Below are positions 1 to 64,000 of a DNA stretch of 64,000 bases, piece by piece. The DNA lies in contig NZ_CANLGX010000001.1 in assembly GCF_947490415.1 (NCBI RefSeq), positions 558,001 to 622,000 of the forward strand, written 5' to 3'. The translations under genes and the position numbers were made by a program. Each line of letters opens with the position of its first letter. Positions within the stretch are counted from its first letter, which is position 1. This DNA is from an uncultured Eudoraea sp. GTDB taxonomy: Bacteria; Bacteroidota; Bacteroidia; Flavobacteriales; Flavobacteriaceae. The notes under the pieces are model-generated. The model made no database searches. It saw nothing but the letters and a program-made list of their open reading frames with translations, and was not told where the DNA came from.

Positions 1-1
1 T

Positions 2-232
2 CCACCCATTTTATTACCTGGTGTTAATCAGGATACTAAAATGCCAGACGGTTCAGTTAGGCATTACAGTGCATGGGAAGTGACTCTTCCTGCAACAGAT
101 TCGACCGAAGCCAAAACCGGCGTTATTAATTTATATGAGTCTTTCGATTTTGACGCCGAGGGTAAAATCTTAACGCAACAGGTTTACGGAGATTTCACCG
201 GATTGATGATGTACCTAAGCAGCAATAATTAA
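2..232 (+). CDS. NTF2/SnoaL-like protein, C-terminal part (5' end outside window)
   Basis: The reading frame is open to the left edge, so the visible 76 codons are the end of a longer gene. The tail has alternating hydrophobic strands and ends with a pattern (SFDFDAEGKI, then YGDFTGL) typical of the last strands of nuclear transport factor 2 / SnoaL-like cone folds in flavobacteria. That fold assignment is inference from pattern. No catalytic residues can be judged in the fragment, so no reaction is proposed. A strong hairpin terminator follows 24 bases after the stop, so this gene ends its transcription unit. Confidence 0.6.
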   Translation, partial: PPILLPGVNQDTKMPDGSVRHYSAWEVTLPATDSTEAKTGVINLYESFDFDAEGKILTQQVYGDFTGLMMYLSSNN

Positions 233-256
233 TTTTATCTTGTTTTAAAAACTGAA

Positions 257-292
257 CAAGCCTTCATAAGACAATGAAGGCTTGTTTTTTTT
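257..292 (+). terminator. Rho-independent terminator
   Basis: A perfect 11-bp stem (CAAGCCTTCAT, 257-267, with ATGAAGGCTTG, 274-284) and a six-base loop are followed by eight T (285-292). It closes the NTF2-like gene and separates it from the carrier gene at 315. Confidence 0.9.
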
Positions 293-314
293 AATCCTGA
301 AACCTTCCAACTAA

Positions 315-1649
315 ATGAAAAAGTTTCCGAATGCCCTTGTTATCATGATTGGGTTTATTTTGTTTTCTGCCGTATTAACCTATATTGTTCCTCAGGGTGA
401 ATACGAAAGAATCATTAATCCAGATACTAGTCAGACAAAGGTTATTCCCGGGTCTTATGAGCAAATAGAAGCTCCGTCAGTTTCTGTTTTTGATATCTTA
501 TTATCCATTCCTGAAGGGTTTATTGACAGAGCAGATTTAATTGCACTCATTTTATTAATTGGAGCCAGTTTTTTTGTTATTGAAAAAACCGGTGCCTTAA
601 AAGATGGTATTGAATATCTGACCATGCTTTTAAACGGCAGGGAAGAAGTGGCTTTAATTGTAGTATCGCTGGCTTTTCTTGCCGGTGGAGCATTGAGCGG
701 GCTTCAGGAAGAAATTATTGCCATGACCCCGGTGCTTTTATATCTGTCATCACGTATGGGCTACAATTCCTTTGTTGCAGTGGCTATAAGCTACGGCTCG
801 GCTATTTTAGGCGCAGCGTTTAGCCCTATTAACCCTTTTGCGGTAGTTATTGCCCAAAAAGAGACGAATCTGGAATTTTTATCGGGCAGTGGTTTTCGTT
901 TGGTGGTGATGGCGGTTGCGTTTTGTGTTTGGATGTTTATGGTAATCCGATATGCCAATAAAAATAAGGTGGTAAAAGAAGACGAACACCTATTTGTAAA
1001 AAAGAACCTCAACCTCAGAAGCGCCCTCATCCTGGGAATGGTGGCACTGGCCTTTGTGATATTAATTGTAGGCATCCTAAAGTACAATTGGGGTTTTAAT
1101 GAAATGTCAGCCGAATTTTTTGTGATAGGCATACTGGTGGGTTTAATAGGAAAACTGGGCTTAAACGGAACGAGTGAAGCCTATATTGAAGGTTTTAAGG
1201 CTATGATCTTTGCCTCGATGATTGTGGGGCTATCCAGCAGTATTTCCATTATCCTTGAGCGGGGAATGATCATAGATACACTGATTTACGGACTGTTTAC
1301 CCCTATGCAGTATTTGCCTACCAGCCTGTCTGCTATTTCCATGATGCTTTCGCAGTCATTGCTCCATTTGGTTGTTCCAAGTTATTCCGGACAAGCCGTT
1401 TTAACCATGCCTATTCTGGCGCCTTTATCAGACTTAATAGGGCTTTCAAGACAGGTTTGTGTGTTGGCCTATCAGTATGGCGCGGTGATGACAGATCTGA
1501 TCATACCCACCAACGGAGGGCTTATGGCCGTTCTTGCAATTGCCGGTATCTCTTTTGATAAATGGTTTAAATTTGCTATTAAATTCGTCCTGGTAATTTT
1601 TGGCATCAGTGCAATTGCCCTGGTAGTTGCTATAGCTACTAATTTGTAA
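315..1649 (+). CDS. YfcC-family carrier (C4-dicarboxylate / basic amino acid type)
   Basis: This 444-residue integral inner membrane protein has about eleven to twelve hydrophobic segments and starts at the first ATG after the terminator at 257-292. The N-terminus (TYIVPQGEYER, about residue 23) and the loop LSGLQEEIIAMTPV (about 128) are characteristic of the YfcC family, which belongs to the same superfamily as the DcuC dicarboxylate carriers and ArcD-like antiporters. Family members move small carboxylates or amino acids using ion gradients. The substrate here cannot be read from the sequence. It appears to be monocistronic, with a convergent ABC exporter gene 31 bases downstream and no obvious terminator between them. 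Confidence 0.85.
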   Translation: MKKFPNALVIMIGFILFSAVLTYIVPQGEYERIINPDTSQTKVIPGSYEQIEAPSVSVFDILLSIPEGFIDRADLIALILLIGASFFVIEKTGALKDGIEYLTMLLNGREEVALIVVSLAFLAGGALSGLQEEIIAMTPVLLYLSSRMGYNSFVAVAISYGSAILGAAFSPINPFAVVIAQKETNLEFLSGSGFRLVVMAVAFCVWMFMVIRYANKNKVVKEDEHLFVKKNLNLRSALILGMVALAFVILIVGILKYNWGFNEMSAEFFVIGILVGLIGKLGLNGTSEAYIEGFKAMIFASMIVGLSSSISIILERGMIIDTLIYGLFTPMQYLPTSLSAISMMLSQSLLHLVVPSYSGQAVLTMPILAPLSDLIGLSRQVCVLAYQYGAVMTDLIIPTNGGLMAVLAIAGISFDKWFKFAIKFVLVIFGISAIALVVAIATNL

Positions 1650-1680
1650 ATCGAAATCATCGTTGTAACCAGCTAATAAA

Positions 1681-3837
1681 TTATACGGCTACCGGCATTT
1701 GCTGTTTCCAAAGCCTGTAATAATATCCCTGCGAATGAAATAGAAAATTATGTGAGCCTTCCTCCAATACCTTGCCTTTATTCAATACTACTATTTTATC
1801 TGCCTGCAGTACCGTGCTGAGTCTATGTGCAATCAGAATTATAGTTTTGTCGGCTTCTCTGAGGCTTGCGACAGCTCTTTGGACATAGTTTTCTGAGCTG
1901 CTATCCAGGGAGGACGTCGCTTCATCGAGCACTAAAATTTCCGGTTCTTTGTATAGTGCCCTCGCAATAGCTATCCGTTGTTTTTGTCCGCCAGAGAGGG
2001 TAGCGCCATTCTCACCCAGATAGGTATTAAATCCGTCAGGTAGGTTTTCTATAAAATCCAGAATACCAATCCTCTTACAGATATGAGTAATCCTTTCCAT
2101 TGCCGGGGCAAATTCACCGACAGCAATATTGTCTATCACATTACCCGCAAACAAATCAATTTTCTGGGGAACTACAGAAACAAGTTCCCTGAGGCTTGTA
2201 TTATCGGTATATTTCAGATCAATTTCCCCTATGGAAATGGTTCCTTTTTGAATGGGATATAGGTTTTGCAACAAAGCTATAAGCGTAGATTTACCAGAGC
2301 CACTTTCTCCCACTATGGCCGTAATCTTACCCTTGGGAATAACCAAATTTAATTTTTTGAAGACCTCAACCCTCGTTCCATATCTGAAGGCTACATTTTT
2401 AAAAAGTATGTCCCCAAGATTTTCTTTTTTAATATGAATCTTATTTTTGGTATCCTCCCTTTCCAGATCCATAATCTCAAATAACCGGTCGGCTGCTATC
2501 AGCGCATTTTGTATTTCCCTGTTGGCCCCGATAAGGCTGGCCACAGGTCCGGTAAAATAGCCTACAATAGCATAAAAAGACATCAGTTCTCCCAGAGTAA
2601 TATCTCGATTTAGGACAAAGTAGGAACCGCTCCATAAAAGTATGATGGTAAATAATTTTGATATTGAACTACTACTTACTGAAGAGAAAACCGAATTTAA
2701 TGCAGAATTATACCCGGTTTTCAGTAAACTAATAAACTTGGTTTCGGTCTTGATATTGGCAAAGCTTTCCAGCCCAAATCGTTTTATGGTTCCAACGGCA
2801 TTCAGGGATTCTACCAACTGACTTTCCAATTCTGCAGATTTTTCCATGATCTTTCGTTCTGTTTTTCTGTTCAGCCTGTTCACCGTAAAATATACTATGG
2901 CATACACAGGAATAACTGTAAACATGATTAGGGCCAGTTTCCAGTAGAACGAAAACATGAGGGCAAAAGAAAAAATAATAATAAGCACATTTACGGTAAG
3001 ATTCAATGAAACCCCATTAATAAAGGCCCTGATTTTTACCGCATCATTGATACGGGATATGATCTCACCGACCCGCATTGTGTCAAAGAACTGCTGGGGT
3101 AGTTTAAAAAGATGTTTGTAATAACCCAGGATAAGACGCACATCAATCTGCTGACCCGATTTTATCAAAAAAACATCCTTAAATATCTCAATTAGGATCT
3201 GAAGTACAAGTAATACCATCATGATGACCCCTAATAAATTCAATAGCCTGGTGTTCCCGCCAACAAAAACAAAATCAGTTAACTTTTGAATATAAATAGA
3301 CGTAGAAAATCCCAAAAGTGTATACACAACAGCTCCGGCAAATGCCTGTAAGAGAATCCATTTATGAGGTTTTAAGAGGAACCAGAAACGTCTGTAAACG
3401 GAGACTGTTTCATTGCCTTTTACAAAATTCTTTTCAGGTTGTATGAGCAACAAAACGCCTGTCCACTCTTTTCGAAATTCATCATGGGTCTTTTTTTGGA
3501 GCTTCCCATAGGAAGGATCCATGATGGTTATATACTTTTTAGTAACCTCATAGATTACCACATAATGATGCAATACTTCTTTTACTATAACATGTGCTAT
3601 GGACGGCTTAGGTATTTTAAAAAGGCTCTCAAAATCTCCCCGCACCCCTTTGGCTTCAAATCCCAGTTTTTGGGCAGCTTCTAAAAGGCCTAGTATATTA
3701 GTGCCTTTTTTATCGGTGCCTGCATATTGCCTGATCCTGGCAATTGGGATCTGTAATTGGTAATGGGCCGCTATAGATACAAGGCAGGCCGCACCGCAAT
3801 CTGTAATATCGTGTTGTTTGATAGTTATTCTGGCCAT
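1681..3837 (-). CDS. Peptidase C39-domain ABC exporter (double-glycine peptide processing and export)
   Basis: This 718-residue protein fits the PCAT family: N-terminal C39 cysteine protease, ABC membrane domain, ATPase. Residues 1-130 carry the protease with Q8, the catalytic cysteine in DCGAACL (C14), histidine in HHYVVIY (H91) and aspartate in DPS (D107), so it looks active. The membrane domain spans about 155-440. The ATPase has Walker A GESGSGKST (about 507), signature LSGGQKQR (about 612), Walker B ILVLDEAT and H-loop IAHRLST. PCAT enzymes cut leaders after Gly-Gly and export the core peptide across the inner membrane. Four candidate substrates (3967-4116, 5159-5317, 5360-5518, 5540-5692) and the adaptor (5811-6971) lie just upstream on the same strand. 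Confidence 0.95.
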   Translation of the reverse strand: MARITIKQHDITDCGAACLVSIAAHYQLQIPIARIRQYAGTDKKGTNILGLLEAAQKLGFEAKGVRGDFESLFKIPKPSIAHVIVKEVLHHYVVIYEVTKKYITIMDPSYGKLQKKTHDEFRKEWTGVLLLIQPEKNFVKGNETVSVYRRFWFLLKPHKWILLQAFAGAVVYTLLGFSTSIYIQKLTDFVFVGGNTRLLNLLGVIMMVLLVLQILIEIFKDVFLIKSGQQIDVRLILGYYKHLFKLPQQFFDTMRVGEIISRINDAVKIRAFINGVSLNLTVNVLIIIFSFALMFSFYWKLALIMFTVIPVYAIVYFTVNRLNRKTERKIMEKSAELESQLVESLNAVGTIKRFGLESFANIKTETKFISLLKTGYNSALNSVFSSVSSSSISKLFTIILLWSGSYFVLNRDITLGELMSFYAIVGYFTGPVASLIGANREIQNALIAADRLFEIMDLEREDTKNKIHIKKENLGDILFKNVAFRYGTRVEVFKKLNLVIPKGKITAIVGESGSGKSTLIALLQNLYPIQKGTISIGEIDLKYTDNTSLRELVSVVPQKIDLFAGNVIDNIAVGEFAPAMERITHICKRIGILDFIENLPDGFNTYLGENGATLSGGQKQRIAIARALYKEPEILVLDEATSSLDSSSENYVQRAVASLREADKTIILIAHRLSTVLQADKIVVLNKGKVLEEGSHNFLFHSQGYYYRLWKQQMPVAV

Positions 3838-3910
3838 ACCTGGAAATCGTTATGGAACAAGGTAGTGTGACCGGCTGCAGAAGGGTTGCAAATTGCATTT
3901 TAATTAAACC

Positions 3911-3940
3911 AAAAAAACGCCTCATTAAATGAGGCGTTTT
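3911..3940 (-). terminator. Hairpin terminator after peptide gene at 3967-4116
   Basis: AAAACGCCTCAT pairs with ATGAGGCGTTTT around a short loop. Read on the minus strand it runs into a stretch of seven T (positions 3911-3917), as a Rho-independent terminator should. It lies 27 bases after the stop of the 49-residue peptide gene and before the exporter gene, so the exporter probably has its own promoter or depends on read-through. Confidence 0.8.
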
Positions 3941-3966
3941 CTAATTATTACTCTTCTAAAATTTTA

Positions 3967-4116
3967 TTATAAAAAATAGTGCCTAAACTGATAATAGGCT
4001 ACAATACTTAAAGTATCCATTAATTTTACACCTAAATCGTGTCCATTGTTATAATCTTTTTTAGTTCCTCCATTAATTTTTTGAAGATCCTTTGTGTTTA
4101 ATTCTATAGTTGTCAT
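3967..4116 (-). CDS. Double-glycine leader peptide, bacteriocin-like precursor 1
   Basis: This is a 49-residue ORF. The leader MTTIELNTKDLQKINGG fits the substrate consensus of C39 exporters: acidic at -8, Leu at -7, Ile at -4, Gly-Gly at -2/-1. Cleavage would release a 32-residue core starting TKKDYNNGHDLG and ending QFRHYFL, with a GxxxG motif (GHDLG) and a hydrophobic middle. The TKxDYxxGHxxG start is shared with the peptide at 5159-5317. There is no cysteine, so disulfides or lanthionines are excluded. It has its own upstream element (4154-4217) and its own terminator (3911-3940). That it is a bacteriocin is inference from leader, size and context; a signalling peptide is the alternative. 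Confidence 0.85.
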   Translation of the reverse strand: MTTIELNTKDLQKINGGTKKDYNNGHDLGVKLMDTLSIVAYYQFRHYFL

Positions 4117-4153
4117 TTTTTCTATTTGTTATAAATTAAGTAAGCATTAATAA

Positions 4154-4217
4154 ATAAACCCTTCAGTGCGCATTGAGATGATTCATTTACGCTAATATCA
4201 TAGCATTCCCCGCATAA
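4154..4217 (-). promoter_or_regulatory. Duplicated upstream element, copy B
   Basis: This 64-bp segment sits 37 bases before the start of the peptide gene at 3967-4116. It matches copy A at 5723-5787 at about 50 positions by hand alignment with one single-base gap. Shared blocks on the plus strand are ATAAACCCT, TGCGCA, GATGAT, GCTAA, ATCAT and CCGCATAA. The ATGAT and ATCAT blocks form an inverted repeat. The segment is non-coding and occurs only upstream of peptide genes here, so it is probably a shared promoter/operator or leader RNA. No matching regulator gene is adjacent. Confidence 0.65.
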
Positions 4218-4241
4218 ACTTCGCACTTAACTATCAAATTA

Positions 4242-4976
4242 TTAAAGGACTGATAAAACAGGCAAGATATTATTAATGCTATGAAACAGGCAAGAATAAA
4301 TAAAGCCGTATTTAATTCTAATATAACCGTTTATCGTACCACCCAGTAACTGAGGAAAAGTTAGTAATGGGAAAAGCAGGAATTTATTAAAAGTTAATTC
4401 TGAAAGATCTAAATGAAGTAATGCAAAAACAATTATAGTCGTATAATAAATCCATCTAAAATTTGCATTCCAAAATTTTAAAAAATAGATGAAATATTTA
4501 TTAGCATAAAAATAGGTGATCAACGCAAATAGAGCTGATATTAGAATTCTTTCCAGTACATACTTATCAATATCTAAATGGCTAATCCCAAAACCCAATT
4601 TAGAAGTAAGGACATATGTCAAAAGGAAAACGGATATTGTAATATATAATGGTTTAAAAACAAGTGACAATCTAAATATTGCTTCCTCCAGGAAAGGTCC
4701 GAATAGTAAGGCATATAGCATAAAATTTAGAGGTGATAGTTTATTTCTTATATCTACTACCGGAGGCTCGCCTAATTCTGCCCACGTAATTACTACAATA
4801 ATCCATAGTAACAGAAAAAATAACTTGATCAAATAAAATATAAAGACAGATTTAAGGTTCTTTTTGACATCATAAGATCTGCTCAATTTGCTATCAGGAT
4901 TCTTTAAGAAATTGACTATTGCTTTAATCTTTTGAACAATTACTTCTTTACCGGAGTTTTTATTTTGATTCTTCAT
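4242..4976 (-). CDS. CPBP-family intramembrane metalloprotease, candidate immunity or processing protein
   Basis: This 244-residue protein has about six to seven membrane segments. It carries the three CPBP (Abi/CAAX protease) motifs: EEAIFR (E97, E98, R102), FALLH (H188) and HSINN (H232, N236). The metal-binding and catalytic residues are therefore present. In Gram-positive bacteriocin loci, proteins of this family often give self-immunity (PlnI-like) or assist maturation. The position here, between the peptide genes at 5159-5692 and the one at 3967-4116 on the same strand, suggests the same job; this is inference. The protein has a charged 40-residue N-terminal extension rich in Lys. The start is the first ATG in frame, preceded by AAGGAG. 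Confidence 0.85.
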   Translation of the reverse strand: MKNQNKNSGKEVIVQKIKAIVNFLKNPDSKLSRSYDVKKNLKSVFIFYLIKLFFLLLWIIVVITWAELGEPPVVDIRNKLSPLNFMLYALLFGPFLEEAIFRLSLVFKPLYITISVFLLTYVLTSKLGFGISHLDIDKYVLERILISALFALITYFYANKYFIYFLKFWNANFRWIYYTTIIVFALLHLDLSELTFNKFLLFPLLTFPQLLGGTINGYIRIKYGFIYSCLFHSINNILPVLSVL

Positions 4977-5107
4977 AGAGTAAGGAGAATTTAATTATTT
5001 GACCTTTGAATTCACACCTTAGCTTTCATATTGAGATCTATACTTGAATTGACCCATTGGCATTGATCCTAAAAAACTTTTATAATGGGCAAGAAGACTG
5101 GAACGAC

Positions 5108-5142
5108 AAAAAAGTCACCCCAAATATGAAGAGTGACTTTTT
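5108..5142 (-). terminator. Hairpin terminator after the three-peptide unit
   Basis: AAAAAGTCAC (5109-5118) pairs with GTGACTTTTT (5133-5142), a 10-bp stem with T runs in both directions. It begins 17 bases after the stop of the peptide gene at 5159-5317 and so ends the unit 5692 to 5159 before the CPBP gene. Confidence 0.8.
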
Positions 5143-5158
5143 ACTTCCTTTAAACGTA

Positions 5159-5317
5159 TTAACCATTAATAAGACCAAAAGCCCATGAAACTACATCACC
5201 AAAGGTCTGAACACCATGTCGAATATGATCCCCAACGGCATGACCAAAACCATAGTCGCTTTTAGTGCCACCATTGATTCCTCTTAATTCGCGTAACTTT
5301 AAATATTCTATTTCCAT
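5159..5317 (-). CDS. Double-glycine leader peptide, bacteriocin-like precursor 2
   Basis: This is a 52-residue ORF. The leader MEIEYLKLRELRGINGG has Glu at -8, Leu at -7, Ile at -4 and Gly-Gly. The predicted 35-residue core begins TKSDYGFGHAVG and ends SWAFGLING. It has a GxxxG motif (GHAVG), several His and aromatic residues, and no Cys. The leader/core junction INGGTKxDYxxGH matches the peptide at 3967-4116, so the two are paralogs. It is the last of three peptide genes in a row (gaps of 21 and 42 bases) and is followed by a terminator. Antimicrobial function is inferred, not shown. Confidence 0.85.
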   Translation of the reverse strand: MEIEYLKLRELRGINGGTKSDYGFGHAVGDHIRHGVQTFGDVVSWAFGLING

Positions 5318-5359
5318 ATTTATTCCATTTTAAAAGTTATAATACTAAAATCTATTCAT

Positions 5360-5518
5360 CTAATGTTGATCAACCCCATTAATCCCATCCCAAAATCCAT
5401 GGGCAAAATCAAGACCTCTTCCGGCCATATCTCCCGCCATAAAAGCCAATATTTCATACCAGGCAGGTTTATAACCGCCTGCTATATTTTTCAATTCATT
5501 TTTATCTAAATTCCTCAT
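5360..5518 (-). CDS. Double-glycine leader peptide, bacteriocin-like precursor 3
   Basis: This is a 52-residue ORF. The leader MRNLDKNELKNIAGG has Glu at -8, Leu at -7, Ile at -4 and Gly-Gly. The 37-residue core starts YKPAWYEILAF and contains two GxxxG motifs (GDMAG and GFWDG), then ends GINGVDQH. GxxxG helix-packing motifs are the hallmark of two-peptide (class IIb) bacteriocins, which act as membrane pores. The core is amphipathic, Cys-free and close to neutral. It is the middle gene of the three-peptide unit. That it pairs with a neighbouring peptide is inference. Confidence 0.85.
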   Translation of the reverse strand: MRNLDKNELKNIAGGYKPAWYEILAFMAGDMAGRGLDFAHGFWDGINGVDQH

Positions 5519-5539
5519 TTTCTTTATGATTTTATTAAA

Positions 5540-5692
5540 TTAAAACAATTCCGTTCCATTTTTAAATCCACTCCACCATGCGTTGGCAGTCTTGCCCACC
5601 GCTATGGAAACATTTATTATAAACCTTGGCGGCGGACCAATTAGCACTCCCCCTTCTGTGTTTCTCAATTCGTATAAAGTCAATTCTTCCAT
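5540..5692 (-). CDS. Double-glycine leader peptide, bacteriocin-like precursor 4
   Basis: This is a 50-residue ORF. The leader MEELTLYELRNTEGG keeps Glu at -8, Leu at -7 and Gly-Gly, but has Thr at -4 where the other three have Ile. The 35-residue core begins VLIGPPPRF, has a hydrophobic stretch, a Trp pair and a GxxxG motif (GFKNG), and ends GTELF. It differs most from the other three. It is the first gene of the three-peptide unit and lies 30 bases downstream of regulatory element copy A. It is the least certain of the four substrates because of the altered leader. Confidence 0.8.
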   Translation of the reverse strand: MEELTLYELRNTEGGVLIGPPPRFIINVSIAVGKTANAWWSGFKNGTELF

Positions 5693-5722
5693 TTTTTTTA
5701 ATTTTTAATTACACATTTAGTT

Positions 5723-5787
5723 ATAAACCCTCCATTGCGCACCTGGATGATCTGATCTATGCTAAGATCATGACATACACCGCATAA
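5723..5787 (-). promoter_or_regulatory. Duplicated upstream element, copy A
   Basis: This 65-bp segment between the adaptor gene (5811-6971) and the first peptide gene (start 5692) is the partner of copy B at 4154-4217. The conserved blocks and their order are the same, and the inverted repeat is longer here (ATGATC with GATCAT). It follows the adaptor stop by 24 bases, so the three-peptide unit probably has its own promoter instead of relying on read-through from the adaptor. Confidence 0.65.
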
Positions 5788-5810
5788 CGCCTGCATTCAG
5801 ATTTAAAATT

Positions 5811-6971
5811 TTAGTGAGCGATAGAATTATTGGCCGGATTTAACCAATCGTCCATTTTATCGTACAGCAGTTCAAACAGGCTTCGCCTGCTCAACTTAAA
5901 ATTCGCGTTCAGGGTCATCCCTTTTTTAAGGTTTCCCTTAAATCCGTTTTTTAGGAGAAGGTATTTCTGGTCCAGGCTGCAGCGCACCTTAAAAACAGAT
6001 TGCTCTTCTAAAAATTCAATGTCTCTGCCTATCTCCATTACATGCCCCGTAGCCAGACCCCATTCATTGTAATTATAGGCATCTATCTGAAAGTTTGTGT
6101 GATCCTCTTCTTTGATGAGTCCAATGTCTGACGGACTCACATAACACTCCACCAGTAAAGAGGTGCTGGGAGATATTTGAGCCAGCACAGTTCCGGCGTT
6201 TACAAAATTACCGGCCTCCTGCTGCTGTACATTTAACAAGGTGCCACTGGCCGGGGCGGTGATGATGTACTGGCTTTTTTGTTCCACCAGTTGGTTATCA
6301 TTAGCCTGCAACTCTTTCAGGGTATTGTTATACAGGGTTAAATCTGCCTGCCATGAATTTTGTTGCTGTTTCCTGTGCTGCACTATTTCAGATACAGCCA
6401 GGTCAAATTCAAATTTGTAATTATCATATTCTGCCCTTGCAATTACCCCTTTTTCATATAAAAGTTTGTACCGCTCAAAATCTCGTTTTATCTTTTGCAA
6501 CCGAATCTTAAGTTCACTTAGTTTTTGATGGTATTGCAGGTAACTCTTTTGATATTTAGGTGAAGAGAGTTCTGTAAACCGGACAGTTTTTTGATTTAAA
6601 AGCAGCGTTAGGTCATTAATATAGGAAAGAGCTTCCTGGCTTTGAAAGGCAGAAAGGGTGAGTTTCTGGTCTATCCCCCGATTCTCCAGCACCAAAAGAG
6701 TGTCTCCCTTTGTTACCTTTTTATTATTGGCAAGGTCGCTATAAAGCACCTGGCCAGAGGTTATAAGGCTAAGCCCAAGGCGTTCCTTATTGGGTTTAAT
6801 AATTCCCCTGGCGGTGGCAACCACATCTACTTTTAGAAAAGGAAGGGTCATAAAAAACCCCAACAGCAGTAAAAGCAGGAGCAGATATATGACCTTACTT
6901 TTTGTGCTGTGCTTAAACCGGTGTACCTCTGTGGTATTTTCCAGGATCTCTTTGGGAAAAACCTGCTTCAT
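5811..6971 (-). CDS. HlyD-family adaptor of the peptide exporter
   Basis: This 386-residue periplasmic adaptor (membrane fusion protein) has a single N-terminal membrane anchor (about residues 28-46, rich in Leu). After it come a first half-lipoyl segment, a coiled-coil hairpin of about 110 residues (roughly 95-210), and the second half-lipoyl motif ITAPASGTLL (about 237). The C-terminal barrel follows. Such adaptors bridge a C39 ABC exporter to an outer membrane TolC-like channel. No TolC gene lies in this locus, so a channel encoded elsewhere, perhaps the one at 48670-50028, would be needed. It is first in the minus-strand locus and upstream of the peptide genes. Confidence 0.9.
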   Translation of the reverse strand: MKQVFPKEILENTTEVHRFKHSTKSKVIYLLLLLLLLGFFMTLPFLKVDVVATARGIIKPNKERLGLSLITSGQVLYSDLANNKKVTKGDTLLVLENRGIDQKLTLSAFQSQEALSYINDLTLLLNQKTVRFTELSSPKYQKSYLQYHQKLSELKIRLQKIKRDFERYKLLYEKGVIARAEYDNYKFEFDLAVSEIVQHRKQQQNSWQADLTLYNNTLKELQANDNQLVEQKSQYIITAPASGTLLNVQQQEAGNFVNAGTVLAQISPSTSLLVECYVSPSDIGLIKEEDHTNFQIDAYNYNEWGLATGHVMEIGRDIEFLEEQSVFKVRCSLDQKYLLLKNGFKGNLKKGMTLNANFKLSRRSLFELLYDKMDDWLNPANNSIAH

Positions 6972-7320
6972 TTTTTTGTGCCGTTAAATTTAGTTCCTGA
7001 ATAAGAAGCTGTTTGTAGCACAAAATAACCGTGTCCCCTGCAGCCTGCCTGCAAAGGGAATAAATGGACAAGAGGAGATAATGATTTGTTAATTTTTAGC
7101 AGCACATAGGTGTCCTTTAAACAAAAACATTTGACCCAACAATTAATTCATGGCCTGGACCATTGGTAATTATTAGTGGCAGCCTTGAATCTTATACTTT
7201 AAATTATTGGAATGAAAGTCCAACTAAATACCAGATAAACAGGATCATTAGCACCAAGTATTTATTTTTTCCTTATTTTCAATTCTAAGTTTCAATAACT
7301 TAACATGCCAATCTTTATTT
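6972..7320. other. Divergent intergenic region without a gene
   Basis: These 349 bases separate the adaptor (minus) from the MscS channel gene (plus) and must hold promoters for both. I found no ORF with a plausible start and no double-glycine peptide on either strand, and I could not fix a clear TAnnTTTG promoter. Confidence 0.6.
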
Positions 7321-8991
7321 ATGTTGTTTAGAAAAATATTCCTGCTTCTTTTAGTATCAAACATTTGTTTAGGCGCACAGGACACTTTAAGCCTTCAAAA
7401 ACCTGTTCAGATTCTTAAGAAAGCCCCGGTGGTTTTAAATAATGACACCCTGTTTTACTTTAAAAATGGCACAGAAACCTACCCCGTTGAAGTTAGGGCA
7501 AATGAGGCTTCATTAAGGTTAAAAAGGCTTACGGCAGCATATAACCCTTTGCTTGATAGCTTGTGGCTTAGGCAAAATAATGAATTGGTTGAAATAATGT
7601 TTAACAATGATTTGGCCCTAGTTACCACTTTACAAGATGCTGTAAGTGATAAAACTACCACGCTTCTTCTGGCTAAGGCCAGGCTAGAGCTTATAAATAA
7701 AGGTTTAAAGGGCACCGAAGACTTAACTACAAAAGAATGGGCAATTCGTATTGGGTATTTTGTGCTGTTACTGGTTGTCTTAATTCTATATATTAAACTT
7801 ATTAATTGGGTTTTTAGGAAGATAAATTTAAGATTGTCTAAAATTGAGCAAAAATTTTTAAGAAAAAAGACCAATATTTTAAAATATTTTATACCCAAAG
7901 ACACGGCCAATATTTTCGTGTTTATTTCAAATATCCTGCGTATTGCAGTGATTGCAATTACCCTTATTATTTATGCACCATTTATGTTTAGCTTTTTCCC
8001 CTGGGCAGAAAATGTAGTAAACCTGTTTTATGGCTATATCGCAAAACCTGTTAAATATGTCTTTTTTGGTTTTGTAGAATTTATTCCATCCTTATTTTTC
8101 ATTTTGATTATTGCCTTTTTCGCAAGATATTTTGTCAGAATTATCAGCGAAATTGCCAATGATGTTGAAATAGAAAGGTTTAAAATTAAAAATTTCCATA
8201 AAGATTGGGCTAAGCCAACTGGGAAGATCCTCGCAATACTAATCTATGCCTTAGCCCTCATATTAATTTTTCCTTATTTACCAGGCTCGGGATCCGCTGC
8301 CTTTCAAGGCATCTCAATATTTATTGGGGCCCTTATTTCCTTTGGTTCCACATCGGCCATTGCCAATATTATCGCGGGAATTGTTATCACCTATATGCGC
8401 CCTTTTCAAATTGGTGATCGAATAAAAGTTGATCAGATTGTAGGGGATGTCATTGAAAAAACAATTTTAGTGACCCGTATCAGAACCACTAAAAAAGAGG
8501 AAGTAACTATTCCAAACGCGAAGATCTTATCCGGGACAATTGTTAATTACTCAAATGAAGACGATAAGGCAATAATACTGTATACTTCTGTAACCCTGGG
8601 CTATGATGTGCCATGGGAGACAGCGGAGGAATTATTGTTAGAGGCCGCCTTAAATACCCAGTTTATTATAAAGGAACCTAAGCCTTTTGTATTACAAACC
8701 AGTTTGGACGATTACTATGTATCTTATGAACTAAATGCCTACACCTCAGAACCTAAAAAAATGCCTTTTATTTATTCTGAAATGCATAAAAATATTTTAA
8801 ATGCTTTTAACCAGGCCGGCGTTGAAATACTTTCACCAAGTTACGTTTCTGCGCGAGATGGAAGTTTAACTACAGTGGCAGGTAAGTTAACCGCCGAAGA
8901 CAAATCCCCTCTAAATAAAATTGTGGATCATTTAACGGGTCAAAACCAAAATATTACCATAACCAAAGAGGGAAACGATAAAAAGGGTTAG
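7321..8991 (+). CDS. MscS-family mechanosensitive channel
   Basis: This 556-residue protein has a signal peptide ending near LGAQD. A periplasmic N-terminal domain of about 120 residues is followed by membrane segments around 140-160, 205-235, 245-275 and 300-325. The MscS core starts near residue 340 (GSTSAIANIIAG, the pore helix rich in Gly and Ala), followed by the beta domain with RPFQIGDRI and IPNAKILSGTIVNYS. MscS channels open under membrane tension and release solutes after osmotic downshock. It is longer than E. coli MscS (286 residues), with an extra periplasmic region as in the MscK/YbdG-type branches. It appears to be monocistronic, with a terminator just after the stop. Confidence 0.9.
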   Translation: MLFRKIFLLLLVSNICLGAQDTLSLQKPVQILKKAPVVLNNDTLFYFKNGTETYPVEVRANEASLRLKRLTAAYNPLLDSLWLRQNNELVEIMFNNDLALVTTLQDAVSDKTTTLLLAKARLELINKGLKGTEDLTTKEWAIRIGYFVLLLVVLILYIKLINWVFRKINLRLSKIEQKFLRKKTNILKYFIPKDTANIFVFISNILRIAVIAITLIIYAPFMFSFFPWAENVVNLFYGYIAKPVKYVFFGFVEFIPSLFFILIIAFFARYFVRIISEIANDVEIERFKIKNFHKDWAKPTGKILAILIYALALILIFPYLPGSGSAAFQGISIFIGALISFGSTSAIANIIAGIVITYMRPFQIGDRIKVDQIVGDVIEKTILVTRIRTTKKEEVTIPNAKILSGTIVNYSNEDDKAIILYTSVTLGYDVPWETAEELLLEAALNTQFIIKEPKPFVLQTSLDDYYVSYELNAYTSEPKKMPFIYSEMHKNILNAFNQAGVEILSPSYVSARDGSLTTVAGKLTAEDKSPLNKIVDHLTGQNQNITITKEGNDKKG

Positions 8992-8993
8992 AT

Positions 8994-9018
8994 CGCTATA
9001 ATTCATAGCGGCCTTTTT
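8994..9018 (+). terminator. Hairpin terminator after the MscS gene
   Basis: CGCTAT and ATAGCG form a 6-bp stem around loop AATTC, followed after four bases by five T. It begins three bases after the MscS stop. Confidence 0.7.
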
Positions 9019-9174
9019 CTATTACTTCAAAATTCTTACATTTATTACACTTGATTTCGCTGTGGAATAATCCTGATGCCAGCGGTCTAATTCCCCCGCT
9101 GCTTCGCAGACGGCTTTATAACCAAGTTATGGCAAGGAACATTGACAATTGGAAACAACCAAACAAACAGTAAT

Positions 9175-10131
9175 ATGAAAAAATTACATCATCTGACAAG
9201 CGTTAAAATAATAGTTGGACTTATACTGCTATTTTTTATTTTCCAGGCCTGCAAAACCGAAAAGAAAGATGCCATCAAAGAAACGGATAAAGAGGAAGTA
9301 GTTGAAATTATTACAAATGCAATGGACTTTCAAAGCATCGATACCATCTCCTCGGGATGGAATACGTTCAAGTATATCAATAAATCTGAGGAAACACATT
9401 TTTTTTTATTGGAAAAATATCCGGTAAATAAATCGATAAATGATGGGAGAGTTGAAGTTTTCCCGGTGTTCCAAAATGGTATGGATTTAATTAATGAAGG
9501 AAAACCCGAAGAGGCCCTAAAAGAATTTGGCAATCTCCCGGAGTGGTATTCAGAAATTGTATTTTCAGGAGGTTCCGGCCTGGTTTCCCCCGGGGAAACG
9601 GGAATCACAACCTTAAACATGAAACCGGGCTATTATGTTATGGAATGTTATGTTAAAATGGAAAATGGAAAATTCCACTCTGTAATGGGCATGTCTAAAC
9701 CTATTATTGTGACAAATTCTGAAAGTGGCAATTCTGAACCCAGTGAAAATTTCAGCATTTCCATATCAAGTGATCAGGGTATTACTTATGACGCTACAAA
9801 ATTACCTCTAAAAGGAGTACGATCATTTGAAGTTACTTTTATAGACCAAATTACGCACGAAAATTTTGTTGGGCATGATATAAATTTGGTGAGATATGAT
9901 GATAATGTTGATCTTAAGGACCTTGAAAGCTGGATGAATTGGGCAGATCCAAAAGGGCTTATAGCCCCTGCTCCACAAGGTATTACATTTTTGGGCGGAG
10001 TGAATGATATGCCGGCAGGCAGCACCGCATATTTTCGGGTAAATCTTAAACCAGGAAATTATGCGTTGATATCTGAGGTGCCTAATACCATAAGTAAAAA
10101 CATGCTTAAAACATTCAAAATAACAGAATAG
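9175..10131 (+). CDS. Lipoprotein with cupredoxin-like features, function unknown
   Basis: The start is set at 9175 (MKKLHHLT), because this gives a proper lipoprotein signal with a box ending QAC. The upstream ATG at 9142 adds an implausible hydrophilic extension. The 318-residue product has two similar halves, each ending in a PG-Y strand (MKPGYYVMECYV and LKPGNYALISEV). The first half has Cys, His and Met spaced as in the C-terminal copper loop of cupredoxins (EC, FH, GM within 22 residues). The second half lacks them. Copper binding in half one is possible but inferred. It is probably anchored in the inner or outer membrane facing the periplasm. The neighbours give no pathway. Confidence 0.6.
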   Translation: MKKLHHLTSVKIIVGLILLFFIFQACKTEKKDAIKETDKEEVVEIITNAMDFQSIDTISSGWNTFKYINKSEETHFFLLEKYPVNKSINDGRVEVFPVFQNGMDLINEGKPEEALKEFGNLPEWYSEIVFSGGSGLVSPGETGITTLNMKPGYYVMECYVKMENGKFHSVMGMSKPIIVTNSESGNSEPSENFSISISSDQGITYDATKLPLKGVRSFEVTFIDQITHENFVGHDINLVRYDDNVDLKDLESWMNWADPKGLIAPAPQGITFLGGVNDMPAGSTAYFRVNLKPGNYALISEVPNTISKNMLKTFKITE

Positions 10132-10318
10132 ACCAAATCAAATGACTGAGATATTAACTTTAAGGTGGTTGAATTACTTGATGAATAAAATAAGTTCTGG
10201 ATAACAAATTCTTGTCTTGAACCTGTGCTGATTTTTATACAAGACAGTTAGTTCACATTCAGTTGAACAAAACTATGTTAACACCAAATAATTGTATAAA
10301 AAATAACCAATGTAAATT

Positions 10319-10614
10319 ATGAGTGGATCCGGACATGTTCAGGATATGAATAATCGGATAAAGCAAAACCGAGCACAACGTCCATCCAAACGACCAAAAT
10401 TCAAAGAAAATAATCGTGAAAACATCTATCAGGTATCAAATAAAAAAATTAATCGACCGAATTTTAAAACCGCCCGGAAAAAGAACTGATTGAAATAATA
10501 AAACGTATTAGAGAGCGTGCCGAAAAAGAAAGGAAAAGGGCGTTCCTCATTTACAGGATTTTCTTCTTTACCGGACTGGCAGTGATTGTTGCGCTTTTAA
10601 TTTGGGTGAATTAA
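10319..10614 (+). pseudogene. Frameshifted small membrane-protein gene
   Basis: Two overlapping partial frames make one sensible protein. The first, from ATG 10319, reads MSGSGHVQDMNNRIKQN and continues basic until a stop at 10487-10489. The second, opening after 10467, reads RPEKELIEIIKRIRERAEK, then a basic stretch and one membrane helix ending LLIWVN at 10614. Loss of one base near 10471-10474 explains the break. The intact product would be about 98 residues: a basic soluble part and a C-terminal anchor, resembling a small flavobacterial protein I have seen but cannot name. It may be a true pseudogene or a sequencing error. No gene is seen in the 187 bases before it. Confidence 0.65.
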
Positions 10615-10653
10615 AAATAGTCGAACCATTATAACCAATTTAGACGAATACCT

Positions 10654-11178
10654 ATGAAAACAAAATACCTGTCTTTTATCGCTTTGATTTTATTAAATTT
10701 TGGTTGTAAAAACAGTTCTCAAAAATCAGTATCAAATTCAATTCAAATTGATGCAAATACAGAAAATACAATGGAACAAAAAAGCCTGATAGATTTTGGA
10801 AATGAATATGCCAGTGCCTGGAGTAGCCAAAAACCTGAAAGGGTTGCTGAATTTTTTGCTTCAGATGCCTCATTAACGGTTAATGATGGCGATCCGGCGG
10901 TAGGAACCGAAGCTATTACAAATGTTGCCAAAGGATTTATGGATGCTTTTCCCGATATGATTGTTGCTATGGATAGTTTAATAACCAAATCGAATAAAAC
11001 AAGATTTTATTGGACGCTAACCGGAACAAATAATGTTCCGGGTGGAACCGGAAACAAAGTAAAAATTAGTGGCTATGAAGAGTGGACAATGAATAAAGAA
11101 GGTTTGGTCCAGGAGTCCAAAGGTCATTTTAATGAGGAAGAGTATAACCGACAATTAAATGGAGAAGTACCTGAATAA
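10654..11178 (+). CDS. SnoaL/NTF2-like lipoprotein
   Basis: This 174-residue protein has a lipoprotein signal (box NFGC at about residue 18). After a Ser/Asn-rich linker, a single SnoaL-like domain covers about 45-160, with the typical opening FGNEYASAWSSQKPERVAEFFASDA and later the strand pattern SGYEEWTMNKEGLV. Members of this fold act as small-molecule cyclases or isomerases, or simply bind ligands. Nothing here fixes the reaction. The domain is probably exposed to the periplasm or cell surface. It belongs to a run of single-domain accessory genes between 9175 and 13610 on the plus strand with loose spacing, so probably not one operon. Confidence 0.75.
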   Translation: MKTKYLSFIALILLNFGCKNSSQKSVSNSIQIDANTENTMEQKSLIDFGNEYASAWSSQKPERVAEFFASDASLTVNDGDPAVGTEAITNVAKGFMDAFPDMIVAMDSLITKSNKTRFYWTLTGTNNVPGGTGNKVKISGYEEWTMNKEGLVQESKGHFNEEEYNRQLNGEVPE

Positions 11179-11374
11179 AAACCGGCTGCAACAATGGCTA
11201 TAATTCATTGTGCTAGAACTACAAACTAAAAGAATTTCCCTATTTTAGATAGAATAAGCTGTATGATTTTGTGGGTTAGGTGATTACTGCCGGGCCATTA
11301 GCAATTATCACGTCTTAGAAAATAATATACTAATCAAATTCAAATAAATACAAGTAACATAAAAAGGGAACAAC

Positions 11375-11746
11375 ATGAAATTAGGAGCATTTTCCATCAG
11401 TCTTAGTGTTAAGGACATTAATGTGTCCAAAGAATTTTATGAAAATCTCGGTTTTAAGGTTTTCGCAGGCGAGATCGAGAAAAATTATCTGATAATGAAG
11501 AATGGAAAATCACTTATCGGACTATTTCAAGGGATGTTTGAAAACAATATTTTGACTTTTAATCCAGGATGGGATACGGAGGCCAATACACTTAAAAATT
11601 TTGATGACGTGAGAGAAATTCAAAGGGAATTAAAAGAAAAAGGAATTAAGTTGGAAAGTGAAGCCGATGAAAGCACAACCGGCCCCGGGAGTTTTGTTGT
11701 TATTGACCCTGATGGAAATACAATTCTTATCGACCAACATGTATAG
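11375..11746 (+). CDS. VOC-family (glyoxalase/dioxygenase fold) protein
   Basis: This 123-residue protein is one VOC domain made of two beta-alpha-beta-beta-beta modules. It opens with SLSVKDINVSKEFYENLGF and ends with DPDGNTILIDQ, both family signatures. The usual first metal-ligand position (His near residue 9) is Ser here, and only the later Asp/Gln region resembles a metal site. It may therefore be a non-catalytic binding protein, as in antibiotic-sequestering or regulatory VOC members. Cytoplasmic. The gene stands alone, with about 200 bases on the left and 100 on the right. Confidence 0.85.
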   Translation: MKLGAFSISLSVKDINVSKEFYENLGFKVFAGEIEKNYLIMKNGKSLIGLFQGMFENNILTFNPGWDTEANTLKNFDDVREIQRELKEKGIKLESEADESTTGPGSFVVIDPDGNTILIDQHV

Positions 11747-11847
11747 CAAATTGATTGAATAATGAACAACTATGTATTGCACATAGCTAAGTACCTTGAA
11801 CACTTCAAATGTGAAATTCACTAATAACTAACCTTAACCTGAAATCC

Positions 11848-12897
11848 ATGAGAAATTTGAGCTTAATTATTTCCTTATTTCTAATCTTCCAAAGCTGTAC
11901 CAATAAGCAAGAAGCACAAAAGACAAATGTTCAAACAAGCAGTTATTTAGATTATTCTGGTCGTGATGATAAATTAAGCGGAGGGGTAAAGATGATTCCG
12001 ATTCAAACCACTGCAGGAGAATTTAAGGTTTGGACAAAAAGGGTTGGTAACAATCCAAAGATGAAAGTATTATTACTTCATGGTGGGCCGGGTTTTACAC
12101 ATGAATATTTAGAAGTTTTTGATTCTTACTTCCCGAATGCTGAAATTGAGTATTACTATTATGATCAGTTGGAATCTTTCTATAGCGACCAGCCTAATGA
12201 TAGCAGTTTATGGAGTGTAGACAGATATGTGGATGAAGTAGAACAGGTGCGAAAGGCACTTGGTTTAAACTCAGACAATTTTTACCTCTACGGAAGTTCC
12301 TGGGGCGGCATCTTGTGCATGGAATACGCACTGAAATATCAACAAAACTTAAAAGGGTTAATTGTTTCTAACATGATGGCTTCTATTCCGGATTATATGA
12401 CCTATGCCAATGAAGTCATCGGGCCACAACTTCCTGCAGCTATACTAAAAGAAATCAGAGATTTGGAGGAAAAAGGGGATTATAAAAATCCCAGATATTC
12501 AGAATTAATCTATGCTAATTTTTATCCTGAACATGTGTTGCGCATGCCTTTGGAAGAATGGCCAAATCCTGTAAATCGGGCATTTGCCCATGTAAATATG
12601 GATTTCTATGTTACCATGCAAGGCCCTAGTGAATTTGGGGTTGTAGGGGATGCAAAGTTGAAGAATTGGGATATTAAAGCAGAACTTTCAAAAATTTCGG
12701 TTCCTACCTTAACTATTGGTGGCGCCCATGACACGATGGATCCAAAGCACATGGAATGGATGGCTTCAGAAGTTCAGAATGGACAATATTTGCATTGCCC
12801 CAATGGGAGTCATTTAGCCATGTATGATGATGCAGAAAACTATTTTAAAGGTTTAATTGAATTTATTGTTAATGTAGACATGGAACAGGCGAAATAA
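11848..12897 (+). CDS. Proline iminopeptidase-type alpha/beta hydrolase, lipoprotein
   Basis: This 349-residue protein has a lipoprotein signal (box FQSC near residue 17). The alpha/beta hydrolase fold has the oxyanion motif HGGPGF (about 79), nucleophile elbow GSSWGG (about 150), catalytic Asp in GAHDTMD (about 295) and His in GSHLAMY (about 322). HGGPG and GGSWG-like elbows are typical of the S33 prolyl iminopeptidase family (the TIGR01250 type), which removes N-terminal Pro from peptides. A membrane-anchored periplasmic form fits peptide scavenging. Substrate choice is inferred from the family only, and ester or amide hydrolysis of other compounds is possible. Confidence 0.85.
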   Translation: MRNLSLIISLFLIFQSCTNKQEAQKTNVQTSSYLDYSGRDDKLSGGVKMIPIQTTAGEFKVWTKRVGNNPKMKVLLLHGGPGFTHEYLEVFDSYFPNAEIEYYYYDQLESFYSDQPNDSSLWSVDRYVDEVEQVRKALGLNSDNFYLYGSSWGGILCMEYALKYQQNLKGLIVSNMMASIPDYMTYANEVIGPQLPAAILKEIRDLEEKGDYKNPRYSELIYANFYPEHVLRMPLEEWPNPVNRAFAHVNMDFYVTMQGPSEFGVVGDAKLKNWDIKAELSKISVPTLTIGGAHDTMDPKHMEWMASEVQNGQYLHCPNGSHLAMYDDAENYFKGLIEFIVNVDMEQAK

Positions 12898-12898
12898 T

Positions 12899-13072
12899 TT
12901 GGGAGATAAACCAACCAAAGTAGCACTGGCAAATTTTATAATTTCCCCTAATGCAGATCTCGTATTTTATGTCTTATTAATTGGTCTGGTTGTTATTCTG
13001 GTATTATTATTCATTGTTTATCGGTATTTCTCACGCAAACGTAAATTAAGTTCAACTCATAAAATTGAATGA
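12899..13072 (+). CDS. Possible small membrane protein (57 aa), TTG start
   Basis: An open frame right after the hydrolase stop reads LGDKPTKVALANF, then one strong membrane helix (LVFYVLLIGLVVILVLLF) and a basic tail YRYFSRKRK. The single helix followed by positive charges is what a real bitopic protein looks like. There is no ATG, only TTG at 12899, and no homolog I recognise. It could equally be a remnant of a longer gene. Confidence 0.3.
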   Translation: MGDKPTKVALANFIISPNADLVFYVLLIGLVVILVLLFIVYRYFSRKRKLSSTHKIE

Positions 13073-13187
13073 AAATACTCTTAAGGAAAATACAAAGTGT
13101 ATAGCTTTACACATGGAACTAGAAGATTTTAGTGAAGCCTTGTATAAAGAAAGAAATAAATTAACCCTTTTTGTGTAACTTGATAAA

Positions 13188-13610
13188 ATGAGCGGGAATG
13201 AAGAATTTAAGATTGGTTTTTTAGATCATGTGGCTATTCGTGTTAAAGATATGGATGTGTCTGCCGAATGGTATGAACGTGCGCTTGGGCTTAAAAAATA
13301 CCAATTGAAAGAATGGGGGCCATTCCCCATTTTTATGTTGGCCAATAAATCTGGCCTTGCGCTATTCCCCGCAAATAAAACAGATAAACCAATAGATCAG
13401 ACCTCCAAAAAAGTTAGCATAGATCACTTTGCTTTTAACGTTACTAACGAAAATTTTGAGAGGGCAAAAAGGAGATATACGGCAATGAATTTGGAATTTA
13501 CCATCCAGCACCATCACAATTTTCTTTCTATGTATACCAAAGACCCGGAGGGGCATAACGTTGAGTTGACCACATTAATAGTGGATGAAAAATCATTTTA
13601 TAAGCCCTAA
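13188..13610 (+). CDS. VOC-family protein with an intact metal site
   Basis: This 140-residue single VOC domain keeps the metal ligands: His in FLDHVAIRV (about residue 14), His in IDHFAFNV (about 84) and Glu in GHNVELT (about 127). It may therefore be a metal-dependent lyase, isomerase or dioxygenase of the glyoxalase I/extradiol type. The VOC protein at 11375-11746 lacks the first ligand, so the two are not redundant. It ends one base before the ATG of the CehA/McbA-like hydrolase gene, which implies co-transcription and perhaps a shared substrate. Confidence 0.85.
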   Translation: MSGNEEFKIGFLDHVAIRVKDMDVSAEWYERALGLKKYQLKEWGPFPIFMLANKSGLALFPANKTDKPIDQTSKKVSIDHFAFNVTNENFERAKRRYTAMNLEFTIQHHHNFLSMYTKDPEGHNVELTTLIVDEKSFYKP

Positions 13611-13611
13611 G

Positions 13612-15846
13612 ATGAAAACAGCCATAATTATCATTTCAATAGTATTTACATTTGTTTTTGAGCCTCTTACCTATGCCCATGATGGACATCCAGATCCTGT
13701 TCTTCAGGAAATAAATGACTATGTAATGGCCATACAGCTGTTGCGGATAAATGATTCTGCGGCGACCAATATTTTTAAAACCTGGCAAGAACTCAGGGCA
13801 GAATCCTGGGAGATACGCAATCTTACAGATGAGCAGAATTTGTTGATGAATTCTGATGCCGTAATGAAACAAATCAGTAAGACGAGGTCCAAACAAAAGC
13901 AGCTACTCAAAGAATGCCGGGTATACTTTGCTAATTTAATTGAACAAGAACCTGCAGTTAAATTTATTGTTGACCAATCTATAACTGCCATTTGGGACGC
14001 GCCTCCATTAGAAGTTCAGCAAGGGCACTTTAAAGTTTTATTGGTTGAAATTCAAAATAAAAGAAACTCCAAAGCAGAGCTCACCATGGAAAGCAATTCG
14101 AGTGATGATATCTTATTCTGGAACAAACAATTTACACTAGAAGCCAAAACTTCAAGATATACTTTTGTGGTACTGGCCCCGCTGCGTGAAAGCCAAATAA
14201 CCAATACCCTCAACATTAGTGATGAACCTGGTAATAAAACAAATGTAATACTTAATGTAAAGGGTATTCCCATGTATGAAAAACCATTTGTGCTTATGCC
14301 CGACAGCATTCCTACCCACGTTGTTGTCCCGGATTATGTTAATGTCCCGGTTGATAAAGCCATAACCTTTTCTGAATCTGTCAAATTTTCAATTACTGAT
14401 AAAGAAACCGGGAAGCCCCTCTCGGCAAGGATAGAAGTGAGTGACAAGGAGGGGAATCTTTACTGGACTCCCATTAAGGGGCCTTCATATGCCGTAAGCA
14501 GAAACATGGAATGGGGTTGGCATACAGCACTTTGGGAGTATCAGCCAGGGCCCTATTTCTATATGCAGGGCAACGCAGAACTTGGGGTAAGCCCGCAAGG
14601 CAAAAGAGCTAAGGTCTATCATGGGTATGAATACAGGCCGGCAGAGGTGGAAGTGCCCGGGCACGGGAAGGTAAATATCGGCCTGGAACGATGGATTAAT
14701 ATGCCTGAACTTGGCTGGTATTCCGGACAAACACACATACATACTACAGATATTGGTATTCCCGTTCAATTCAGCAAATTCTGGCCTTTGATTTCCCGCG
14801 CAGAAGATCTCCATGTCTCCTCCATTTTAACACTAAAAGGAGAATGGGATACACATGCTATTTACGCCAATGAATTCCCAATGGGCATAAGGAAGTCCTA
14901 TAGTAACGCAGATCATATTATTACTTATGGAGAAGAGTTTCGTAACAATCCATATGGTCATCTTGCTTTCATAGGCCTTAATTCTTTAATACAGCCCATT
15001 AGTACGGGGGCTTTGGGTGAATTAGGCGGCCCGGACTATCCTCCTAATTCATATGTTTTAGAGGAAGCAGTGGCCCAGGGTGCTACTACCATTGCTGCTC
15101 ATTTTGGTAATTTCACCGAAAATGTAGGTCAAATTAAAAGCAGTTGGCCCTCTACCGGATTTGAAATGCCTGTTGATATAGCCTTGGGAAACGTACATAT
15201 AGCAGAGATTGCGGGTAATGGCGGCCAAATGAAAGTTTGGTATGACATCTTGAATTGTGGCTTTAAAATTGCGGCAACCGCCGGGCCAGACTGGGCAATT
15301 AAAGATACTCCACGAGTTTATGTCAATCTTGAAAATGAAGATTTCACACTGGCCAATTGGAGGAGGAACTTACAAAATGGTAAAAGCTTTATAACTACTG
15401 GCCCTATGTTATTTTTTACGGTTAACGGGGAACAGCCTGGAAGCACACTGAATGTTATAAAGGGCCCTGTTCAATTTCAAATAGATGCCAGGGCGCTCAC
15501 ACCTGAAGGGAAAATCCCCCTTGAAATAGTATATAATGGAGAGGTGATTCATACCACTACAGAGGTATCCAGCCAGATTACATTGGAGGATTCTGGCTGG
15601 ATTGCTGCTCGCTGTAAAGGAGCGCACACAAATCCTGTATATATCAATTTTGAAGGAAGGCCAGCAGGCCATGCCGAGCCAGCTAAAAAATTTATCAAGA
15701 TCATTGATCGATTGTCCGAATGGGTTAATACAAAAGCCCTGTTTTATGATGAACATCAAAAAAAAGAAGTTCTTGAGGTCATTGGTCAGGGAAGAGATGT
15801 TTACGAAAATATAATTAATAGGGCCGGGGAATTAAATAGAAGATAA
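13612..15846 (+). CDS. CehA/McbA-family secreted metallohydrolase
   Basis: The ATG at 13612, one base after the stop of the VOC gene, gives a clean signal peptide (IIISIVFTFVFEPLTYA). A start at 13585 would overlap that gene. The 744-residue protein has an N-terminal region with a helical pair (about 20-110), beta-rich modules (110-350) and a PHP-type metallohydrolase domain from about 370. Metal ligand candidates are HIHTTD (after YSGQT), GEEF, HFGN and HIAEIAGN. A C-terminal beta domain follows. The family includes CehA and McbA, which hydrolyse carbamate or amide bonds. The natural substrate here is unknown. Confidence 0.8.
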   Translation: MKTAIIIISIVFTFVFEPLTYAHDGHPDPVLQEINDYVMAIQLLRINDSAATNIFKTWQELRAESWEIRNLTDEQNLLMNSDAVMKQISKTRSKQKQLLKECRVYFANLIEQEPAVKFIVDQSITAIWDAPPLEVQQGHFKVLLVEIQNKRNSKAELTMESNSSDDILFWNKQFTLEAKTSRYTFVVLAPLRESQITNTLNISDEPGNKTNVILNVKGIPMYEKPFVLMPDSIPTHVVVPDYVNVPVDKAITFSESVKFSITDKETGKPLSARIEVSDKEGNLYWTPIKGPSYAVSRNMEWGWHTALWEYQPGPYFYMQGNAELGVSPQGKRAKVYHGYEYRPAEVEVPGHGKVNIGLERWINMPELGWYSGQTHIHTTDIGIPVQFSKFWPLISRAEDLHVSSILTLKGEWDTHAIYANEFPMGIRKSYSNADHIITYGEEFRNNPYGHLAFIGLNSLIQPISTGALGELGGPDYPPNSYVLEEAVAQGATTIAAHFGNFTENVGQIKSSWPSTGFEMPVDIALGNVHIAEIAGNGGQMKVWYDILNCGFKIAATAGPDWAIKDTPRVYVNLENEDFTLANWRRNLQNGKSFITTGPMLFFTVNGEQPGSTLNVIKGPVQFQIDARALTPEGKIPLEIVYNGEVIHTTTEVSSQITLEDSGWIAARCKGAHTNPVYINFEGRPAGHAEPAKKFIKIIDRLSEWVNTKALFYDEHQKKEVLEVIGQGRDVYENIINRAGELNRR

Positions 15847-15909
15847 AGATTGGTCTTGATATCTTAAATGATGATTATAATTTAAAATCTTATTTAGTTT
15901 AAGTAATAA

Positions 15910-16293
15910 ATGAAAGACATTGAAAGCAGAAAGGATGTTGAGGATTTGGTAAATGAGTTTTACGCTAAGGTTCTTAAAGATGATAAAATTGGATTCTTTT
16001 TTAACGAAATAGCTCATATAGACTGGAAAAAACATTTTCCAATTATGTATGACTTCTGGGAAACCATATTATTCGATACCATGAAGTATAAAGGAAATCC
16101 CATGACCAAACATATTGTACTTAGTAAAAAGGAACCAATGACTTCAGAGCATTTCGAAAGGTGGCTATTGCTTTGGAATCAGACGGTTAATGAAAATTTT
16201 AAGGGAGAAAGAGCTTCTGAGGCAATAAAAAGGGCTAAGATGATAGCAGACCTAATGAAATATAAAACTGCTAATAGCAGTAATAATTATTAA
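15910..16293 (+). CDS. Group III truncated hemoglobin
   Basis: This 127-residue protein has the shape of a 2/2 globin of group III: an N-terminal DVEDLVNEFYAKV helix, FF in DKIGFFFNEIAHIDWKKHF, and W in FWETILF. The proximal histidine candidate is in MTKHIVLS, followed by HFERWLLLW. These hemoproteins bind oxygen or nitric oxide in the cytoplasm. The exact role of group III members is not settled. The gene stands alone, with 63 bases before and 96 after. Confidence 0.9.
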   Translation: MKDIESRKDVEDLVNEFYAKVLKDDKIGFFFNEIAHIDWKKHFPIMYDFWETILFDTMKYKGNPMTKHIVLSKKEPMTSEHFERWLLLWNQTVNENFKGERASEAIKRAKMIADLMKYKTANSSNNY

Positions 16294-16389
16294 GAATAAC
16301 TACTCCATGGCATATGGAAAAGTTGATTTAAAAAAGTATCTTGAAATCGGGCTTCTTAAAATAATTTAACAAATGGCAAGATCGTTTTA

Positions 16390-17385
16390 ATGGAGATTCT
16401 GGAAACACTTTACAACGAACTGATTGGTTTTCTAGGCATAACCCAGGTTCTGGAACTACTAAAAGCAGGCGATTACGAGGCCTTTAAAACCTATGATGGA
16501 ATTGTTTCTCTTATAATTCCTATCATTCCATTGCTGGTAATCCTTGAGCTTATTTTAGGGCTTATCTATAAAAACCCTCAGGCCAAGGTGTATAAAGTCA
16601 ACTTCCTTATTTACATCTTTAATAGGTTTGTGGGCAGATTTATTGCCATTGCTATGGTTGCCTTGTGTATTGGGCTTTTCCAACATCTGGCTCCCTTTCA
16701 AACCAGTTTTACCTGGTATTGGTTTATCTATGGTTACATAGTTTGGGAGTTTGGGCATTTTCTCTATCATTACTGGGGCCACAAAGTACGGCTGTTCTGG
16801 TGTCTTCATTCTACACATCATGCCCCGGAAAACATGAATCTTACGGTAACATATGCCCACTTCTTTTTAGAAGCCCCATACGCAGATACTATTCGTACAA
16901 CTGTTTGTATTTTGCTGGGTGTACAGCCCGAACTCTTGTTCTTAATCATGTTTATAGACGGTACCTATGGGGCGTTTATTCATGTGGGCGAAAACCTGAT
17001 AAAAGATGGCAGGCTTGGCTTTTTAAATAAGGTAATCCTAACACCTTCTCACCATAGGGTGCACCATGCCCGTAACCCACTTTATATGGATACTAATTTT
17101 TGCAATCTTCTGAATATCTGGGACCGGGTTTTTGGAACATACCAGGATGAAGATAGGGCCATTAAAGTTGAATACGGAATTACACGAAAGATAGATTCAG
17201 GAAATTTCCTTGATGTCTACTTTGGAGAAATTGTGGCCTTATTGAAAGATGTTTATAAGGCCCCAGGTCTAAAAAATAAATTATTATATGTGGTTATGCC
17301 TCCGGGATGGGATCATATGGGCGAACACAAAACTGCAAAAATTGTTCGTGAGAATTATCTCGTTTCACAGAAGGTAAAGAATTAA
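16390..17385 (+). CDS. Fatty acid hydroxylase / sterol desaturase family membrane enzyme
   Basis: This 331-residue membrane protein has four hydrophobic segments in the first 130 residues and the three histidine clusters of the family: HFLYHYWGH (about 123), HSTHH (about 139) and HHRVHH (about 222). The eight-His pattern binds a di-iron centre that hydroxylates or desaturates lipids with molecular oxygen. In Bacteroidota, relatives modify fatty acids, carotenoids or ether lipids. The substrate cannot be told from this sequence. The globin gene just upstream on the same strand could serve oxygen handling, but this is only a neighbourhood suggestion. Confidence 0.85.
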   Translation: MEILETLYNELIGFLGITQVLELLKAGDYEAFKTYDGIVSLIIPIIPLLVILELILGLIYKNPQAKVYKVNFLIYIFNRFVGRFIAIAMVALCIGLFQHLAPFQTSFTWYWFIYGYIVWEFGHFLYHYWGHKVRLFWCLHSTHHAPENMNLTVTYAHFFLEAPYADTIRTTVCILLGVQPELLFLIMFIDGTYGAFIHVGENLIKDGRLGFLNKVILTPSHHRVHHARNPLYMDTNFCNLLNIWDRVFGTYQDEDRAIKVEYGITRKIDSGNFLDVYFGEIVALLKDVYKAPGLKNKLLYVVMPPGWDHMGEHKTAKIVRENYLVSQKVKN

Positions 17386-17479
17386 TTAAATACAAAAATA
17401 ACAGATGTCCCCACCTGCTTTTATAAACTAACTCAAACTACATAAATAAAAACGTATCCTTTTTAAGGCCGGCTCTATT

Positions 17480-18448
17480 TTATAAGTTATTTATCCGCCA
17501 GGCCAAAATCTCTTCTATACCTTCAATTTCAGCTTTTGTCAGGGATAATTCACCAGCTTTGGCAGTTTCTTCAATTTGCTGCGGGTTACGAGCGCCAACA
17601 ATTGCCGAAGTCACCTCTTTGTTTCGCAAGACCCAGGCCAGGGAAAGCTGAGACAGTGAGATCTTCTTTTTATTCGCAATTTTCCTTAGTTGATCTATTG
17701 TCTGGAGATTGACACTCAGTTGGGGTTCCATAAAAAACGGATGCCGGCTGCGCCAATCAGATTCAGGGAGCCCGGCCGCTCTTTCTTTGGTAAATTTACC
17801 TGTTAGCAACCCCGCTTGCATCGGGCTATAGGCAATAATCCCAATCTGGTTGGAGCCACAATAAGCCATAATTTCCTCTTCAATTTCACGACGAAACATA
17901 CTATAGGGCGGTTGCAGAGAGGTGATAGGATGTATGGCCTGCGCCCTTTTAAGTTGTTCCAGACTAAAATTGGATACTCCTCCATATCTTATTTTTCCTT
18001 CTTTGACAAGATCTGCCACAGTACCCCAACCTTCTTCAATCTCCTCATCCGGCTCAGGCCAGTGAATCTGGTATAGATCTATCACTTCGATGGCCAAACG
18101 TTTCAGGCTTGCTTCTACCTCCCGCCGTATGCTATCTGCTCTCAGTGATTTACCAATCTCCCGGCTGTCACCTTCCCAAACCCGTCCGCATTTGGTTGCA
18201 ATGATTACTTCATTCCTGATTCCTTTAATTGCCCTGCCTACTACTTCTTCTGCATGCCCATGTCCGTAGATAGCCGCTGTATCTATCCAATTAATGCCCT
18301 GATCGAGTGCCGAGTGAATTGCCTTGACAGAAGCCATATCATCCTGAGGCCCCCAGCCAAATTTCCAGTCTCCGCCACCCATCGCCCAGGTTCCCAGGCC
18401 AATGGTTGTAAGATAAAGCTCGCTGTAACCTAATTTGCGTGTTTGCAT
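17480..18448 (-). CDS. Aldo/keto reductase
   Basis: This 322-residue cytoplasmic TIM-barrel enzyme has the catalytic tetrad visible: Asp in DTAAIYG with Tyr in the same motif, Lys in IATKCG and His in YQIHWPEP. The C-terminal NADP-binding pattern is SAIVGARNPQQIEE. The opening RKLGYSELYLTTIGLGTWAMGG is typical of the Tas/YajO/AKR11 branch, which reduces a broad range of aldehydes and keto-sugars. It is transcribed against its neighbours and probably alone. Confidence 0.9.
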   Translation of the reverse strand: MQTRKLGYSELYLTTIGLGTWAMGGGDWKFGWGPQDDMASVKAIHSALDQGINWIDTAAIYGHGHAEEVVGRAIKGIRNEVIIATKCGRVWEGDSREIGKSLRADSIRREVEASLKRLAIEVIDLYQIHWPEPDEEIEEGWGTVADLVKEGKIRYGGVSNFSLEQLKRAQAIHPITSLQPPYSMFRREIEEEIMAYCGSNQIGIIAYSPMQAGLLTGKFTKERAAGLPESDWRSRHPFFMEPQLSVNLQTIDQLRKIANKKKISLSQLSLAWVLRNKEVTSAIVGARNPQQIEETAKAGELSLTKAEIEGIEEILAWRINNL

Positions 18449-18615
18449 AACCGTGATTTTGATACGTAATAAAGATACTTATCCCTTTTCATAAAACCAT
18501 ATGCAGTTTGCTATCTTCTTTTATGGTGATTTCAGTACATTCGTTTTATATTAATATCATGACAATTAAGTTGATTAAAAACTTCTAATTTTGGCTTCCC
18601 TATCATTATAATAAT

Positions 18616-19395
18616 ATGCAATTACATCACCTTTTTCTAATTTTTTCGTGTTTGGTAGTAAATTCCATTTATGCGCAAGTTGTGAATATAGAGTCCGCAA
18701 GAATGCAAACAGATTCTGTCAGGTTTGTTTTGAATAACGATTTTTCATTTAGGTATAACGATAATGACGGGAACTATATCTTTGAAGTGAGTGATGCAAT
18801 ATACACACAGTTAAAATCTAAGGATTTTCGTAAGTTATATTTTTTCCTGGGCAATTTAGGGCTTATCCGCTCCAAGGGGGAGGATTTTTCAAACAACTGG
18901 CTTTTGCATCTTAGATTTAATTACAGACTTACCCAGGTAATAAGAATTGAGACCTTTGTCCAAAGTCAGAGCAATAAATTATTAGACGTTAGCGGCAGAC
19001 ATCTAATAGCAGCAGGTTTGCGTTTTAAGGCAATTTCAACTGAACACATAAGGATGTATTTAGCAAATTCTTATATGTATGAAGTAGAGATCAGTGATCC
19101 TCTAAACCAAAAATTTTACAACCACAGGAATAATACATATATGTCACTCTCAATTGTACTGCCAAAAAGTAAAATAAATATTACCAACATACTCTATTAT
19201 CAGCCTCTATATAGAGATTTTAGTAATTATAACATCTCGGAACAGTTCAAAATTGAGGTGCCACTTAGCGAAAAGATAAATGTGAATAGCTCATTCTATT
19301 ATTTTTTTGACAGTCAGACGCCAATTAACCGGTCGCAATATACTTCGACTGTTTATATAGGAATAGGGGTTAATCTTGACAGTTCAAATAAATAA
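18616..19395 (+). CDS. DUF481 outer membrane beta-barrel protein
   Basis: This 259-residue protein has a signal peptide ending at YAQ. About twelve alternating amphipathic strands follow, with aromatic girdle residues. The end YIGIGVNLD is typical of DUF481 proteins, which are predicted outer membrane barrels (YdiY-like, salt-induced in enterobacteria). Function is unknown. A TAATTTTG at 18586-18593 matches the flavobacterial -7 box TAnnTTTG, 23 bases before the ATG, but no well-spaced -33 TTG was found. Confidence 0.75.
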   Translation: MQLHHLFLIFSCLVVNSIYAQVVNIESARMQTDSVRFVLNNDFSFRYNDNDGNYIFEVSDAIYTQLKSKDFRKLYFFLGNLGLIRSKGEDFSNNWLLHLRFNYRLTQVIRIETFVQSQSNKLLDVSGRHLIAAGLRFKAISTEHIRMYLANSYMYEVEISDPLNQKFYNHRNNTYMSLSIVLPKSKINITNILYYQPLYRDFSNYNISEQFKIEVPLSEKINVNSSFYYFFDSQTPINRSQYTSTVYIGIGVNLDSSNK

Positions 19396-19558
19396 ATTTT
19401 TTAGCTTCCTTTCCAAAAGAAGCGTCCATTCCTGATAATTCATAAGCGTTATGCACGTCATTAACTACATTATTTAAGTTATGCCTTATCAAGTTTAACA
19501 TCCAATGTTGTATCTTTAATTGGTCATTGTTATCTTCAATGATTTTAAAATTTAAATT

Positions 19559-19891
19559 ATGGATAATTCCGGAAATACCTTAATAGGACTTATTGCCGGC
19601 GCGGCAATAGGCGTAGCTTTAGGAGTTTTGTTTGCTCCTGATAAAGGAGAAGTTACAAGAAGAAAATTAGCTGAAGAAGCCGCCGCCGCAAAGGCAAACC
19701 TGTCTGAAACCGCGATGGATTTAAAAGACAGGGTTGTGGATACCCTGGCTTCGGAATCCGAAACATTGGAGAGCCGTATGGAAGGTCTCCTGTCAGATGT
19801 AAGTTACAAGGCGGATGATGTTATTACTGCTTTGGAGGAAAAATTGGCAGAATTAAAAGCTAAGAATAAAAAATTGCAGAAAACTACCTGA
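19559..19891 (+). CDS. YtxH-domain envelope protein
   Basis: This 110-residue protein has an N-terminal glycine-rich membrane helix (LIGLIAGAAIGVALGVLFAP) directly followed by DKGEVTRRKLAEEA, the YtxH signature. The rest is a long charged amphipathic helix or coiled coil with a Lys-rich tail. YtxH proteins are general-stress proteins of unknown mechanism. This gene heads an operon: its TGA overlaps the next ATG by one base, and the third gene starts right after the second stop. Confidence 0.85.
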   Translation: MDNSGNTLIGLIAGAAIGVALGVLFAPDKGEVTRRKLAEEAAAAKANLSETAMDLKDRVVDTLASESETLESRMEGLLSDVSYKADDVITALEEKLAELKAKNKKLQKTT

Positions 19892-20238
19892 TGAGTGTAC
19901 TAGAATCCCTTAATGAAACTTCAAATAAAGCTGTTAACTTAGGTGAAGAGTATTTAACGAAGACACAGGAGTATTACGAACTTAAAGTTTTTCAGCAGCT
20001 TACTGCCACTGTCGTTATGTTTTGCAAAGCAGCCATATTGGGCAGCCTCGGCTTTTTGATACTTATTTTGTTGATTGTTGCCGGAACTTTAGCGTTGGGC
20101 AACCTAATAGGAAATATGGTTTATGCCTGTTTGATTAGCGCAGCAATTTTATGCGCAGTTGGAGCTGTTGTCTATGCCTTTAGAACTCGAATAGAAAACC
20201 TGATTGTTCGGGGAATGTCTAAACAATTTTTCAATTAA
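19891..20238 (+). CDS. Holin-superfamily-like membrane protein of the YtxH operon
   Basis: This 115-residue protein has a helical N-terminus (about 1-40) and two membrane helices (about 48-75 and 80-100). It ends RGMSKQFFN. This architecture is usually labelled phage holin family (Actinobacteriophage holin-3), but the same three-gene set recurs in flavobacterial chromosomes without phage genes. A lysis role is therefore unlikely, and an envelope-stress role is more plausible. Translational coupling with the YtxH gene is evident from the one-base overlap. Confidence 0.8.
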   Translation: MSVLESLNETSNKAVNLGEEYLTKTQEYYELKVFQQLTATVVMFCKAAILGSLGFLILILLIVAGTLALGNLIGNMVYACLISAAILCAVGAVVYAFRTRIENLIVRGMSKQFFN

Positions 20239-20448
20239 ATGAAGCAGTATAATAATAGTAAAGAAATAAATCACGACCTAAAACGCCTTAGGCTGGAAAG
20301 GCAGATTGCATGGGAAGAAATAAAGGGCCTTAAAGGAGATTTTAAGGAAAGTATACAACCTTATAATTGGTTTGGACCGATCCTGTCTTCTGCAAAGCAA
20401 TATGGCATACTTTATTTTATTCGTTTATTGTTTAAAAAGAAAAAATAA
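20239..20448 (+). CDS. Small DUF6327-like protein of the YtxH operon
   Basis: This 69-residue basic protein starts at the base after the preceding stop. It is helical with ERQIAWEEIKGLKGDFKESI in the middle and ends in KKKK. It fits the third member of the conserved YtxH/holin-like/small-protein cassette of Flavobacteriia. There is no membrane segment apart from a weak hydrophobic stretch near YGILYFIRLLF. Function is unknown, and the assignment rests on length, position and this internal motif. Confidence 0.75.
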   Translation: MKQYNNSKEINHDLKRLRLERQIAWEEIKGLKGDFKESIQPYNWFGPILSSAKQYGILYFIRLLFKKKK

Positions 20449-20593
20449 GGATAATTGTTATTTTAGATTAGCTGTGTTTAGGTTTAAATAGTAGTGTACG
20501 TCACTCCAAAGTATTTGACCTGACTGATTCCTTTGGTATACCCTTCACTATTTTATTATTAGATTTTAAAGACCAGCCCAAAATTGAATTATT

Positions 20594-21412
20594 ATGAAGA
20601 GTTTTGTCTATGTGTTATTCCTTTGTTTTCTTTTTATAACTTCCTGTAAAGAGAAAAATTCTACCTCCCAAAAAGAAGAATCTGTGCCTGTTGAGCAAAA
20701 AACTACATTAAACAATTGGAAGCCTTTGTTTAACGGAACCGATTTAGATGGCTGGACAATGAAAATTACAGGACATCCTTTAGGAGAAAATTTTGGAAAT
20801 ACTTTTCGGGTTTCAGATGGTATTTTGAGTATTCGTTACGACGCTTATGGCGATGATTTCAACAATAGGTTTGGAGCTTTATATTTTAATGAGAAATTAG
20901 CAAACTACAGATTAAAAGTAGAATACCGATTTGTAGGAGAAACAGCTCCCGGGGCACCTGAATGGGGCTTTAGAGATAGTGGTGTTCAATTCCATTCTCA
21001 GTCCCCTGCATCTTTAAAAGAAGATCAGCCATTTCCTGTTTCCCTGGAATATAATCTACATGGTGGCAACGGAACAGATGAAAGGCCTGTTGGCCAAATT
21101 TGCGCAAATGGTATTTTTGTAGAGTTAAACGGGCAGCAAAATACAAGCTATTGTACACCTCCCTCAGTGAAAAGGACTTTTCACGGGGATCAATGGGTGA
21201 CTTTGGAAATAGATGTAAAAGATGGTAAAATATCCCACTTTGCAAACGGGGAAGAAATCTTAAGCTATTCCAACCCAACCTATAACCCTGAGCATGAGGT
21301 AGCTAAAACACTTATTGTTAATGGTGACACTTCGGTAAAAGACGGCTATATTTCCTTACAATCTAACAGCCATCCTATAGATTTTAGGAAAATAGAGCTT
21401 TTAAAGTATTGA
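20594..21412 (+). CDS. DUF1080 (3-keto-glycoside hydrolase-like) lipoprotein
   Basis: This 272-residue lipoprotein (box TSCK near residue 18) is followed by a DUF1080 jelly roll. The opening WKPLFNGTDLDGWTMKI (about 47) is the family hallmark, and DSGVQFHSQ and DGYISLQSNSHPIDFRKIEL close the fold. DUF1080 proteins include enzymes that cleave 3-keto-disaccharides or glycosides after oxidation of a sugar hydroxyl. A second DUF1080 gene lies at 31986-32645, with sugar oxidoreductases between them, which supports a keto-sugar role. The specific glycoside is unknown. Confidence 0.85.
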   Translation: MKSFVYVLFLCFLFITSCKEKNSTSQKEESVPVEQKTTLNNWKPLFNGTDLDGWTMKITGHPLGENFGNTFRVSDGILSIRYDAYGDDFNNRFGALYFNEKLANYRLKVEYRFVGETAPGAPEWGFRDSGVQFHSQSPASLKEDQPFPVSLEYNLHGGNGTDERPVGQICANGIFVELNGQQNTSYCTPPSVKRTFHGDQWVTLEIDVKDGKISHFANGEEILSYSNPTYNPEHEVAKTLIVNGDTSVKDGYISLQSNSHPIDFRKIELLKY

Positions 21413-21475
21413 AGACACAACAACAAGTCAAAGCTAAAGAGGTAAGTCAAATCTAGTTTTCGCAATATTCGACCA

Positions 21476-22435
21476 ATGAAAGTATTAGTCTCTCTGAATA
21501 TTCCCCCTATTGGCATAGAAATGCTCCGCAATGAAGGGTTGGAAGTTACCGTTTGGACAGATGATAACCCGATGACCGATGAGCAACTTATGCTTGCGAC
21601 ACAAAAACATGACATTCTGCTTTCCACAAGTACATATAAAATAGACAGCGTCTTTTTAGAAAGCAATAAGCACCTGAAATTAATCTCGCAATTTGCAGCA
21701 GGTTATGACAATATCAACTTAAAGAAGGCCGCAGAATTGGATATACCAATAGCAAATACTCCCAATGCTATGGTTGATGCCACAGCCGATATTGCTTTTG
21801 CACTTATGCTGGCCGTGTCCAGAAAGATGTTCTTCATGCATAAAAAAATAATCGATAATGATTGGGGGCCGTTTCGGCCACAGGCAAACTTAGGAATGGA
21901 ATTAAAAGAAAAAACTATTGGGATTTTTGGCATGGGCAGAATAGGAACCGAGTTTGCAAAACGCTGTGCCGGGGCATATGATATGAAAATACTTTACCAT
22001 AATCGCAATCGAAATAAGGAAGCCGAAAAGAATTTAAAAGCCACTTATGTCTCTTTCGATGATCTATTGAAACAAAGTGATGTTCTTTCTGTTCATTGTG
22101 CACTTACAGCTGCTACTAAAAATAGATTTAATTATGATGCCTTTAGCAAAATGAACTCCAATTCTATCTTCATAAATACAGCCAGGGGTGGTATCCATAA
22201 CGAAAAAGATCTTATTAAAGCTTTGCAGGACAGGAGCATTTGGGGAGCGGGCCTTGACGTAACTAATCCGGAACCAATGGCAGCAAACAATCCTTTATTA
22301 CAGCTCGAAAATGTAGCGATAACACCACATATAGGATCTGCCACTATAGAAGCCCGAAATGAAATGTCGCGGCTTGCTGCTTTGAATATTATTCAATTAG
22401 CCAGGGGAGAACCCATCCGAAATCGGGTGGTATAA
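21476..22435 (+). CDS. D-2-hydroxyacid dehydrogenase (glyoxylate/hydroxypyruvate reductase type)
   Basis: This 319-residue protein has two Rossmann-like domains. The NAD(P) motif GIFGMGRIG is at about residue 147. The catalytic residues are Arg in INTARGG (about 238), Glu in DVTNPEPM (about 268) and His in ITPHIGSA (about 287). It is closest to GyaR/GRHPR-type D-glycerate dehydrogenases, which interconvert glycerate and hydroxypyruvate or glycolate and glyoxylate. It lies 63 bases after the DUF1080 gene and 91 before an SDR on the same strand, so it probably belongs to the same oxidation/reduction island. Confidence 0.9.
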   Translation: MKVLVSLNIPPIGIEMLRNEGLEVTVWTDDNPMTDEQLMLATQKHDILLSTSTYKIDSVFLESNKHLKLISQFAAGYDNINLKKAAELDIPIANTPNAMVDATADIAFALMLAVSRKMFFMHKKIIDNDWGPFRPQANLGMELKEKTIGIFGMGRIGTEFAKRCAGAYDMKILYHNRNRNKEAEKNLKATYVSFDDLLKQSDVLSVHCALTAATKNRFNYDAFSKMNSNSIFINTARGGIHNEKDLIKALQDRSIWGAGLDVTNPEPMAANNPLLQLENVAITPHIGSATIEARNEMSRLAALNIIQLARGEPIRNRVV

Positions 22436-22526
22436 TACCTTGATGGGGTTAACTATTTTACCTGAAGTAATTATAAGGTTGTGTCTTGAAGTAGCAGGAA
22501 TAGTAAAATCTAATTTGTAATTAACG

Positions 22527-23279
22527 ATGAATCAAAAATCAAAAATTGCCATAGTAACAGGTGCAGGGTCTGGTATTGGGAGAGCTGTAGCCATAGCCTT
22601 AAATAAGGATGGATGGACGGTAGTACTGGCGGGAAGGCAGGAAAAGAATCTCCTGGAAACAGCAGCTTCGTGTAATAAGTCGGATACCATGGTTGTGCCA
22701 ACTGATGTTAAAAACCCGGAAAGTGTAAAAAATCTTTTTGCTCAAATTCTAAAGACTTATGGCCGTCTGGATTTACTTTTCAATAATGCAGGTGTAAGTG
22801 CGCCTGTAAAACCAATGGAAGAACTTACCATAGAAGAATGGAAGCATGTGATTGATACAAATTTAAATGGTGTCTTTTTCTGTACACAAGAAGCATTCAG
22901 AATTATGAAATCTCAGGATCCAATGGGAGGACGAATAATAAACAACGGTTCACTTTCCGCACATGTACCACGGCCGTACTCTGCACCCTATACGGCGAGT
23001 AAGCACGCGGTAACCGGCTTAACCAGATCTACTTCCCTGGATGGCCGGGTTTACAACATTGCGTGTGGACAAATTGATATCGGCAATTCTAAAAGTGAAA
23101 TGACAAAAAAGATGGAAAAAGGAACGTTACAGGCTGATGGTTCATATAAAATAGAACCTACGATAAACCCAGAAGACGTAGGCCGTACTGTAGTTTATAT
23201 GGCCGGTTTGCCTCTAAATACCAATGTCCCTTTTATCACAATTATGGCCAATAAAATGCCTTATATTGGCAGGGGTTAA
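22527..23279 (+). CDS. SDR-family oxidoreductase
   Basis: This 250-residue classical short-chain dehydrogenase has the cofactor motif [10 protein letters not shown] (residue 10) and structural motif NNAG (about 88). The catalytic Ser is in NNGSLSAH, and the YTASK block (about 154) gives Tyr and Lys. GRQ after the second strand (VLAGRQE) favours NADP. The C-terminus is short of the usual lid motifs. The substrate is unknown, with sugar or polyol ketones plausible from the neighbours. It converges on the cytochrome gene, with 16 bases between. Confidence 0.9.
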
Positions 23280-23295
23280 AACCTTTACACCCGCG

Positions 23296-23817
23296 CTATT
23301 TTTTATTTACTGATCTAAAAGAAGTTACTTCTTCGACGGTAATTGGTTCTGCCTTGTTCCCAAAACTATTTCGTATGTAAGATGCCACATTGGCTATTTC
23401 TTTGTCCCCCAACATTCCATAACCCTGCATAACATTGGCATATTCAGATGTATTGTCTTTTAGATTCGCTTCAGATCCCTTAATAATAATCTCCAACAAC
23501 CTGTTCTTGTCTCCCAGCACATTGTCTGTTTGGGTAAGGGGAGGGTTTAATCCGGAGACTCCTTTTCCATTGGCCTGATGACAGGTTAAGCACACTTGCC
23601 TGTATACCTTTCTGCCATCTGCCATATAGGGTGGCAGTGCAGCTTCAGGCGCCTTAGGAAGTGATTTTGAAACAGTTTGAATTTCAGTTTCAGAACCCGG
23701 CTTTTTTTCTTTTTTGGATGAATAACAGCTATTCAATAAAACAATTAACCCAAGTCCAAAAAGAAAAATTGCAACCGTGTGTTTACTTATATATGTACTT
23801 AAGTGACCTTTTCGCAA
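23296..23817 (-). CDS. Lipoprotein cytochrome c
   Basis: This 173-residue protein has a lipoprotein signal (box LNSC, about residue 31), a Lys/Ser-rich linker and one class I cytochrome c domain. The heme motif is CLTCH (about residue 76) and the axial Met candidate is in MQGYGM (about 132). It is the second gene after the dehydrogenase at 23824-25140, with only six bases between, so the two are co-transcribed. The obvious role is to take electrons from that dehydrogenase in the periplasm and pass them to the respiratory chain. Confidence 0.9.
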   Translation of the reverse strand: MRKGHLSTYISKHTVAIFLFGLGLIVLLNSCYSSKKEKKPGSETEIQTVSKSLPKAPEAALPPYMADGRKVYRQVCLTCHQANGKGVSGLNPPLTQTDNVLGDKNRLLEIIIKGSEANLKDNTSEYANVMQGYGMLGDKEIANVASYIRNSFGNKAEPITVEEVTSFRSVNKK

Positions 23818-23823
23818 TCTTAT

Positions 23824-25140
23824 TTATTTTTTGTTGTATACGATTCTAAATAAAGTGCCTCCGGCATCATCTGATACATAAAGAGAACCGTCCGGGCCCT
23901 GGGCTAAACCGGTAGGTCTGTGATTAGCTTCGCTAGGGGAAGATACTTCTTCTATGCCGGCAAAGCCATCAGCAAAAATCTGCCACTCCCCACTGGGTTT
24001 TCCGTCATTAAAAGGTACAAAGGCAACCAAAAATCCTTTTTGCTTTTCAGGTGCCCTGTTCCATGAACCGTGGAAAGCAATAAAAGCGCCATTTTTATAT
24101 TCCTCAGGAAACATATCTCCTGTATAAAAAAGCAAGGCGTTGGGAGCCATATGTGCAGGAAAAGTGGTTATAGGGTCTATAGCATTTTCGCCAGCTGTTT
24201 TTTTACCATCCCCACCGTATTCCGGGGATAAAATCTTCTTATTCTGAAATTGATCATAATAAATATAAGGCCAGCCCGCATCGTCGCCTTCATTTATGAT
24301 ATACATTGTCTCAGCAGGCAATTTAGCCGAAGTCTCTGTGTCATATAGATCAGGATAGAGGGTATTCAGCTGGTCTCTTCCATGTTGTGTGACCACTAAT
24401 TTATTCAGTTGGTTATTCCAGTCGAGCCCTACCACATTTCTTAAGCCGGTTGCATATCGTTTTCCTTCCCCGTAAGACTGTTTAAATTTATCTGACCTGA
24501 ATTGCCATATGCCTCCCGCCGAATCAAGAATGGCGCAAGGCATCACTCCGGGTGAACCCAAAGTTCTGTCTGTTTCCTGGCAGGCATTGGAATAAGCACC
24601 TATATTTACGTAAATATTTCCGTCCCCGTCCATAGTAAAGGATTTTGTAGCATGTGTTCTATAGGAAACCAATTTGGTCACCAGGGTATCTGGCGAATTA
24701 GTATCTGTTACTTCCCCCTCGGCATTCAGTTTATACCTAAAAATCTCCTCATCGGATGACGCATATAAATAGTTGTTATCCAGATAGATCCCGGTTCCTC
24801 CATAATCTGCAAACCCTTTTTTGGAATCAGCTATCCCATCACCATCCTGGTCTTCTAGATAAATTATACCTTCTCCATCTATTGGTTTTCTTAATTTCAG
24901 GTAAACGCCCCCATTAGAATTAACAGCAATATGCCGTGGGGCCCCTAAAGAATCTGCTACCTTCATTACCCCAAAACCATCGGGAACAATTATCCCTTCA
25001 TTATCCGGACTTATTTTCAAAACAGGCTCCTTTACTGAATTTTCCTGCTTCTCTTTGCACCCAGAAAATAACAGGATTATAACAAAGAGAAAGAGCCATT
25101 TTGCTCTTAAATCAAATAATTTATGTGACGTTTTGGACAT
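23824..25140 (-). CDS. Sorbosone dehydrogenase-like (PQQ-type beta-propeller) lipoprotein
   Basis: This 438-residue lipoprotein (box FSGC about 28, followed by KEKQEN) is a six-bladed beta-propeller. Blade motifs include GLRNVVGLDW, GDDAGWPY and the closing RPTGLAQGPDGSLYVSDD. These are seen in L-sorbosone dehydrogenases and soluble PQQ glucose dehydrogenase relatives. They oxidise sugars or aldoses in the periplasm. The adjacent cytochrome c gene gives a natural electron acceptor. PQQ dependence is not certain, since many bacteroidetal members lack proof of the cofactor. Confidence 0.85.
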   Translation of the reverse strand: MSKTSHKLFDLRAKWLFLFVIILLFSGCKEKQENSVKEPVLKISPDNEGIIVPDGFGVMKVADSLGAPRHIAVNSNGGVYLKLRKPIDGEGIIYLEDQDGDGIADSKKGFADYGGTGIYLDNNYLYASSDEEIFRYKLNAEGEVTDTNSPDTLVTKLVSYRTHATKSFTMDGDGNIYVNIGAYSNACQETDRTLGSPGVMPCAILDSAGGIWQFRSDKFKQSYGEGKRYATGLRNVVGLDWNNQLNKLVVTQHGRDQLNTLYPDLYDTETSAKLPAETMYIINEGDDAGWPYIYYDQFQNKKILSPEYGGDGKKTAGENAIDPITTFPAHMAPNALLFYTGDMFPEEYKNGAFIAFHGSWNRAPEKQKGFLVAFVPFNDGKPSGEWQIFADGFAGIEEVSSPSEANHRPTGLAQGPDGSLYVSDDAGGTLFRIVYNKK

Positions 25141-25245
25141 ACTAATTGAATTTATGGTATAAAATTATGTTGCTTCCTTTTTTAAAGCGTGTGCAATTTA
25201 CAAAAAACGTTTGTGGTGAGCTTTAGTTTTTTTTGGTAATCAGGT

Positions 25246-26355
25246 TCAGGTCAAATCTACCTTCTTTCCTGTTTTAACGGCATTGTAAATAGCATCAATA
25301 ATTTTCATATCCTTCACCCCTTCTTCTCCATCAACCGGAATAAAAGGCTCTTTATTTTCTAAAATAATTCCCGCCATTTCATCCATCTGTACAGTTTGGT
25401 GGGTAATATGAGGATCAGTCAGTTCCCCTTTATGGGTTCGGGCTTTAATAGGTCCGTAACCTGTAGACGGTTGCATTTCGGCCCACCCGTCTATCCCGGC
25501 AAGGTAAAATCTATCCAGATGATTTACTGCATAGGTAGAAAGGCAAGAGGCCACAGCGCCTCCGGGGAATCCTAATTGAAACTGAATGGTTTCATCTATT
25601 CCCTCTTTGAATTTAACAGGATCGTTTTTAGTCTCCTGTGCTGTAACCCAAATGGGCTCTTCCCCTATCATGTAACGTGCCCCGTTAATGGAATAAATAC
25701 CAATATCCATCATAGCTCCGCCTCCTGATAGTTTTTTATTCAACCGCCATTGGTTGGGATCGCCAATTATAAAACCAGATTGCCCCTGAAAGAAAATAAT
25801 TTTTCCAAATTCCCCTGCTCTGCTCATCCGCACAATTTCAAGAGTTTTAGCTTCGAAATGCATGCGATATCCAATCAGTAATTTAACATTGGCGGCCTTA
25901 CAGGCGTCTACCATTTCCTGCCCTTCCCGCGCATTAATACCCATTGGCTTTTCGCAAATCACATGTTTCCCGGCAAGGGCAACTCGTTTGGTAAATTCAC
26001 AGTGCAGTCCGTTTGGCGTTATTATGTAAACTGCATCAATATCAGGATTGTCCTTTATCCGATCAAAATTTTCGTAATTGTAGCAATTTTTATCAGGAAC
26101 ATTATACTTTGCCTTCCATTTGGTGACTTTTGCAGGTGTCCCACTAATTAACCCGACAAGTTTAGCTCGCTTACAACTTTGCATTGCTTCCGCAACCCGG
26201 GTTCCATAACTCCCAAGGCCCATTATTGCAACCCGCAAAACCGGTCCGTCATAGAACGAGCCCGAGTTGGCAAAAAGATTGGTTGAATTGAATAAAATTG
26301 GTAGTCCGACCGCTGAGGCGGTTATTTTTTGTACAAATTCTCTGCGCGTGCCCAT
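25246..26355 (-). CDS. Gfo/Idh/MocA oxidoreductase, probably Tat-exported
   Basis: This 369-residue protein has an N-terminal twin-Arg type signal (TRREFVQKITASAVGLPILF). The Rossmann domain has GLGSYGTR (about 51), the conserved motif ICEKPMG (about 139) with catalytic Lys, and a C-terminal substrate domain with GGGAMMDIGIY (about 211). The family oxidises or reduces sugars and sugar derivatives with tightly bound NAD(P). Export by Tat in folded, cofactor-loaded form is typical of the glucose-fructose oxidoreductase branch. It is upstream of the sorbosone dehydrogenase/cytochrome pair on the same strand, with 105 bases between. Confidence 0.9.
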   Translation of the reverse strand: MGTRREFVQKITASAVGLPILFNSTNLFANSGSFYDGPVLRVAIMGLGSYGTRVAEAMQSCKRAKLVGLISGTPAKVTKWKAKYNVPDKNCYNYENFDRIKDNPDIDAVYIITPNGLHCEFTKRVALAGKHVICEKPMGINAREGQEMVDACKAANVKLLIGYRMHFEAKTLEIVRMSRAGEFGKIIFFQGQSGFIIGDPNQWRLNKKLSGGGAMMDIGIYSINGARYMIGEEPIWVTAQETKNDPVKFKEGIDETIQFQLGFPGGAVASCLSTYAVNHLDRFYLAGIDGWAEMQPSTGYGPIKARTHKGELTDPHITHQTVQMDEMAGIILENKEPFIPVDGEEGVKDMKIIDAIYNAVKTGKKVDLT

Positions 26356-26482
26356 AATAATAATTTTTTCAAAGTATATAAACTTAAGAATTAATTCAAT
26401 TAACTATCCGGCTAACTAAAAAATATCTAAGTTGTTAATAGTAGGCGTCTCGGGAATGCCAGGGAATAAAACCTGTTAAGAA

Positions 26483-26515
26483 TTTGTTAATTGTTAATTT
26501 TTTTTCTTAAATTTA
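26483..26515 (+). promoter_or_regulatory. Possible flavobacterial promoter
   Basis: TTTG (26483-26486) and TAAATTTA (26508-26515) are 21 bases apart. They resemble the Bacteroidota -33 TTTG and -7 TAnnTTTG boxes with one mismatch in the last base. The pair precedes the small membrane-protein ORF at 26542 by 26 bases. Confidence 0.35.
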
Positions 26516-26541
26516 AAAAACCAACCAATATATCAATCCAT

Positions 26542-26718
26542 ATGAAAGCTTCAGAACGCTTATTTACAGTCAGAATTCTAACAGGGGCCCTGTCTATAAT
26601 TTTAATTGCTTTAGTCGTAGTTTTATATAAAGAATATGTCCCGGATTTACTTATTAAGGCTGAACGTGTCTTAGCTGCATCCATGGGTGATTTGAATACA
26701 ACTTTTGCTTCAAGGTAG
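26542..26718 (+). CDS. Possible small membrane protein (58 aa)
   Basis: From ATG 26542 the frame reads MKASERLFTVRIL, one membrane helix (TGALSIILIALVVVLY), then a short amphipathic tail ending NTTFASR. A promoter-like pair lies upstream and a strong terminator downstream (26783-26813), which supports a real transcript. A frame on the other strand overlaps completely but has no such features. No family recognised. Confidence 0.45.
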   Translation: MKASERLFTVRILTGALSIILIALVVVLYKEYVPDLLIKAERVLAASMGDLNTTFASR

Positions 26719-26782
26719 TTTTGGATTTCCAATTATTATTTATTTATAATCCACTGCATTTCCTCATTAAATTTAAGCTATA

Positions 26783-26813
26783 AAAAAATCCGGATTTAAA
26801 AATCCGGATTTTT
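26783..26813. terminator. Bidirectional terminator
   Basis: AAAAATCCGGATT and its complement form a long perfect stem with A runs before and T runs after, usable in both directions. It lies between the plus-strand small ORF at 26542-26718 and the minus-strand gene ending at 26867. Confidence 0.85.
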
Positions 26814-26866
26814 ATGTTTGGTCCAATTCTCTTTAGAAAGAGATATATAAAAGATACTTTGAGGCC

Positions 26867-27628
26867 TTAGTTGCCCATAAATGACATTTCAGGGACAAGC
26901 TTATGCGTTTCCACAAGGTTTCCATAAATTTCGAAGGCTTTTGTGTAAAGATCTCTATCCGTCATATAAGCGTTAAACCCATATTTCTCATTGTAAGCAT
27001 CTTCAAAATCAAAATCCTCTGACTTCCATTCGCCCATGGCTTTCATTGGATCGTCAAAAAATGTGATAATCCTGAATTCCCCTAACTGACCTCCCGAGCT
27101 AATTTTAAAAACAGCTATCTTTCTGGTAGAATTCTCTTTTATTATATCCATACGACGGGTCATATAGCGCCTAAAATCACTAGTGTTGGCCGTTTTAATA
27201 GTTATTATTTGTACATCCATATACTTGCTAGGTGTACCGCCTTCTTCCCAATTTGCGCTCCAGCCTTTAATCCGCCACCAAATTTTACCGCCTTCGGGGT
27301 TCTCCGCAAATTGGGTAACGTTTTTGGCCCAATATTCCAACTCTTTGGTGTTATCGGCATTATAGAGGTTATCTAATGTCCTTGCTACCTGAACCCTTTC
27401 GAACATACCCTGATCTGAACCCGTCATTATTTGATAGGTAACAATGGCATTTTCAGGGCTGTTATTGAACATTTGAGTCTTTTTAGCAGCGGCTTTTTTA
27501 AAGTCATCTGCCTGTCCGGTTTTCGCCTTCCAGCGCATGGTCCTGTAATACTCCCAATTCGGATTTGTTTGAGAAAAGCCGGGTAATGCCAGCAATAAAA
27601 TAAATAGTAAGGTTAAAATACGTTTCAT
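26867..27628 (-). CDS. Secreted protein with two ABM-like repeats, function unknown
   Basis: This 253-residue protein has a signal peptide ending PGFSQ. The mature part looks like two dimeric alpha/beta-barrel type repeats (about 22-130 and 135-230). Each opens with a YYxxMRWKAKTGQADDF or DVQIITIKTANTSDF strand-helix pattern. The end carries YNEKYG and ETHKLVPEMS. The same end pattern occurs in the gene cut at the right edge of the window (63722-64000), and a divergent relative faces it at 28035-28745. Function is unknown. The fold suggests small ligand or heme binding, or monooxygenase-like chemistry, as inference. Confidence 0.65.
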   Translation of the reverse strand: MKRILTLLFILLLALPGFSQTNPNWEYYRTMRWKAKTGQADDFKKAAAKKTQMFNNSPENAIVTYQIMTGSDQGMFERVQVARTLDNLYNADNTKELEYWAKNVTQFAENPEGGKIWWRIKGWSANWEEGGTPSKYMDVQIITIKTANTSDFRRYMTRRMDIIKENSTRKIAVFKISSGGQLGEFRIITFFDDPMKAMGEWKSEDFDFEDAYNEKYGFNAYMTDRDLYTKAFEIYGNLVETHKLVPEMSFMGN

Positions 27629-28034
27629 AATAAGTTAGTTTTTAGTTTATAAATAAGAAAGTTTATTAATGATATGGATAAGAAAGGGTTTATCCAATCA
27701 AGTTATGACCAAACTACCGTAATTCTGTCCGAATGGTATCAATTCATTATCTAAGATTTTAATAATGAAGAAATTATGGAAAGTAATCATACAGAATCCG
27801 AAGGTTCGTTATTCGGTTTACAGGGCCCAACGGTTCCGCAGTCTGTATCCCAAATTAGATCGCCCTACGGGTTAAAACAGAGATCTTTAATTACGGGCGG
27901 GGATAATCTCCCGAAAATGACAAACCATTTATAATAGAGGTACACTGTGGTTCCGGGTTATTGTTTTGCACTTTAATAGGCTCAAATCCATTTTTTTTAC
28001 TACCTTTTTAGCAGTAACTAAAAACCAAAACAAA
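27629..28034. other. Divergent intergenic region
   Basis: These 406 bases lie between two divergently transcribed relatives. I see no ORF worth calling and no tRNA-like structure on either strand. The promoters for both genes must be here but do not stand out by eye. Confidence 0.5.
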
Positions 28035-28745
28035 ATGAAAAAATTAATTCTTACGTCACTTTTATTTGTGACCTTCTCTATTAGTGCCCAGGATTTTTAT
28101 TGGACCTATTACAATTTTAGTGTGGAGCCTAAAAATGAAGCTGCTGTATTAAAACTGGTACAAGATTATTTTAAAGAGCACAAGCAGGATGGCGTTACCG
28201 TACGTTTCTTTGAAAACCACTTTAACGACAGCGGTAATAACTATACTCATTCCATTGGGTTTTCGGGTTCTTTGGATGCAATGGGAAATCAATATTCCGG
28301 CGCGCAGAGCGATTCCTGGGACCTCTTTCTGACAAGAGTAAACCAGCTCATCAAAGGATCCTTCAGTTCTTTTATGGGGCGCGGTATTTCTACCCACGGT
28401 CCGGCTACAGAAGGTAATGTTTGGCCTGTTCAAAATTATGTATACCTTCATGTGAAAGATCCCACTGCCTTTGTAGAAGCCAGGGAAAAATATTTTTCTT
28501 CGTTTAAATCAGATGTAAGACTAACTGTATTGGGAAGTATCTCTTCTGGTCGTTCTCCACATGGGGAAACTCATATGGTAATTCAGGGCTATAAGGATTT
28601 CAAATCTGCTATGGCAGGTATGGATGCCCTTCTTAGCCCGGATCAGGTTGAAGCCCGAAGGAAAGCCTGGAAAGAATTTGGTGAAAATAATGGTGGGGTT
28701 TCCGTAATACGCACAGGTACCAGAATCCTATTAGGTAAATGGTAA
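28035..28745 (+). CDS. Secreted protein related to the 26867-27628 family, function unknown
   Basis: The ATG at 28035 is chosen because it gives a signal peptide (MKKLILTSLLFVTFSISAQ). The frame extends upstream to 27966 but without a sensible N-terminus. The 236-residue product has two strand-helix repeats, the second starting near QNYVYLHVKDPTAFVEAREKY. This is the pattern of dimeric alpha/beta-barrel proteins. It lacks the ETHxLxPExS end of its divergent neighbour but ends RTGTRILLGKW. Periplasmic or outer membrane associated. A terminator follows after 17 bases. Confidence 0.6.
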   Translation: MKKLILTSLLFVTFSISAQDFYWTYYNFSVEPKNEAAVLKLVQDYFKEHKQDGVTVRFFENHFNDSGNNYTHSIGFSGSLDAMGNQYSGAQSDSWDLFLTRVNQLIKGSFSSFMGRGISTHGPATEGNVWPVQNYVYLHVKDPTAFVEAREKYFSSFKSDVRLTVLGSISSGRSPHGETHMVIQGYKDFKSAMAGMDALLSPDQVEARRKAWKEFGENNGGVSVIRTGTRILLGKW

Positions 28746-28762
28746 TATCTTCTATTTAACAT

Positions 28763-28790
28763 AAAACCCCTTATATTAAGGGGTTTTTTT
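28763..28790 (+). terminator. Rho-independent terminator
   Basis: AAAACCCCTTA (28763-28773) pairs with TAAGGGGTTTT (28777-28787) around a three-base loop, followed by a T run to 28790. It closes the gene 28035-28745. Confidence 0.9.
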
Positions 28791-28851
28791 GTATTCTTAA
28801 TAACAGGAACCAATAATTGAGATTCGGAATTACCACATAAAGTTTTAAAAC

Positions 28852-30147
28852 CTGGATAATATAAAGAATAAAATAGGCTGGAAAGTAGCCGCCGCCCTGG
28901 TGGTTGCAAATATGATTGGAACCGGTGTTTTTACAAGCCTGGGGTTTCAGCTTCAGGATGTGACCAATACATGGTCTATTCTATTCCTTTGGACATTGGG
29001 AGGCGTCATGGCAATTATTGGTGCCTTTTGCTACGCCGAGATTGGAAGTGCGATCAATAAATCTGGCGGGGAGTATATATTTCTTTCCAAATTGTTTAAT
29101 CCCCTGCTGGGGTATCTTTCAGGCTGGATTTCACTGACTGTAGGATTCGCTGCCCCGGTAGCACTGGCCGCTATGGCCTTGGGGGCCTATTTGGGAAACG
29201 TCCTGCAGGTAAACAACACCCTTCTGGCCATATCGGTTATAGTGCTACTATCTGTTATACACTCATTCAGCCTTAATGTGAGCAGCAAATTTCAATCTTA
29301 TGCGAGCTGGTTTAAGGTCTTGTTGATCCTTATTCTTATACTTATCGGGTTTTACTATCCCCAGGGTGATTCTGCACTTAACTTTTCCGATTCCTGGACG
29401 ATAGAAATAGTAACCCCTTCATTTGCCATAGCTTTTGTATATGTGACTTATTCCTATACCGGCTGGAATGCTGCGGCATACATTATTGAAGAGATAGATA
29501 AGCCACGTAAAAACCTGCCCAGGGCACTTCTCCGTGGGACTCTTCTTGTTACTTTATTATATGTTTTCATGCAGTTTGTTTTCCTAAAGCACGGAACACT
29601 GCCTGATTTAAAGGGGCAACTGGATATTGGACATGTGTATGCTATTAATCTATTTGGCAACCAGGGCTCCAAAACCATTAATATTTTAATTTCTTTCTTT
29701 TTGATTTCGAGTATCAGTGCCATGATATGGGTAGGACCAAGAGTGTCTATGGCTATGAGCAAAGATTATAAGCTTTGGCGATTTTTAAAAAGGGAAAATA
29801 AAAACAAACTTCCGGTAGCAGCGGTTTGGCTGCAGGCACTATTAAGCATCACCTATGTCATTACTGGTACTTTTGAAAGTGTATTACTCTATTGTGGTTT
29901 TATTTTACAACTGAGTGCAGCTCTTACCGTTTCTGGTGTATTTATATTGCGTAAAAAGGAACATGCATCCACTGGCTTTAAAGCCCCGTTTTACCCTTTG
30001 TTCCCTGTTGCCTTTATTATATTTAGTCTTTGGATCCTGGGGTATCTGATAATAGACAAACCAATGGAAAGTATGGTAGGGCTTTTAATCCTGGCCATAG
30101 GTGTTATAACTTACTTTCTCAATAAAAAGATTGGCAGTTCTGCCTGA
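28852..30147 (+). CDS. APC-family amino acid permease (start codon unusual)
   Basis: This inner membrane protein of about 432 residues has twelve hydrophobic segments and the APC hallmark MIGTGVFTSLG in the first segment. YSYTGWNAAAYIIEE and PRKNLPRALLRG are also typical of the superfamily, which imports amino acids or exchanges them. In-frame ATG is absent upstream of residue 21. The conserved start KNKIGWKVAAALVVANM is open back to a stop at 28846, with CTG (28852) giving LDNIKNKIGW. GTG at 28900 would remove part of the first helix. I therefore favour CTG 28852, or an ATG lost by mutation. Confidence 0.85.
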   Translation: MDNIKNKIGWKVAAALVVANMIGTGVFTSLGFQLQDVTNTWSILFLWTLGGVMAIIGAFCYAEIGSAINKSGGEYIFLSKLFNPLLGYLSGWISLTVGFAAPVALAAMALGAYLGNVLQVNNTLLAISVIVLLSVIHSFSLNVSSKFQSYASWFKVLLILILILIGFYYPQGDSALNFSDSWTIEIVTPSFAIAFVYVTYSYTGWNAAAYIIEEIDKPRKNLPRALLRGTLLVTLLYVFMQFVFLKHGTLPDLKGQLDIGHVYAINLFGNQGSKTINILISFFLISSISAMIWVGPRVSMAMSKDYKLWRFLKRENKNKLPVAAVWLQALLSITYVITGTFESVLLYCGFILQLSAALTVSGVFILRKKEHASTGFKAPFYPLFPVAFIIFSLWILGYLIIDKPMESMVGLLILAIGVITYFLNKKIGSSA

Positions 30148-30154
30148 CAGGTAA

Positions 30155-30835
30155 TTATAATTTGGTGACCACCATATAAATTAATTTATTCTTTTCCATT
30201 CCATAATCGGCAACTCCTTCTTTTTCTTCATACAATAAGACTTCAAAGCCGCCTTCTTTTGTAAACATATCCCTAACTGAATTTTGCTGGCAGCCAAATT
30301 CAGGGCGCCCCATTTCTATCCCAGCCTCACGATGAAAAAACTCAAATATAAAAAGCCCACCAGGTTTCAGGGCCGTTTTTATCTTTTTGGTTATTCCCTC
30401 TATTTGAAGGCAACCGCCATATAACCAGGTGATCAGATCCCATTTTTCTGTTCCATAATCAAAAGTTTCAAAACTGGCTATTTCCGTTGTTAACTCAACA
30501 TTTTCAACTTTGGCCTGGTTATCGGCATAGGCAACAGCCTTGTCTGCAAGATCAAAACCTGTGACATCCCAACCTTTCCTGGCCAGATATAACGCATTTC
30601 TTCCCTGCCCCATAGCAACACATAGTGCTTTTCCGGCTTGTACAGATTCAGTGGTCTGACTTAGCAGATTATTCGCTTCTTTATTAAAGGTATACGAAGG
30701 ATTATTTACCAGGCTACGGTTCCATCGCTCACGGATACGTTCATTTCTTTCCTCTATACTTATAGTTGACTGCGCTAAAGCGGAAGTACAACAAAGAATT
30801 GCTAACAATAACAATAACATTTTATGTGCTTTCAT
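30155..30835 (-). CDS. Class I SAM methyltransferase with an N-terminal signal peptide
   Basis: This 226-residue protein has a Rossmann methyltransferase domain. Motif I is VAMGQGRNALYLARKG (about 73-88), with acidic residue in TGFDLADK, motif IV ITWLYGG and motif V LKPGGLFIFEFF. It is related to TehB/thiopurine-type enzymes. Oddly, it begins MKAHKMLLLLLAILCCTSALAQ, a good signal peptide that would send it to the periplasm, where S-adenosylmethionine is not known to be supplied. The signal is in frame from the first ATG. Export followed by a non-methyltransferase role, or retention in the membrane, are the alternatives. Confidence 0.8.
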   Translation of the reverse strand: MKAHKMLLLLLAILCCTSALAQSTISIEERNERIRERWNRSLVNNPSYTFNKEANNLLSQTTESVQAGKALCVAMGQGRNALYLARKGWDVTGFDLADKAVAYADNQAKVENVELTTEIASFETFDYGTEKWDLITWLYGGCLQIEGITKKIKTALKPGGLFIFEFFHREAGIEMGRPEFGCQQNSVRDMFTKEGGFEVLLYEEKEGVADYGMEKNKLIYMVVTKL

Positions 30836-30968
30836 AATTTATGTTTAGGTTTAAATTGGTTATCTTAATCCTCTTATTAATTACCTTATACCCAATATAC
30901 TAATTTTATTGTAAGACCTTTATTAAGATAAAAAAATCGTATGGGATAAACGAATAACCACCTGAATA

Positions 30969-31949
30969 ATGAAACATAAAATTTCCAGAAGAAAAGCGAT
31001 AACTACGAGCCTTAAGGTTTCACTGGCGGCAATGGGCGGGTATGCATTTAAGACAAGTGCGCAGGATCAGCCTTACTTTAAAAACACTTCATTAAAGAAA
31101 AAACTACCTGTAAGAATTAGTCTAAATACCTCCACACTTTTACATTATAAACTAGATGTTGATGTACAAATTGATATGGTGGCAGACGCAGGATTTGAGG
31201 GAATTGAATTGTGGATGCGCGATGTAAAGGCCTATTTGGAGAAAGGCGGCAGCAGTGAATTCTTAAAAGAAAAGTTAGAAGCCCGTAACTTGATTTTGGA
31301 AAACATGATAGGCTTTTCAAAATGGATCAGTGATGACCCGGAAGAAAGAAAAAAAGCAATTGATCAACTAGGCGAAGAAATGAAAATTACCGCCAGTCTG
31401 GGTGGAAAATATATTGCAGCTACTGTGCAGGGAATCGAATACCTGGACAGAAACAAATACGATGATTATGCTGAAAGATATAATGCTATCCTTAAACTGG
31501 GAGAGGAAACCGGGGTAACTCCAATTATAGAACTTTGGGGCATGGGCGCCTTACACAAGGTAGCGGATTGTGCTCAAATAGTAATCTCCACAGGGCATCC
31601 TAAAGCAACAATGCTTTTAGATTTTTATCATATTTACCGTGGGGGGAATGATTGGGATACCATTGATATCCTGAATGGAAAAAAATTACCCGTTATTCAT
31701 ATTAATGATTACCCCTCAGGCCCTTCCTATGAATTGCTAAAGGATTCAGACCGGGTATTGCCAGGAGAAGGTGTTTGCCCTTTTAACGAGGTAATCCCCA
31801 AACTATATAATGCCGGATTCAGGGGTGGTTTTTCTGTAGAGCTTTTTAATAAGGACTATTGGGAGACCATGGATGCCGAGACCATTCTGAAAAACAGCTA
31901 TGAAAAAACGTGTGCAGTTGTTGAAAAGGCGCTTGCAAATACTATTTAA
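30969..31949 (+). CDS. Sugar phosphate isomerase/epimerase-like TIM barrel, Tat signal
   Basis: This 326-residue protein has a twin-Arg signal (SRRKAITTSLKVSLAAMGGYAF) followed by an AP-endonuclease-2-like TIM barrel. Metal ligand candidates are Glu in FEGIELWM (about 77), Glu in PIIELWG (about 184), Asp and His in LLDFYHIYRG (about 217), HINDY (about 243) and Glu in FSVELFN (about 289). The family isomerises or epimerises keto-sugars. In Bacteroidota exported members sit with Gfo/Idh/MocA oxidoreductases and DUF1080 proteins, as here. The gene is followed after 36 bases by the second DUF1080 gene, so they are one unit. Confidence 0.9.
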   Translation: MKHKISRRKAITTSLKVSLAAMGGYAFKTSAQDQPYFKNTSLKKKLPVRISLNTSTLLHYKLDVDVQIDMVADAGFEGIELWMRDVKAYLEKGGSSEFLKEKLEARNLILENMIGFSKWISDDPEERKKAIDQLGEEMKITASLGGKYIAATVQGIEYLDRNKYDDYAERYNAILKLGEETGVTPIIELWGMGALHKVADCAQIVISTGHPKATMLLDFYHIYRGGNDWDTIDILNGKKLPVIHINDYPSGPSYELLKDSDRVLPGEGVCPFNEVIPKLYNAGFRGGFSVELFNKDYWETMDAETILKNSYEKTCAVVEKALANTI

Positions 31950-31985
31950 AAGTCCTGATAATAAACAAACATTTAAATTTAAATC

Positions 31986-32645
31986 ATGATAAAACTTAGT
32001 TTAAAATATGCGATTATCCTCCTTCTTAGTCTTGGAAGTATAAATCCAATGTTGGGGCAGGAAACAAAAAGTGACTATGGCAATGACTGGATTTCCTTAT
32101 TTAATGGCAAAGACCTTGAGGGTTGGAAAGCAGGTGTGAACGCTTCGACTTTTTCGGTAGAAGATGGCACCATTAAAGTAGCCGGGGAAAGATCGCACTT
32201 ATTCTATGTCGGCAATGTGGAAAACCATAATTTTAAGAATTTTGAATTTAAGGCAAAGGTGATGACCAAGCCAGGTGCCAACTCAGGTATTTATATCCAT
32301 ACCAGATATCAGGAAGACGGGTGGCCTGCCTATGGCTATGAAGTGCAGGTAAATAATTCACAGAGCGACTGGAAGCGTACAGGCAGTTTGTACAATATTG
32401 TCGATGTTAAGGAAAATTATGCCGCAGATAATGAATGGTATACAGAATATGTAAAAGTAGAAGACAAGCGTATTATTGTCAAAATAAATGACATAGTAGT
32501 TGTTGATTATACAGAACCCGAAAACCCACTGCGGGAAGGAGACGGGGTGTACAGGGTGCTAAAAGAAGGTACCTTTGCACTCCAGGGTCATGACCCGGGG
32601 AGTGTTGTTTTTTATAAGGATATTATGGTTAGGCCTTTACCGTGA
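31986..32645 (+). CDS. DUF1080 secreted protein (3-keto-glycoside hydrolase-like)
   Basis: This 219-residue protein has a signal peptide ending MLGQ and one DUF1080 jelly-roll domain. The family opening is WISLFNGKDLEGWKAG (about 35). SGIYIHTRYQ and ALQGHDPGSVVFYKDIMVRPLP form the end. It is shorter than the lipoprotein homolog at 20594-21412 and lacks the lipid anchor, so it is probably soluble in the periplasm. It is co-transcribed with the TIM-barrel isomerase. Together with the exported oxidoreductase, the two could form an oxidise/cleave/isomerise sequence on a glycoside; this is inference from family knowledge. Confidence 0.85.
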   Translation: MIKLSLKYAIILLLSLGSINPMLGQETKSDYGNDWISLFNGKDLEGWKAGVNASTFSVEDGTIKVAGERSHLFYVGNVENHNFKNFEFKAKVMTKPGANSGIYIHTRYQEDGWPAYGYEVQVNNSQSDWKRTGSLYNIVDVKENYAADNEWYTEYVKVEDKRIIVKINDIVVVDYTEPENPLREGDGVYRVLKEGTFALQGHDPGSVVFYKDIMVRPLP

Positions 32646-32835
32646 TTCTCCAAAAACTGGTAAATTTCTATACCTGAATAGTGGGTCCAATGGAAGTATG
32701 AGCCTTATTTTTCAAAGGTTCTTGTTTATCCCCAGTAGGGGAATATTTAAAATTGGCTGATAAATTACCTCATATCTTCTGAAAATTAATAATTATAATC
32801 TATTTTTAGTTGTTAATCAACCACGACAAAAACCA

Positions 32836-34395
32836 ATGAAAAAAATTCTTCTCTATCTCAGTGCCATGATCCTTTTGGCACTGCTTTTTAATTGCGGCGA
32901 TAAGCCAACAACTGATGAAACAGCTGGTAAAAAGGACCGCAATATGTTTGGGCATTATATTCCACGGGGTTTAACCAAAACAACTGAAGGACTTAGTCCC
33001 GGTTATATCATGTTTGCTGTTCCCAATTCTGCCTCTACCTATTTGATCAACAGAAAAGGGGAAGTAGTGCATGAATGGAAAGGTAATTATGCCTTTCATA
33101 GTCCATACCTAATGGATGATGGTTCTCTTGTAACGGGTGCACAGGATCCCGATTATCCTGTCTTTGGTTTTGGAGGGCCTTACGGGCGGATACAAAAAAT
33201 AACCTGGGATGGAAAAATGTTATGGGATTATGAATATGCAGATACTACACAAATAGTACATCATGATATAGCGGTCTTACCCAACGGGAATATTCTTGCA
33301 ATTGCTTATGAAACTTCATCATTTGACTATGCCCTAGCATTGGGCAGGAAACCAGAATTTATTCCAAGATCCGGCCCATGGATGGAAAAAATCATTGAAA
33401 TAGAACCACAGGCCAACAACAGGGGCAAAATTGTCTGGGAGTGGCGCATTGAAGATCATCTGATTCAGGATTATGACGAAACCAAAGCCAATTATGGCAA
33501 TGTGTCAGAACATCCTGAATTGATGGATTTTAACCTGGGAGATTCTATTCCGCCGGCCATAACGCAGGACAGCCTGGATGTTTTAAAAGCCATGGGCAGG
33601 GGAGGCAGGAATCTCACCATTGATAATCCTCGTTCAGATATTTACCATATTAATGCCATAAACTATAATCCAGAATTGGACCAGATAGTGTTTAGCTCTC
33701 CCAGGTTGAGTGAAATTTATATCATTGACCACAGTGTCACCGCGGAAGAAGCTGCGGGTCACCAAGGTGGAAAAAGTGGGAAAGGAGGGGATTTTTTATA
33801 CCGTTGGGGAAATCCCGAAAATTATGGTCATGGCGATTCTACTAATCGGAAACTTTTTGGGCAGCATGATGTAAGATGGATAGAAAAAGGCAAGCCAGGT
33901 GAGGGACATCTTACGGTTTATAACAATGATGTTCCCATGGGGCCTGACAGTCTGGACTATTCGGCTATATATGAAATTAAACCCCCTTTAACAAAAGATG
34001 GCAACTATCAAATGATGGCTAACAATGGTTTTGGCCCTGAGAAACAATTTTGGAACTACGTAGCAAAGGATACCATCTCATTTTATGGAAGCTTTATTTC
34101 CGGGGCACATCGTATGGAAAATGGTAATACGTTTATTAATGAAGGGCCCAAAGGCCGTTTATTTGAAGTGACTCCTGACGGAGAAATTGTCTGGGAATAT
34201 TTAGTCCCCTATAGAGGTACCATTCACAAACCTAATGGGGAACCAACAAATATGATGCCTGGGACCTATAGTACGTTCCGGGCCACTTTTATCCCGGCAG
34301 ATCATCCGGCTTTACAGGGAAAGGATTTAAAACCACTGGATCCTCAACCCGAGCCATTTGTAATGCCACCTCCTAAAGAGGAAAAGAAGGCTTGA
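32836..34395 (+). CDS. Arylsulfotransferase-like lipoprotein, tandem copy 1
   Basis: This 519-residue lipoprotein (box FNC at about residue 19) has a beta-propeller with ASST-family features. Conserved histidines are in IVHHDIAVLPNGNILA (about 138), YHINAINYNPELDQI (about 271), GQHDVRWIE (about 338) and GAHRMENGNTF (about 423). Arylsulfate sulfotransferases move sulfate between phenols through a histidine intermediate. The match of these His to the catalytic ones is inferred. It ends with a proline-rich tail (PQPEPFVMPPPKEEKKA). Paralogs follow at 34886 and 36736, with the same opening (GxYIPRGLTKTT) and tail. Confidence 0.8.
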   Translation: MKKILLYLSAMILLALLFNCGDKPTTDETAGKKDRNMFGHYIPRGLTKTTEGLSPGYIMFAVPNSASTYLINRKGEVVHEWKGNYAFHSPYLMDDGSLVTGAQDPDYPVFGFGGPYGRIQKITWDGKMLWDYEYADTTQIVHHDIAVLPNGNILAIAYETSSFDYALALGRKPEFIPRSGPWMEKIIEIEPQANNRGKIVWEWRIEDHLIQDYDETKANYGNVSEHPELMDFNLGDSIPPAITQDSLDVLKAMGRGGRNLTIDNPRSDIYHINAINYNPELDQIVFSSPRLSEIYIIDHSVTAEEAAGHQGGKSGKGGDFLYRWGNPENYGHGDSTNRKLFGQHDVRWIEKGKPGEGHLTVYNNDVPMGPDSLDYSAIYEIKPPLTKDGNYQMMANNGFGPEKQFWNYVAKDTISFYGSFISGAHRMENGNTFINEGPKGRLFEVTPDGEIVWEYLVPYRGTIHKPNGEPTNMMPGTYSTFRATFIPADHPALQGKDLKPLDPQPEPFVMPPPKEEKKA

Positions 34396-34455
34396 TTTTG
34401 ACAGTGCGTAACACAGGCTGAATTTAATAGGAATTGATTTTTACAAATTAAGGAT

Positions 34456-34584
34456 ATGGATGGTATTGATATAGTAATGGTCATTGCCATAATCCTTTTC
34501 GCAAGACTTGGGATACGGTTACTAGGGGGTTATCATAAAATGAAAAAAAACAATAAAAAGGATTCCAACAAAGAGGATTCCTAA
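34456..34584 (+). CDS. Small membrane protein (42 aa) between sulfotransferase copies
   Basis: MDGIDIVMVIAIILFARLG opens a 42-residue peptide with one membrane helix and a very basic and polar tail rich in Lys, Asn and Asp. It lies 60 bases after sulfotransferase copy 1. A degenerate version of its first half can be read after copy 2 (36528-36595), so it was part of the duplicated unit. Confidence 0.55.
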   Translation: MDGIDIVMVIAIILFARLGIRLLGGYHKMKKNNKKDSNKEDS

Positions 34585-34614
34585 AAATCAGTTAACTAAA
34601 TAAAAACAATTAAC

Positions 34615-34806
34615 ATGGGGATATTTTGGGATTTACTGCAACAGGAAGAACTGGATAAACAACAGGCACAGGCAGACAGTGTTGAAGACCGGGTTGCTAA
34701 TTTAGAGGCCGAACTGGAGAACACAAAGACACTCCTTAGAAAAACCCTGGAAGCACTTGAGACCCATCTCAATCAGGATATTGACGGAGATGGCATTGCC
34801 GGATAA
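34615..34806 (+). CDS. Small coiled-coil protein (63 aa)
   Basis: MGIFWDLLQQEELDKQQ starts a 63-residue acidic protein. Its middle (VEDRVANLEAELENTKTLLRKTL) has clear heptads, so it should form a coiled coil. It ends DIDGDGIAG, reminiscent of a calcium-binding loop (DxDGDG). It is 30 bases after the small membrane-protein gene and 79 before copy 2. Function is unknown. Unlike its neighbour, I find no relic of it after copy 2. Confidence 0.7.
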   Translation: MGIFWDLLQQEELDKQQAQADSVEDRVANLEAELENTKTLLRKTLEALETHLNQDIDGDGIAG

Positions 34807-34885
34807 CCAGCGGCATTACTATTCCAATTGTTTTTAAACTTAAAATATTTACGCCTAATTTAAACTATTAATCAACCAACTTTAT

Positions 34886-36472
34886 ATGAAAAAAAAACTG
34901 TTTTACTTTAGCACCATTATCCTAATGGTGCTCCTTTTTAATTGTAGTGATAACAAACACTCTGATGAACCCGCTCCGAAAAAGGGCCGCGATATTTTTG
35001 GGAACTATATTCCCCGTGGATTGACCAAAACAACTGAGGGCCTTAGTCCGGGCTATGTTATGTTTTCAGTGCCTAATTCACCTTACACCTATCTTGTTAA
35101 CAGAAAAGGGGAAGTGGTGCACGAATGGAAAGGAACATATGGAGCTTTCAATGCATATCTGATGGAAGATGGTACCATATTTCAGGGTGAGGATGACCCT
35201 GATTATCCGGTCTTTGGATTTGGCGGACCCTATGGCCGGATCCAAAAAATTAGTTGGGATGGTAAAATATTGTGGGATTTTGAACATGCCACGGAAGAAG
35301 AGATAATACATCACGATTTTGCAGTCTTGCCTAATGGGAACATTCTTGCAATTGTCTATGAAACTACATCATTTGATGAGGCAATTGCCAATGGAAGAAA
35401 ACCTGAAATGATACCACCTCAGGGACCCTGGTTGGAAAAAATTGTGGAAATTGAACCTCAGGAACCCCGGGGAGGTAAAATTATCTGGGAGTGGTATCTG
35501 GAAGATCACTTGATTCAGGACTTTGACGAAAGCAAGCCCAATTACGGCAATCCGGCCGAACATCCGGAATTGTTGGATTTCAATTTAGGAATGCCTATTC
35601 CTCCTCCAATAACACAGGATAGCCTGGATGTAATGAAAGCAATGGGTATGGCCGAAAGAAATCAGACTACAGATAATTTGGGTTCAGATATTTTCCATTT
35701 CAATGCCATAAATTATAATCCGGAACTGGATCAGATTGTATTCAGTTCTCCCATTTTAAGTGAAGTTTTCATCATAGACCACAGCACAACAACTGAGGAG
35801 GCGGCTGGTCATGAAGGTGGAAAATACGGAAAGGGAGGTGATTTTCTTTACCGCTGGGGTAACCCCGAAAATTATCATAGGGGTGATTCTACTAACCGGC
35901 AATTATTTGGACAACACGATGTTAGATGGATAGAACCAGGTAAACCAGGTGCAGGAAACCTGACAGTGTTCAACAACCATCCTCCGGGGGATTTCGACTT
36001 TTTTAAAATGGGTGTGACTGACTCCCTGAATTATTCCATGGTGACTGAGATCACACCTCCTTTAAATGAAAATGGGGAGTATGTGTTAAATGCAGATGCA
36101 TCCTTTGGTCCGGAAAAACCCACCTGGTTTTACAAGGCCCCGGATACCTTTTCATTTTACAGTCCTTTTATTTCCGGAGCTCATAGAATGCATAATGGAA
36201 ATACATTTGTCAACGAAGGGGCCAGGGGACGGTTCTTTGAAGTGACTCCGGAAAATGAGATTGTCTGGGAATACCTGAATCCTTACAGGGGGGAAATTCG
36301 CAAACCGAATGGGGAACCCAATAATCCTATGTTTATGCCTTTTAGTGAATTCCGTGCCACCTTTGTGCCGGCAGAGCACCCTGCTTTACAGGGAAAAGAG
36401 CTAAAACCTTTGGATCCACAACCTGAGCCTTTTGTAATGCCTCCCCCAGCTAAAGAAGAAAAAAAAGCATAA
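34886..36472 (+). CDS. Arylsulfotransferase-like lipoprotein, tandem copy 2
   Basis: This 528-residue lipoprotein (box FNC near residue 20) has the same propeller and His-bearing blocks as its neighbours: IIHHDFAVLPNGNILA, FHFNAINYNPELDQI, GQHDVRWIE, GAHRMHNGNTF. Here the third blade block reads FHFNAINYN instead of YHINAINYN. An insertion with NHPPGDFDFF before the last third is shared with copy 3 but not copy 1, so copies 2 and 3 are the closer pair. It ends PFVMPPPAKEEKKA. The start is the ATG with the lipoprotein signal. Same inferred role as copy 1, probably with a different phenol or alcohol acceptor. Confidence 0.8.
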   Translation: MKKKLFYFSTIILMVLLFNCSDNKHSDEPAPKKGRDIFGNYIPRGLTKTTEGLSPGYVMFSVPNSPYTYLVNRKGEVVHEWKGTYGAFNAYLMEDGTIFQGEDDPDYPVFGFGGPYGRIQKISWDGKILWDFEHATEEEIIHHDFAVLPNGNILAIVYETTSFDEAIANGRKPEMIPPQGPWLEKIVEIEPQEPRGGKIIWEWYLEDHLIQDFDESKPNYGNPAEHPELLDFNLGMPIPPPITQDSLDVMKAMGMAERNQTTDNLGSDIFHFNAINYNPELDQIVFSSPILSEVFIIDHSTTTEEAAGHEGGKYGKGGDFLYRWGNPENYHRGDSTNRQLFGQHDVRWIEPGKPGAGNLTVFNNHPPGDFDFFKMGVTDSLNYSMVTEITPPLNENGEYVLNADASFGPEKPTWFYKAPDTFSFYSPFISGAHRMHNGNTFVNEGARGRFFEVTPENEIVWEYLNPYRGEIRKPNGEPNNPMFMPFSEFRATFVPAEHPALQGKELKPLDPQPEPFVMPPPAKEEKKA

Positions 36473-36527
36473 TTTGACAGTGTGTAAAACTGTGAGAGTA
36501 CAGAAGGGGTTTCCCCTTTTAAAAATA

Positions 36528-36595
36528 AGGATACGGATGGCATTGATCTCATTAGAGGCATTGCCATTCCTTTTATTACACGACCGGAGTCTTGT
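36528..36595 (+). pseudogene. Decayed copy of the 42-aa ORF
   Basis: The stretch beginning AGGATACGGATGGCATTGAT matches the start of the ORF at 34456-34584 (AGGATATGGATGGTATTGAT). Further agreement at CATTGCCAT and CCTTTT follows in the same order and spacing. The start codon is ACG and the frame is lost. The preceding TTGACAGTGTGTAA also matches TTGACAGTGCGTAA after copy 1. It shows that the duplication covered gene plus downstream region. Confidence 0.6.
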
Positions 36596-36735
36596 TAAAG
36601 AGTCGAACAAGAAAATCTTCTATAGTAAGATATCCAAGGGGTTAGCGTTGCTATTTAAATCTATCGATTTTAAAATGTTATCGCTTAAAATATGAAATAT
36701 TCACTATAAATTTAATCCATTAATTAACCAGCCAA

Positions 36736-38310
36736 ATGATGAAAAAATTACTTTCCCTGTGCGCCATTATCCTGATGGGGCTACTTTATAATTGTGGAGA
36801 ACACAAACTGCATAATGAAGCAATAACTAAAAAAGGCCGGGACATGTTTGGGTATTATATTCCCAGGGGGTTAACTAAAACGACCGATGGCCTTATCCCC
36901 GGTTATGTCATGTTTTCTGTGCCTAATTCGCCTTACACTTATCTTGTCAACAGAAAAGGGGAAGTGGTGCATCAATGGAAGGGAAATTATGGAGCATTCA
37001 ATGCATATCTAATGGATGACGGTTCTATTTTATTGGCTGCAGAGGATCCGGATTTTCCAGTCTTCGGTTTTGGCGGCCCTTATGGCCGGATTCAAAAAAT
37101 TAGCTGGGATGGAAAGATGTTGTGGGATTTTGAATATGCTGATACTACGCAAATAGTACATCATGATTTTGCAGTTATGCCCAATGGCAATGTTCTGGCT
37201 ATAGCATACGAAACATCTTCTTATGACTATGCACTGGCTCGTGGTAGAAAACCAGAACTCATTCCAAGGTCGGGGCCATGGATGGAAAAAATTATAGAAA
37301 TAGAACCCCAAGGTACCAGGGGAGGTAAAATTGTATGGGAATGGCGCATAGAGGATCACCTGATCCAGGATTATGATGAAGCCAAAGCAAATTATGGCAA
37401 TGTCTCCGAGCATCCCGAATTATTCAATTTCAATTTAGGTGATTCAATTCCTGCTCGTATAACCCAGGACAGTCTTGATATTTTAAAAGCCATGGGAAGG
37501 GGCGGGAGAAACCTTACTCTTGATAATCCACATTCAGATATTTTTCATATTAACGCAATTAATTATAATGCCGAATTAGATCAAATCGCTTTTAGCTCAC
37601 CGGAGTTAAGCGAAGTATTTATAATTGACCACAGTGTATCTACTGAAGAAGCTTCAGGTCATGAGGGCGGAAACAGTGGAAAAGGCGGAGATATACTATT
37701 CCGTTGGGGAAATCCCGAAAATTATCATATGGGCGATTCAACAGACCGGCAGTTATTTGGACAACATGATGTGCGATGGATAGAGCCCGGAAAGCCGGGT
37801 GCAGGTAATTTGACGTTATTCAACAATCATCCTCCCGGGGATTTTGACTTTGAGGAAAGGAATTCTGATTCTCTAAATTATTCTATGGTATTCGAGATTA
37901 CCACGCCAATAGATGAAAATGGACAATATGTAATAACTGAAGATCAATCTTATGGCCCTGAACAACCCACCTGGTTTTATATGGCCGCAGATACGCTATC
38001 GTTTTATAGCAGTTATATTTCCGGTGCTCATAGGATGGAGAATGGCAATACATTTATCAACGAAGGGGCTAAGGGACGCTTTTTTGAAGTAACACCTGAA
38101 AAAGAAATTGTCTGGGAATACCTGAATCCCTATAGGGGTGAGATTCGTAAAAACAACGGTGAACCAAAAAATCCAATGCCTGAACCTTATTTTGAATTTC
38201 GCGCAACGTTTATTCCGGCGGATCATCCCGCTTTGCAGGGTAAAGAATTATTACCAATAGACCCTCAACCTGAACCATTTGTTCTGCCTCCTCCAAAAGA
38301 GGAGAAATAA
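36736..38310 (+). CDS. Arylsulfotransferase-like lipoprotein, tandem copy 3
   Basis: This 524-residue lipoprotein (box YNC near residue 20) has all four His-bearing blocks: IVHHDFAVMPNGNVLA, FHINAINYNAELDQI, GQHDVRWIE and GAHRMENGNTF. It also has the NHPPGDFDF insertion shared with copy 2. It ends PFVLPPPKEEK without the final KA. Its N-terminal region (ADTTQIVHHD, GRKPELIPRSGPWMEK) is closer to copy 1 and its C-terminal third closer to copy 2, which suggests recombination between copies. It closes the cluster, with a perfect hairpin starting at its stop codon. Confidence 0.8.
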   Translation: MMKKLLSLCAIILMGLLYNCGEHKLHNEAITKKGRDMFGYYIPRGLTKTTDGLIPGYVMFSVPNSPYTYLVNRKGEVVHQWKGNYGAFNAYLMDDGSILLAAEDPDFPVFGFGGPYGRIQKISWDGKMLWDFEYADTTQIVHHDFAVMPNGNVLAIAYETSSYDYALARGRKPELIPRSGPWMEKIIEIEPQGTRGGKIVWEWRIEDHLIQDYDEAKANYGNVSEHPELFNFNLGDSIPARITQDSLDILKAMGRGGRNLTLDNPHSDIFHINAINYNAELDQIAFSSPELSEVFIIDHSVSTEEASGHEGGNSGKGGDILFRWGNPENYHMGDSTDRQLFGQHDVRWIEPGKPGAGNLTLFNNHPPGDFDFEERNSDSLNYSMVFEITTPIDENGQYVITEDQSYGPEQPTWFYMAADTLSFYSSYISGAHRMENGNTFINEGAKGRFFEVTPEKEIVWEYLNPYRGEIRKNNGEPKNPMPEPYFEFRATFIPADHPALQGKELLPIDPQPEPFVLPPPKEEK

Positions 38311-38330
38311 GCCTGATTCAGGCTTATTTC
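38304..38330 (+). terminator. Palindromic hairpin at the end of the sulfotransferase cluster
   Basis: GAAATAAGCCTG pairs perfectly with CAGGCTTATTTC around loop ATT. The stem begins inside the last codons and includes the stop codon of copy 3. There is no long T tract, so it may be a weak terminator or a 3' stabiliser. Confidence 0.55.
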
Positions 38331-38457
38331 GTGAAGGTAAATGAATTCCTCTAACCTTAAAAGTCAAAGAGGAAGACTGAATTATTGATCCGGAACAACT
38401 ACTGCCAATATGCCAAAACATCCCTGTGGTGCATACCGTTCCGCGGAAGCAATTAAA

Positions 38458-39120
38458 TTAAACCCTTCTGCCGTCCAGCAGATTGATGATTCTGGAGCCA
38501 TAGGCGGCATTGCTTTCTGAATGTGTCACCTGAATGATGGTCACCCCTTCATTATTCAGTTGTTTAAAAAGCTCCATTATCTCCTCGCTCTGTTTTGAAT
38601 TGAGGTTGCCTGTAGGTTCATCGGCCAATAGTAGTTTTGGATTGGAAATCAAAGCCCTGGCAACACCCACCAATTGCTGCTGCCCACCGCTAAGTTGAAC
38701 GGGGAAAAGGTCTTTTTTACCCACAATATTAAAGCGGTCCAGCATATCTGCCACCATTGCTTTCCTTTCCGGAGATTTATATTTCTTGTATAAAAGGGGC
38801 ATTTCCAGATTCTCCTGTACGGTTAGATCATCCAGCAAATGATACGATTGGAAGACAAAGCCAATATATTCCTTATACATCTGAGCACGATGTTTTTCTT
38901 TAAGGGTATGAACAGATTCTTCCAGAAAATGGTATTCTCCCTCATCAAAACTATCCAGCATACCAATAACATTCAATAAGGTAGATTTACCGGAACCCGA
39001 AGGGCCCATTACAGAGATAAATTCACCTTGTTCCACTTCAAGATTGATGTCTTTTAACAAAAAGATACGCTGACCTCCCGAATTAACCCATTTATAAATA
39101 TTGTTCAGTTGTAATAACAT
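38458..39120 (-). CDS. ABC transporter ATPase of the LolD/MacB type (second ATPase of the efflux operon)
   Basis: This 220-residue ATPase has Walker A GPSGSGKST (about 38) and Walker B LLLADEPTGNL (about 161). The signature is LSGGQQQLVGVARAL, where Leu replaces the usual Arg after QQQ, a mild deviation. The DEPTGNLxS motif defines the MacB/LolD/FtsE type, which works by moving a periplasmic domain and not by carrying substrate through the membrane. It is last in the minus-strand operon, 44 bases after the permease at 39165. A second ATPase with the canonical LSGGQQQRVAI is at 46560. Confidence 0.9.
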   Translation of the reverse strand: MLLQLNNIYKWVNSGGQRIFLLKDINLEVEQGEFISVMGPSGSGKSTLLNVIGMLDSFDEGEYHFLEESVHTLKEKHRAQMYKEYIGFVFQSYHLLDDLTVQENLEMPLLYKKYKSPERKAMVADMLDRFNIVGKKDLFPVQLSGGQQQLVGVARALISNPKLLLADEPTGNLNSKQSEEIMELFKQLNNEGVTIIQVTHSESNAAYGSRIINLLDGRRV

Positions 39121-39164
39121 GCTTAATCTCTATTTTTTTGATCCTATACAAACAGGAACTGGAT

Positions 39165-41600
39165 TTATTCAGTTCTCAAACTCTTTACAGGGTTAGCCAT
39201 CGCAGCTTTAATACTTTGGTAACTTACAGTAATAATTGCAATGGTTACCGCAAGAAGAGTCGCCAAAACAAAAACCCACCATCCAATTTCAATGCGATAG
39301 GAGAAATCTTCTAACCATTTATTCATGACAAACCATCCTATAGGCAGTGAGATAAGTATGGCAACGGCCACCAACTTGAGAAAGTCCGATGAAAGACCAA
39401 AGGTAATTTGACCAACACTGGCTCCCAACACCTTACGTATTCCTATTTCTTTGGTGCGTTTCTGAGCATTAAAGGCTGCCAGGCCAAACAGGCCTAAACA
39501 GGCAATTAATATAGATAATATCGTAAATACCATAAATATTTTACCTAATCTCTGTTCGGCCTGATAGGTAGTGTTGAAAGATTCATCCATGAAACCATAA
39601 CTAAAAGGTTGTCCCGGTGCGACTTCGTTCCATATACGTTCGATATTTGTGATGGTATTTGAAAAATCCCCGGCTTTTAGTCGAATGGCCATATTTCCCG
39701 TAGAATTATTCAGGAAAAGACCCAGGGCGCCGATATTTTCCCGTAACGATTCATAATGAAAGTTTTTGACTACACCGATAACGGTATAGAATTCTGGTCT
39801 TTCCTGCTCAATGTCCTGGGAAAGTCGCATCCCTAAAGCCTCTTCGGGGCGAACACCCAAAACGGCCAAAGTGGCTTCGTTTATTATTACTGCCGTTGAG
39901 TCCGTAGTAAATTGCCGGTCAAAATTTCGGCCGGTGACCAGCTGCATGTCCAGAGTCGCCATGTAATTATGATCAACATCCCAGGTCTGTAACTGAAGAG
40001 CGTTTTCCTGGTTCATGGCACCCTCTTTAAAGTAAGAACCATTGGAACGCGAAGATGGGGTTGGCAAAAAATTACTTAGCGTCGCATTTTCTACCTGACT
40101 CAATTTAAGTACTTCTTCTTTAAAGGATTGAACTTGGTTTCCTGCCGCATAAGTGTCATCAATAAGAACAACCTGATCTTTGGTATAACCGAGATCTTTA
40201 CTTTGAATGAATTTCAATTGTTGAAAAACGACCAAAGTGCTTATGATCAAAAAAACGGAAATGGCAAATTGGAAAACAACCAGGGAGTTCCGAATATTTC
40301 TTCCTCCAACGCTGTTTTCTCCAGCTCCTTTGAGTACGGTAACCGGCATAAAACGTGACATAAAAAATGCCGGGTAACTTCCGGAAAAAAGCCCCAATAC
40401 AATTGTCGAAGACAGTAAAATAACCCAGAATAGTGGATTTGAATAAGGTATGGAAACCAACTTTCCTGAAAGTTCATTAAAAAAGGGAAGTGCAACTATG
40501 GCTACGATAAGGGCCGCTATGAGTGAAATAAAGGAAATCAGCCCTGATTCCGTTAAAAATTGCCGAATCAAATCCAGTTTATTCGAACCCAAGGTTTTAC
40601 GGATACCCACTTCTTTTGCTCTTTTCAGCGATTGGGCCGTGGAAAGATTCATAAAATTCACACTGGCCAGTACCATAAGAAACAGGCCGATAAACGAAAG
40701 GATATAGACATTTTGAATACTGCTGTTGGCACTCATTTCAGATTGACGATTGGTGGAATTTAAATGAATGTCGGTCAATCCGATAGTATGATAGCGTACA
40801 TAGTTCCCTGCCGCTTTAAATGATTCCTCGGTTATTCCGGGAAAATAATCCTGTGCCCACGGAAGCAGGTATTTTGTGAACATGCCTTGCAAGGGTACTT
40901 GAAACTCCTCGATATTGGCACCGGGTATCAATTTAATAAATGTATAGTAGTTGGAATTACCCCAATTGTTCTCGTGTGAGTCAGCATATCCTGCCATCGC
41001 CATAAAAACAGTATGATTCCGGAGAAAAGAGTTTTTAGGCAAATCATCAATAACCCCTGTAACAGTATAGATATCAGTATTGTTCAACAACAAGTTTTGG
41101 CCTACTGCATCCCGTATTCCAAAATGCTTCTCTGCTGCGGTCCTGGTCAGCACAAGCGTATTCGGTTGGGTTAATGCGGTCCTGGAATCGCCTGCAAGTA
41201 ATTCAATACCAAACATATCGAAGAACGTAGAGTCCACAAAAGTGACATTGAGTTCCTTGACATTCAATTCTGTGTCGCTTTTTTTGAGGAGCATACTCCC
41301 CCTATCCCGAAACCTAACAGTCTTTTCCACCTGAGGGAAATCACTTTGCATAGCCCCCGCCATAGGTGCGGCAACCTCAGTCCCTTTAATTTCCGCACCC
41401 CCAAATTTTACATCCGAGTCAATTCGGTAAATTAGGTCTGCATCGGCAAACATCTTATCAAAAGTTAGCTCATCATAGATGTATAAGGCAATTAATAAAC
41501 CGCCAGCCATTCCTATGGCAAGGCCGAAAGTGTTTAAAAATGTAAAAAAAGGTTGCTTTTTAAGAGCTCTCCAGGCAATTTTTATATGGTTTTTTAACAT
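39165..41600 (-). CDS. FtsX/MacB-type ABC permease, tandem paralog 1
   Basis: This 811-residue permease has two FtsX-like units, each with a large periplasmic MacB_PCD domain. There are membrane segments near 20-40, three around 285-425 and three near the C-terminus (about 685-800). The N-terminal KIAWRALKKQPFFTFLNTFGLAIG and the RTKEIGIRKVLGAS loop are hallmarks of the large bacteroidetal permeases of this kind. It ends MANPVKSLRTE. The paralog at 41611 is nearly the same over the last 100 residues, so the pair arose by recent duplication. Probably an efflux or lipid/peptide extrusion component. Confidence 0.9.
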   Translation of the reverse strand: MLKNHIKIAWRALKKQPFFTFLNTFGLAIGMAGGLLIALYIYDELTFDKMFADADLIYRIDSDVKFGGAEIKGTEVAAPMAGAMQSDFPQVEKTVRFRDRGSMLLKKSDTELNVKELNVTFVDSTFFDMFGIELLAGDSRTALTQPNTLVLTRTAAEKHFGIRDAVGQNLLLNNTDIYTVTGVIDDLPKNSFLRNHTVFMAMAGYADSHENNWGNSNYYTFIKLIPGANIEEFQVPLQGMFTKYLLPWAQDYFPGITEESFKAAGNYVRYHTIGLTDIHLNSTNRQSEMSANSSIQNVYILSFIGLFLMVLASVNFMNLSTAQSLKRAKEVGIRKTLGSNKLDLIRQFLTESGLISFISLIAALIVAIVALPFFNELSGKLVSIPYSNPLFWVILLSSTIVLGLFSGSYPAFFMSRFMPVTVLKGAGENSVGGRNIRNSLVVFQFAISVFLIISTLVVFQQLKFIQSKDLGYTKDQVVLIDDTYAAGNQVQSFKEEVLKLSQVENATLSNFLPTPSSRSNGSYFKEGAMNQENALQLQTWDVDHNYMATLDMQLVTGRNFDRQFTTDSTAVIINEATLAVLGVRPEEALGMRLSQDIEQERPEFYTVIGVVKNFHYESLRENIGALGLFLNNSTGNMAIRLKAGDFSNTITNIERIWNEVAPGQPFSYGFMDESFNTTYQAEQRLGKIFMVFTILSILIACLGLFGLAAFNAQKRTKEIGIRKVLGASVGQITFGLSSDFLKLVAVAILISLPIGWFVMNKWLEDFSYRIEIGWWVFVLATLLAVTIAIITVSYQSIKAAMANPVKSLRTE

Positions 41601-41610
41601 GATTTTTGTT

Positions 41611-44043
41611 TTATTCTGTTCGTAAACTCTTCACCGGGTTAGCAATAGCGGCCTTAATACTTTGGTAACTCACCGTAAGAATAGCAATAGCGACTGCCAA
41701 TAAAGTGGCCAAAGCAAAAACCCACCAACCTATTTCAATCCGATAGGAGAAGTCCTCTAACCATTTATTCATGGCAAACCATCCGATGGGCAGGGAAATA
41801 AGGATGGCCACCAGGACCAACTTAAGGAAGTCAGACGAAAGTCTGTATGTAATCTGGCTCACACTGGCTCCCATTACTTTTCTAATGCCTATTTCCTTTG
41901 TGCGTTTTTGGGCATTAAATGCCGCCAGGCCAAACAACCCAAGACAGGCAATTAAAATGGAAAGTATTGTGAAAATGATGAAAATATGACCTAAGCGCTG
42001 TTCGGACTTATAGGTGTTATTAAAAGAATCTTCCATAAAATAATAATCAAAAGGCTGTCCCGGAGCGACCTTATTCCAAATCCCTTCAATGCTTTTTATT
42101 GCATTGGTAAAACTTCCTTTTTCTAATTTAATGGCCAAGGAATATGCAAAATCTCCCAAATGCATGCTCAAAGATTCAATTTCGTCTCTAAAGGGAGAGA
42201 AATGGAAATCCTTTACAACTCCAATGATTTTATAATACTTAGGGTTCTCAGATTCCATATCTGGTGTGTAACTTAACCCTAGTGCTTTTTCAGGTGTTAC
42301 CCCCATTACGGCTACTGCAGATTCATTTACAATGATGCTAGTTGAGTCATTTTTAAATTTCTTATCAAAATCCCTCCCGGCAATAATTTTAAAATCCATT
42401 GTGGAGATATAGTCATAATCTACGCCCCACCTCTGCATACTCACGGCGTTTTCCTGATCTGTTGCTCCCTCAAGTGGGGCAAAAACACTGTCAGACCTAC
42501 TTGAAGGAGTTGGGAAAAAACTACTCAGGGTTGCGTTAATAACAAAACCCAGCTTTTTTACTTCTTCTTTAAATGATGCTACTTGCCCACCAATCGTATA
42601 CACATCATCGACGATAAGTACCTGATCCTTTGAGAATCCCAGATCCTTGTTTTGAATATATTCCAATTGCTGATAAACCACCAAAGTGCTGATAACCAAA
42701 AAAACGGAAATCGCAAACTGAAATATAACCAACGCATTCCGCACATTGCTTCCTCCCAGACTGCCACTATCTCCTTTAAGTACTTTTACCGGAATAAATT
42801 TCGACATAAAAAACGCCGGATAACTGCCTGATAAAAGTCCTAAAACACTTGCTGAAGCCAAAAGAATCAACCAAAATAATGGATTGGTATAGGGCATGGA
42901 AATATCTTTATCTGCCAGCTCATTAAAAAAAGGCAATGCAATTACTGCAAATATCAATGCCAACAAAAGAGAGCCAAACGAAACTAAAACTGATTCTACC
43001 AGGAACTGACGGATAAGTTCTCCTTTATTGGAGCCCAATGTTTTTCGAATTCCTACTTCTTTAGCTCTTTTAAGAGAATGTGCCGTTGACAAATTCATAA
43101 AATTGACACAAGCCAGGACGATGATGAATACGGCAATAAAAGAAAGGATATAAATACTTTGAATATCATTATTTGCACTTATTTCGGCTACTCTGTCAGA
43201 ATTTAAGTGAATATCCGTTAAAGGTATAGTGCTGTATATTAGGTGATTGCCTGCTGCCTTAAATTGTTCTTCTGTGATACCGGGCATGAATTGCTGTACC
43301 CCCGGAATCACATATTTGCCTAAAAAGGCCCGTAATGGAGCTTGTAAATCCTCGATATTTGCAGAAGGAATAAGCTTAATATATGTTTGGTAGTTATTAC
43401 TTCCCCAATTAACTATTCGTGAATCTTCATAACCGGCCATTGCCATAAAGACCGTGTGTTCTCTTAGAAAAGAATTATCGGGCAAGTCGTCAATTACACC
43501 TGTTACTGTATAAGTTTCCTCGTTGTTCAATAAAAGATTCTGACCCAGGGCCTCATTGATTCCAAAATGTTTTTCCGCCGCTGTTTTGGTCAGGACCAAC
43601 GTATTGGGCAATTTAAGTGCCGTTTTTAAATCTCCTACCAAAAGATCAATACCAAACATTTCGAAAAAAGTGGAATCCACATAAGTAGCCTGCTGCTCTT
43701 TTATATTTACTTCTGTATCAACTTTTCTAACTAAGGCACTACCCCTTGTTCTAAATCGTGTGGTTAATTCCACTTCCGAGAAATCATTATCAATTGTTTC
43801 TGCTATTGGTGCAGGAGTTACTGCAAATTTGCGATCCTCCCCACCTAATTTAATATCCGCATTAACTCTATGTATGCGATCTGCATCGGCAAACATTTTA
43901 TCATAACTTAGTTCATCATAGATATATAGTGAAATAAGCAGTGCCCCGGCAATACCGATGGCCAGTCCAAAGGTGTTTAGAAATGTAAAGAAGGGTTGTT
44001 TTCTCAAACTTCTCCAGGCTATTTTAATGTGATTCTTTAACAT
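41611..44043 (-). CDS. FtsX/MacB-type ABC permease, tandem paralog 2
   Basis: This 810-residue protein has the same architecture as the paralog at 39165, sharing the N-terminal FLNTFGLAIG region and the last hundred residues (WWVFALATLLAVAIA, PVKSLRTE). The periplasmic domains differ more, as expected if they meet different partners or substrates. Only 10 bases separate it from paralog 1, so they are translated from one transcript. The spacing to the permease at 44114 is 70 bases and includes a strong hairpin (44068-44111). Confidence 0.9.
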   Translation of the reverse strand: MLKNHIKIAWRSLRKQPFFTFLNTFGLAIGIAGALLISLYIYDELSYDKMFADADRIHRVNADIKLGGEDRKFAVTPAPIAETIDNDFSEVELTTRFRTRGSALVRKVDTEVNIKEQQATYVDSTFFEMFGIDLLVGDLKTALKLPNTLVLTKTAAEKHFGINEALGQNLLLNNEETYTVTGVIDDLPDNSFLREHTVFMAMAGYEDSRIVNWGSNNYQTYIKLIPSANIEDLQAPLRAFLGKYVIPGVQQFMPGITEEQFKAAGNHLIYSTIPLTDIHLNSDRVAEISANNDIQSIYILSFIAVFIIVLACVNFMNLSTAHSLKRAKEVGIRKTLGSNKGELIRQFLVESVLVSFGSLLLALIFAVIALPFFNELADKDISMPYTNPLFWLILLASASVLGLLSGSYPAFFMSKFIPVKVLKGDSGSLGGSNVRNALVIFQFAISVFLVISTLVVYQQLEYIQNKDLGFSKDQVLIVDDVYTIGGQVASFKEEVKKLGFVINATLSSFFPTPSSRSDSVFAPLEGATDQENAVSMQRWGVDYDYISTMDFKIIAGRDFDKKFKNDSTSIIVNESAVAVMGVTPEKALGLSYTPDMESENPKYYKIIGVVKDFHFSPFRDEIESLSMHLGDFAYSLAIKLEKGSFTNAIKSIEGIWNKVAPGQPFDYYFMEDSFNNTYKSEQRLGHIFIIFTILSILIACLGLFGLAAFNAQKRTKEIGIRKVMGASVSQITYRLSSDFLKLVLVAILISLPIGWFAMNKWLEDFSYRIEIGWWVFALATLLAVAIAILTVSYQSIKAAIANPVKSLRTE

Positions 44044-44067
44044 GATTATCCGATTTTAAATTGATTA

Positions 44068-44111
44068 CCGATAGTTCCTTCTCCGCAGTATTACGAAGGA
44101 GAAGCAATCGG
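44068..44111 (-). other. Two-part hairpin between permease genes
   Basis: Outer arms CCGAT/ATCGG and inner arms CTTCTCC/GGAGAAG enclose a loop. The structure fills the 70-base gap between two permease genes of the same operon. There is no T tract. It may tune relative expression by processing or partial termination. Confidence 0.45.
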
Positions 44112-44113
44112 GT

Positions 44114-46513
44114 TTATTCCATACGTAAACTTCTAATTGGGTTTGCTTTTGCAGCTTTTATGGCCTGAAAACTTACGGTCAATAAAGTAACCAGGACCGA
44201 ACATATAATGGCCAATGCAAAAACCCACCACGACAGATCTACTCGGTATTCATAGCCTTCCAACCAACTTGTCATAAAATAATGGGTAATAGGAACCGCA
44301 ATAACACATGATAAAACAACCAATACCACAAAATCTTTGGAAAGCATTTTCCAGACATTATAAACAGTAGCCCCCAGGACCTTGCGCACCCCAATTTCCT
44401 TTGTGCGCTGTTCTGCAACAAATGAGGTTAATCCAAACAACCCTAAACAACTAATAAGAATTGCCAAACCTGTAAATACGCTTGCCAAACTGGCTATGCG
44501 TTCTTCAGATTGGAATTTTTCAGCATATTGTTCGTCAACAAAATCATATTGAAAAGGAATATCAGGGAAGTGCTCTATAAAAACATTTTCAATTAGTTTC
44601 AGGTTTTCACTGACACTTTTTTTAGGGTTAAGTCGCAGAATGTAATAACTCGATGCTCCCTCATTATCAAAGGCGTATACTCCCTGTTTTACGGGATCAT
44701 ATGGCGACTGGGCAATCATATCTTCCACCACGCCTATAATTTGTCTGGGTTCTCCCGGATCCTCTATATTACTATCCTTCAGGTATAAACCAACCGGGTT
44801 GATAAGACCCATATATTTAACGGCGGTTTGGTTAATTAGCACTGCATTTGAATCTGAAGCAAACTCTTTGGAAAAATCCCTGCCTGCTACTATTTTTAAA
44901 TTGAGTGATCTGGCATATTCGTAGGAAACCTGTGTCCAGGCAAAATCTTCCTGAAATCCTTCTGGTTTACCCTCCCAGGTATAACCACTATAATTAGACC
45001 AAATTTGGGTCGTAGGACTGCTTGCGGACGACATTTCAACAATAGCATCTGAATCCAAAAATTCGTTTCTCATTAATTCATATTTGCCTTCAAAATCCTG
45101 ACTCATAGTAGGGATTTGGATCAATCCGTTTTTATCATAACCAACAGGCCTGTTCTTGGTGTACCGTATCTGCTGCATAACTATAACTGTACCTATAATA
45201 AATGCCACAGAAACTGTAAACTGGAGCACCACCAGGATTTTTCGTGGTACAGCTGCAAATCTGCCAGCGCGGAAGGTTCCTTTTAAAACTTCTACCGGTT
45301 TAAAAGAGGACAGGTAAGCTGCAGGGTAACTACCTGCCAAAAGCGCGGTAAATACAATAAACAAAATAGAACTAGCCCAAAACAAGGTGCTTGTCCATGG
45401 AAAGACAATTTCCTTTCTCGCCAGGTCATTAAATCCTCCGAGACTTATTAAGACGAATATAATAGCGAATACAAATGCCAAACCTACCACTAAGAAAGAT
45501 TCGGATAAAAATTGATAAACCAACTGGCTTCTTTGAGACCCAATAGATTTACGTATTCCTACTTCCTTGGCCCGTTTTTCTGATCTTGCGGTACTAAGAT
45601 TCATAAAGTTGATGCAAGCCAAAAGCAATACAAAGGCACCAATTATTCCAAATAGCCAGACATATCGAATTCTGCCACCCACCTGTTTGCCATTTGCAAA
45701 ATTGGAACGCAAATGCCAGTCGTTCATCGGGAAAAGAAATAATTGGGGATTGAATTCTTCTGAATTAGCTGAAATATCCTTTTTTATATTCTTTATGGTT
45801 GCAGTTACTCTTTCCATGCTGATATTATCCGCGATTTGTACAAAAAGCTGAAAAGAATTATTGTCCCAATTATCAAATGAATTTTTTATCCATTCAGAAG
45901 TAGTTATATAATGTTTCCAAGGGGCTATAAATTCTAAATCATTAAACGAATTATTAAAAGGAATATCCTCATAGATACCAGATACCATCATGTCATATTC
46001 GCTATTAACTTCAACAACCTTACCTATTGGATCTTCAGAACCGAAGAGCGCATTGGCGGTTGAAGCCGAGAGCATTATTGAGTTAATCTCCCGTAACCCG
46101 GCCTTTTCTCCTTTTAAGATTTTTAAATTTAGCATTTGGGGTGCAGCTTCCTGCATGAAACTGCCTGTTCTGGAAATACTGGTCTCCTTGTATTTCAGAT
46201 ATTGAGAATTATTCCAGGATGACATAACAATATGCCTGAAATTATCCATATGGCCTTCGCGTATAGCCATTTCCAGTGGTCTGGGAATCCATGGTCCGGT
46301 ATCGGTATTTCCGTTAAGAGTCTGTGACTGAAATACCAGGGCAATCTGGTCGTGATTTTTAAAATAGTTGTTAAAGGTTAGCTCATCTATTACCCAAAGT
46401 GCAATTATTATCGTTACGGCCATACCCAGGGCAAGTCCGCCAATATTAATTGCGGAATAAGCTTTGTTTTTTAGAAGATTTCTCCAGGCAATCTTAAAAT
46501 AATTCTTTAACAT
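44114..46513 (-). CDS. FtsX/MacB-type ABC permease, divergent third member
   Basis: This 799-residue permease has the same two-unit layout, with N-terminal YFKIAWRNLLKNKAYSAINIGGLALGMA and a C-terminal RTKEIGVRKVLGAT loop, ending KANPIRSLRME. It is clearly more distant from the two tandem paralogs than they are from each other. It directly follows the canonical ATPase (46560, 46 bases). It may therefore be the original permease of this ATPase, with the 39165/41611 pair and second ATPase added later. Confidence 0.9.
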   Translation of the reverse strand: MLKNYFKIAWRNLLKNKAYSAINIGGLALGMAVTIIIALWVIDELTFNNYFKNHDQIALVFQSQTLNGNTDTGPWIPRPLEMAIREGHMDNFRHIVMSSWNNSQYLKYKETSISRTGSFMQEAAPQMLNLKILKGEKAGLREINSIMLSASTANALFGSEDPIGKVVEVNSEYDMMVSGIYEDIPFNNSFNDLEFIAPWKHYITTSEWIKNSFDNWDNNSFQLFVQIADNISMERVTATIKNIKKDISANSEEFNPQLFLFPMNDWHLRSNFANGKQVGGRIRYVWLFGIIGAFVLLLACINFMNLSTARSEKRAKEVGIRKSIGSQRSQLVYQFLSESFLVVGLAFVFAIIFVLISLGGFNDLARKEIVFPWTSTLFWASSILFIVFTALLAGSYPAAYLSSFKPVEVLKGTFRAGRFAAVPRKILVVLQFTVSVAFIIGTVIVMQQIRYTKNRPVGYDKNGLIQIPTMSQDFEGKYELMRNEFLDSDAIVEMSSASSPTTQIWSNYSGYTWEGKPEGFQEDFAWTQVSYEYARSLNLKIVAGRDFSKEFASDSNAVLINQTAVKYMGLINPVGLYLKDSNIEDPGEPRQIIGVVEDMIAQSPYDPVKQGVYAFDNEGASSYYILRLNPKKSVSENLKLIENVFIEHFPDIPFQYDFVDEQYAEKFQSEERIASLASVFTGLAILISCLGLFGLTSFVAEQRTKEIGVRKVLGATVYNVWKMLSKDFVVLVVLSCVIAVPITHYFMTSWLEGYEYRVDLSWWVFALAIICSVLVTLLTVSFQAIKAAKANPIRSLRME

Positions 46514-46559
46514 GATTTGTGATTAATTGATGAATAAACTCGGGCAAAAAGGAATAAAA

Positions 46560-47255
46560 CTATATCAAGGCGCCAACGGCCCTGTTCTTACTTTCAGTAA
46601 CAATCTGACCATCAAAAAGATTTACGATGCGATGTGCAAAGTGGGAATCATGGTCTGAATGCGTTACCATAACAATGGTAGTACCTTCCTGATTGAGTTC
46701 TGTAAGCAGGTTCATTACTTCCAGGCCATTCTTGGAGTCGAGATTACCTGTTGGTTCATCGGCCAAAATAAGTTTTGGATTAGTTACAACTGCTCTTGAA
46801 ATTGCTACCCTTTGTTGTTGCCCACCCGATAATTGTTGTGGAAAATGTTTTGCCCTATGGGCAATTTTCATTCGTTCCAACACTGCCATAACCTTTTCGC
46901 GCCGTTCACTTTTACTCATCTTAAGATAAATAAGGGGTAACTCCACATTCTCAAAAACCGTTAACTCATCAATAAGGTTAAAGCTCTGAAATACGAATCC
47001 AAGATTCCCTTTGCGCAATTGTGTGCGTTGTCTTTCCTTTAGGCCGGCAACTTCGTGGCCGGCAAACTGATACCTGCCTTCCGTTGGGTTGTCTAACATG
47101 CCTACAATATTCAGCAAGGTGGATTTTCCGCAACCTGAAGGTCCCATAATTGCCACGAATTCACCTTCTTCTACATTAAGGTTTACATTGTTTAAAGCAA
47201 GGGTTTCTACTTCTTCGGTTCTAAAACTCTTTTTTAAATTTTGGATCTGTATCAT
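46560..47255 (-). CDS. ABC transporter ATPase of the LolD/MacB type (first ATPase)
   Basis: The 232-residue form starting MIQIQNLKKSFRTEEVETLALNN is preferred, because the domain begins at once. A start at 47273 would add MKNNQK. It carries Walker A GPSGCGKST (about 39), signature LSGGQQQRVAISRA (about 144) and Walker B LILADEPTGNLDS. It pairs with the permease at 44114. The adaptor and TolC genes upstream make the set a tripartite MacAB-TolC-like machine, which extrudes substrate taken from the periplasm across the outer membrane. Confidence 0.9.
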   Translation of the reverse strand: MIQIQNLKKSFRTEEVETLALNNVNLNVEEGEFVAIMGPSGCGKSTLLNIVGMLDNPTEGRYQFAGHEVAGLKERQRTQLRKGNLGFVFQSFNLIDELTVFENVELPLIYLKMSKSERREKVMAVLERMKIAHRAKHFPQQLSGGQQQRVAISRAVVTNPKLILADEPTGNLDSKNGLEVMNLLTELNQEGTTIVMVTHSDHDSHFAHRIVNLFDGQIVTESKNRAVGALI

Positions 47256-47349
47256 TTTTTGATTGTTTTTCATTTTCTAATAAACATTGGATTATAATTC
47301 TATACTATTCTGAACCAATTAAAATTTCATTTGATATTGTTTTGAACAG

Positions 47350-47372
47350 GAAGTCTTTTTTTAAAAGACTTC
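47350..47372 (-). other. Perfect 10-bp hairpin between adaptor and ATPase genes
   Basis: GAAGTCTTTT and AAAAGACTTC flank a three-base loop in the 157-base gap between the adaptor gene and the ATPase. No T tract follows on the minus strand. Possible RNA processing or stability element. Confidence 0.45.
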
Positions 47373-47412
47373 GGCAGAGTTCATATGTTACATTTATTCT
47401 CAATCTGATAAA

Positions 47413-48663
47413 TTATTTTAGTACTACACGTTCTGCATCCCCAAAATTGTCATAATTACTGGTTATTACACTTTCACCATTTTGCAATCCCTCCAGGACT
47501 TCATAGTACCTTGAATTCTGCTTTCCTATGCGTATATCCCTTTTGATAGCTTCTCCCCCATCAGGATTCACTACAAAAATCCATTGTCCTCCGGTGCTTT
47601 GAAAAAAGCTGCCTTTGGGCAGGAGCAGTGCTTCTGAGGATTCTCCCAGTTGTAACTTTATGTTATAGCTCTGGCCTGTTCTTATTGTTTCTGGCTTCTC
47701 CCCGCTGAAAACAAGGTCTACCTTAAATTTTCCATTTCGTACTTCGGGATATACTTTTCGCAATCTCAATGGGTATTCATTTCCATTCCGCTCCAGAAGT
47801 GCTGTTAAATCCCTTATGACCCGGTCTATGTAATGTTCATCTATGGTAGCCTCAATTTTATAATCGGTTAGTACATTAATCTGCCCAATACGTTCGCCCT
47901 GGGCAATGCTTTGACCTATTTCTGCGTCGAGAAACCCTAATTGACCATCGGCGGGGGCACGCACATTTAATTGGTCTATACGCTCATATACCATAGACAA
48001 AGTTTTTTGCATACGTGCCAAATCAGTGTCCAGCCCGGATAAAGAAGTTATTCGCAATTCATCATCCTGCTGAGTTTGTAATTTGATAATATCAAACTGC
48101 CTTATGGAAAGCTCGTAATTTTCCTTAGAAGTAAGGTATTCCTCCTTTGATATCAATTCATCCTTATACAAAGCCTCATTCTGTTCAAAATTTCTCTTTA
48201 AGCGACGTAACTCATATTCTGCCGTGGCCAAAGATTTTTTTCCTTCCACCTGTCTTGAGTCGAAGGCCAGTTTTGTAGAACGCAGGTCATTTTGTTTTAA
48301 AGCCAGATTACTTTCGCTGGCTAATATTTGTTCATACAATCCCCTGTTTTCCAACTTTAAAATAATATCTCCCTTTTTTACCATAGCGCCTTCCTCAATC
48401 AACTTTTCAGTCACACGACCTCCCTCATAGGCATCCATATAAATAGTTGCAATTGGCGCCACGTTACCATTAATAGTGATATAGTCGTCAAATTTGCCCT
48501 GCGTCACCTCAGCTATGGATAATTTTTCCTTATCGGTTCTAAAGGTGGATACCTGATTACTGAATATCAATTTCCATCCGGTAAAAAGCAATAGCAGGCC
48601 TAACGCAATATACCCGTAGTGTTTGGGCCGCAATCCTTTTTTCTTCTCCAGTTTTATGTCCAT
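47413..48663 (-). CDS. Periplasmic adaptor (HlyD/MacA type) of the efflux operon
   Basis: This 416-residue protein has an N-terminal membrane anchor (about 19-35). The biotinyl-lipoyl half motif is EGGRVTEKLIEEGAMVKKGDII (about 80-101), followed by a coiled-coil hairpin (about 105-215). The second half motif is VRAPADGQLGFLDAEIGQSI, and beta-barrel and membrane-proximal domains follow. It connects the FtsX/MacB permeases to TolC. Its gene follows the TolC gene by six bases, so both are made from the sigma-54 promoter at 50053-50068. It differs in length and sequence from the peptide-export adaptor at 5811. Confidence 0.9.
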   Translation of the reverse strand: MDIKLEKKKGLRPKHYGYIALGLLLLFTGWKLIFSNQVSTFRTDKEKLSIAEVTQGKFDDYITINGNVAPIATIYMDAYEGGRVTEKLIEEGAMVKKGDIILKLENRGLYEQILASESNLALKQNDLRSTKLAFDSRQVEGKKSLATAEYELRRLKRNFEQNEALYKDELISKEEYLTSKENYELSIRQFDIIKLQTQQDDELRITSLSGLDTDLARMQKTLSMVYERIDQLNVRAPADGQLGFLDAEIGQSIAQGERIGQINVLTDYKIEATIDEHYIDRVIRDLTALLERNGNEYPLRLRKVYPEVRNGKFKVDLVFSGEKPETIRTGQSYNIKLQLGESSEALLLPKGSFFQSTGGQWIFVVNPDGGEAIKRDIRIGKQNSRYYEVLEGLQNGESVITSNYDNFGDAERVVLK

Positions 48664-48669
48664 CTTATT

Positions 48670-50028
48670 CTAATTATTTTGATTGATATTAAATACAGGT
48701 AACCCATTATAGAAATCCAAAGTGCTTTTGTTTAAATAAAAGCGAAGTAAAACCTGCAAATTTTCATTCTGGGCGGTGGCAAAAAGATTCTTTGCCTGTG
48801 TAAGATCAAGAACGCTAACCAGTCCTCTTTCATATCTTTTCTGAGCAATTGTAAATGCTAATTCCTGTGCCTGTACTTTTTTTGCGCTTTGAGCGATCTC
48901 CACTTGCAGCGAATTATAATCCTGTATGAGTTCTTGAATTGTGAGGTACAACTGCTGTTCCTGAAGGTCCAGATTGTTGTCGGCCCTGAGCAATTCTATT
49001 TTTTGTTGTTTTACTTTGGAACGGGCAGACCACCCATTGAGTATGGGAATATTAAGTGAGAATCCAATATATTTTGATGCATTATTTTTAAGTTGTTCCC
49101 TGTATGGAATCACAATTCCGGCATCATTCACAAATGTCTCAAAATAGCCTGTGCCGTACCCAGCAGCTAAAGACAACCTTGGATAATAGAGCCCCCTTGC
49201 GGCGGATAACTGTTTCTTCGCAGCTGCAGCCCTTAGTTGTTGTGCCTTAATTATGGGGATGAAACTCATGGCGTTGTTAAAAATAGAATCTTGTTGGACT
49301 ATCGTCACTCCCCGTTCTGTTAATTGCTTATCCCTGATAAATGGTTCAAGAAGAATAGAAGATTTCCCAATAAAATTCATTTCTTGTATTAGTTGTAGTT
49401 GTGCTTTTTGAAAATTATTCTGGCTTTGTGTAAGGGCCAGTTCATCTGTCAATAAAAGTGATTCTGCCTCGTATAAATCTGCGCCTGCCTTTAACCCCAA
49501 CTCCACTTGTCTTTTGACCAGATCAAAATTATTTTGTGAGATTTGTAGCTGCTCTTGTGATATGACCAATAAGCCCTCAAAGAATTTGATGTCGTAATAG
49601 GCCTTCATCACCCTGAATGCCAATAAGAATTTTTGCTGTTCTACATCTTCGAGGGACGCGCCATAAATCAATTTTGATGCCCTGATGGTATTTATTTTCT
49701 GAAAACCCTGAAATAAATCTATAGTTGCAGTAAGGGAATAGTTGTTGGCAAAAAAATCAGAATTAACAAAAATGTTGCTGTTAGGATCCGCGGCACGGCC
49801 AAAACTTTGAAAATAATCTGTGTAGCCATTAACAGACGGTAACAAGTTCCGGATAGACTGTTTATAGGTCTCTTCATCTGAAAGCTCTGTATACTCAAAA
49901 TCGTTAAGGGATAGGTTATGCTCAATGGCATAAGAAACACATTCATCCAAAGACCATGCTTCCTGAGCAAAAGCTGAAAATGAAAAAGCAGATAAAAATA
50001 AAACTAGTATGTTAAACTTAAAGTTCAT
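48670..50028 (-). CDS. TolC-family outer membrane efflux channel
   Basis: This 452-residue protein has a signal peptide FNILVLFLSAFSFSAFAQ. The mature part has the two tandem TolC repeats of long helices, with AWSLDECVSYAIEHNLSL at the start of repeat one and YERGLVSVLDLTQAKNLFATAQ near the end of repeat two. The start is placed at 50028. The upstream ATG at 50046 lies before the expected transcription start (about 50043) of the sigma-54 promoter and adds six odd residues. First gene of the seven-gene efflux operon. It might also serve the peptide exporter at 1681-6971, which lacks a channel gene. Confidence 0.9.
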   Translation of the reverse strand: MNFKFNILVLFLSAFSFSAFAQEAWSLDECVSYAIEHNLSLNDFEYTELSDEETYKQSIRNLLPSVNGYTDYFQSFGRAADPNSNIFVNSDFFANNYSLTATIDLFQGFQKINTIRASKLIYGASLEDVEQQKFLLAFRVMKAYYDIKFFEGLLVISQEQLQISQNNFDLVKRQVELGLKAGADLYEAESLLLTDELALTQSQNNFQKAQLQLIQEMNFIGKSSILLEPFIRDKQLTERGVTIVQQDSIFNNAMSFIPIIKAQQLRAAAAKKQLSAARGLYYPRLSLAAGYGTGYFETFVNDAGIVIPYREQLKNNASKYIGFSLNIPILNGWSARSKVKQQKIELLRADNNLDLQEQQLYLTIQELIQDYNSLQVEIAQSAKKVQAQELAFTIAQKRYERGLVSVLDLTQAKNLFATAQNENLQVLLRFYLNKSTLDFYNGLPVFNINQNN

Positions 50029-50052
50029 ATAGTATTGGTATGCCAAACTTAT

Positions 50053-50068
50053 AGCTACAGTTGTGCCA
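50053..50068 (-). promoter_or_regulatory. Sigma-54 promoter of the efflux operon
   Basis: On the minus strand TGGCACAACTGTAGCT fits the -24/-12 consensus TGGCACnnnnnTTGCw with one mismatch (TA for TT). GG and GC are exactly ten bases apart. It predicts transcription from about 50043, 15 bases before the TolC ATG at 50028. The divergently transcribed neighbour is a sigma-54 activator (50234-51598), the expected regulator. Confidence 0.8.
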
Positions 50069-50233
50069 TAAATGTATTGTATTGATCTTCAATATTTTAA
50101 AAGTTATTCCCTAGTAAACACATTTATAAGGCGTAAAATATTTGTACAGTATTTGTCAAATTTTTGGACATTATCTATTTCGTTTAAATTCGATGCCGTA
50201 GCTTTAGCTTATCGATTTAAAAAATTACAATCT

Positions 50234-51598
50234 GTGCTGGACGGAAAAATTTTGGTTATAGATGATAACAAAAGTGTTTTGAGTGCTTTGGAAATCTTAT
50301 TGCAGTTTGAGTTCAAAACTGTGGACAGCATATCCAACCCAAACCAAATTTCAACATATCCCAAGCTAAAGGATTATGATATAATTCTCCTGGACATGAA
50401 CTTCTCTGCCGGGGTAAATAGTGGCAATGAAGGTTTGTATTGGCTAAAGGAAGTCAAGAAAATGGCACCTGCTATTTCAGTGATTATGATGACGGCTTAT
50501 GGCGCTGTAGATTTAGCCGTAAAAGCCCTTAAAGAGGGGGCTGTCGATTTTATCCTTAAACCCTGGAACAATGACAGGTTAATAACCACTTTAAAATCGG
50601 CCTATTCTTTACGTAAATCCCAGAAAGAAGTCAAAGAGCTTAAAGAAAAGGAGAGTAACTTAAAACAGGTCATCAATCAAAATAAAAATTATATCATTGG
50701 CAATTCCACTGCCCTGAACTTTGTTTTGAATTTGGCGCGCAAAGTAGCCAAAACGGATGTAAACATATTAATCACCGGGGAAAATGGGACCGGTAAAGAA
50801 TTAATTGCGCGCGAATTACATCGCATTTCTGCAAGGAAAAATGAGGTTTTTATTGCAGTGGATATGGGTTCTATTTCCGAATCACTCTTTGAGAGTGAAC
50901 TCTTTGGCCATATAAAAGGTTCTTTTACAGATGCCAAAGAAGATAGAGTAGGTAAATTTGAAGCTGCTAATGGAGGTACACTTTTTTTAGATGAAATTGG
51001 AAATTTATCGCTGCAAACACAAGCCAAACTTTTATCGGCTATTCAAAACAAGATTGTTGTTCGGGTAGGATCCAATAAACCTGTTTCTGTAGACATTAGA
51101 TTGATATGCGCCACCAACTGCGACCTGGATAAAATGGTTGCCGACGGTCTCTTTAGAGAAGATTTATTATACCGGATTAATACTATCCGTATGGAAATCC
51201 CTCCGTTGAGGGAAAGGGACAATGATGTTTTAATCCTGGCCGATTTTTACCTTAAAAGATTTGCGGCCAAATATGGCAAACAGGGGTTACGAATAAACCA
51301 GGCTGCCTATGATAATTTTTTATCACACAGCTGGCCTGGCAATATTCGTGAGCTGGTACATGCCGTAGAAAGAGCGGTAATTTTAGCTGATGGAAATGTT
51401 CTAAAGCCCGCTGATTTTCTGCTGAATGAAAAGAACGTAATATCTTTTGAAACAGGGCCGGACACTTTGGAAGAAATGGAACGGCTGATGATCAACAAGG
51501 CACTGAATCAAAACAATGGAAATTATAGTGCGGCAGCAGAACAGCTGGGAATATCACGGCAAACTCTGTATAACAAGCTAAAAAAAAGTAATACGTAA
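50234..51598 (+). CDS. Sigma-54-dependent response regulator (NtrC type)
   Basis: The GTG at 50234 gives VLDGKILVIDDNKSV, the normal start of a receiver domain. The frame upstream to 50072 is AT-rich and overlaps the divergent promoter region. The 454-residue protein has a receiver (phospho-Asp in ILLDMNF, about 55) and an AAA+ domain with Walker A GENGTGKE (about 182). The sigma-54 contact loop is GSFTDA where NtrC has GAFTGA. A Fis-type helix-turn-helix (NYSAAAEQLGISRQTLYNKL) ends it. Its stop overlaps the kinase ATG by one base. It should activate the efflux promoter at 50053-50068. Confidence 0.9.
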   Translation: MLDGKILVIDDNKSVLSALEILLQFEFKTVDSISNPNQISTYPKLKDYDIILLDMNFSAGVNSGNEGLYWLKEVKKMAPAISVIMMTAYGAVDLAVKALKEGAVDFILKPWNNDRLITTLKSAYSLRKSQKEVKELKEKESNLKQVINQNKNYIIGNSTALNFVLNLARKVAKTDVNILITGENGTGKELIARELHRISARKNEVFIAVDMGSISESLFESELFGHIKGSFTDAKEDRVGKFEAANGGTLFLDEIGNLSLQTQAKLLSAIQNKIVVRVGSNKPVSVDIRLICATNCDLDKMVADGLFREDLLYRINTIRMEIPPLRERDNDVLILADFYLKRFAAKYGKQGLRINQAAYDNFLSHSWPGNIRELVHAVERAVILADGNVLKPADFLLNEKNVISFETGPDTLEEMERLMINKALNQNNGNYSAAAEQLGISRQTLYNKLKKSNT

Positions 51599-52947
51599 TG
51601 GTAAGCAGGAATATTTATTTACAGTTGGTGTTAAGAATCTGCTTATTATGCTTTACCGCATTACTTGTAGCCTTTCTGTTTTTTTCAGATTACATCATAC
51701 TATCTGTTTTAATACTCTTGCTCCTGGTAGCTCAGACAGTTTCCTTGATTAATTATACAAACCATACCAATCGCAAAATTGCTTATTTTTTTGATGCCAT
51801 AAAAAATGAGGATTTCACCTTGCGATTTCCTGAAAAGTTGAGTTTAAAGTCATTGGAAGAACTAAACCACAGCCTTAACATGCTGAATACCATGATACAG
51901 GATATTCATATTAAAAAGCAAATACAGGAACAGTATTATCAGGAAATTATCAGACAGTCAGACATTGGCATTATGACTATAAATAAAAAAGGACATATCC
52001 TTTTTGCCAACAAGAAAATCGAGGAACTTTTATCCTACAGGCCACTAAACCATATTAAACAATTAAACCAGGTAGATCCCGATCTTTATGAGCTGTTTTC
52101 CAAATTAATGCCTTTTGAGCGTAAACTGGTGCAATTAAGTAATGAAAGGGAGAAAAAACAACTGGCCTTAAAATCTACTGCTCTGGCATTAAATAAGGAA
52201 GAGCTTCTTTTGGTTGTGGCGCAGGATATACATCAGGAACTTGATGAAAAAGAAACAGATTCCTGGGTACGCTTAATCAGAGTACTTACCCATGAGATCA
52301 TGAATACCATTACCCCTATCACTTCAATATCCGAGTCTATCCTGAAATACTATAAGTCTGAAAATGAGCCCATAAGTCTGCAAGATTTTAATAAAGATCA
52401 TATTAAAAACACTGTCAGGGGACTTGAAGTCATCAAAGAGCAGGGAGGCGACTTAATGCTATTTGTGGAATCTTATAGAAGTTTTCTCAATTTACCGCCG
52501 CCGGACAAAACTCTCGTGCCGGCCCAAAAAATAATGAATAAAGTGAAAGTCTTGCTGGAACAGGAAAGTAAAAATGGCCGCATAACCATAGAGACTATTA
52601 TAAATCCGGAGGAGATAGAACTCTTTATTGATGAAAAACAAATTTCACAAGTGTTGGTTAATTTGGGTAAAAACGCGGCACAGTCTCTTGGGGAACAAGA
52701 AAACGGACTTATTAAAATAACAACAGCGACCAATTCAAAAGGAGTAAAATACATAGAAGTGTGGGATAATGGCCCCGGCATATCCCCTGAATTAATAGAT
52801 GAAATATTTGTTCCTTTCTTTACTACTAAAAAATCAGGGACTGGCATTGGGCTGAGCCTATCCAGACAAATTATGCATTTACATGGAGGCAACTTAATAG
52901 TGCATTCTGTGCAGCCTGAATATACCTCTTTTGTCTTATCTTTTTGA
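51598..52947 (+). CDS. Sensor histidine kinase, partner of the sigma-54 regulator
   Basis: This 449-residue protein has two N-terminal membrane helices (about 10-25 and 30-48) with almost no periplasmic loop, so it senses within the membrane or from the cytoplasm. Next come a HAMP-like linker and a PAS domain (about 110-210, SDIGIMTINKKGHILFANKK). The H box is LTHEIMNTITPI (about 231), the N box VNLGKNAAQSL (about 357), and the D/G boxes are WDNGPGI and GTGIGLSL. The one-base overlap with the regulator gene ensures balanced expression. It resembles NtrY-type kinases of bacteroidetal efflux loci. Confidence 0.9.
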   Translation: MVSRNIYLQLVLRICLLCFTALLVAFLFFSDYIILSVLILLLLVAQTVSLINYTNHTNRKIAYFFDAIKNEDFTLRFPEKLSLKSLEELNHSLNMLNTMIQDIHIKKQIQEQYYQEIIRQSDIGIMTINKKGHILFANKKIEELLSYRPLNHIKQLNQVDPDLYELFSKLMPFERKLVQLSNEREKKQLALKSTALALNKEELLLVVAQDIHQELDEKETDSWVRLIRVLTHEIMNTITPITSISESILKYYKSENEPISLQDFNKDHIKNTVRGLEVIKEQGGDLMLFVESYRSFLNLPPPDKTLVPAQKIMNKVKVLLEQESKNGRITIETIINPEEIELFIDEKQISQVLVNLGKNAAQSLGEQENGLIKITTATNSKGVKYIEVWDNGPGISPELIDEIFVPFFTTKKSGTGIGLSLSRQIMHLHGGNLIVHSVQPEYTSFVLSF

Positions 52948-53087
52948 CTGTTGTTATTTCTGCATATTAGCACTTTTCCGAGCATAGAAATCTCCTCCAA
53001 AGTATGAATCTGTATGAGCTGAAAATCTTCAAAAGTACCCTAATCAAATTCTTTTATATATTTAGGGGTTTCAGAGATAAAACCGTT

Positions 53088-54503
53088 ATGAACAAAAGAG
53101 TAGGAATTCTTATTATCTGTTGCCTTTATTTGAGTGCCTGCCAAATGAAAAAAACCGACTTAAGTGAGGCTTCGGTAATCAGGGATTTTGATGAAATTGT
53201 GGCTGACGGAAAACTAAAAGTCCTGATTGCCTATAGTGCTACAAGTTACTTTTTGTATAGAGGTCAGACCATGGGGTATGAATACGAATTACTCAAGCGA
53301 CTTGCCAAAAAATTAAACCTGGAATTGGAAATACAAGTGTCCAGGAATCTCGATGAGATGTTGGATGAACTTCAACATGGCAACATAGACCTTGTAGCTC
53401 ACGGACTGGCAGTTACTCAGGAAAGAAAGGAGCAAGTTGCTTTCATAGATTATTTGTACCTAACCAAACAAGTGCTGGTGCAAAGAAAACCGGATAACTG
53501 GCGTAAACTAACTCTTGATAAAATTAAGGAATCCATGATTCAGGATCCCATTGAGCTAATTGGTGACACGGTTAGTGTAAGAAAGAATTCCTCCTATTTA
53601 AAACGCCTTTTGAATTTATCAAAGGAAATTGGAGGCGATATAGTTATAGATACCTTAGAGGGCACAATTTCTACCGATGAAATCATTAAACAAGTGGTAG
53701 ATAAAAAAATAAAGTATACCGTAGCAGACGGGAATCTGGCAAAGATTAATGCCTCTCACAACCCAATTTTAGATGTGAGCGTGCCGGTAAGCTTTTCTCA
53801 ACGCATTGCCTGGGCCGTGAGGGCAGATTCTCCTAAATTATTGGAGAAAATTAACAGCTGGATAGAGGAAGAGAAGAAGGGCTCAGACTATTATGTGATT
53901 TACAACAAGTATTTTGAAAATGAAAGGAACTTTAAACACAGGGCGAAAAGTGAATTTTACAGTTTAAATAAAAATCAGATCAGCGCATACGATGAGCTAA
54001 TAAAAGAACATGCGAAAGAACTGGGATGGGATTGGCGGCTGTTGGCTTCATTGGTATATCAGGAATCCCAGTTTCAACCTAATGACTCTTCCTGGGCAGG
54101 TGCTAGAGGCTTAATGCAGATGATGCCGGCCACGGCTGAGGAGCTTGGGGTTAAGAACCTGGGGGATCCCGGGGAAAGTTTACGCGGGGGGACCGCCTAT
54201 CTGGGACAGCTTTACGGTAATTTTGAGATGATAGCGGATTCGGTACAAAGGATAAAATTTACAATGGCTTCCTATAATTGCGGATATCAACATGTAAAAG
54301 ATGCTCAAAACCTTGCGGAATTGGATGGCCTCGACAAGTACACCTGGGATGATAATGTAGATAAAATGATCCTGGCACTTAGTAATCCTCAACGCTACAA
54401 CCATGAGGCGGTTCAGTATGGATATGTTCGCGGCACAGAACCGTATGATTATGTAATGCAGATATTTAACAGATATAACCGTTATGCCTCTTTGGTAGAT
54501 TAA
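53088..54503 (+). CDS. MltF-like membrane-bound lytic transglycosylase
   Basis: The ATG at 53088 gives a lipoprotein signal (MNKRVGILIICCLYLSAC). The upstream ATG at 53004 gives a poor N-terminus. The 471-residue product has an extracellular solute-binding domain type 3 (about 45-270, with YEYELLKRLAKKLNLELE) and a C-terminal SLT lysozyme-like domain (about 305-440). Catalytic Glu is in YQESQFQP, and ARGLMQMMPATAEELG follows. MltF enzymes cleave murein between MurNAc and GlcNAc and may sense muropeptides. It lies nine bases before the phosphatase gene, so the two are co-transcribed. Confidence 0.9.
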   Translation: MNKRVGILIICCLYLSACQMKKTDLSEASVIRDFDEIVADGKLKVLIAYSATSYFLYRGQTMGYEYELLKRLAKKLNLELEIQVSRNLDEMLDELQHGNIDLVAHGLAVTQERKEQVAFIDYLYLTKQVLVQRKPDNWRKLTLDKIKESMIQDPIELIGDTVSVRKNSSYLKRLLNLSKEIGGDIVIDTLEGTISTDEIIKQVVDKKIKYTVADGNLAKINASHNPILDVSVPVSFSQRIAWAVRADSPKLLEKINSWIEEEKKGSDYYVIYNKYFENERNFKHRAKSEFYSLNKNQISAYDELIKEHAKELGWDWRLLASLVYQESQFQPNDSSWAGARGLMQMMPATAEELGVKNLGDPGESLRGGTAYLGQLYGNFEMIADSVQRIKFTMASYNCGYQHVKDAQNLAELDGLDKYTWDDNVDKMILALSNPQRYNHEAVQYGYVRGTEPYDYVMQIFNRYNRYASLVD

Positions 54504-54512
54504 AATGATATT

Positions 54513-56192
54513 ATGAAACAGATTTATCTTCTATGCGTTTTGCTGATTATCGCACATAGTTCCTCTTTGTCAGCTCAGCAAAAACCAAAACTTATTTTAC
54601 AAATAACAGTAGATCAACTTAGGGCCGACCTGCCAATGAAGGTCTATGACCGTCTGCCGGCAGGTGGTTTTAAATACCTTTATGAGCAAGGCATTGTATA
54701 TGAAAATGCCTATCACCGGCACGCCAATACAGAAACTGTCGTAGGGCATACCACACTGGCTACCGGGGCGGATCCTTCTGCCCATGGAATGATCGGCAAT
54801 ATCTGGTTCGATACTGAGAGCAAGCAAACGGTATATAATGTTCAGGACATCAACCATCCACTATTGGGTGAAGGGAGTGGGGTTGATAAAAAAACGGAAA
54901 TAGATCCTACTCAGGCCGCCGCCACTACAGATGGGAGGTCGCCGGCGGCTATCCTGGGAACAACATTTAGCGATGAACTAGCCATGTTTACCAACGGAAA
55001 GGCCAAAATATTTGGCGTGTCAATAAAGGACCGTGGAGCTATTACACTTGCCGGTCATGCAGGAAAAGCATTTTGGTTCAGCAAGGCGAAGGGCGAATTT
55101 GTAACCAGCACGTATTACTATTAAGACTATCCCAACTGGGTGAAAAAATGGAATGCCCAGAAGAAAATTAATTCCTATCTTAATACCAGCTGGGAACTTA
55201 TGCACGATAGGGCTACCTATACCTATGGTGAAGAAGATGATATGCCCTGGGAAACAAAATTTCCGGGCTACGGCGTGGTATTTCCACATCCTTTCGGAGA
55301 GATGAGTAAGTATTTCACCACCTTCCTCACCTTAAGCCCTGTAGGTGATGAACTGACGCTCGATTTTGCCAAAACCCTGATAGAGGCTGAAAATATAGGT
55401 TCTGATTCCATTACAGATTATCTGTCCATTAGTTTTTCTTCAACGGACTATGTGGGGCATGTCTTTGGTCCTTCCAGTCTTGAGGGTGAAGATAACCTCT
55501 TCAGGTTAGACAGAACCCTCGCAAGTCTGCTAACATTTGTTGATGAGAAAGTAGGGTTGAAAAACACCCTTATCGTACTTTCTGCAGACCATGGAGGGGT
55601 AGATGCCCCGGGGTATATGAAAAAATTTGGGATCGATGCCGGATATTTTGATATTGATGCCGTAGACACCCTTTCCATCAAAAAGGTGTTGCAGGAGGAA
55701 TTTCAGGTTACCGATAAACTAGTCTCCGGTTATTTCCACCCTTATGTGTATCTAGATAAACAGGCTATTGCAAAAAACAATCTGGATATTGATGCCGTGT
55801 CAAGAGTACTGGCCGCAGAATTGAGGAAAGAAAAAGGCATTGCCGATGCCATTGCCTCTGTAGATCTCTTAGAAGGGAATTTATCCAAGACGCCATTAAA
55901 TACTTCTGTCTTGCGAAATTATAATCCCAAGCGGTCCGGGGAGATCTATCTGGTGTTTGAACCCTATTGGTTTATAAATGATTTTGACGGGCTGACTGTG
56001 GCCACAACGCATGGTTCGCCATGGAAATACGATCAGCACGTACCAGTAATTTTTGTTGGCAGCGGGTTGGAAGCTGCTAAAATCTATCGCAGGGTGGAAA
56101 CGGTAGACGTAGCAACTACCTTGTCTCATTATTTGAGTATTAAGGTCCCTTCCGGAGCCTCCGGCACACCCTTAAAGGAAGTGTTAAAGTGA
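54513..56192 (+). pseudogene. PafA-type alkaline phosphatase gene interrupted by an in-frame TAA
   Basis: Two frames in the same register (54513-55124 and 55125-56192) encode one 559-residue phosphatase of the PafA/phosphodiesterase superfamily, broken only by TAA at 55122-55124 between YYY and DYPNWV. Zinc and catalytic residues are intact on both sides: VDQLRAD (D34) and THTE-like TETVVGHTTL (T75) before the stop; STDYVGH (about 312), ADHGG (about 355) and THGSPW (about 501) after it. A one-base change, for example GAA to TAA, explains it. Signal peptide at the start. It follows the MltF-like gene by nine bases. Confidence 0.85.
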
Positions 56193-56422
56193 TTTCAATT
56201 CTCCTAATGGCTTTATTGACTATTGAATTGAACATTTTCAGTAAAAAAACTATTTAGAAAAACATAAGGAAATAGGCCTTTCCTATTATGGAGAATATCG
56301 GTATATTCATGCTTAACTGATATAAATCATATAATAGTTCAAGTTCCCGGGTGATCTTTATTAATTAATCAAATCCAATGATTACCTCCTTTATTAAATC
56401 TTACATTTTTAAAATTCAGCAT

Positions 56423-57265
56423 ATGAAATCAGCACGCATTATTCCTGCCTTATTCGTTTTGGTTTTCCTGATAGGGTTTTTACAATACGCTCAGGAAACA
56501 AGTCCAGCACCTGCCGCTAATGATTTAGATGACCTTTCTCAACAGGCGGCTAACCCAGTTGCGGATCTAATGAGTTTTCCTTTTCAGAACAACCTCAATA
56601 TAAACAACGGCCCTTTTAACCGTAATATTAATGTGTTGAATATTCAACCGGTGATCCCATTTAGCCTAAAAAACGGGAATATCATTACACGAACAATATT
56701 TCCTATTGTAAGTATCCCTGATTTTGGGAGTGAAACGGGTACTTTTACTTCCGGTTTAAGTGATATTGTTTTTACCGCTTTTTATTCTCCAAAAAGCGAG
56801 ACTATCTGGGGCATTGGTCCGGTCCTTGAAATACCTACGGGAGGTAGCATGCGAGGTACTGAAAAATGGAGTGTAGGGCCTTCCCTGGTTGCTTTGATAC
56901 AACCCGGAGATTGGACCTTTGGGGCATTGATGAACAATGTCTGGTCTTTTGCAGGGGCATCAGATCGGGAAAAAGTTAATCGTATGCTGCTAAATTTATT
57001 TATTGTTCGTCAGCTAGGTAATGGCTGGTATATCAATAGTGCTCCAATCATCACAGCCAATTGGGAGGCCAATTCCGGAGATCAGTGGGTGGTTCCTTTT
57101 GGAGCCGGAGGTGGTAAATTGTTTTTTCTTGGCGGAAAACTCCCCATAAATATTCAGACACAGCTCTATTATAACGTGGTCAAACCCGACTTTGGCCCGG
57201 AATGGCAGTGGCGTTTTCAGCTGCAAATACTTCTGCCAAAAACGATTTTTGCTGGAAAAGGTTAA
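56423..57265 (+). CDS. Outer membrane beta-barrel protein (often labelled neuromedin U / phenol-degradation MetA-like)
   Basis: The ATG at 56423 gives a signal peptide (MKSARIIPALFVLVFLIGFL, then QYAQ). The upstream frame to 56378 is not needed. The 280-residue protein has QQAANPVADLMSFPFQNNLN, then about ten strands, ending WQWRFQLQILLPK. This is the pattern of a bacterial family annotated as neuromedin U or transporter, related to MetA-like outer membrane proteins of unknown function. Predicted to sit in the outer membrane. The next gene, a lipoprotein on the same strand after 115 bases, may be a partner. Confidence 0.75.
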   Translation: MKSARIIPALFVLVFLIGFLQYAQETSPAPAANDLDDLSQQAANPVADLMSFPFQNNLNINNGPFNRNINVLNIQPVIPFSLKNGNIITRTIFPIVSIPDFGSETGTFTSGLSDIVFTAFYSPKSETIWGIGPVLEIPTGGSMRGTEKWSVGPSLVALIQPGDWTFGALMNNVWSFAGASDREKVNRMLLNLFIVRQLGNGWYINSAPIITANWEANSGDQWVVPFGAGGGKLFFLGGKLPINIQTQLYYNVVKPDFGPEWQWRFQLQILLPKTIFAGKG

Positions 57266-57380
57266 AGCAAATATCTTTATATCACTCATTGAATTAAAAT
57301 ATTTTACCGGGATTAATAGGTCAAAAAAATATTGTAAATCTTAATAAATTGAATGCGGTAATCAAAAATTTGAAATAAAC

Positions 57381-58436
57381 ATGAAACCTGTTTCTAGTCG
57401 ATATTTATATCTTTCATTATTCATATTTTTGCTGATCTCTTGTAAATCTGTCGGTCCTAAATACATACCGGCAGATCAGTTTAATTTTAATACCTCTATC
57501 AGCCAGGCCTCCAACGAACAGTTGTTAATGAACCTCGTTCGGTTACGTTATAGTGAGCCCCCTGTATTCTTAAAAGTGAGCTCCGTGATCAATCAGTACA
57601 CTCGTGCAGGTGGGGTGGGCGTCCAGGGAGGATTAAATAATGCCCTTCCAACAGGAGCTAACAGCGCCGTAGTCAATGGCAATCTAGCCTGGTCCAATAC
57701 TCCCACAATTACCTATATTCCGGTAAGCGGCAGAGAGTTTTCAGCCAACTTACTCGTACCTATTCCACCGGCCTCTTTGCTAAATATGATCCAATCAGGC
57801 TGGCCCATAGACCTTGTACTTCACATAGCGACCTTTTCAATCAATGGGTTGCGGGATGATATTGCCAGGCCGTCTGCCAGAAGAGATGCGGATCCTGAAT
57901 TTATTCAATTATTGGATCTTTGGAAAATACTAAGTACAGCTGGTGTTATTGGCACTGCGAAAGATGAGCGAACCAAGTTGATTTTCAGAAATGATTATCC
58001 TCCGGAATACCAAGATGATGTAGCCCGTTTTAAAACTATATTAAAACTAGACCCCAAGCTTTCAGAGTATTTTATATCTTATGGCTCTATACAAGGGTCT
58101 TCTGACGAAATTACGGCTTTGACCGGATCTATTTGGGAGATTATGCTCAACCTTGCCTGGCAATTCGAGGTCCCTCCAGAGCATGTTGCCTCGGGCCGCA
58201 CAGATATGACCTATCATTCTACGAACATGGAGGCACGACCCCCACTTCAAATTTTATACTCAAAAGAAAAACCGGAAAGAGAATTTATCTCCGTGTATCA
58301 ACATGAGTATTGGTTTTATATAGATCCTGATGACCGAAATACTAAAAGAAACTTTTCCTTTCTTCAATTACTGCTCAATCTGGCAGAAAGTACAACAGAT
58401 TCAAAAGCACCTATAGTCACTGTCCCTACCAATTAA
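57381..58436 (+). CDS. Conserved lipoprotein of unknown function
   Basis: This 351-residue protein has a lipoprotein box ISCK (Cys near residue 21). The N-terminal part has SNEQLLMNLVRLRYSEPPVFL, a pattern also known from proteobacterial lipoproteins of unknown role. A Gly/Asn-rich segment (about 75-115) is followed by SGREFSANLLVPIPP. The C-terminal part is mixed alpha/beta, ending LLNLAESTT. No catalytic motif is recognised. It lies downstream of an outer membrane barrel gene, so it may dock on it. Function is not assigned. Confidence 0.7.
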   Translation: MKPVSSRYLYLSLFIFLLISCKSVGPKYIPADQFNFNTSISQASNEQLLMNLVRLRYSEPPVFLKVSSVINQYTRAGGVGVQGGLNNALPTGANSAVVNGNLAWSNTPTITYIPVSGREFSANLLVPIPPASLLNMIQSGWPIDLVLHIATFSINGLRDDIARPSARRDADPEFIQLLDLWKILSTAGVIGTAKDERTKLIFRNDYPPEYQDDVARFKTILKLDPKLSEYFISYGSIQGSSDEITALTGSIWEIMLNLAWQFEVPPEHVASGRTDMTYHSTNMEARPPLQILYSKEKPEREFISVYQHEYWFYIDPDDRNTKRNFSFLQLLLNLAESTTDSKAPIVTVPTN

Positions 58437-58545
58437 ACTAAAATCTTATTCTTAATCGTAAGAACAAGACCAATATATGTAACCCGCTTCGTAAGAAGTC
58501 CTCTTATATTCGAAATTTGTATGCGCTATTGGGTTGCTCTATATT

Positions 58546-59190
58546 CTATTCTTCATAATGATACAAATCGGCCAATTTGTATATCAAAAAATTAATTATG
58601 TCCTCATCACTTTCCCCATTGAGGTACATTCCAAAAGCGGAACCTGCTTGTTCCTCTTTAAAAAATTCCAAATCATCTGAGCCATACTCACTAAAAGCAT
58701 TCCAGGACTTAAGGCCTTCAAGAATCTCCCTGTGGGCAATATACCTTCTCTTTGCAAGCTCCAGCCTATTTCGGAAGCTCTTATTATTGCGATTACCAAT
58801 TTCTTCCTTTTGAGCGTTTAATTTTAGATATTCTTGGTGAATACGATAATCTGCTTCTTCTGCTTCTGTTATTATCTTATAATAAGCCCGGGAAATTAAG
58901 GAATTATACTTTTCCTCAAAAGAAGCGTACGTAATGGCTTCTGTAAAATTTTCCCCTTCAAGAATTCCCGGATCTTCGGTGCTGGAATAATACTCCTTCG
59001 GGTCATTAGCCACCAAAAACTCATCCTTTTTTAAAGATCTGTTCCAGGCCTCAGATTTTATGGTCTCCCTCCATATCTTCCGGTATTCTCGCTTAAAATT
59101 GGTCTGTGATGTCGAGCAACTTTCGGCCAAAAAAACTAAAAGAAGAAAACTAAATACCGGAACAACTATATGAACTCCTGCTTTTCTCAT
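58546..59190 (-). CDS. Lipoprotein, helical, function unknown
   Basis: This 214-residue protein has a lipoprotein signal (box AESC near residue 25) and a mature part that is almost entirely charged helix. A long helical stretch (about 95-165) is rich in Glu, Lys and Arg. It ends LADLYHYEE. No family is recognised. The large number of charged residues and the absence of any enzyme motif suggest a structural or scaffold role. The gene stands alone; 235 bases without a gene separate it from the cyclase gene. Confidence 0.7.
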   Translation of the reverse strand: MRKAGVHIVVPVFSFLLLVFLAESCSTSQTNFKREYRKIWRETIKSEAWNRSLKKDEFLVANDPKEYYSSTEDPGILEGENFTEAITYASFEEKYNSLISRAYYKIITEAEEADYRIHQEYLKLNAQKEEIGNRNNKSFRNRLELAKRRYIAHREILEGLKSWNAFSEYGSDDLEFFKEEQAGSAFGMYLNGESDEDIINFLIYKLADLYHYEE

Positions 59191-59425
59191 TATAAGGAAA
59201 ATCTTATGTATGCAAGAGCAGATTTTTGAGCGTAGATGATAAAGAAAAGGGGAAGGCTAAAAACCTTTGGCAATATAAGAAAGAATTACCATCTCTCATA
59301 TTAAAATTAAGCCAAGAAGGCACATAAAGTGGATTACTTACCCAATGCCTCAAATGATCCCTGCATTTCACAAAATATGTGACCCGGGCAAGCTGCCACA
59401 ATTCTAATAAGGTTACTTATTTTTG

Positions 59426-61306
59426 TCAGGCTGTTTGGAGTTTTGGCTCAATGACATAATACATTTTCATCATTCCCTTGTTTTTAACTTTCATTTTGCC
59501 CCTGTATTCGCATTCAAAATCATCCTTTATCAGTTCATAGGTGTTTTCAGAGATGTTTATCATGCCTGTCTCTGAATTTGTTTCCATTCGGGCAGCAACA
59601 TTTACAGTATCTCCCCAAATATCATAGGCAAATTTTTGGGTGCCCACTACTCCTGCTATGACAGGGCCAGTATTAATCCCAATGCGGATCTCATAAGGCA
59701 TGATATTGTCTTGATTTTTAATTTTGACTTCTTCGGTGATTTTAACAATTTCAAAAGCAGCATGTACCATTCTGATCGCATGATCTTCTTTATTCAAATG
59801 AATCCCTCCGGTACACATGTACGCATCTCCCATGGTTTTGATTTTTTCCAATCCATGCTTCTCCATAACTTCATCAAACCTGGAAAAATAGTAATCTACG
59901 CTTTTAACTAATCTTTCCGGGCTTAAGTCAGCCGAGGAACGGGTAAAATCCTTAAAGTCTGTAAACAAGACCGTAACCGATTCAAATTTTTTGGCCTCCA
60001 CATGCCCTGTTTCTTTTAATTCCTGTGCCGTTTCTTTAGGAAGGATATTGAGCAACAAGGTATCAGACCTGTTCTTTTCCTCCTCAATAATGGTATTGGT
60101 TTCTTTTATAAAACTATAGCGCCTGTAGAGAAAGAAAAGAAGCACAAAGATGAAAATCAGGGCAAAGATTGTTGCATAAATAATAATCTTTTGTCTTTTG
60201 TCTTTCAGCATTTGGATTTCCGCTTCTTTTTCTAATAGATCTACTTCCGTTTGTTTTTGGTCAACTTCGAAATCTGCACGTAAATTAGCCATTTCACGAA
60301 CTTTTTCAATATTACTTACACTGTCCCTATATTTGATATAGTTCTGGTAATATTTAAGGGCTTCTGAGGCATTTCCTCTCTTCTCATGTAGTTCTGAAAG
60401 CTTTAGATAGGCATCCCCTATCTGTTCCTTGAGTCCATGTTGTTTTGCCAGGTCCAAACTTTTTTGGGCAAAACCAAAGGCCGAAGGCCAATCACCTTTA
60501 TCCGCATAGATGTCAGACATAAAGGTAAGATATACGCTAATAGGATAATTATCGCCTAGTTCTTCCAACATTACTGTGGCCTGGTTTATGTTTTTTTCGG
60601 CCAATTCATTTTCTCCTTTTAAGGCATAAGCCAGTCCCACATTACCTAGGTTGTATGCAATTCCGAGCTTATAGTCCAGGGCTCTATAAATTTCTCCGGA
60701 TTCCTTGAAAAATAGCAAAGCTGAGTCGGGCTTGACCAATTTCAGGTTATAGAGATCTCCTAAATTTTCTAGCACCGTTGCAAAGTTGATAGAATCATTT
60801 TCTGCTTTAAGAATAGGAATAGCGTTCTGATAGTTGAGGATTGCGTTCTGATCATCACCCCTACGTGCATACAATATGCCAATATTTAAGTATAAAATTC
60901 CCAAATCCCCTTTATTTTCCTCTTTATCGGCAATTTTGACACCTGCTAAGAAACTTTCCAACGCATGACTGTGATCCCCTTTAAGCCTAAAGGCACTTCC
61001 CCTTTCCTGATATGCCTCAATGATACGTTTAGTAGAGTCTGTAGCTTTAGCTCTACGCAGAAGTTCATCACCGTATTGCAGTTTCTTTTCTGGATTGGAA
61101 TGAAATTCGGCAAGATCAGACAACATTTGTAATCGGTCCTTTTCCGCAAAACGTCCTGAATGGTATATCAATTCGAGGCTATCAGCAATCACCTGATTCT
61201 GCCCATAAATGGAAGAGGCTAAAAAACAAAAAATGCCCAGTGTTAAGCAGGTTTTATTTTTGAATAATCTTATTCTAAAAAAACGGGTTGACATCAGACT
61301 TGGCAA
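59426..61306 (-). CDS. TPR-containing class III adenylate cyclase
   Basis: This 626-residue protein has a signal-like N-terminus ending YGQ and TPR repeats (about 80-330). A coiled coil and a membrane helix (about 373-394) lead to a cytoplasmic cyclase domain (about 440-615). Metal Asp is in LFTDFKDF. The purine-selecting Lys is in EKIKTMGDAYM and the Asp in YDIWGDTVN, the residue pair of adenylate and not guanylate cyclases. The transition-state Asn/Arg are in VNVAARM. The TPR part faces the periplasm and may receive a signal. It is followed (12 bases) on the upstream side by the lipoprotein gene at 61319, same strand. Confidence 0.9.
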   Translation of the reverse strand: MPSLMSTRFFRIRLFKNKTCLTLGIFCFLASSIYGQNQVIADSLELIYHSGRFAEKDRLQMLSDLAEFHSNPEKKLQYGDELLRRAKATDSTKRIIEAYQERGSAFRLKGDHSHALESFLAGVKIADKEENKGDLGILYLNIGILYARRGDDQNAILNYQNAIPILKAENDSINFATVLENLGDLYNLKLVKPDSALLFFKESGEIYRALDYKLGIAYNLGNVGLAYALKGENELAEKNINQATVMLEELGDNYPISVYLTFMSDIYADKGDWPSAFGFAQKSLDLAKQHGLKEQIGDAYLKLSELHEKRGNASEALKYYQNYIKYRDSVSNIEKVREMANLRADFEVDQKQTEVDLLEKEAEIQMLKDKRQKIIIYATIFALIFIFVLLFFLYRRYSFIKETNTIIEEEKNRSDTLLLNILPKETAQELKETGHVEAKKFESVTVLFTDFKDFTRSSADLSPERLVKSVDYYFSRFDEVMEKHGLEKIKTMGDAYMCTGGIHLNKEDHAIRMVHAAFEIVKITEEVKIKNQDNIMPYEIRIGINTGPVIAGVVGTQKFAYDIWGDTVNVAARMETNSETGMINISENTYELIKDDFECEYRGKMKVKNKGMMKMYYVIEPKLQTA

Positions 61307-61318
61307 ACAGTTAATAAT

Positions 61319-61810
61319 TTATTTTTTTTTATGCCCCTGGACCTCAGGATCAATTATAAATGTGTCTTCCTTGTTTGATACGGTAAACTTCAAAATGTAT
61401 TTTTCTTTTATATATGCTTCTTCTCTTCCAGGCCCTAATGTAACTTTTCCTCTAACCAATTCGTCACTACCCTTTATATTAACAAGTCCATCCTTTCCCT
61501 TTATAGCTTTAAACGGCTTTCGTTCAATAATTCTTTTACCTTCTTCATGTTCTATGGAGGTGATCTTGACAATATGATCCGGATTACTAATAGACTGTCC
61601 CTGCCAGATTATCAGGTCTCCCTTTCTCACATGAGTTGTAAAGTCTTCATTTGAAATGCCTGTGGGTTGTCCAAAATTGGCATTTGTAGCGATATTACCC
61701 TGTTCAATATTTGTGGTGTCCACATAAAGCGTAACTACATGCATTTGGTTTTTACAAGCCATAAGGCTCATAACTGCCAGTACAATCAAAATTTGATTCG
61801 TTGTTTTCAT
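61319..61810 (-). CDS. Small lipoprotein co-transcribed with the cyclase
   Basis: This 163-residue protein has lipoprotein box LMACK (Cys near residue 19) and one beta-rich domain. It opens with VVTLYVDTTNI, has GDLIIWQG in the middle, and ends with YILKFTVSNKEDTFIIDPEVQGHKKK. Similar small domains with a GDxIxW strand and an IDPxxQ end are common in flavobacteria, often beside two-component or cyclase genes. It is the first gene of a two-gene operon with the cyclase (12 bases), so it may present a ligand to the periplasmic TPR region; this is inference. Confidence 0.75.
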   Translation of the reverse strand: MKTTNQILIVLAVMSLMACKNQMHVVTLYVDTTNIEQGNIATNANFGQPTGISNEDFTTHVRKGDLIIWQGQSISNPDHIVKITSIEHEEGKRIIERKPFKAIKGKDGLVNIKGSDELVRGKVTLGPGREEAYIKEKYILKFTVSNKEDTFIIDPEVQGHKKK

Positions 61811-62100
61811 AATAGAGTTCTTTTATTGATTAATTAAGTGAAAATTATTCAGTATTCTGATCAGATCTCAAAGTACCTGAATTGCGGGAACTATCGTTAT
61901 TACTTTTCCAACTTCAAGGGTCTTACTTCCCAAGGATCAAAAATGTATCCTTAATATAATGAATTTATGCAACTTAGTAAAATGATCCTGGATGAACAGG
62001 CCGGTTTATTGTCCGAAAGTAGTATTTTTCTTATCCAAAGAACTTCTGATTTTCATACAATTAGATTTAATAATTCTTTCAAAAGTTAGGCGGCGTCCTA

Positions 62101-62934
62101 TCAAACTTCTATCTCATGCCCCTGAACAGCAAGTTCTATAGGGAAATCATAGGTATGGGTGCTCATAAACTTTTTAAATATGTTGGATCTGTCTTTATCC
62201 GTTTGTGCAGGATCATGATGGAACATTACCAAACGTTTGGCATTGGCTCTCGCAGAGAGTTCCGCGGCAATTTCCATTGAGCAATGCCCCCAACCCACTT
62301 TGTCCTCATACTCCTCCGGACTATATTGGGAATCGTGTACGAGTAAATCTGTATTATTGCACAGATCAAATCCGGAGATCCAATTATCTTCCTTAAATAA
62401 ATGTGGGTTGCTCAATATGGGTTCATGATCGGGAATATAGGTAACCGATTTGGAGCCAACTTCAATTCTATAACCAACGGTTGGACCGGGATGACAAACA
62501 AATTTAGAAGTGATTAAAAACTTCCCAAGCTTAAATGGTTTGTTTGGCAATTCGTGTATGATTAATTTACTGGGGATATCCCTTAGCATCACAGGGAAAA
62601 GAGGAGGAGACAAAAATCTGTTCAACCTATCTTTTAAAGTATAGGAACTACCGCCGGGTCCCCAAATATGAATCTCTTTATTAGGATCAAAAAGAGGTTT
62701 GAAAAAACCCAAACCCTGAATATGATCCATATGTAAGTGAGTTAGCAGGATATCTATTCGGTCTGAGTTATTATACTTGTCAAAGGCTATATTCAAAATC
62801 CCCGTACCTGCATCCAGTATTAGCCTTTCGTTCTCCCCTATGATTTCTATACAGGGGGTATTGCCTCCAAGCTTTCGTGTTTCTTTGGAGGAAGTGGGAT
62901 ATGCCCCGCGGGTTCCATGCAATTTAACTTTCAT
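62101..62934 (-). CDS. Metallo-beta-lactamase-fold hydrolase
   Basis: The ATG at 62934 (MKVKLHGTRGAYPT) is preferred. A start at 62946 adds MFQA, and both overlap the end of the PAS gene. The 277-residue protein has the MBL signature THLHMDHIQG (about 67) and the further ligands CHPG, HDSQY (about 205) and FHHDPAQTD (about 243). It is of the RNase Z/phosphodiesterase-like branch, in which a cyclic nucleotide or RNA 3' end is cut. The overlap with the PAS gene indicates translational coupling. Confidence 0.9.
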   Translation of the reverse strand: MKVKLHGTRGAYPTSSKETRKLGGNTPCIEIIGENERLILDAGTGILNIAFDKYNNSDRIDILLTHLHMDHIQGLGFFKPLFDPNKEIHIWGPGGSSYTLKDRLNRFLSPPLFPVMLRDIPSKLIIHELPNKPFKLGKFLITSKFVCHPGPTVGYRIEVGSKSVTYIPDHEPILSNPHLFKEDNWISGFDLCNNTDLLVHDSQYSPEEYEDKVGWGHCSMEIAAELSARANAKRLVMFHHDPAQTDKDRSNIFKKFMSTHTYDFPIELAVQGHEIEV

Positions 62935-63328
62935 AGCTTGAAACATTATCCCAAAAAATAGCTAAAGCTCCTGAAAACTCTTTAGATCTTCCAATGATTG
63001 GGATGGAAGTAACGGAGATTTTAAAGGATTTACCTTCCATGTTTGTAATCCAGAAGGTCTTATGGGCTGGTTCGTGTGAGTTTATGGTTTGTACAAGTGG
63101 CAGGTCAGCCGCTGGAATAGCATTACCTTTTTCGTCATGGGCAGAAAACGCATTACCCCAGTCTCCAACTCTCATTTCCCCTGTATCCTGAAAACGCTTT
63201 CCCAGGATTTTTTCGGCGGGTTCGTTGTAAAAAATAAGGGTCCCTTCAGGGTCTACTATAAAAACAGGGACGGTAAGACAATCTGCCAACTGCCTGCTTA
63301 AAATAATTTCAATTTCATGTGCTGACAT
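62924..63328 (-). CDS. Stand-alone PAS-domain protein
   Basis: This 134-residue single PAS domain opens with LADCLTVPVFIVDPEGTLIFYNEPAEKILG and has the second half motif FKISVTSIPIIG. It has no output domain of its own. Its end overlaps the start of the MBL-fold gene by 11 bases (counted from 62934), so the two are made together and the PAS protein may act as the sensor or regulator for that hydrolase. The ligand is unknown. Confidence 0.85.
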   Translation of the reverse strand: MSAHEIEIILSRQLADCLTVPVFIVDPEGTLIFYNEPAEKILGKRFQDTGEMRVGDWGNAFSAHDEKGNAIPAADLPLVQTINSHEPAHKTFWITNMEGKSFKISVTSIPIIGRSKEFSGALAIFWDNVSSYES

Positions 63329-63670
63329 AGGCAGACAATTTTTACTGGAGAACTCTTTTAAATATATAAAAAATAAATCGGTTTCATTCTATTAAGCCCG
63401 CCAGAATGCGCTGTTATTAATAGCGCCGTTGCTCGGGAGAAAGATCTTATTACAAGATAGTAATTTCTAGTCTTTATCACTAAGTAAAAACCTTAGAAAG
63501 TCTATGGTTACTATGTAAAGTGACTTATTGTTAATTGAATATTTTATAATGGAAACGGGACAAAAGAGAAATGATTGCAGTTAAAATCAGGGTTTAATTC
63601 CCGAACCTAAATTACCATGGGAGTTGATTAAAAATCGAATATTAAAGAGCTTCTTAGAACAGGAATGTAT
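63329..63670. other. Intergenic region without a gene
   Basis: These 342 bases before the terminator at 63671 contain no ORF with an acceptable start and length on either strand. The promoter of the PAS/MBL pair should lie at its left end. Confidence 0.5.
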
Positions 63671-63700
63671 AAAAGCCCTGGACTATATCCAGGGCTTTTT
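63671..63700. terminator. Bidirectional terminator
   Basis: AAAAGCCCTGG (63671-63681) pairs with CCAGGGCTTTT (63689-63699), with A run before and T run after. It serves the minus-strand gene at the window edge. Confidence 0.85.
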
Positions 63701-63721
63701 ACATTTTTTACTCTTCTATTT

Positions 63722-64000
63722 CTAATTAGATCCTGCTACACTCAACTCAGGTAAAAGAGAATGAAATTCCATCCCTTTAAAATTGGTGGCGTCGAGCCAG
63801 TTTTCCCAAAACTCATCCCAGGCATCATCCCCGTACATTTCATTATATTTTTCTACAAAGGCTCTGTCTTTATCCAGGGAAGCCCAATTGTTATGCATCC
63901 ATAGAATTCCCCAATCCCGGCCATCTCCAGCATTGGCCTGATTCGTAAATACATGAAGTCCAATGTCGTAATTCAATTCTTTATAGGCTTTTATAATCGT
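63722..64000 (-). CDS. C-terminal part of a protein of the 26867-27628 family (5' end outside window)
   Basis: The frame runs open to base 64000, so the gene is cut at its 5' end. The visible 92 residues include DIGLHVFTNQ, YNEMYGDDAW and the ending GMEFHSLLPELS. The YNExYG and H-x-L-x-PExS pattern matches the end of the secreted protein at 26867-27628, so they belong to one family. The membrane topology cannot be judged. A terminator follows 21 bases after the stop. No function is proposed. Confidence 0.65.
   Translation of the reverse strand, partial: TIIKAYKELNYDIGLHVFTNQANAGDGRDWGILWMHNNWASLDKDRAFVEKYNEMYGDDAWDEFWENWLDATNFKGMEFHSLLPELSVAGSN

Follow-up and report, generated by a model that had tools for sequence, protein, structure and literature searches.

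Results

A bacteriocin export locus with two copies of one element

The window is the whole analysed stretch of 64,000 nucleotides from the genome of an uncultured Eudoraea sp. On its minus strand, the features listed in Table 1 follow one another in the order HlyD-family adaptor, element copy A, peptides P1 to P3, a CPBP/Rce1-like membrane protein, element copy B, peptide P4, a terminator-like hairpin and the exporter. The locus contains a C39 peptidase ABC exporter, an adaptor and peptides with double-glycine (GG) leaders, the components by which a double-glycine bacteriocin export locus is recognized. The membrane protein is perhaps the immunity protein. Among the window peptides, only P4 passes a model cut-off, namely that of the leader model TIGR01847. 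By eye, peptides P3 and P4 have INGGTK.DY..GH in common and look like paralogues.

Table 1. Positions of the locus features in the window
Feature	Position	Strand	Remark
C39 peptidase-containing bacteriocin ABC exporter	1681..3837	-	TIGR01193 above cut-off
Terminator-like hairpin downstream of peptide P4	3912..3942	-	
Peptide P4, double-glycine leader, 49 aa	3967..4116	-	
Element copy B, upstream of peptide P4	4154..4217	-	R2 model match 4129-4232
Copy B counterpart of hairpin P3: TCA, ATGCGCAC, TGA	4163..4176	-	14-base near-palindrome
CPBP/Rce1-like membrane protein	4242..4976	-	
Peptide P3, double-glycine leader, 52 aa	5159..5317	-	
Peptide P2, double-glycine leader, 52 aa	5360..5518	-	just under class IIb cerein/lactobin model cut-off
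Peptide P1, double-glycine leader, 50 aa	5540..5692	-	
Element copy A, upstream of peptides P1-P3	5723..5787	-	R2 model match 5702-5802
Hairpin P3 of copy A: TCCA, loop GGTGCGCAA, TGGA	5731..5747	-	loop at 5735-5743
Hairpin P1 of copy A: TGCA ... TGCG	5781..5795	-	one G-U pair
HlyD-family export adaptor	5811..6971	-	23 bases from 5787, 14 from first base of P1 region (5796)

The global alignment of copies A and B gives 50 identities in 64 aligned pairs, with one gap in 65 columns, as the sequence-only reading had reported. Their local alignment score is 79, while the best score among 2,000 mononucleotide shuffles is 38 and the best score of either copy against the rest of the window, with the copies and their edges excluded, is 31. 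The spacing was also given correctly, with 30 bases separating 5723 from the peptide P1 ATG at 5692 and 37 bases separating 4154 from the peptide P4 ATG at 4116. The proposed central inverted repeat, ATGAT/ATCAT, is clear in both window copies but is not preserved across all 12 copies of the genus, and the better supported hairpin sits 3' of it (TCCA-GGTGCGCAA-TGGA in copy A). The description of the element as non-coding was nearly right, except that copies A and B fall within short sense-strand open reading frames (ORFs; 5698-5796 and 4122-4226), which we judge not to be the conserved feature.

A terminator scan of window positions 3800-5900 returned four terminator-like sites (GC-rich hairpin and U-tract), none of which overlaps an element; the elements of other genera were inspected for such sites by eye only. 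One site on the minus strand, between peptide P3 and the CPBP gene (5098-5142, or 5098-5123 in the scan), shows by eye AGTCAC/GTGACT ahead of TTTTTT and is consistent with two separate peptide units. For promoters, the sigma-A pattern consisted of a TTG box at its usual spacing together with a second box. The latter was the sigma-A consensus TAnnTTTG, as given in PMC9723704. This search returned partial, scattered matches and no consistent site. Sigma-70-like sites, a promoter type unexpected here, number 17 in window positions 3800-5900 compared with 10.3 +- 3.1 in shuffles.

Conservation within Eudoraea

BLASTN with copy A alone missed even copy B in the same genome, and profile searches were therefore used. 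Ten Eudoraea genomes were searched, and a close HlyD was found in six of them (the window's own genome, G001-G004 and G009). All six carry one copy of the element past hlyD and another ahead of a P4-like gene, downstream of CPBP-gene sequence; for these assignments, ORFs were listed for the window and locus L022 only, and the contig of G002 ends at its B copy. R1, a sequence-only model built from these 12 copies, recovers them at E<1e-19, and its next match has an E-value of 0.001. Among the remaining four, three have a completeness of 60-82%, and the fourth, G006, is 99% complete with only a distant HlyD.

Across the six genomes, each copy resembles its counterparts in the same position, A with A and B with B, so the duplication predates these species. 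The most constant parts of the element in the genus are TGC.G, TTAGC and TGCGCA. In the 3.9 Mb genome of the window, copies A and B are the only matches in the searches with R1 and with the structural model R2 described below, and the element is thus not a generic scattered repeat.

Conservation across Flavobacteriaceae

With R1, convincing relatives were identified in three genera besides Eudoraea, with two to three copies per cluster, ahead of GG-leader peptides. Its remaining matches (E 4e-4 to 0.01) had the appearance of chance hits or of coding sequence and were set aside. In the loci of other genera found with R1, a small regulator gene lies between hlyD and the first element; in L066 it precedes the first element without an adjoining hlyD. 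Homologues of this regulator, which occur in 51 loci and in 51/397 genomes of the family, led to many further elements, part of which were read by eye. R2, a model that includes structure, was built from 22 elements, all of them from genera other than Eudoraea.

R2 matches 23/397 family genomes at E<=0.01, or 19/237 genera, several of these 23 genomes having supplied elements to the model and so matching by construction. In the window's own genome, copies A and B are the sole hits at this threshold (E 0.005 and 0.007). Since R2 was built without Eudoraea, their recovery is an independent link to the wider family. The model is weak on Eudoraea, as G004 has both copies and yet no match at 0.01. 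In an order-level search, 5/395 genomes match, all in the window's family, which may itself supply many of the 395.

The position of the element is also preserved. When compared with random positions, 36/1,500 (2.4%) of which lie within 130 bases ahead of an ATG-started GG-leader ORF, 25/29 R2 hits do so. The R2 listing has 34 places, for 30 of which loci were inspected, and 29 entered this comparison (the truncated locus L200 was left out). The four misses are L189, L190 (which passes a looser test), L192 and L203; the hits L192 (G035) and L203 (G221) look like chance hits. The element precedes orthologous peptide genes in 6/6 Eudoraea genomes with the locus and in 19/237 genera, and neither its absence there nor dispersal through the genome, either of which would have spoken against the sequence-only reading, was found. 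The element is a well-supported putative cis-regulatory element shared by the peptide units, judging from its sequence and place, and it presumably controls peptide expression.

Alternatively, the element could be a recombination site, a cassette site, or a passive repeat that dates from the duplication of peptide modules. Positive genomes hold one to four R2 matches, and in L104, L109 and L115 a duplicated portion of the 3' end of the regulator gene accompanies the second copy, showing the way in which copies arise. Against this, A and B copies each stand at the same places in six genomes, each Eudoraea genome with the locus has only two matches at E<1e-19, and some genomes have a single match (G170, G023). 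This origin is very unlikely to account for the element.

Two other observations were made in these loci. A GG-leader peptide at L064 6412-6570, in a Flavobacteriaceae bacterium, comes near the lactococcin G beta/enterocin 1071B model (E 2.3e-6, below cut-off). In L135 and L137-L140 (Prolixibacteraceae, Mariniphaga and other Bacteroidia MAGs), the order of regulator and then GG peptide recurs with a different conserved stretch between them, consisting of GTAACGTTAC followed by CCTGC/GCAGG-type arms that change by compensation; it is perhaps a second leader family.

Two covarying hairpins

The comparison across genera supports two helices, whose paired segments covary. Hairpin P1 has 4-5 pairs and a seven-base loop; its form CTGCA/TGCAG has the compensatory variants GTGCA/TGCAC and CTGCC/GGCAG. 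Hairpin P3 has, in some genera, an outer arm ATCAAAA/TTTTGAT, and an inner stem of free sequence round a conserved nine-base loop. Its stems vary while the loop is constant, for example TCCA/TGGA, ATCATTTA/TAAATGAT and TAAAGTA/TACTTTA. In a sister class, two tandem hairpins with [GA]ACG loops take the place of hairpin P3, and all 18 stems in its nine elements have 4-6 pairs; two extra downstream [GA]ACG matches (L195, G683a), counted outside these 18, pair 0 bases.

In the 22 non-Eudoraea elements, 88.8% of cells are paired and the covariation score is 0.190 versus 0.101 +- 0.015 in shuffles (0/500), with a structure that was drawn from one row and with shuffle tests that exaggerate significance among related sequences. 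Seven pairs have changes on both sides (2/500 shuffles). When the structure is slid by 1-3 columns, 39-55% of cells are paired, and the +3 slide retains a covariation score of 0.142. A loop-anchored test was also performed on 33/55 elements in 9 groups, the 22 without the loop motif being left out. The summed stem score is 50.5 for matched flanks and 29.9 for permuted ones, with 0/20,000 permutations as good, and true flanks beat flanks swapped between groups in 9/9 groups, by +0.4 (L097) to +4.8 (L199). The stem score of copy A is 5 where 2.2 is expected (0/27 as good), while that of copy B is 2 where 2.4 is expected, which is the chance level, and copy B alone does not fold into a hairpin.

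On the other hand, several measures give no sign of folding or of strand. In Eudoraea alone, covariation is no better than in shuffles, and one pair of hairpin P1 is missing in 4/12 copies. The z-scores of 90-base folds are positive in 12/12 Eudoraea copies, i.e. no better than shuffles, and those of 80-base folds range from -1.5 to +1.7 (-0.36 and -0.27 for the window copies). Among 44 folded elements, the mean z is -0.26 on the sense and -0.64 on the antisense strand, with no excess stability over shuffles. Flank pairing in 14 groups has means of -1.01 and -0.94, the antisense strand being as strong, and 5/14 groups are above zero on the sense strand. G-T cells exceed A-C cells by 27 to 3; as shuffles give 28.4 to 4.4, this excess is no independent sign of RNA and was dropped as a strand signal. 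None of these computed measures (folding z, flank pairing, G-T counts) prefers the sense strand.

Another reading of the element is a translation-coupled attenuator, in which a short ORF (a mini-ORF in Eudoraea, the tail of the regulator gene in other genera) would be read across hairpin P1 and the ribosome would decide the folding of hairpin P3. In all 12 Eudoraea copies the P1 region begins with a start codon, ATG in 10 and GTG in 2, these starts share one frame with no indel up to an invariant AGC, and the last codons of the regulator are in the same frame in L100, L157, L163, L173 and L134. Its weakness is that the ORF is not kept in all elements checked: 6/15 non-Eudoraea elements (L097a, L097b, L193, L196, L199, L207) have no in-frame start from the upstream stop to hairpin P1, the regulator ends in a different frame in L152 and L165, and in Eudoraea itself the ORF ends after 12-13 codons in 7/12 copies and after 23-34 in the other five. 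We therefore mostly reject a leader ORF, and attenuation of this kind appears improbable.

A self-complementary hexamer in the loop

A self-complementary stretch of at least six bases is contained in 42/47 loop cores, compared with 7% of random nine-mers; the cores come from 47/55 elements (L103b and seven GACG-type elements were left out), the sequences are related, and the limits of 14 cores were drawn by hand, in some cases with longer flanks, a choice that raises the count. A six-base palindrome survives just two, T3C and G6A, of the 18 single substitutions possible at loop positions 3-8, and the observed loops with one change at these positions carry only T3C or G6A. Loops with several changes and no hexamer are those of L099a and L107. 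Some elements have full DNA palindromes instead of the nine-base loop. Elements of the nine-base-loop class have the hexamer displaced from the middle of the stem, an arrangement that is natural for a hairpin but unnatural for a concentric DNA dyad.

Kissing-loop hairpins with a self-complementary loop hexamer are a known type. The element resembles them in its nine-base loop and off-centre self-complementary hexamer, with the difference that dimerisation is here only hypothetical. It is conceivable, although doubtful, that leaders A and B, and the leaders of separate transcripts, pair via the shared hexamer. The peptide units would then be co-expressed only at a sufficient level of leader RNA, as an RNA-level sensor of dose or co-expression for a multi-peptide bacteriocin.

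A linked winged-helix regulator

The linked regulator has about 90-125 amino acids, and of three sequences tested one exceeds the Pfam HTH_11 cut-off. Its structure model is a winged helix (pLDDT 85.5), with NiaR and BirA as the nearest structures and no match at E<=0.001. The tail EIFGGSYF was considered as a C39 cleavage site and dropped, its first G being K, R, D, S or A in several homologues.

The main rival to a leader RNA is a DNA operator, where this small HTH_11-like regulator, encoded elsewhere in the genome in the case of Eudoraea, would bind the double-stranded element and control the peptide promoters. The regulator, predicted to be a winged helix, occurs in 19/23 element-positive genomes against 51/397 overall (Fisher 2.4e-15, a value too small because the genomes are related), or in 10/11 at E<1e-6. 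The element starts within 60 bases past the regulator match in 12/19 genomes and within 1.3 kb in 16. The palindromic cores and the equal pairing on both strands suit an operator as well, and the window genome has an unlinked homologue of the regulator. Nevertheless, arms that vary around a preserved centre are the opposite of a usual protein operator, and in the nine-base-loop class arms and hexamer do not share a centre. The distributions also disagree in part: 32/51 regulator-bearing genomes have no R2 match, the Eudoraea genomes G006 and G008 have the regulator without elements, and G002 and G009 have elements without a close homologue, an absence that may be only apparent, the neighbouring gene being missing too. 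We regard an operator as possible rather than probable.

The unlinked Eudoraea homologue lies at L085 7790-8074 (C3:463792-464073 of the window's genome), alone beside genes read as TsaE-like and Xre-like. In G353 (L065), the same TsaE-like and Xre-like neighbours stand beside a complete bacteriocin locus. These shared neighbours suggest that at the Eudoraea site the bacteriocin cluster moved or was lost while the regulator stayed.

Discussion

The best explanation of these results, in which we place moderate confidence, is that the element is a structured leader RNA of bacteriocin peptide units without a counterpart in Rfam. The sequence-only reading had left the choice between a common operator and a leader RNA; the stems vary while the loop stays, so a leader RNA is the likelier of the two, and covariation leans the same way, though not decisively. 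The folding of the Eudoraea copies at the level of shuffles, copy B without a clear hairpin, the lack of a strand preference and the sigma-A search without a consistent site all weigh against it. Leader RNA and operator are also compatible, as a regulator may act at the DNA and the hairpin in the RNA.

If the leader reading holds, the element would be transcribed and act as RNA in controlling expression, at the start of the peptide transcripts or within a longer transcript. The RNA, of about 100 bases, would form hairpin P1 at its 5' side and a second hairpin, P3, that presents the conserved nine-base loop. As every bacteriocin peptide unit has its own copy of the element, a single signal, be it a protein, a different RNA or a further copy of the loop, could set expression of all the peptide units jointly and separately from the exporter genes. 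Between the hairpin and the start codon lie about 8 to about 140 bases, a range too wide for simple occlusion to be likely. Because of this variable distance, and with no terminator-like site on the window elements, we think that an effect on RNA stability or translation is likelier than one on termination.

When compared with known systems, the element is like the Cis-reg leader RNAs of Rfam in its conserved place ahead of a gene group and in combining a conserved loop with stems that covary. It differs in having no Rfam match and in that its transcription is here inferred. A search of six loci against Rfam 15 gave 0 matches at the gathering score, and the six sub-threshold matches in window positions 3840-7000 at E<=5 do not fall on the elements. 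The genes resemble class II double-glycine loci in the C39 ABC exporter, the HlyD-type adaptor, the GG-leader peptides and the CPBP protein. In Gram-positive class II systems, control is often exerted by peptide pheromones, two-component systems and direct-repeat operators. The ORF list for the first 9 kb of the window contains no control genes of the pheromone or two-component type; by eye, a putative sensor kinase and response regulator are encoded further on, at 50-53 kb.

Within Bacteroidetes, the locus is like the Bacteroidetocins in its GG-leader peptides and C39 exporter, as far as the available part of PMC6671954 describes them, and differs from their cluster, which has a TM protein and a thiol oxidoreductase. 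That part of the paper describes no leader element or regulator for the Bacteroidetocins, and among the open-access papers searched, titles and abstract openings gave no description of such an element or linked regulator.

The element provides a signature, in sequence and structure, of bacteriocin peptide units across Flavobacteriaceae. Such a signature is useful, as these peptides are short and mostly under family cut-offs. Together with the linked winged-helix regulator, it offers a handle on the control of bacteriocins in these Gram-negative bacteria.
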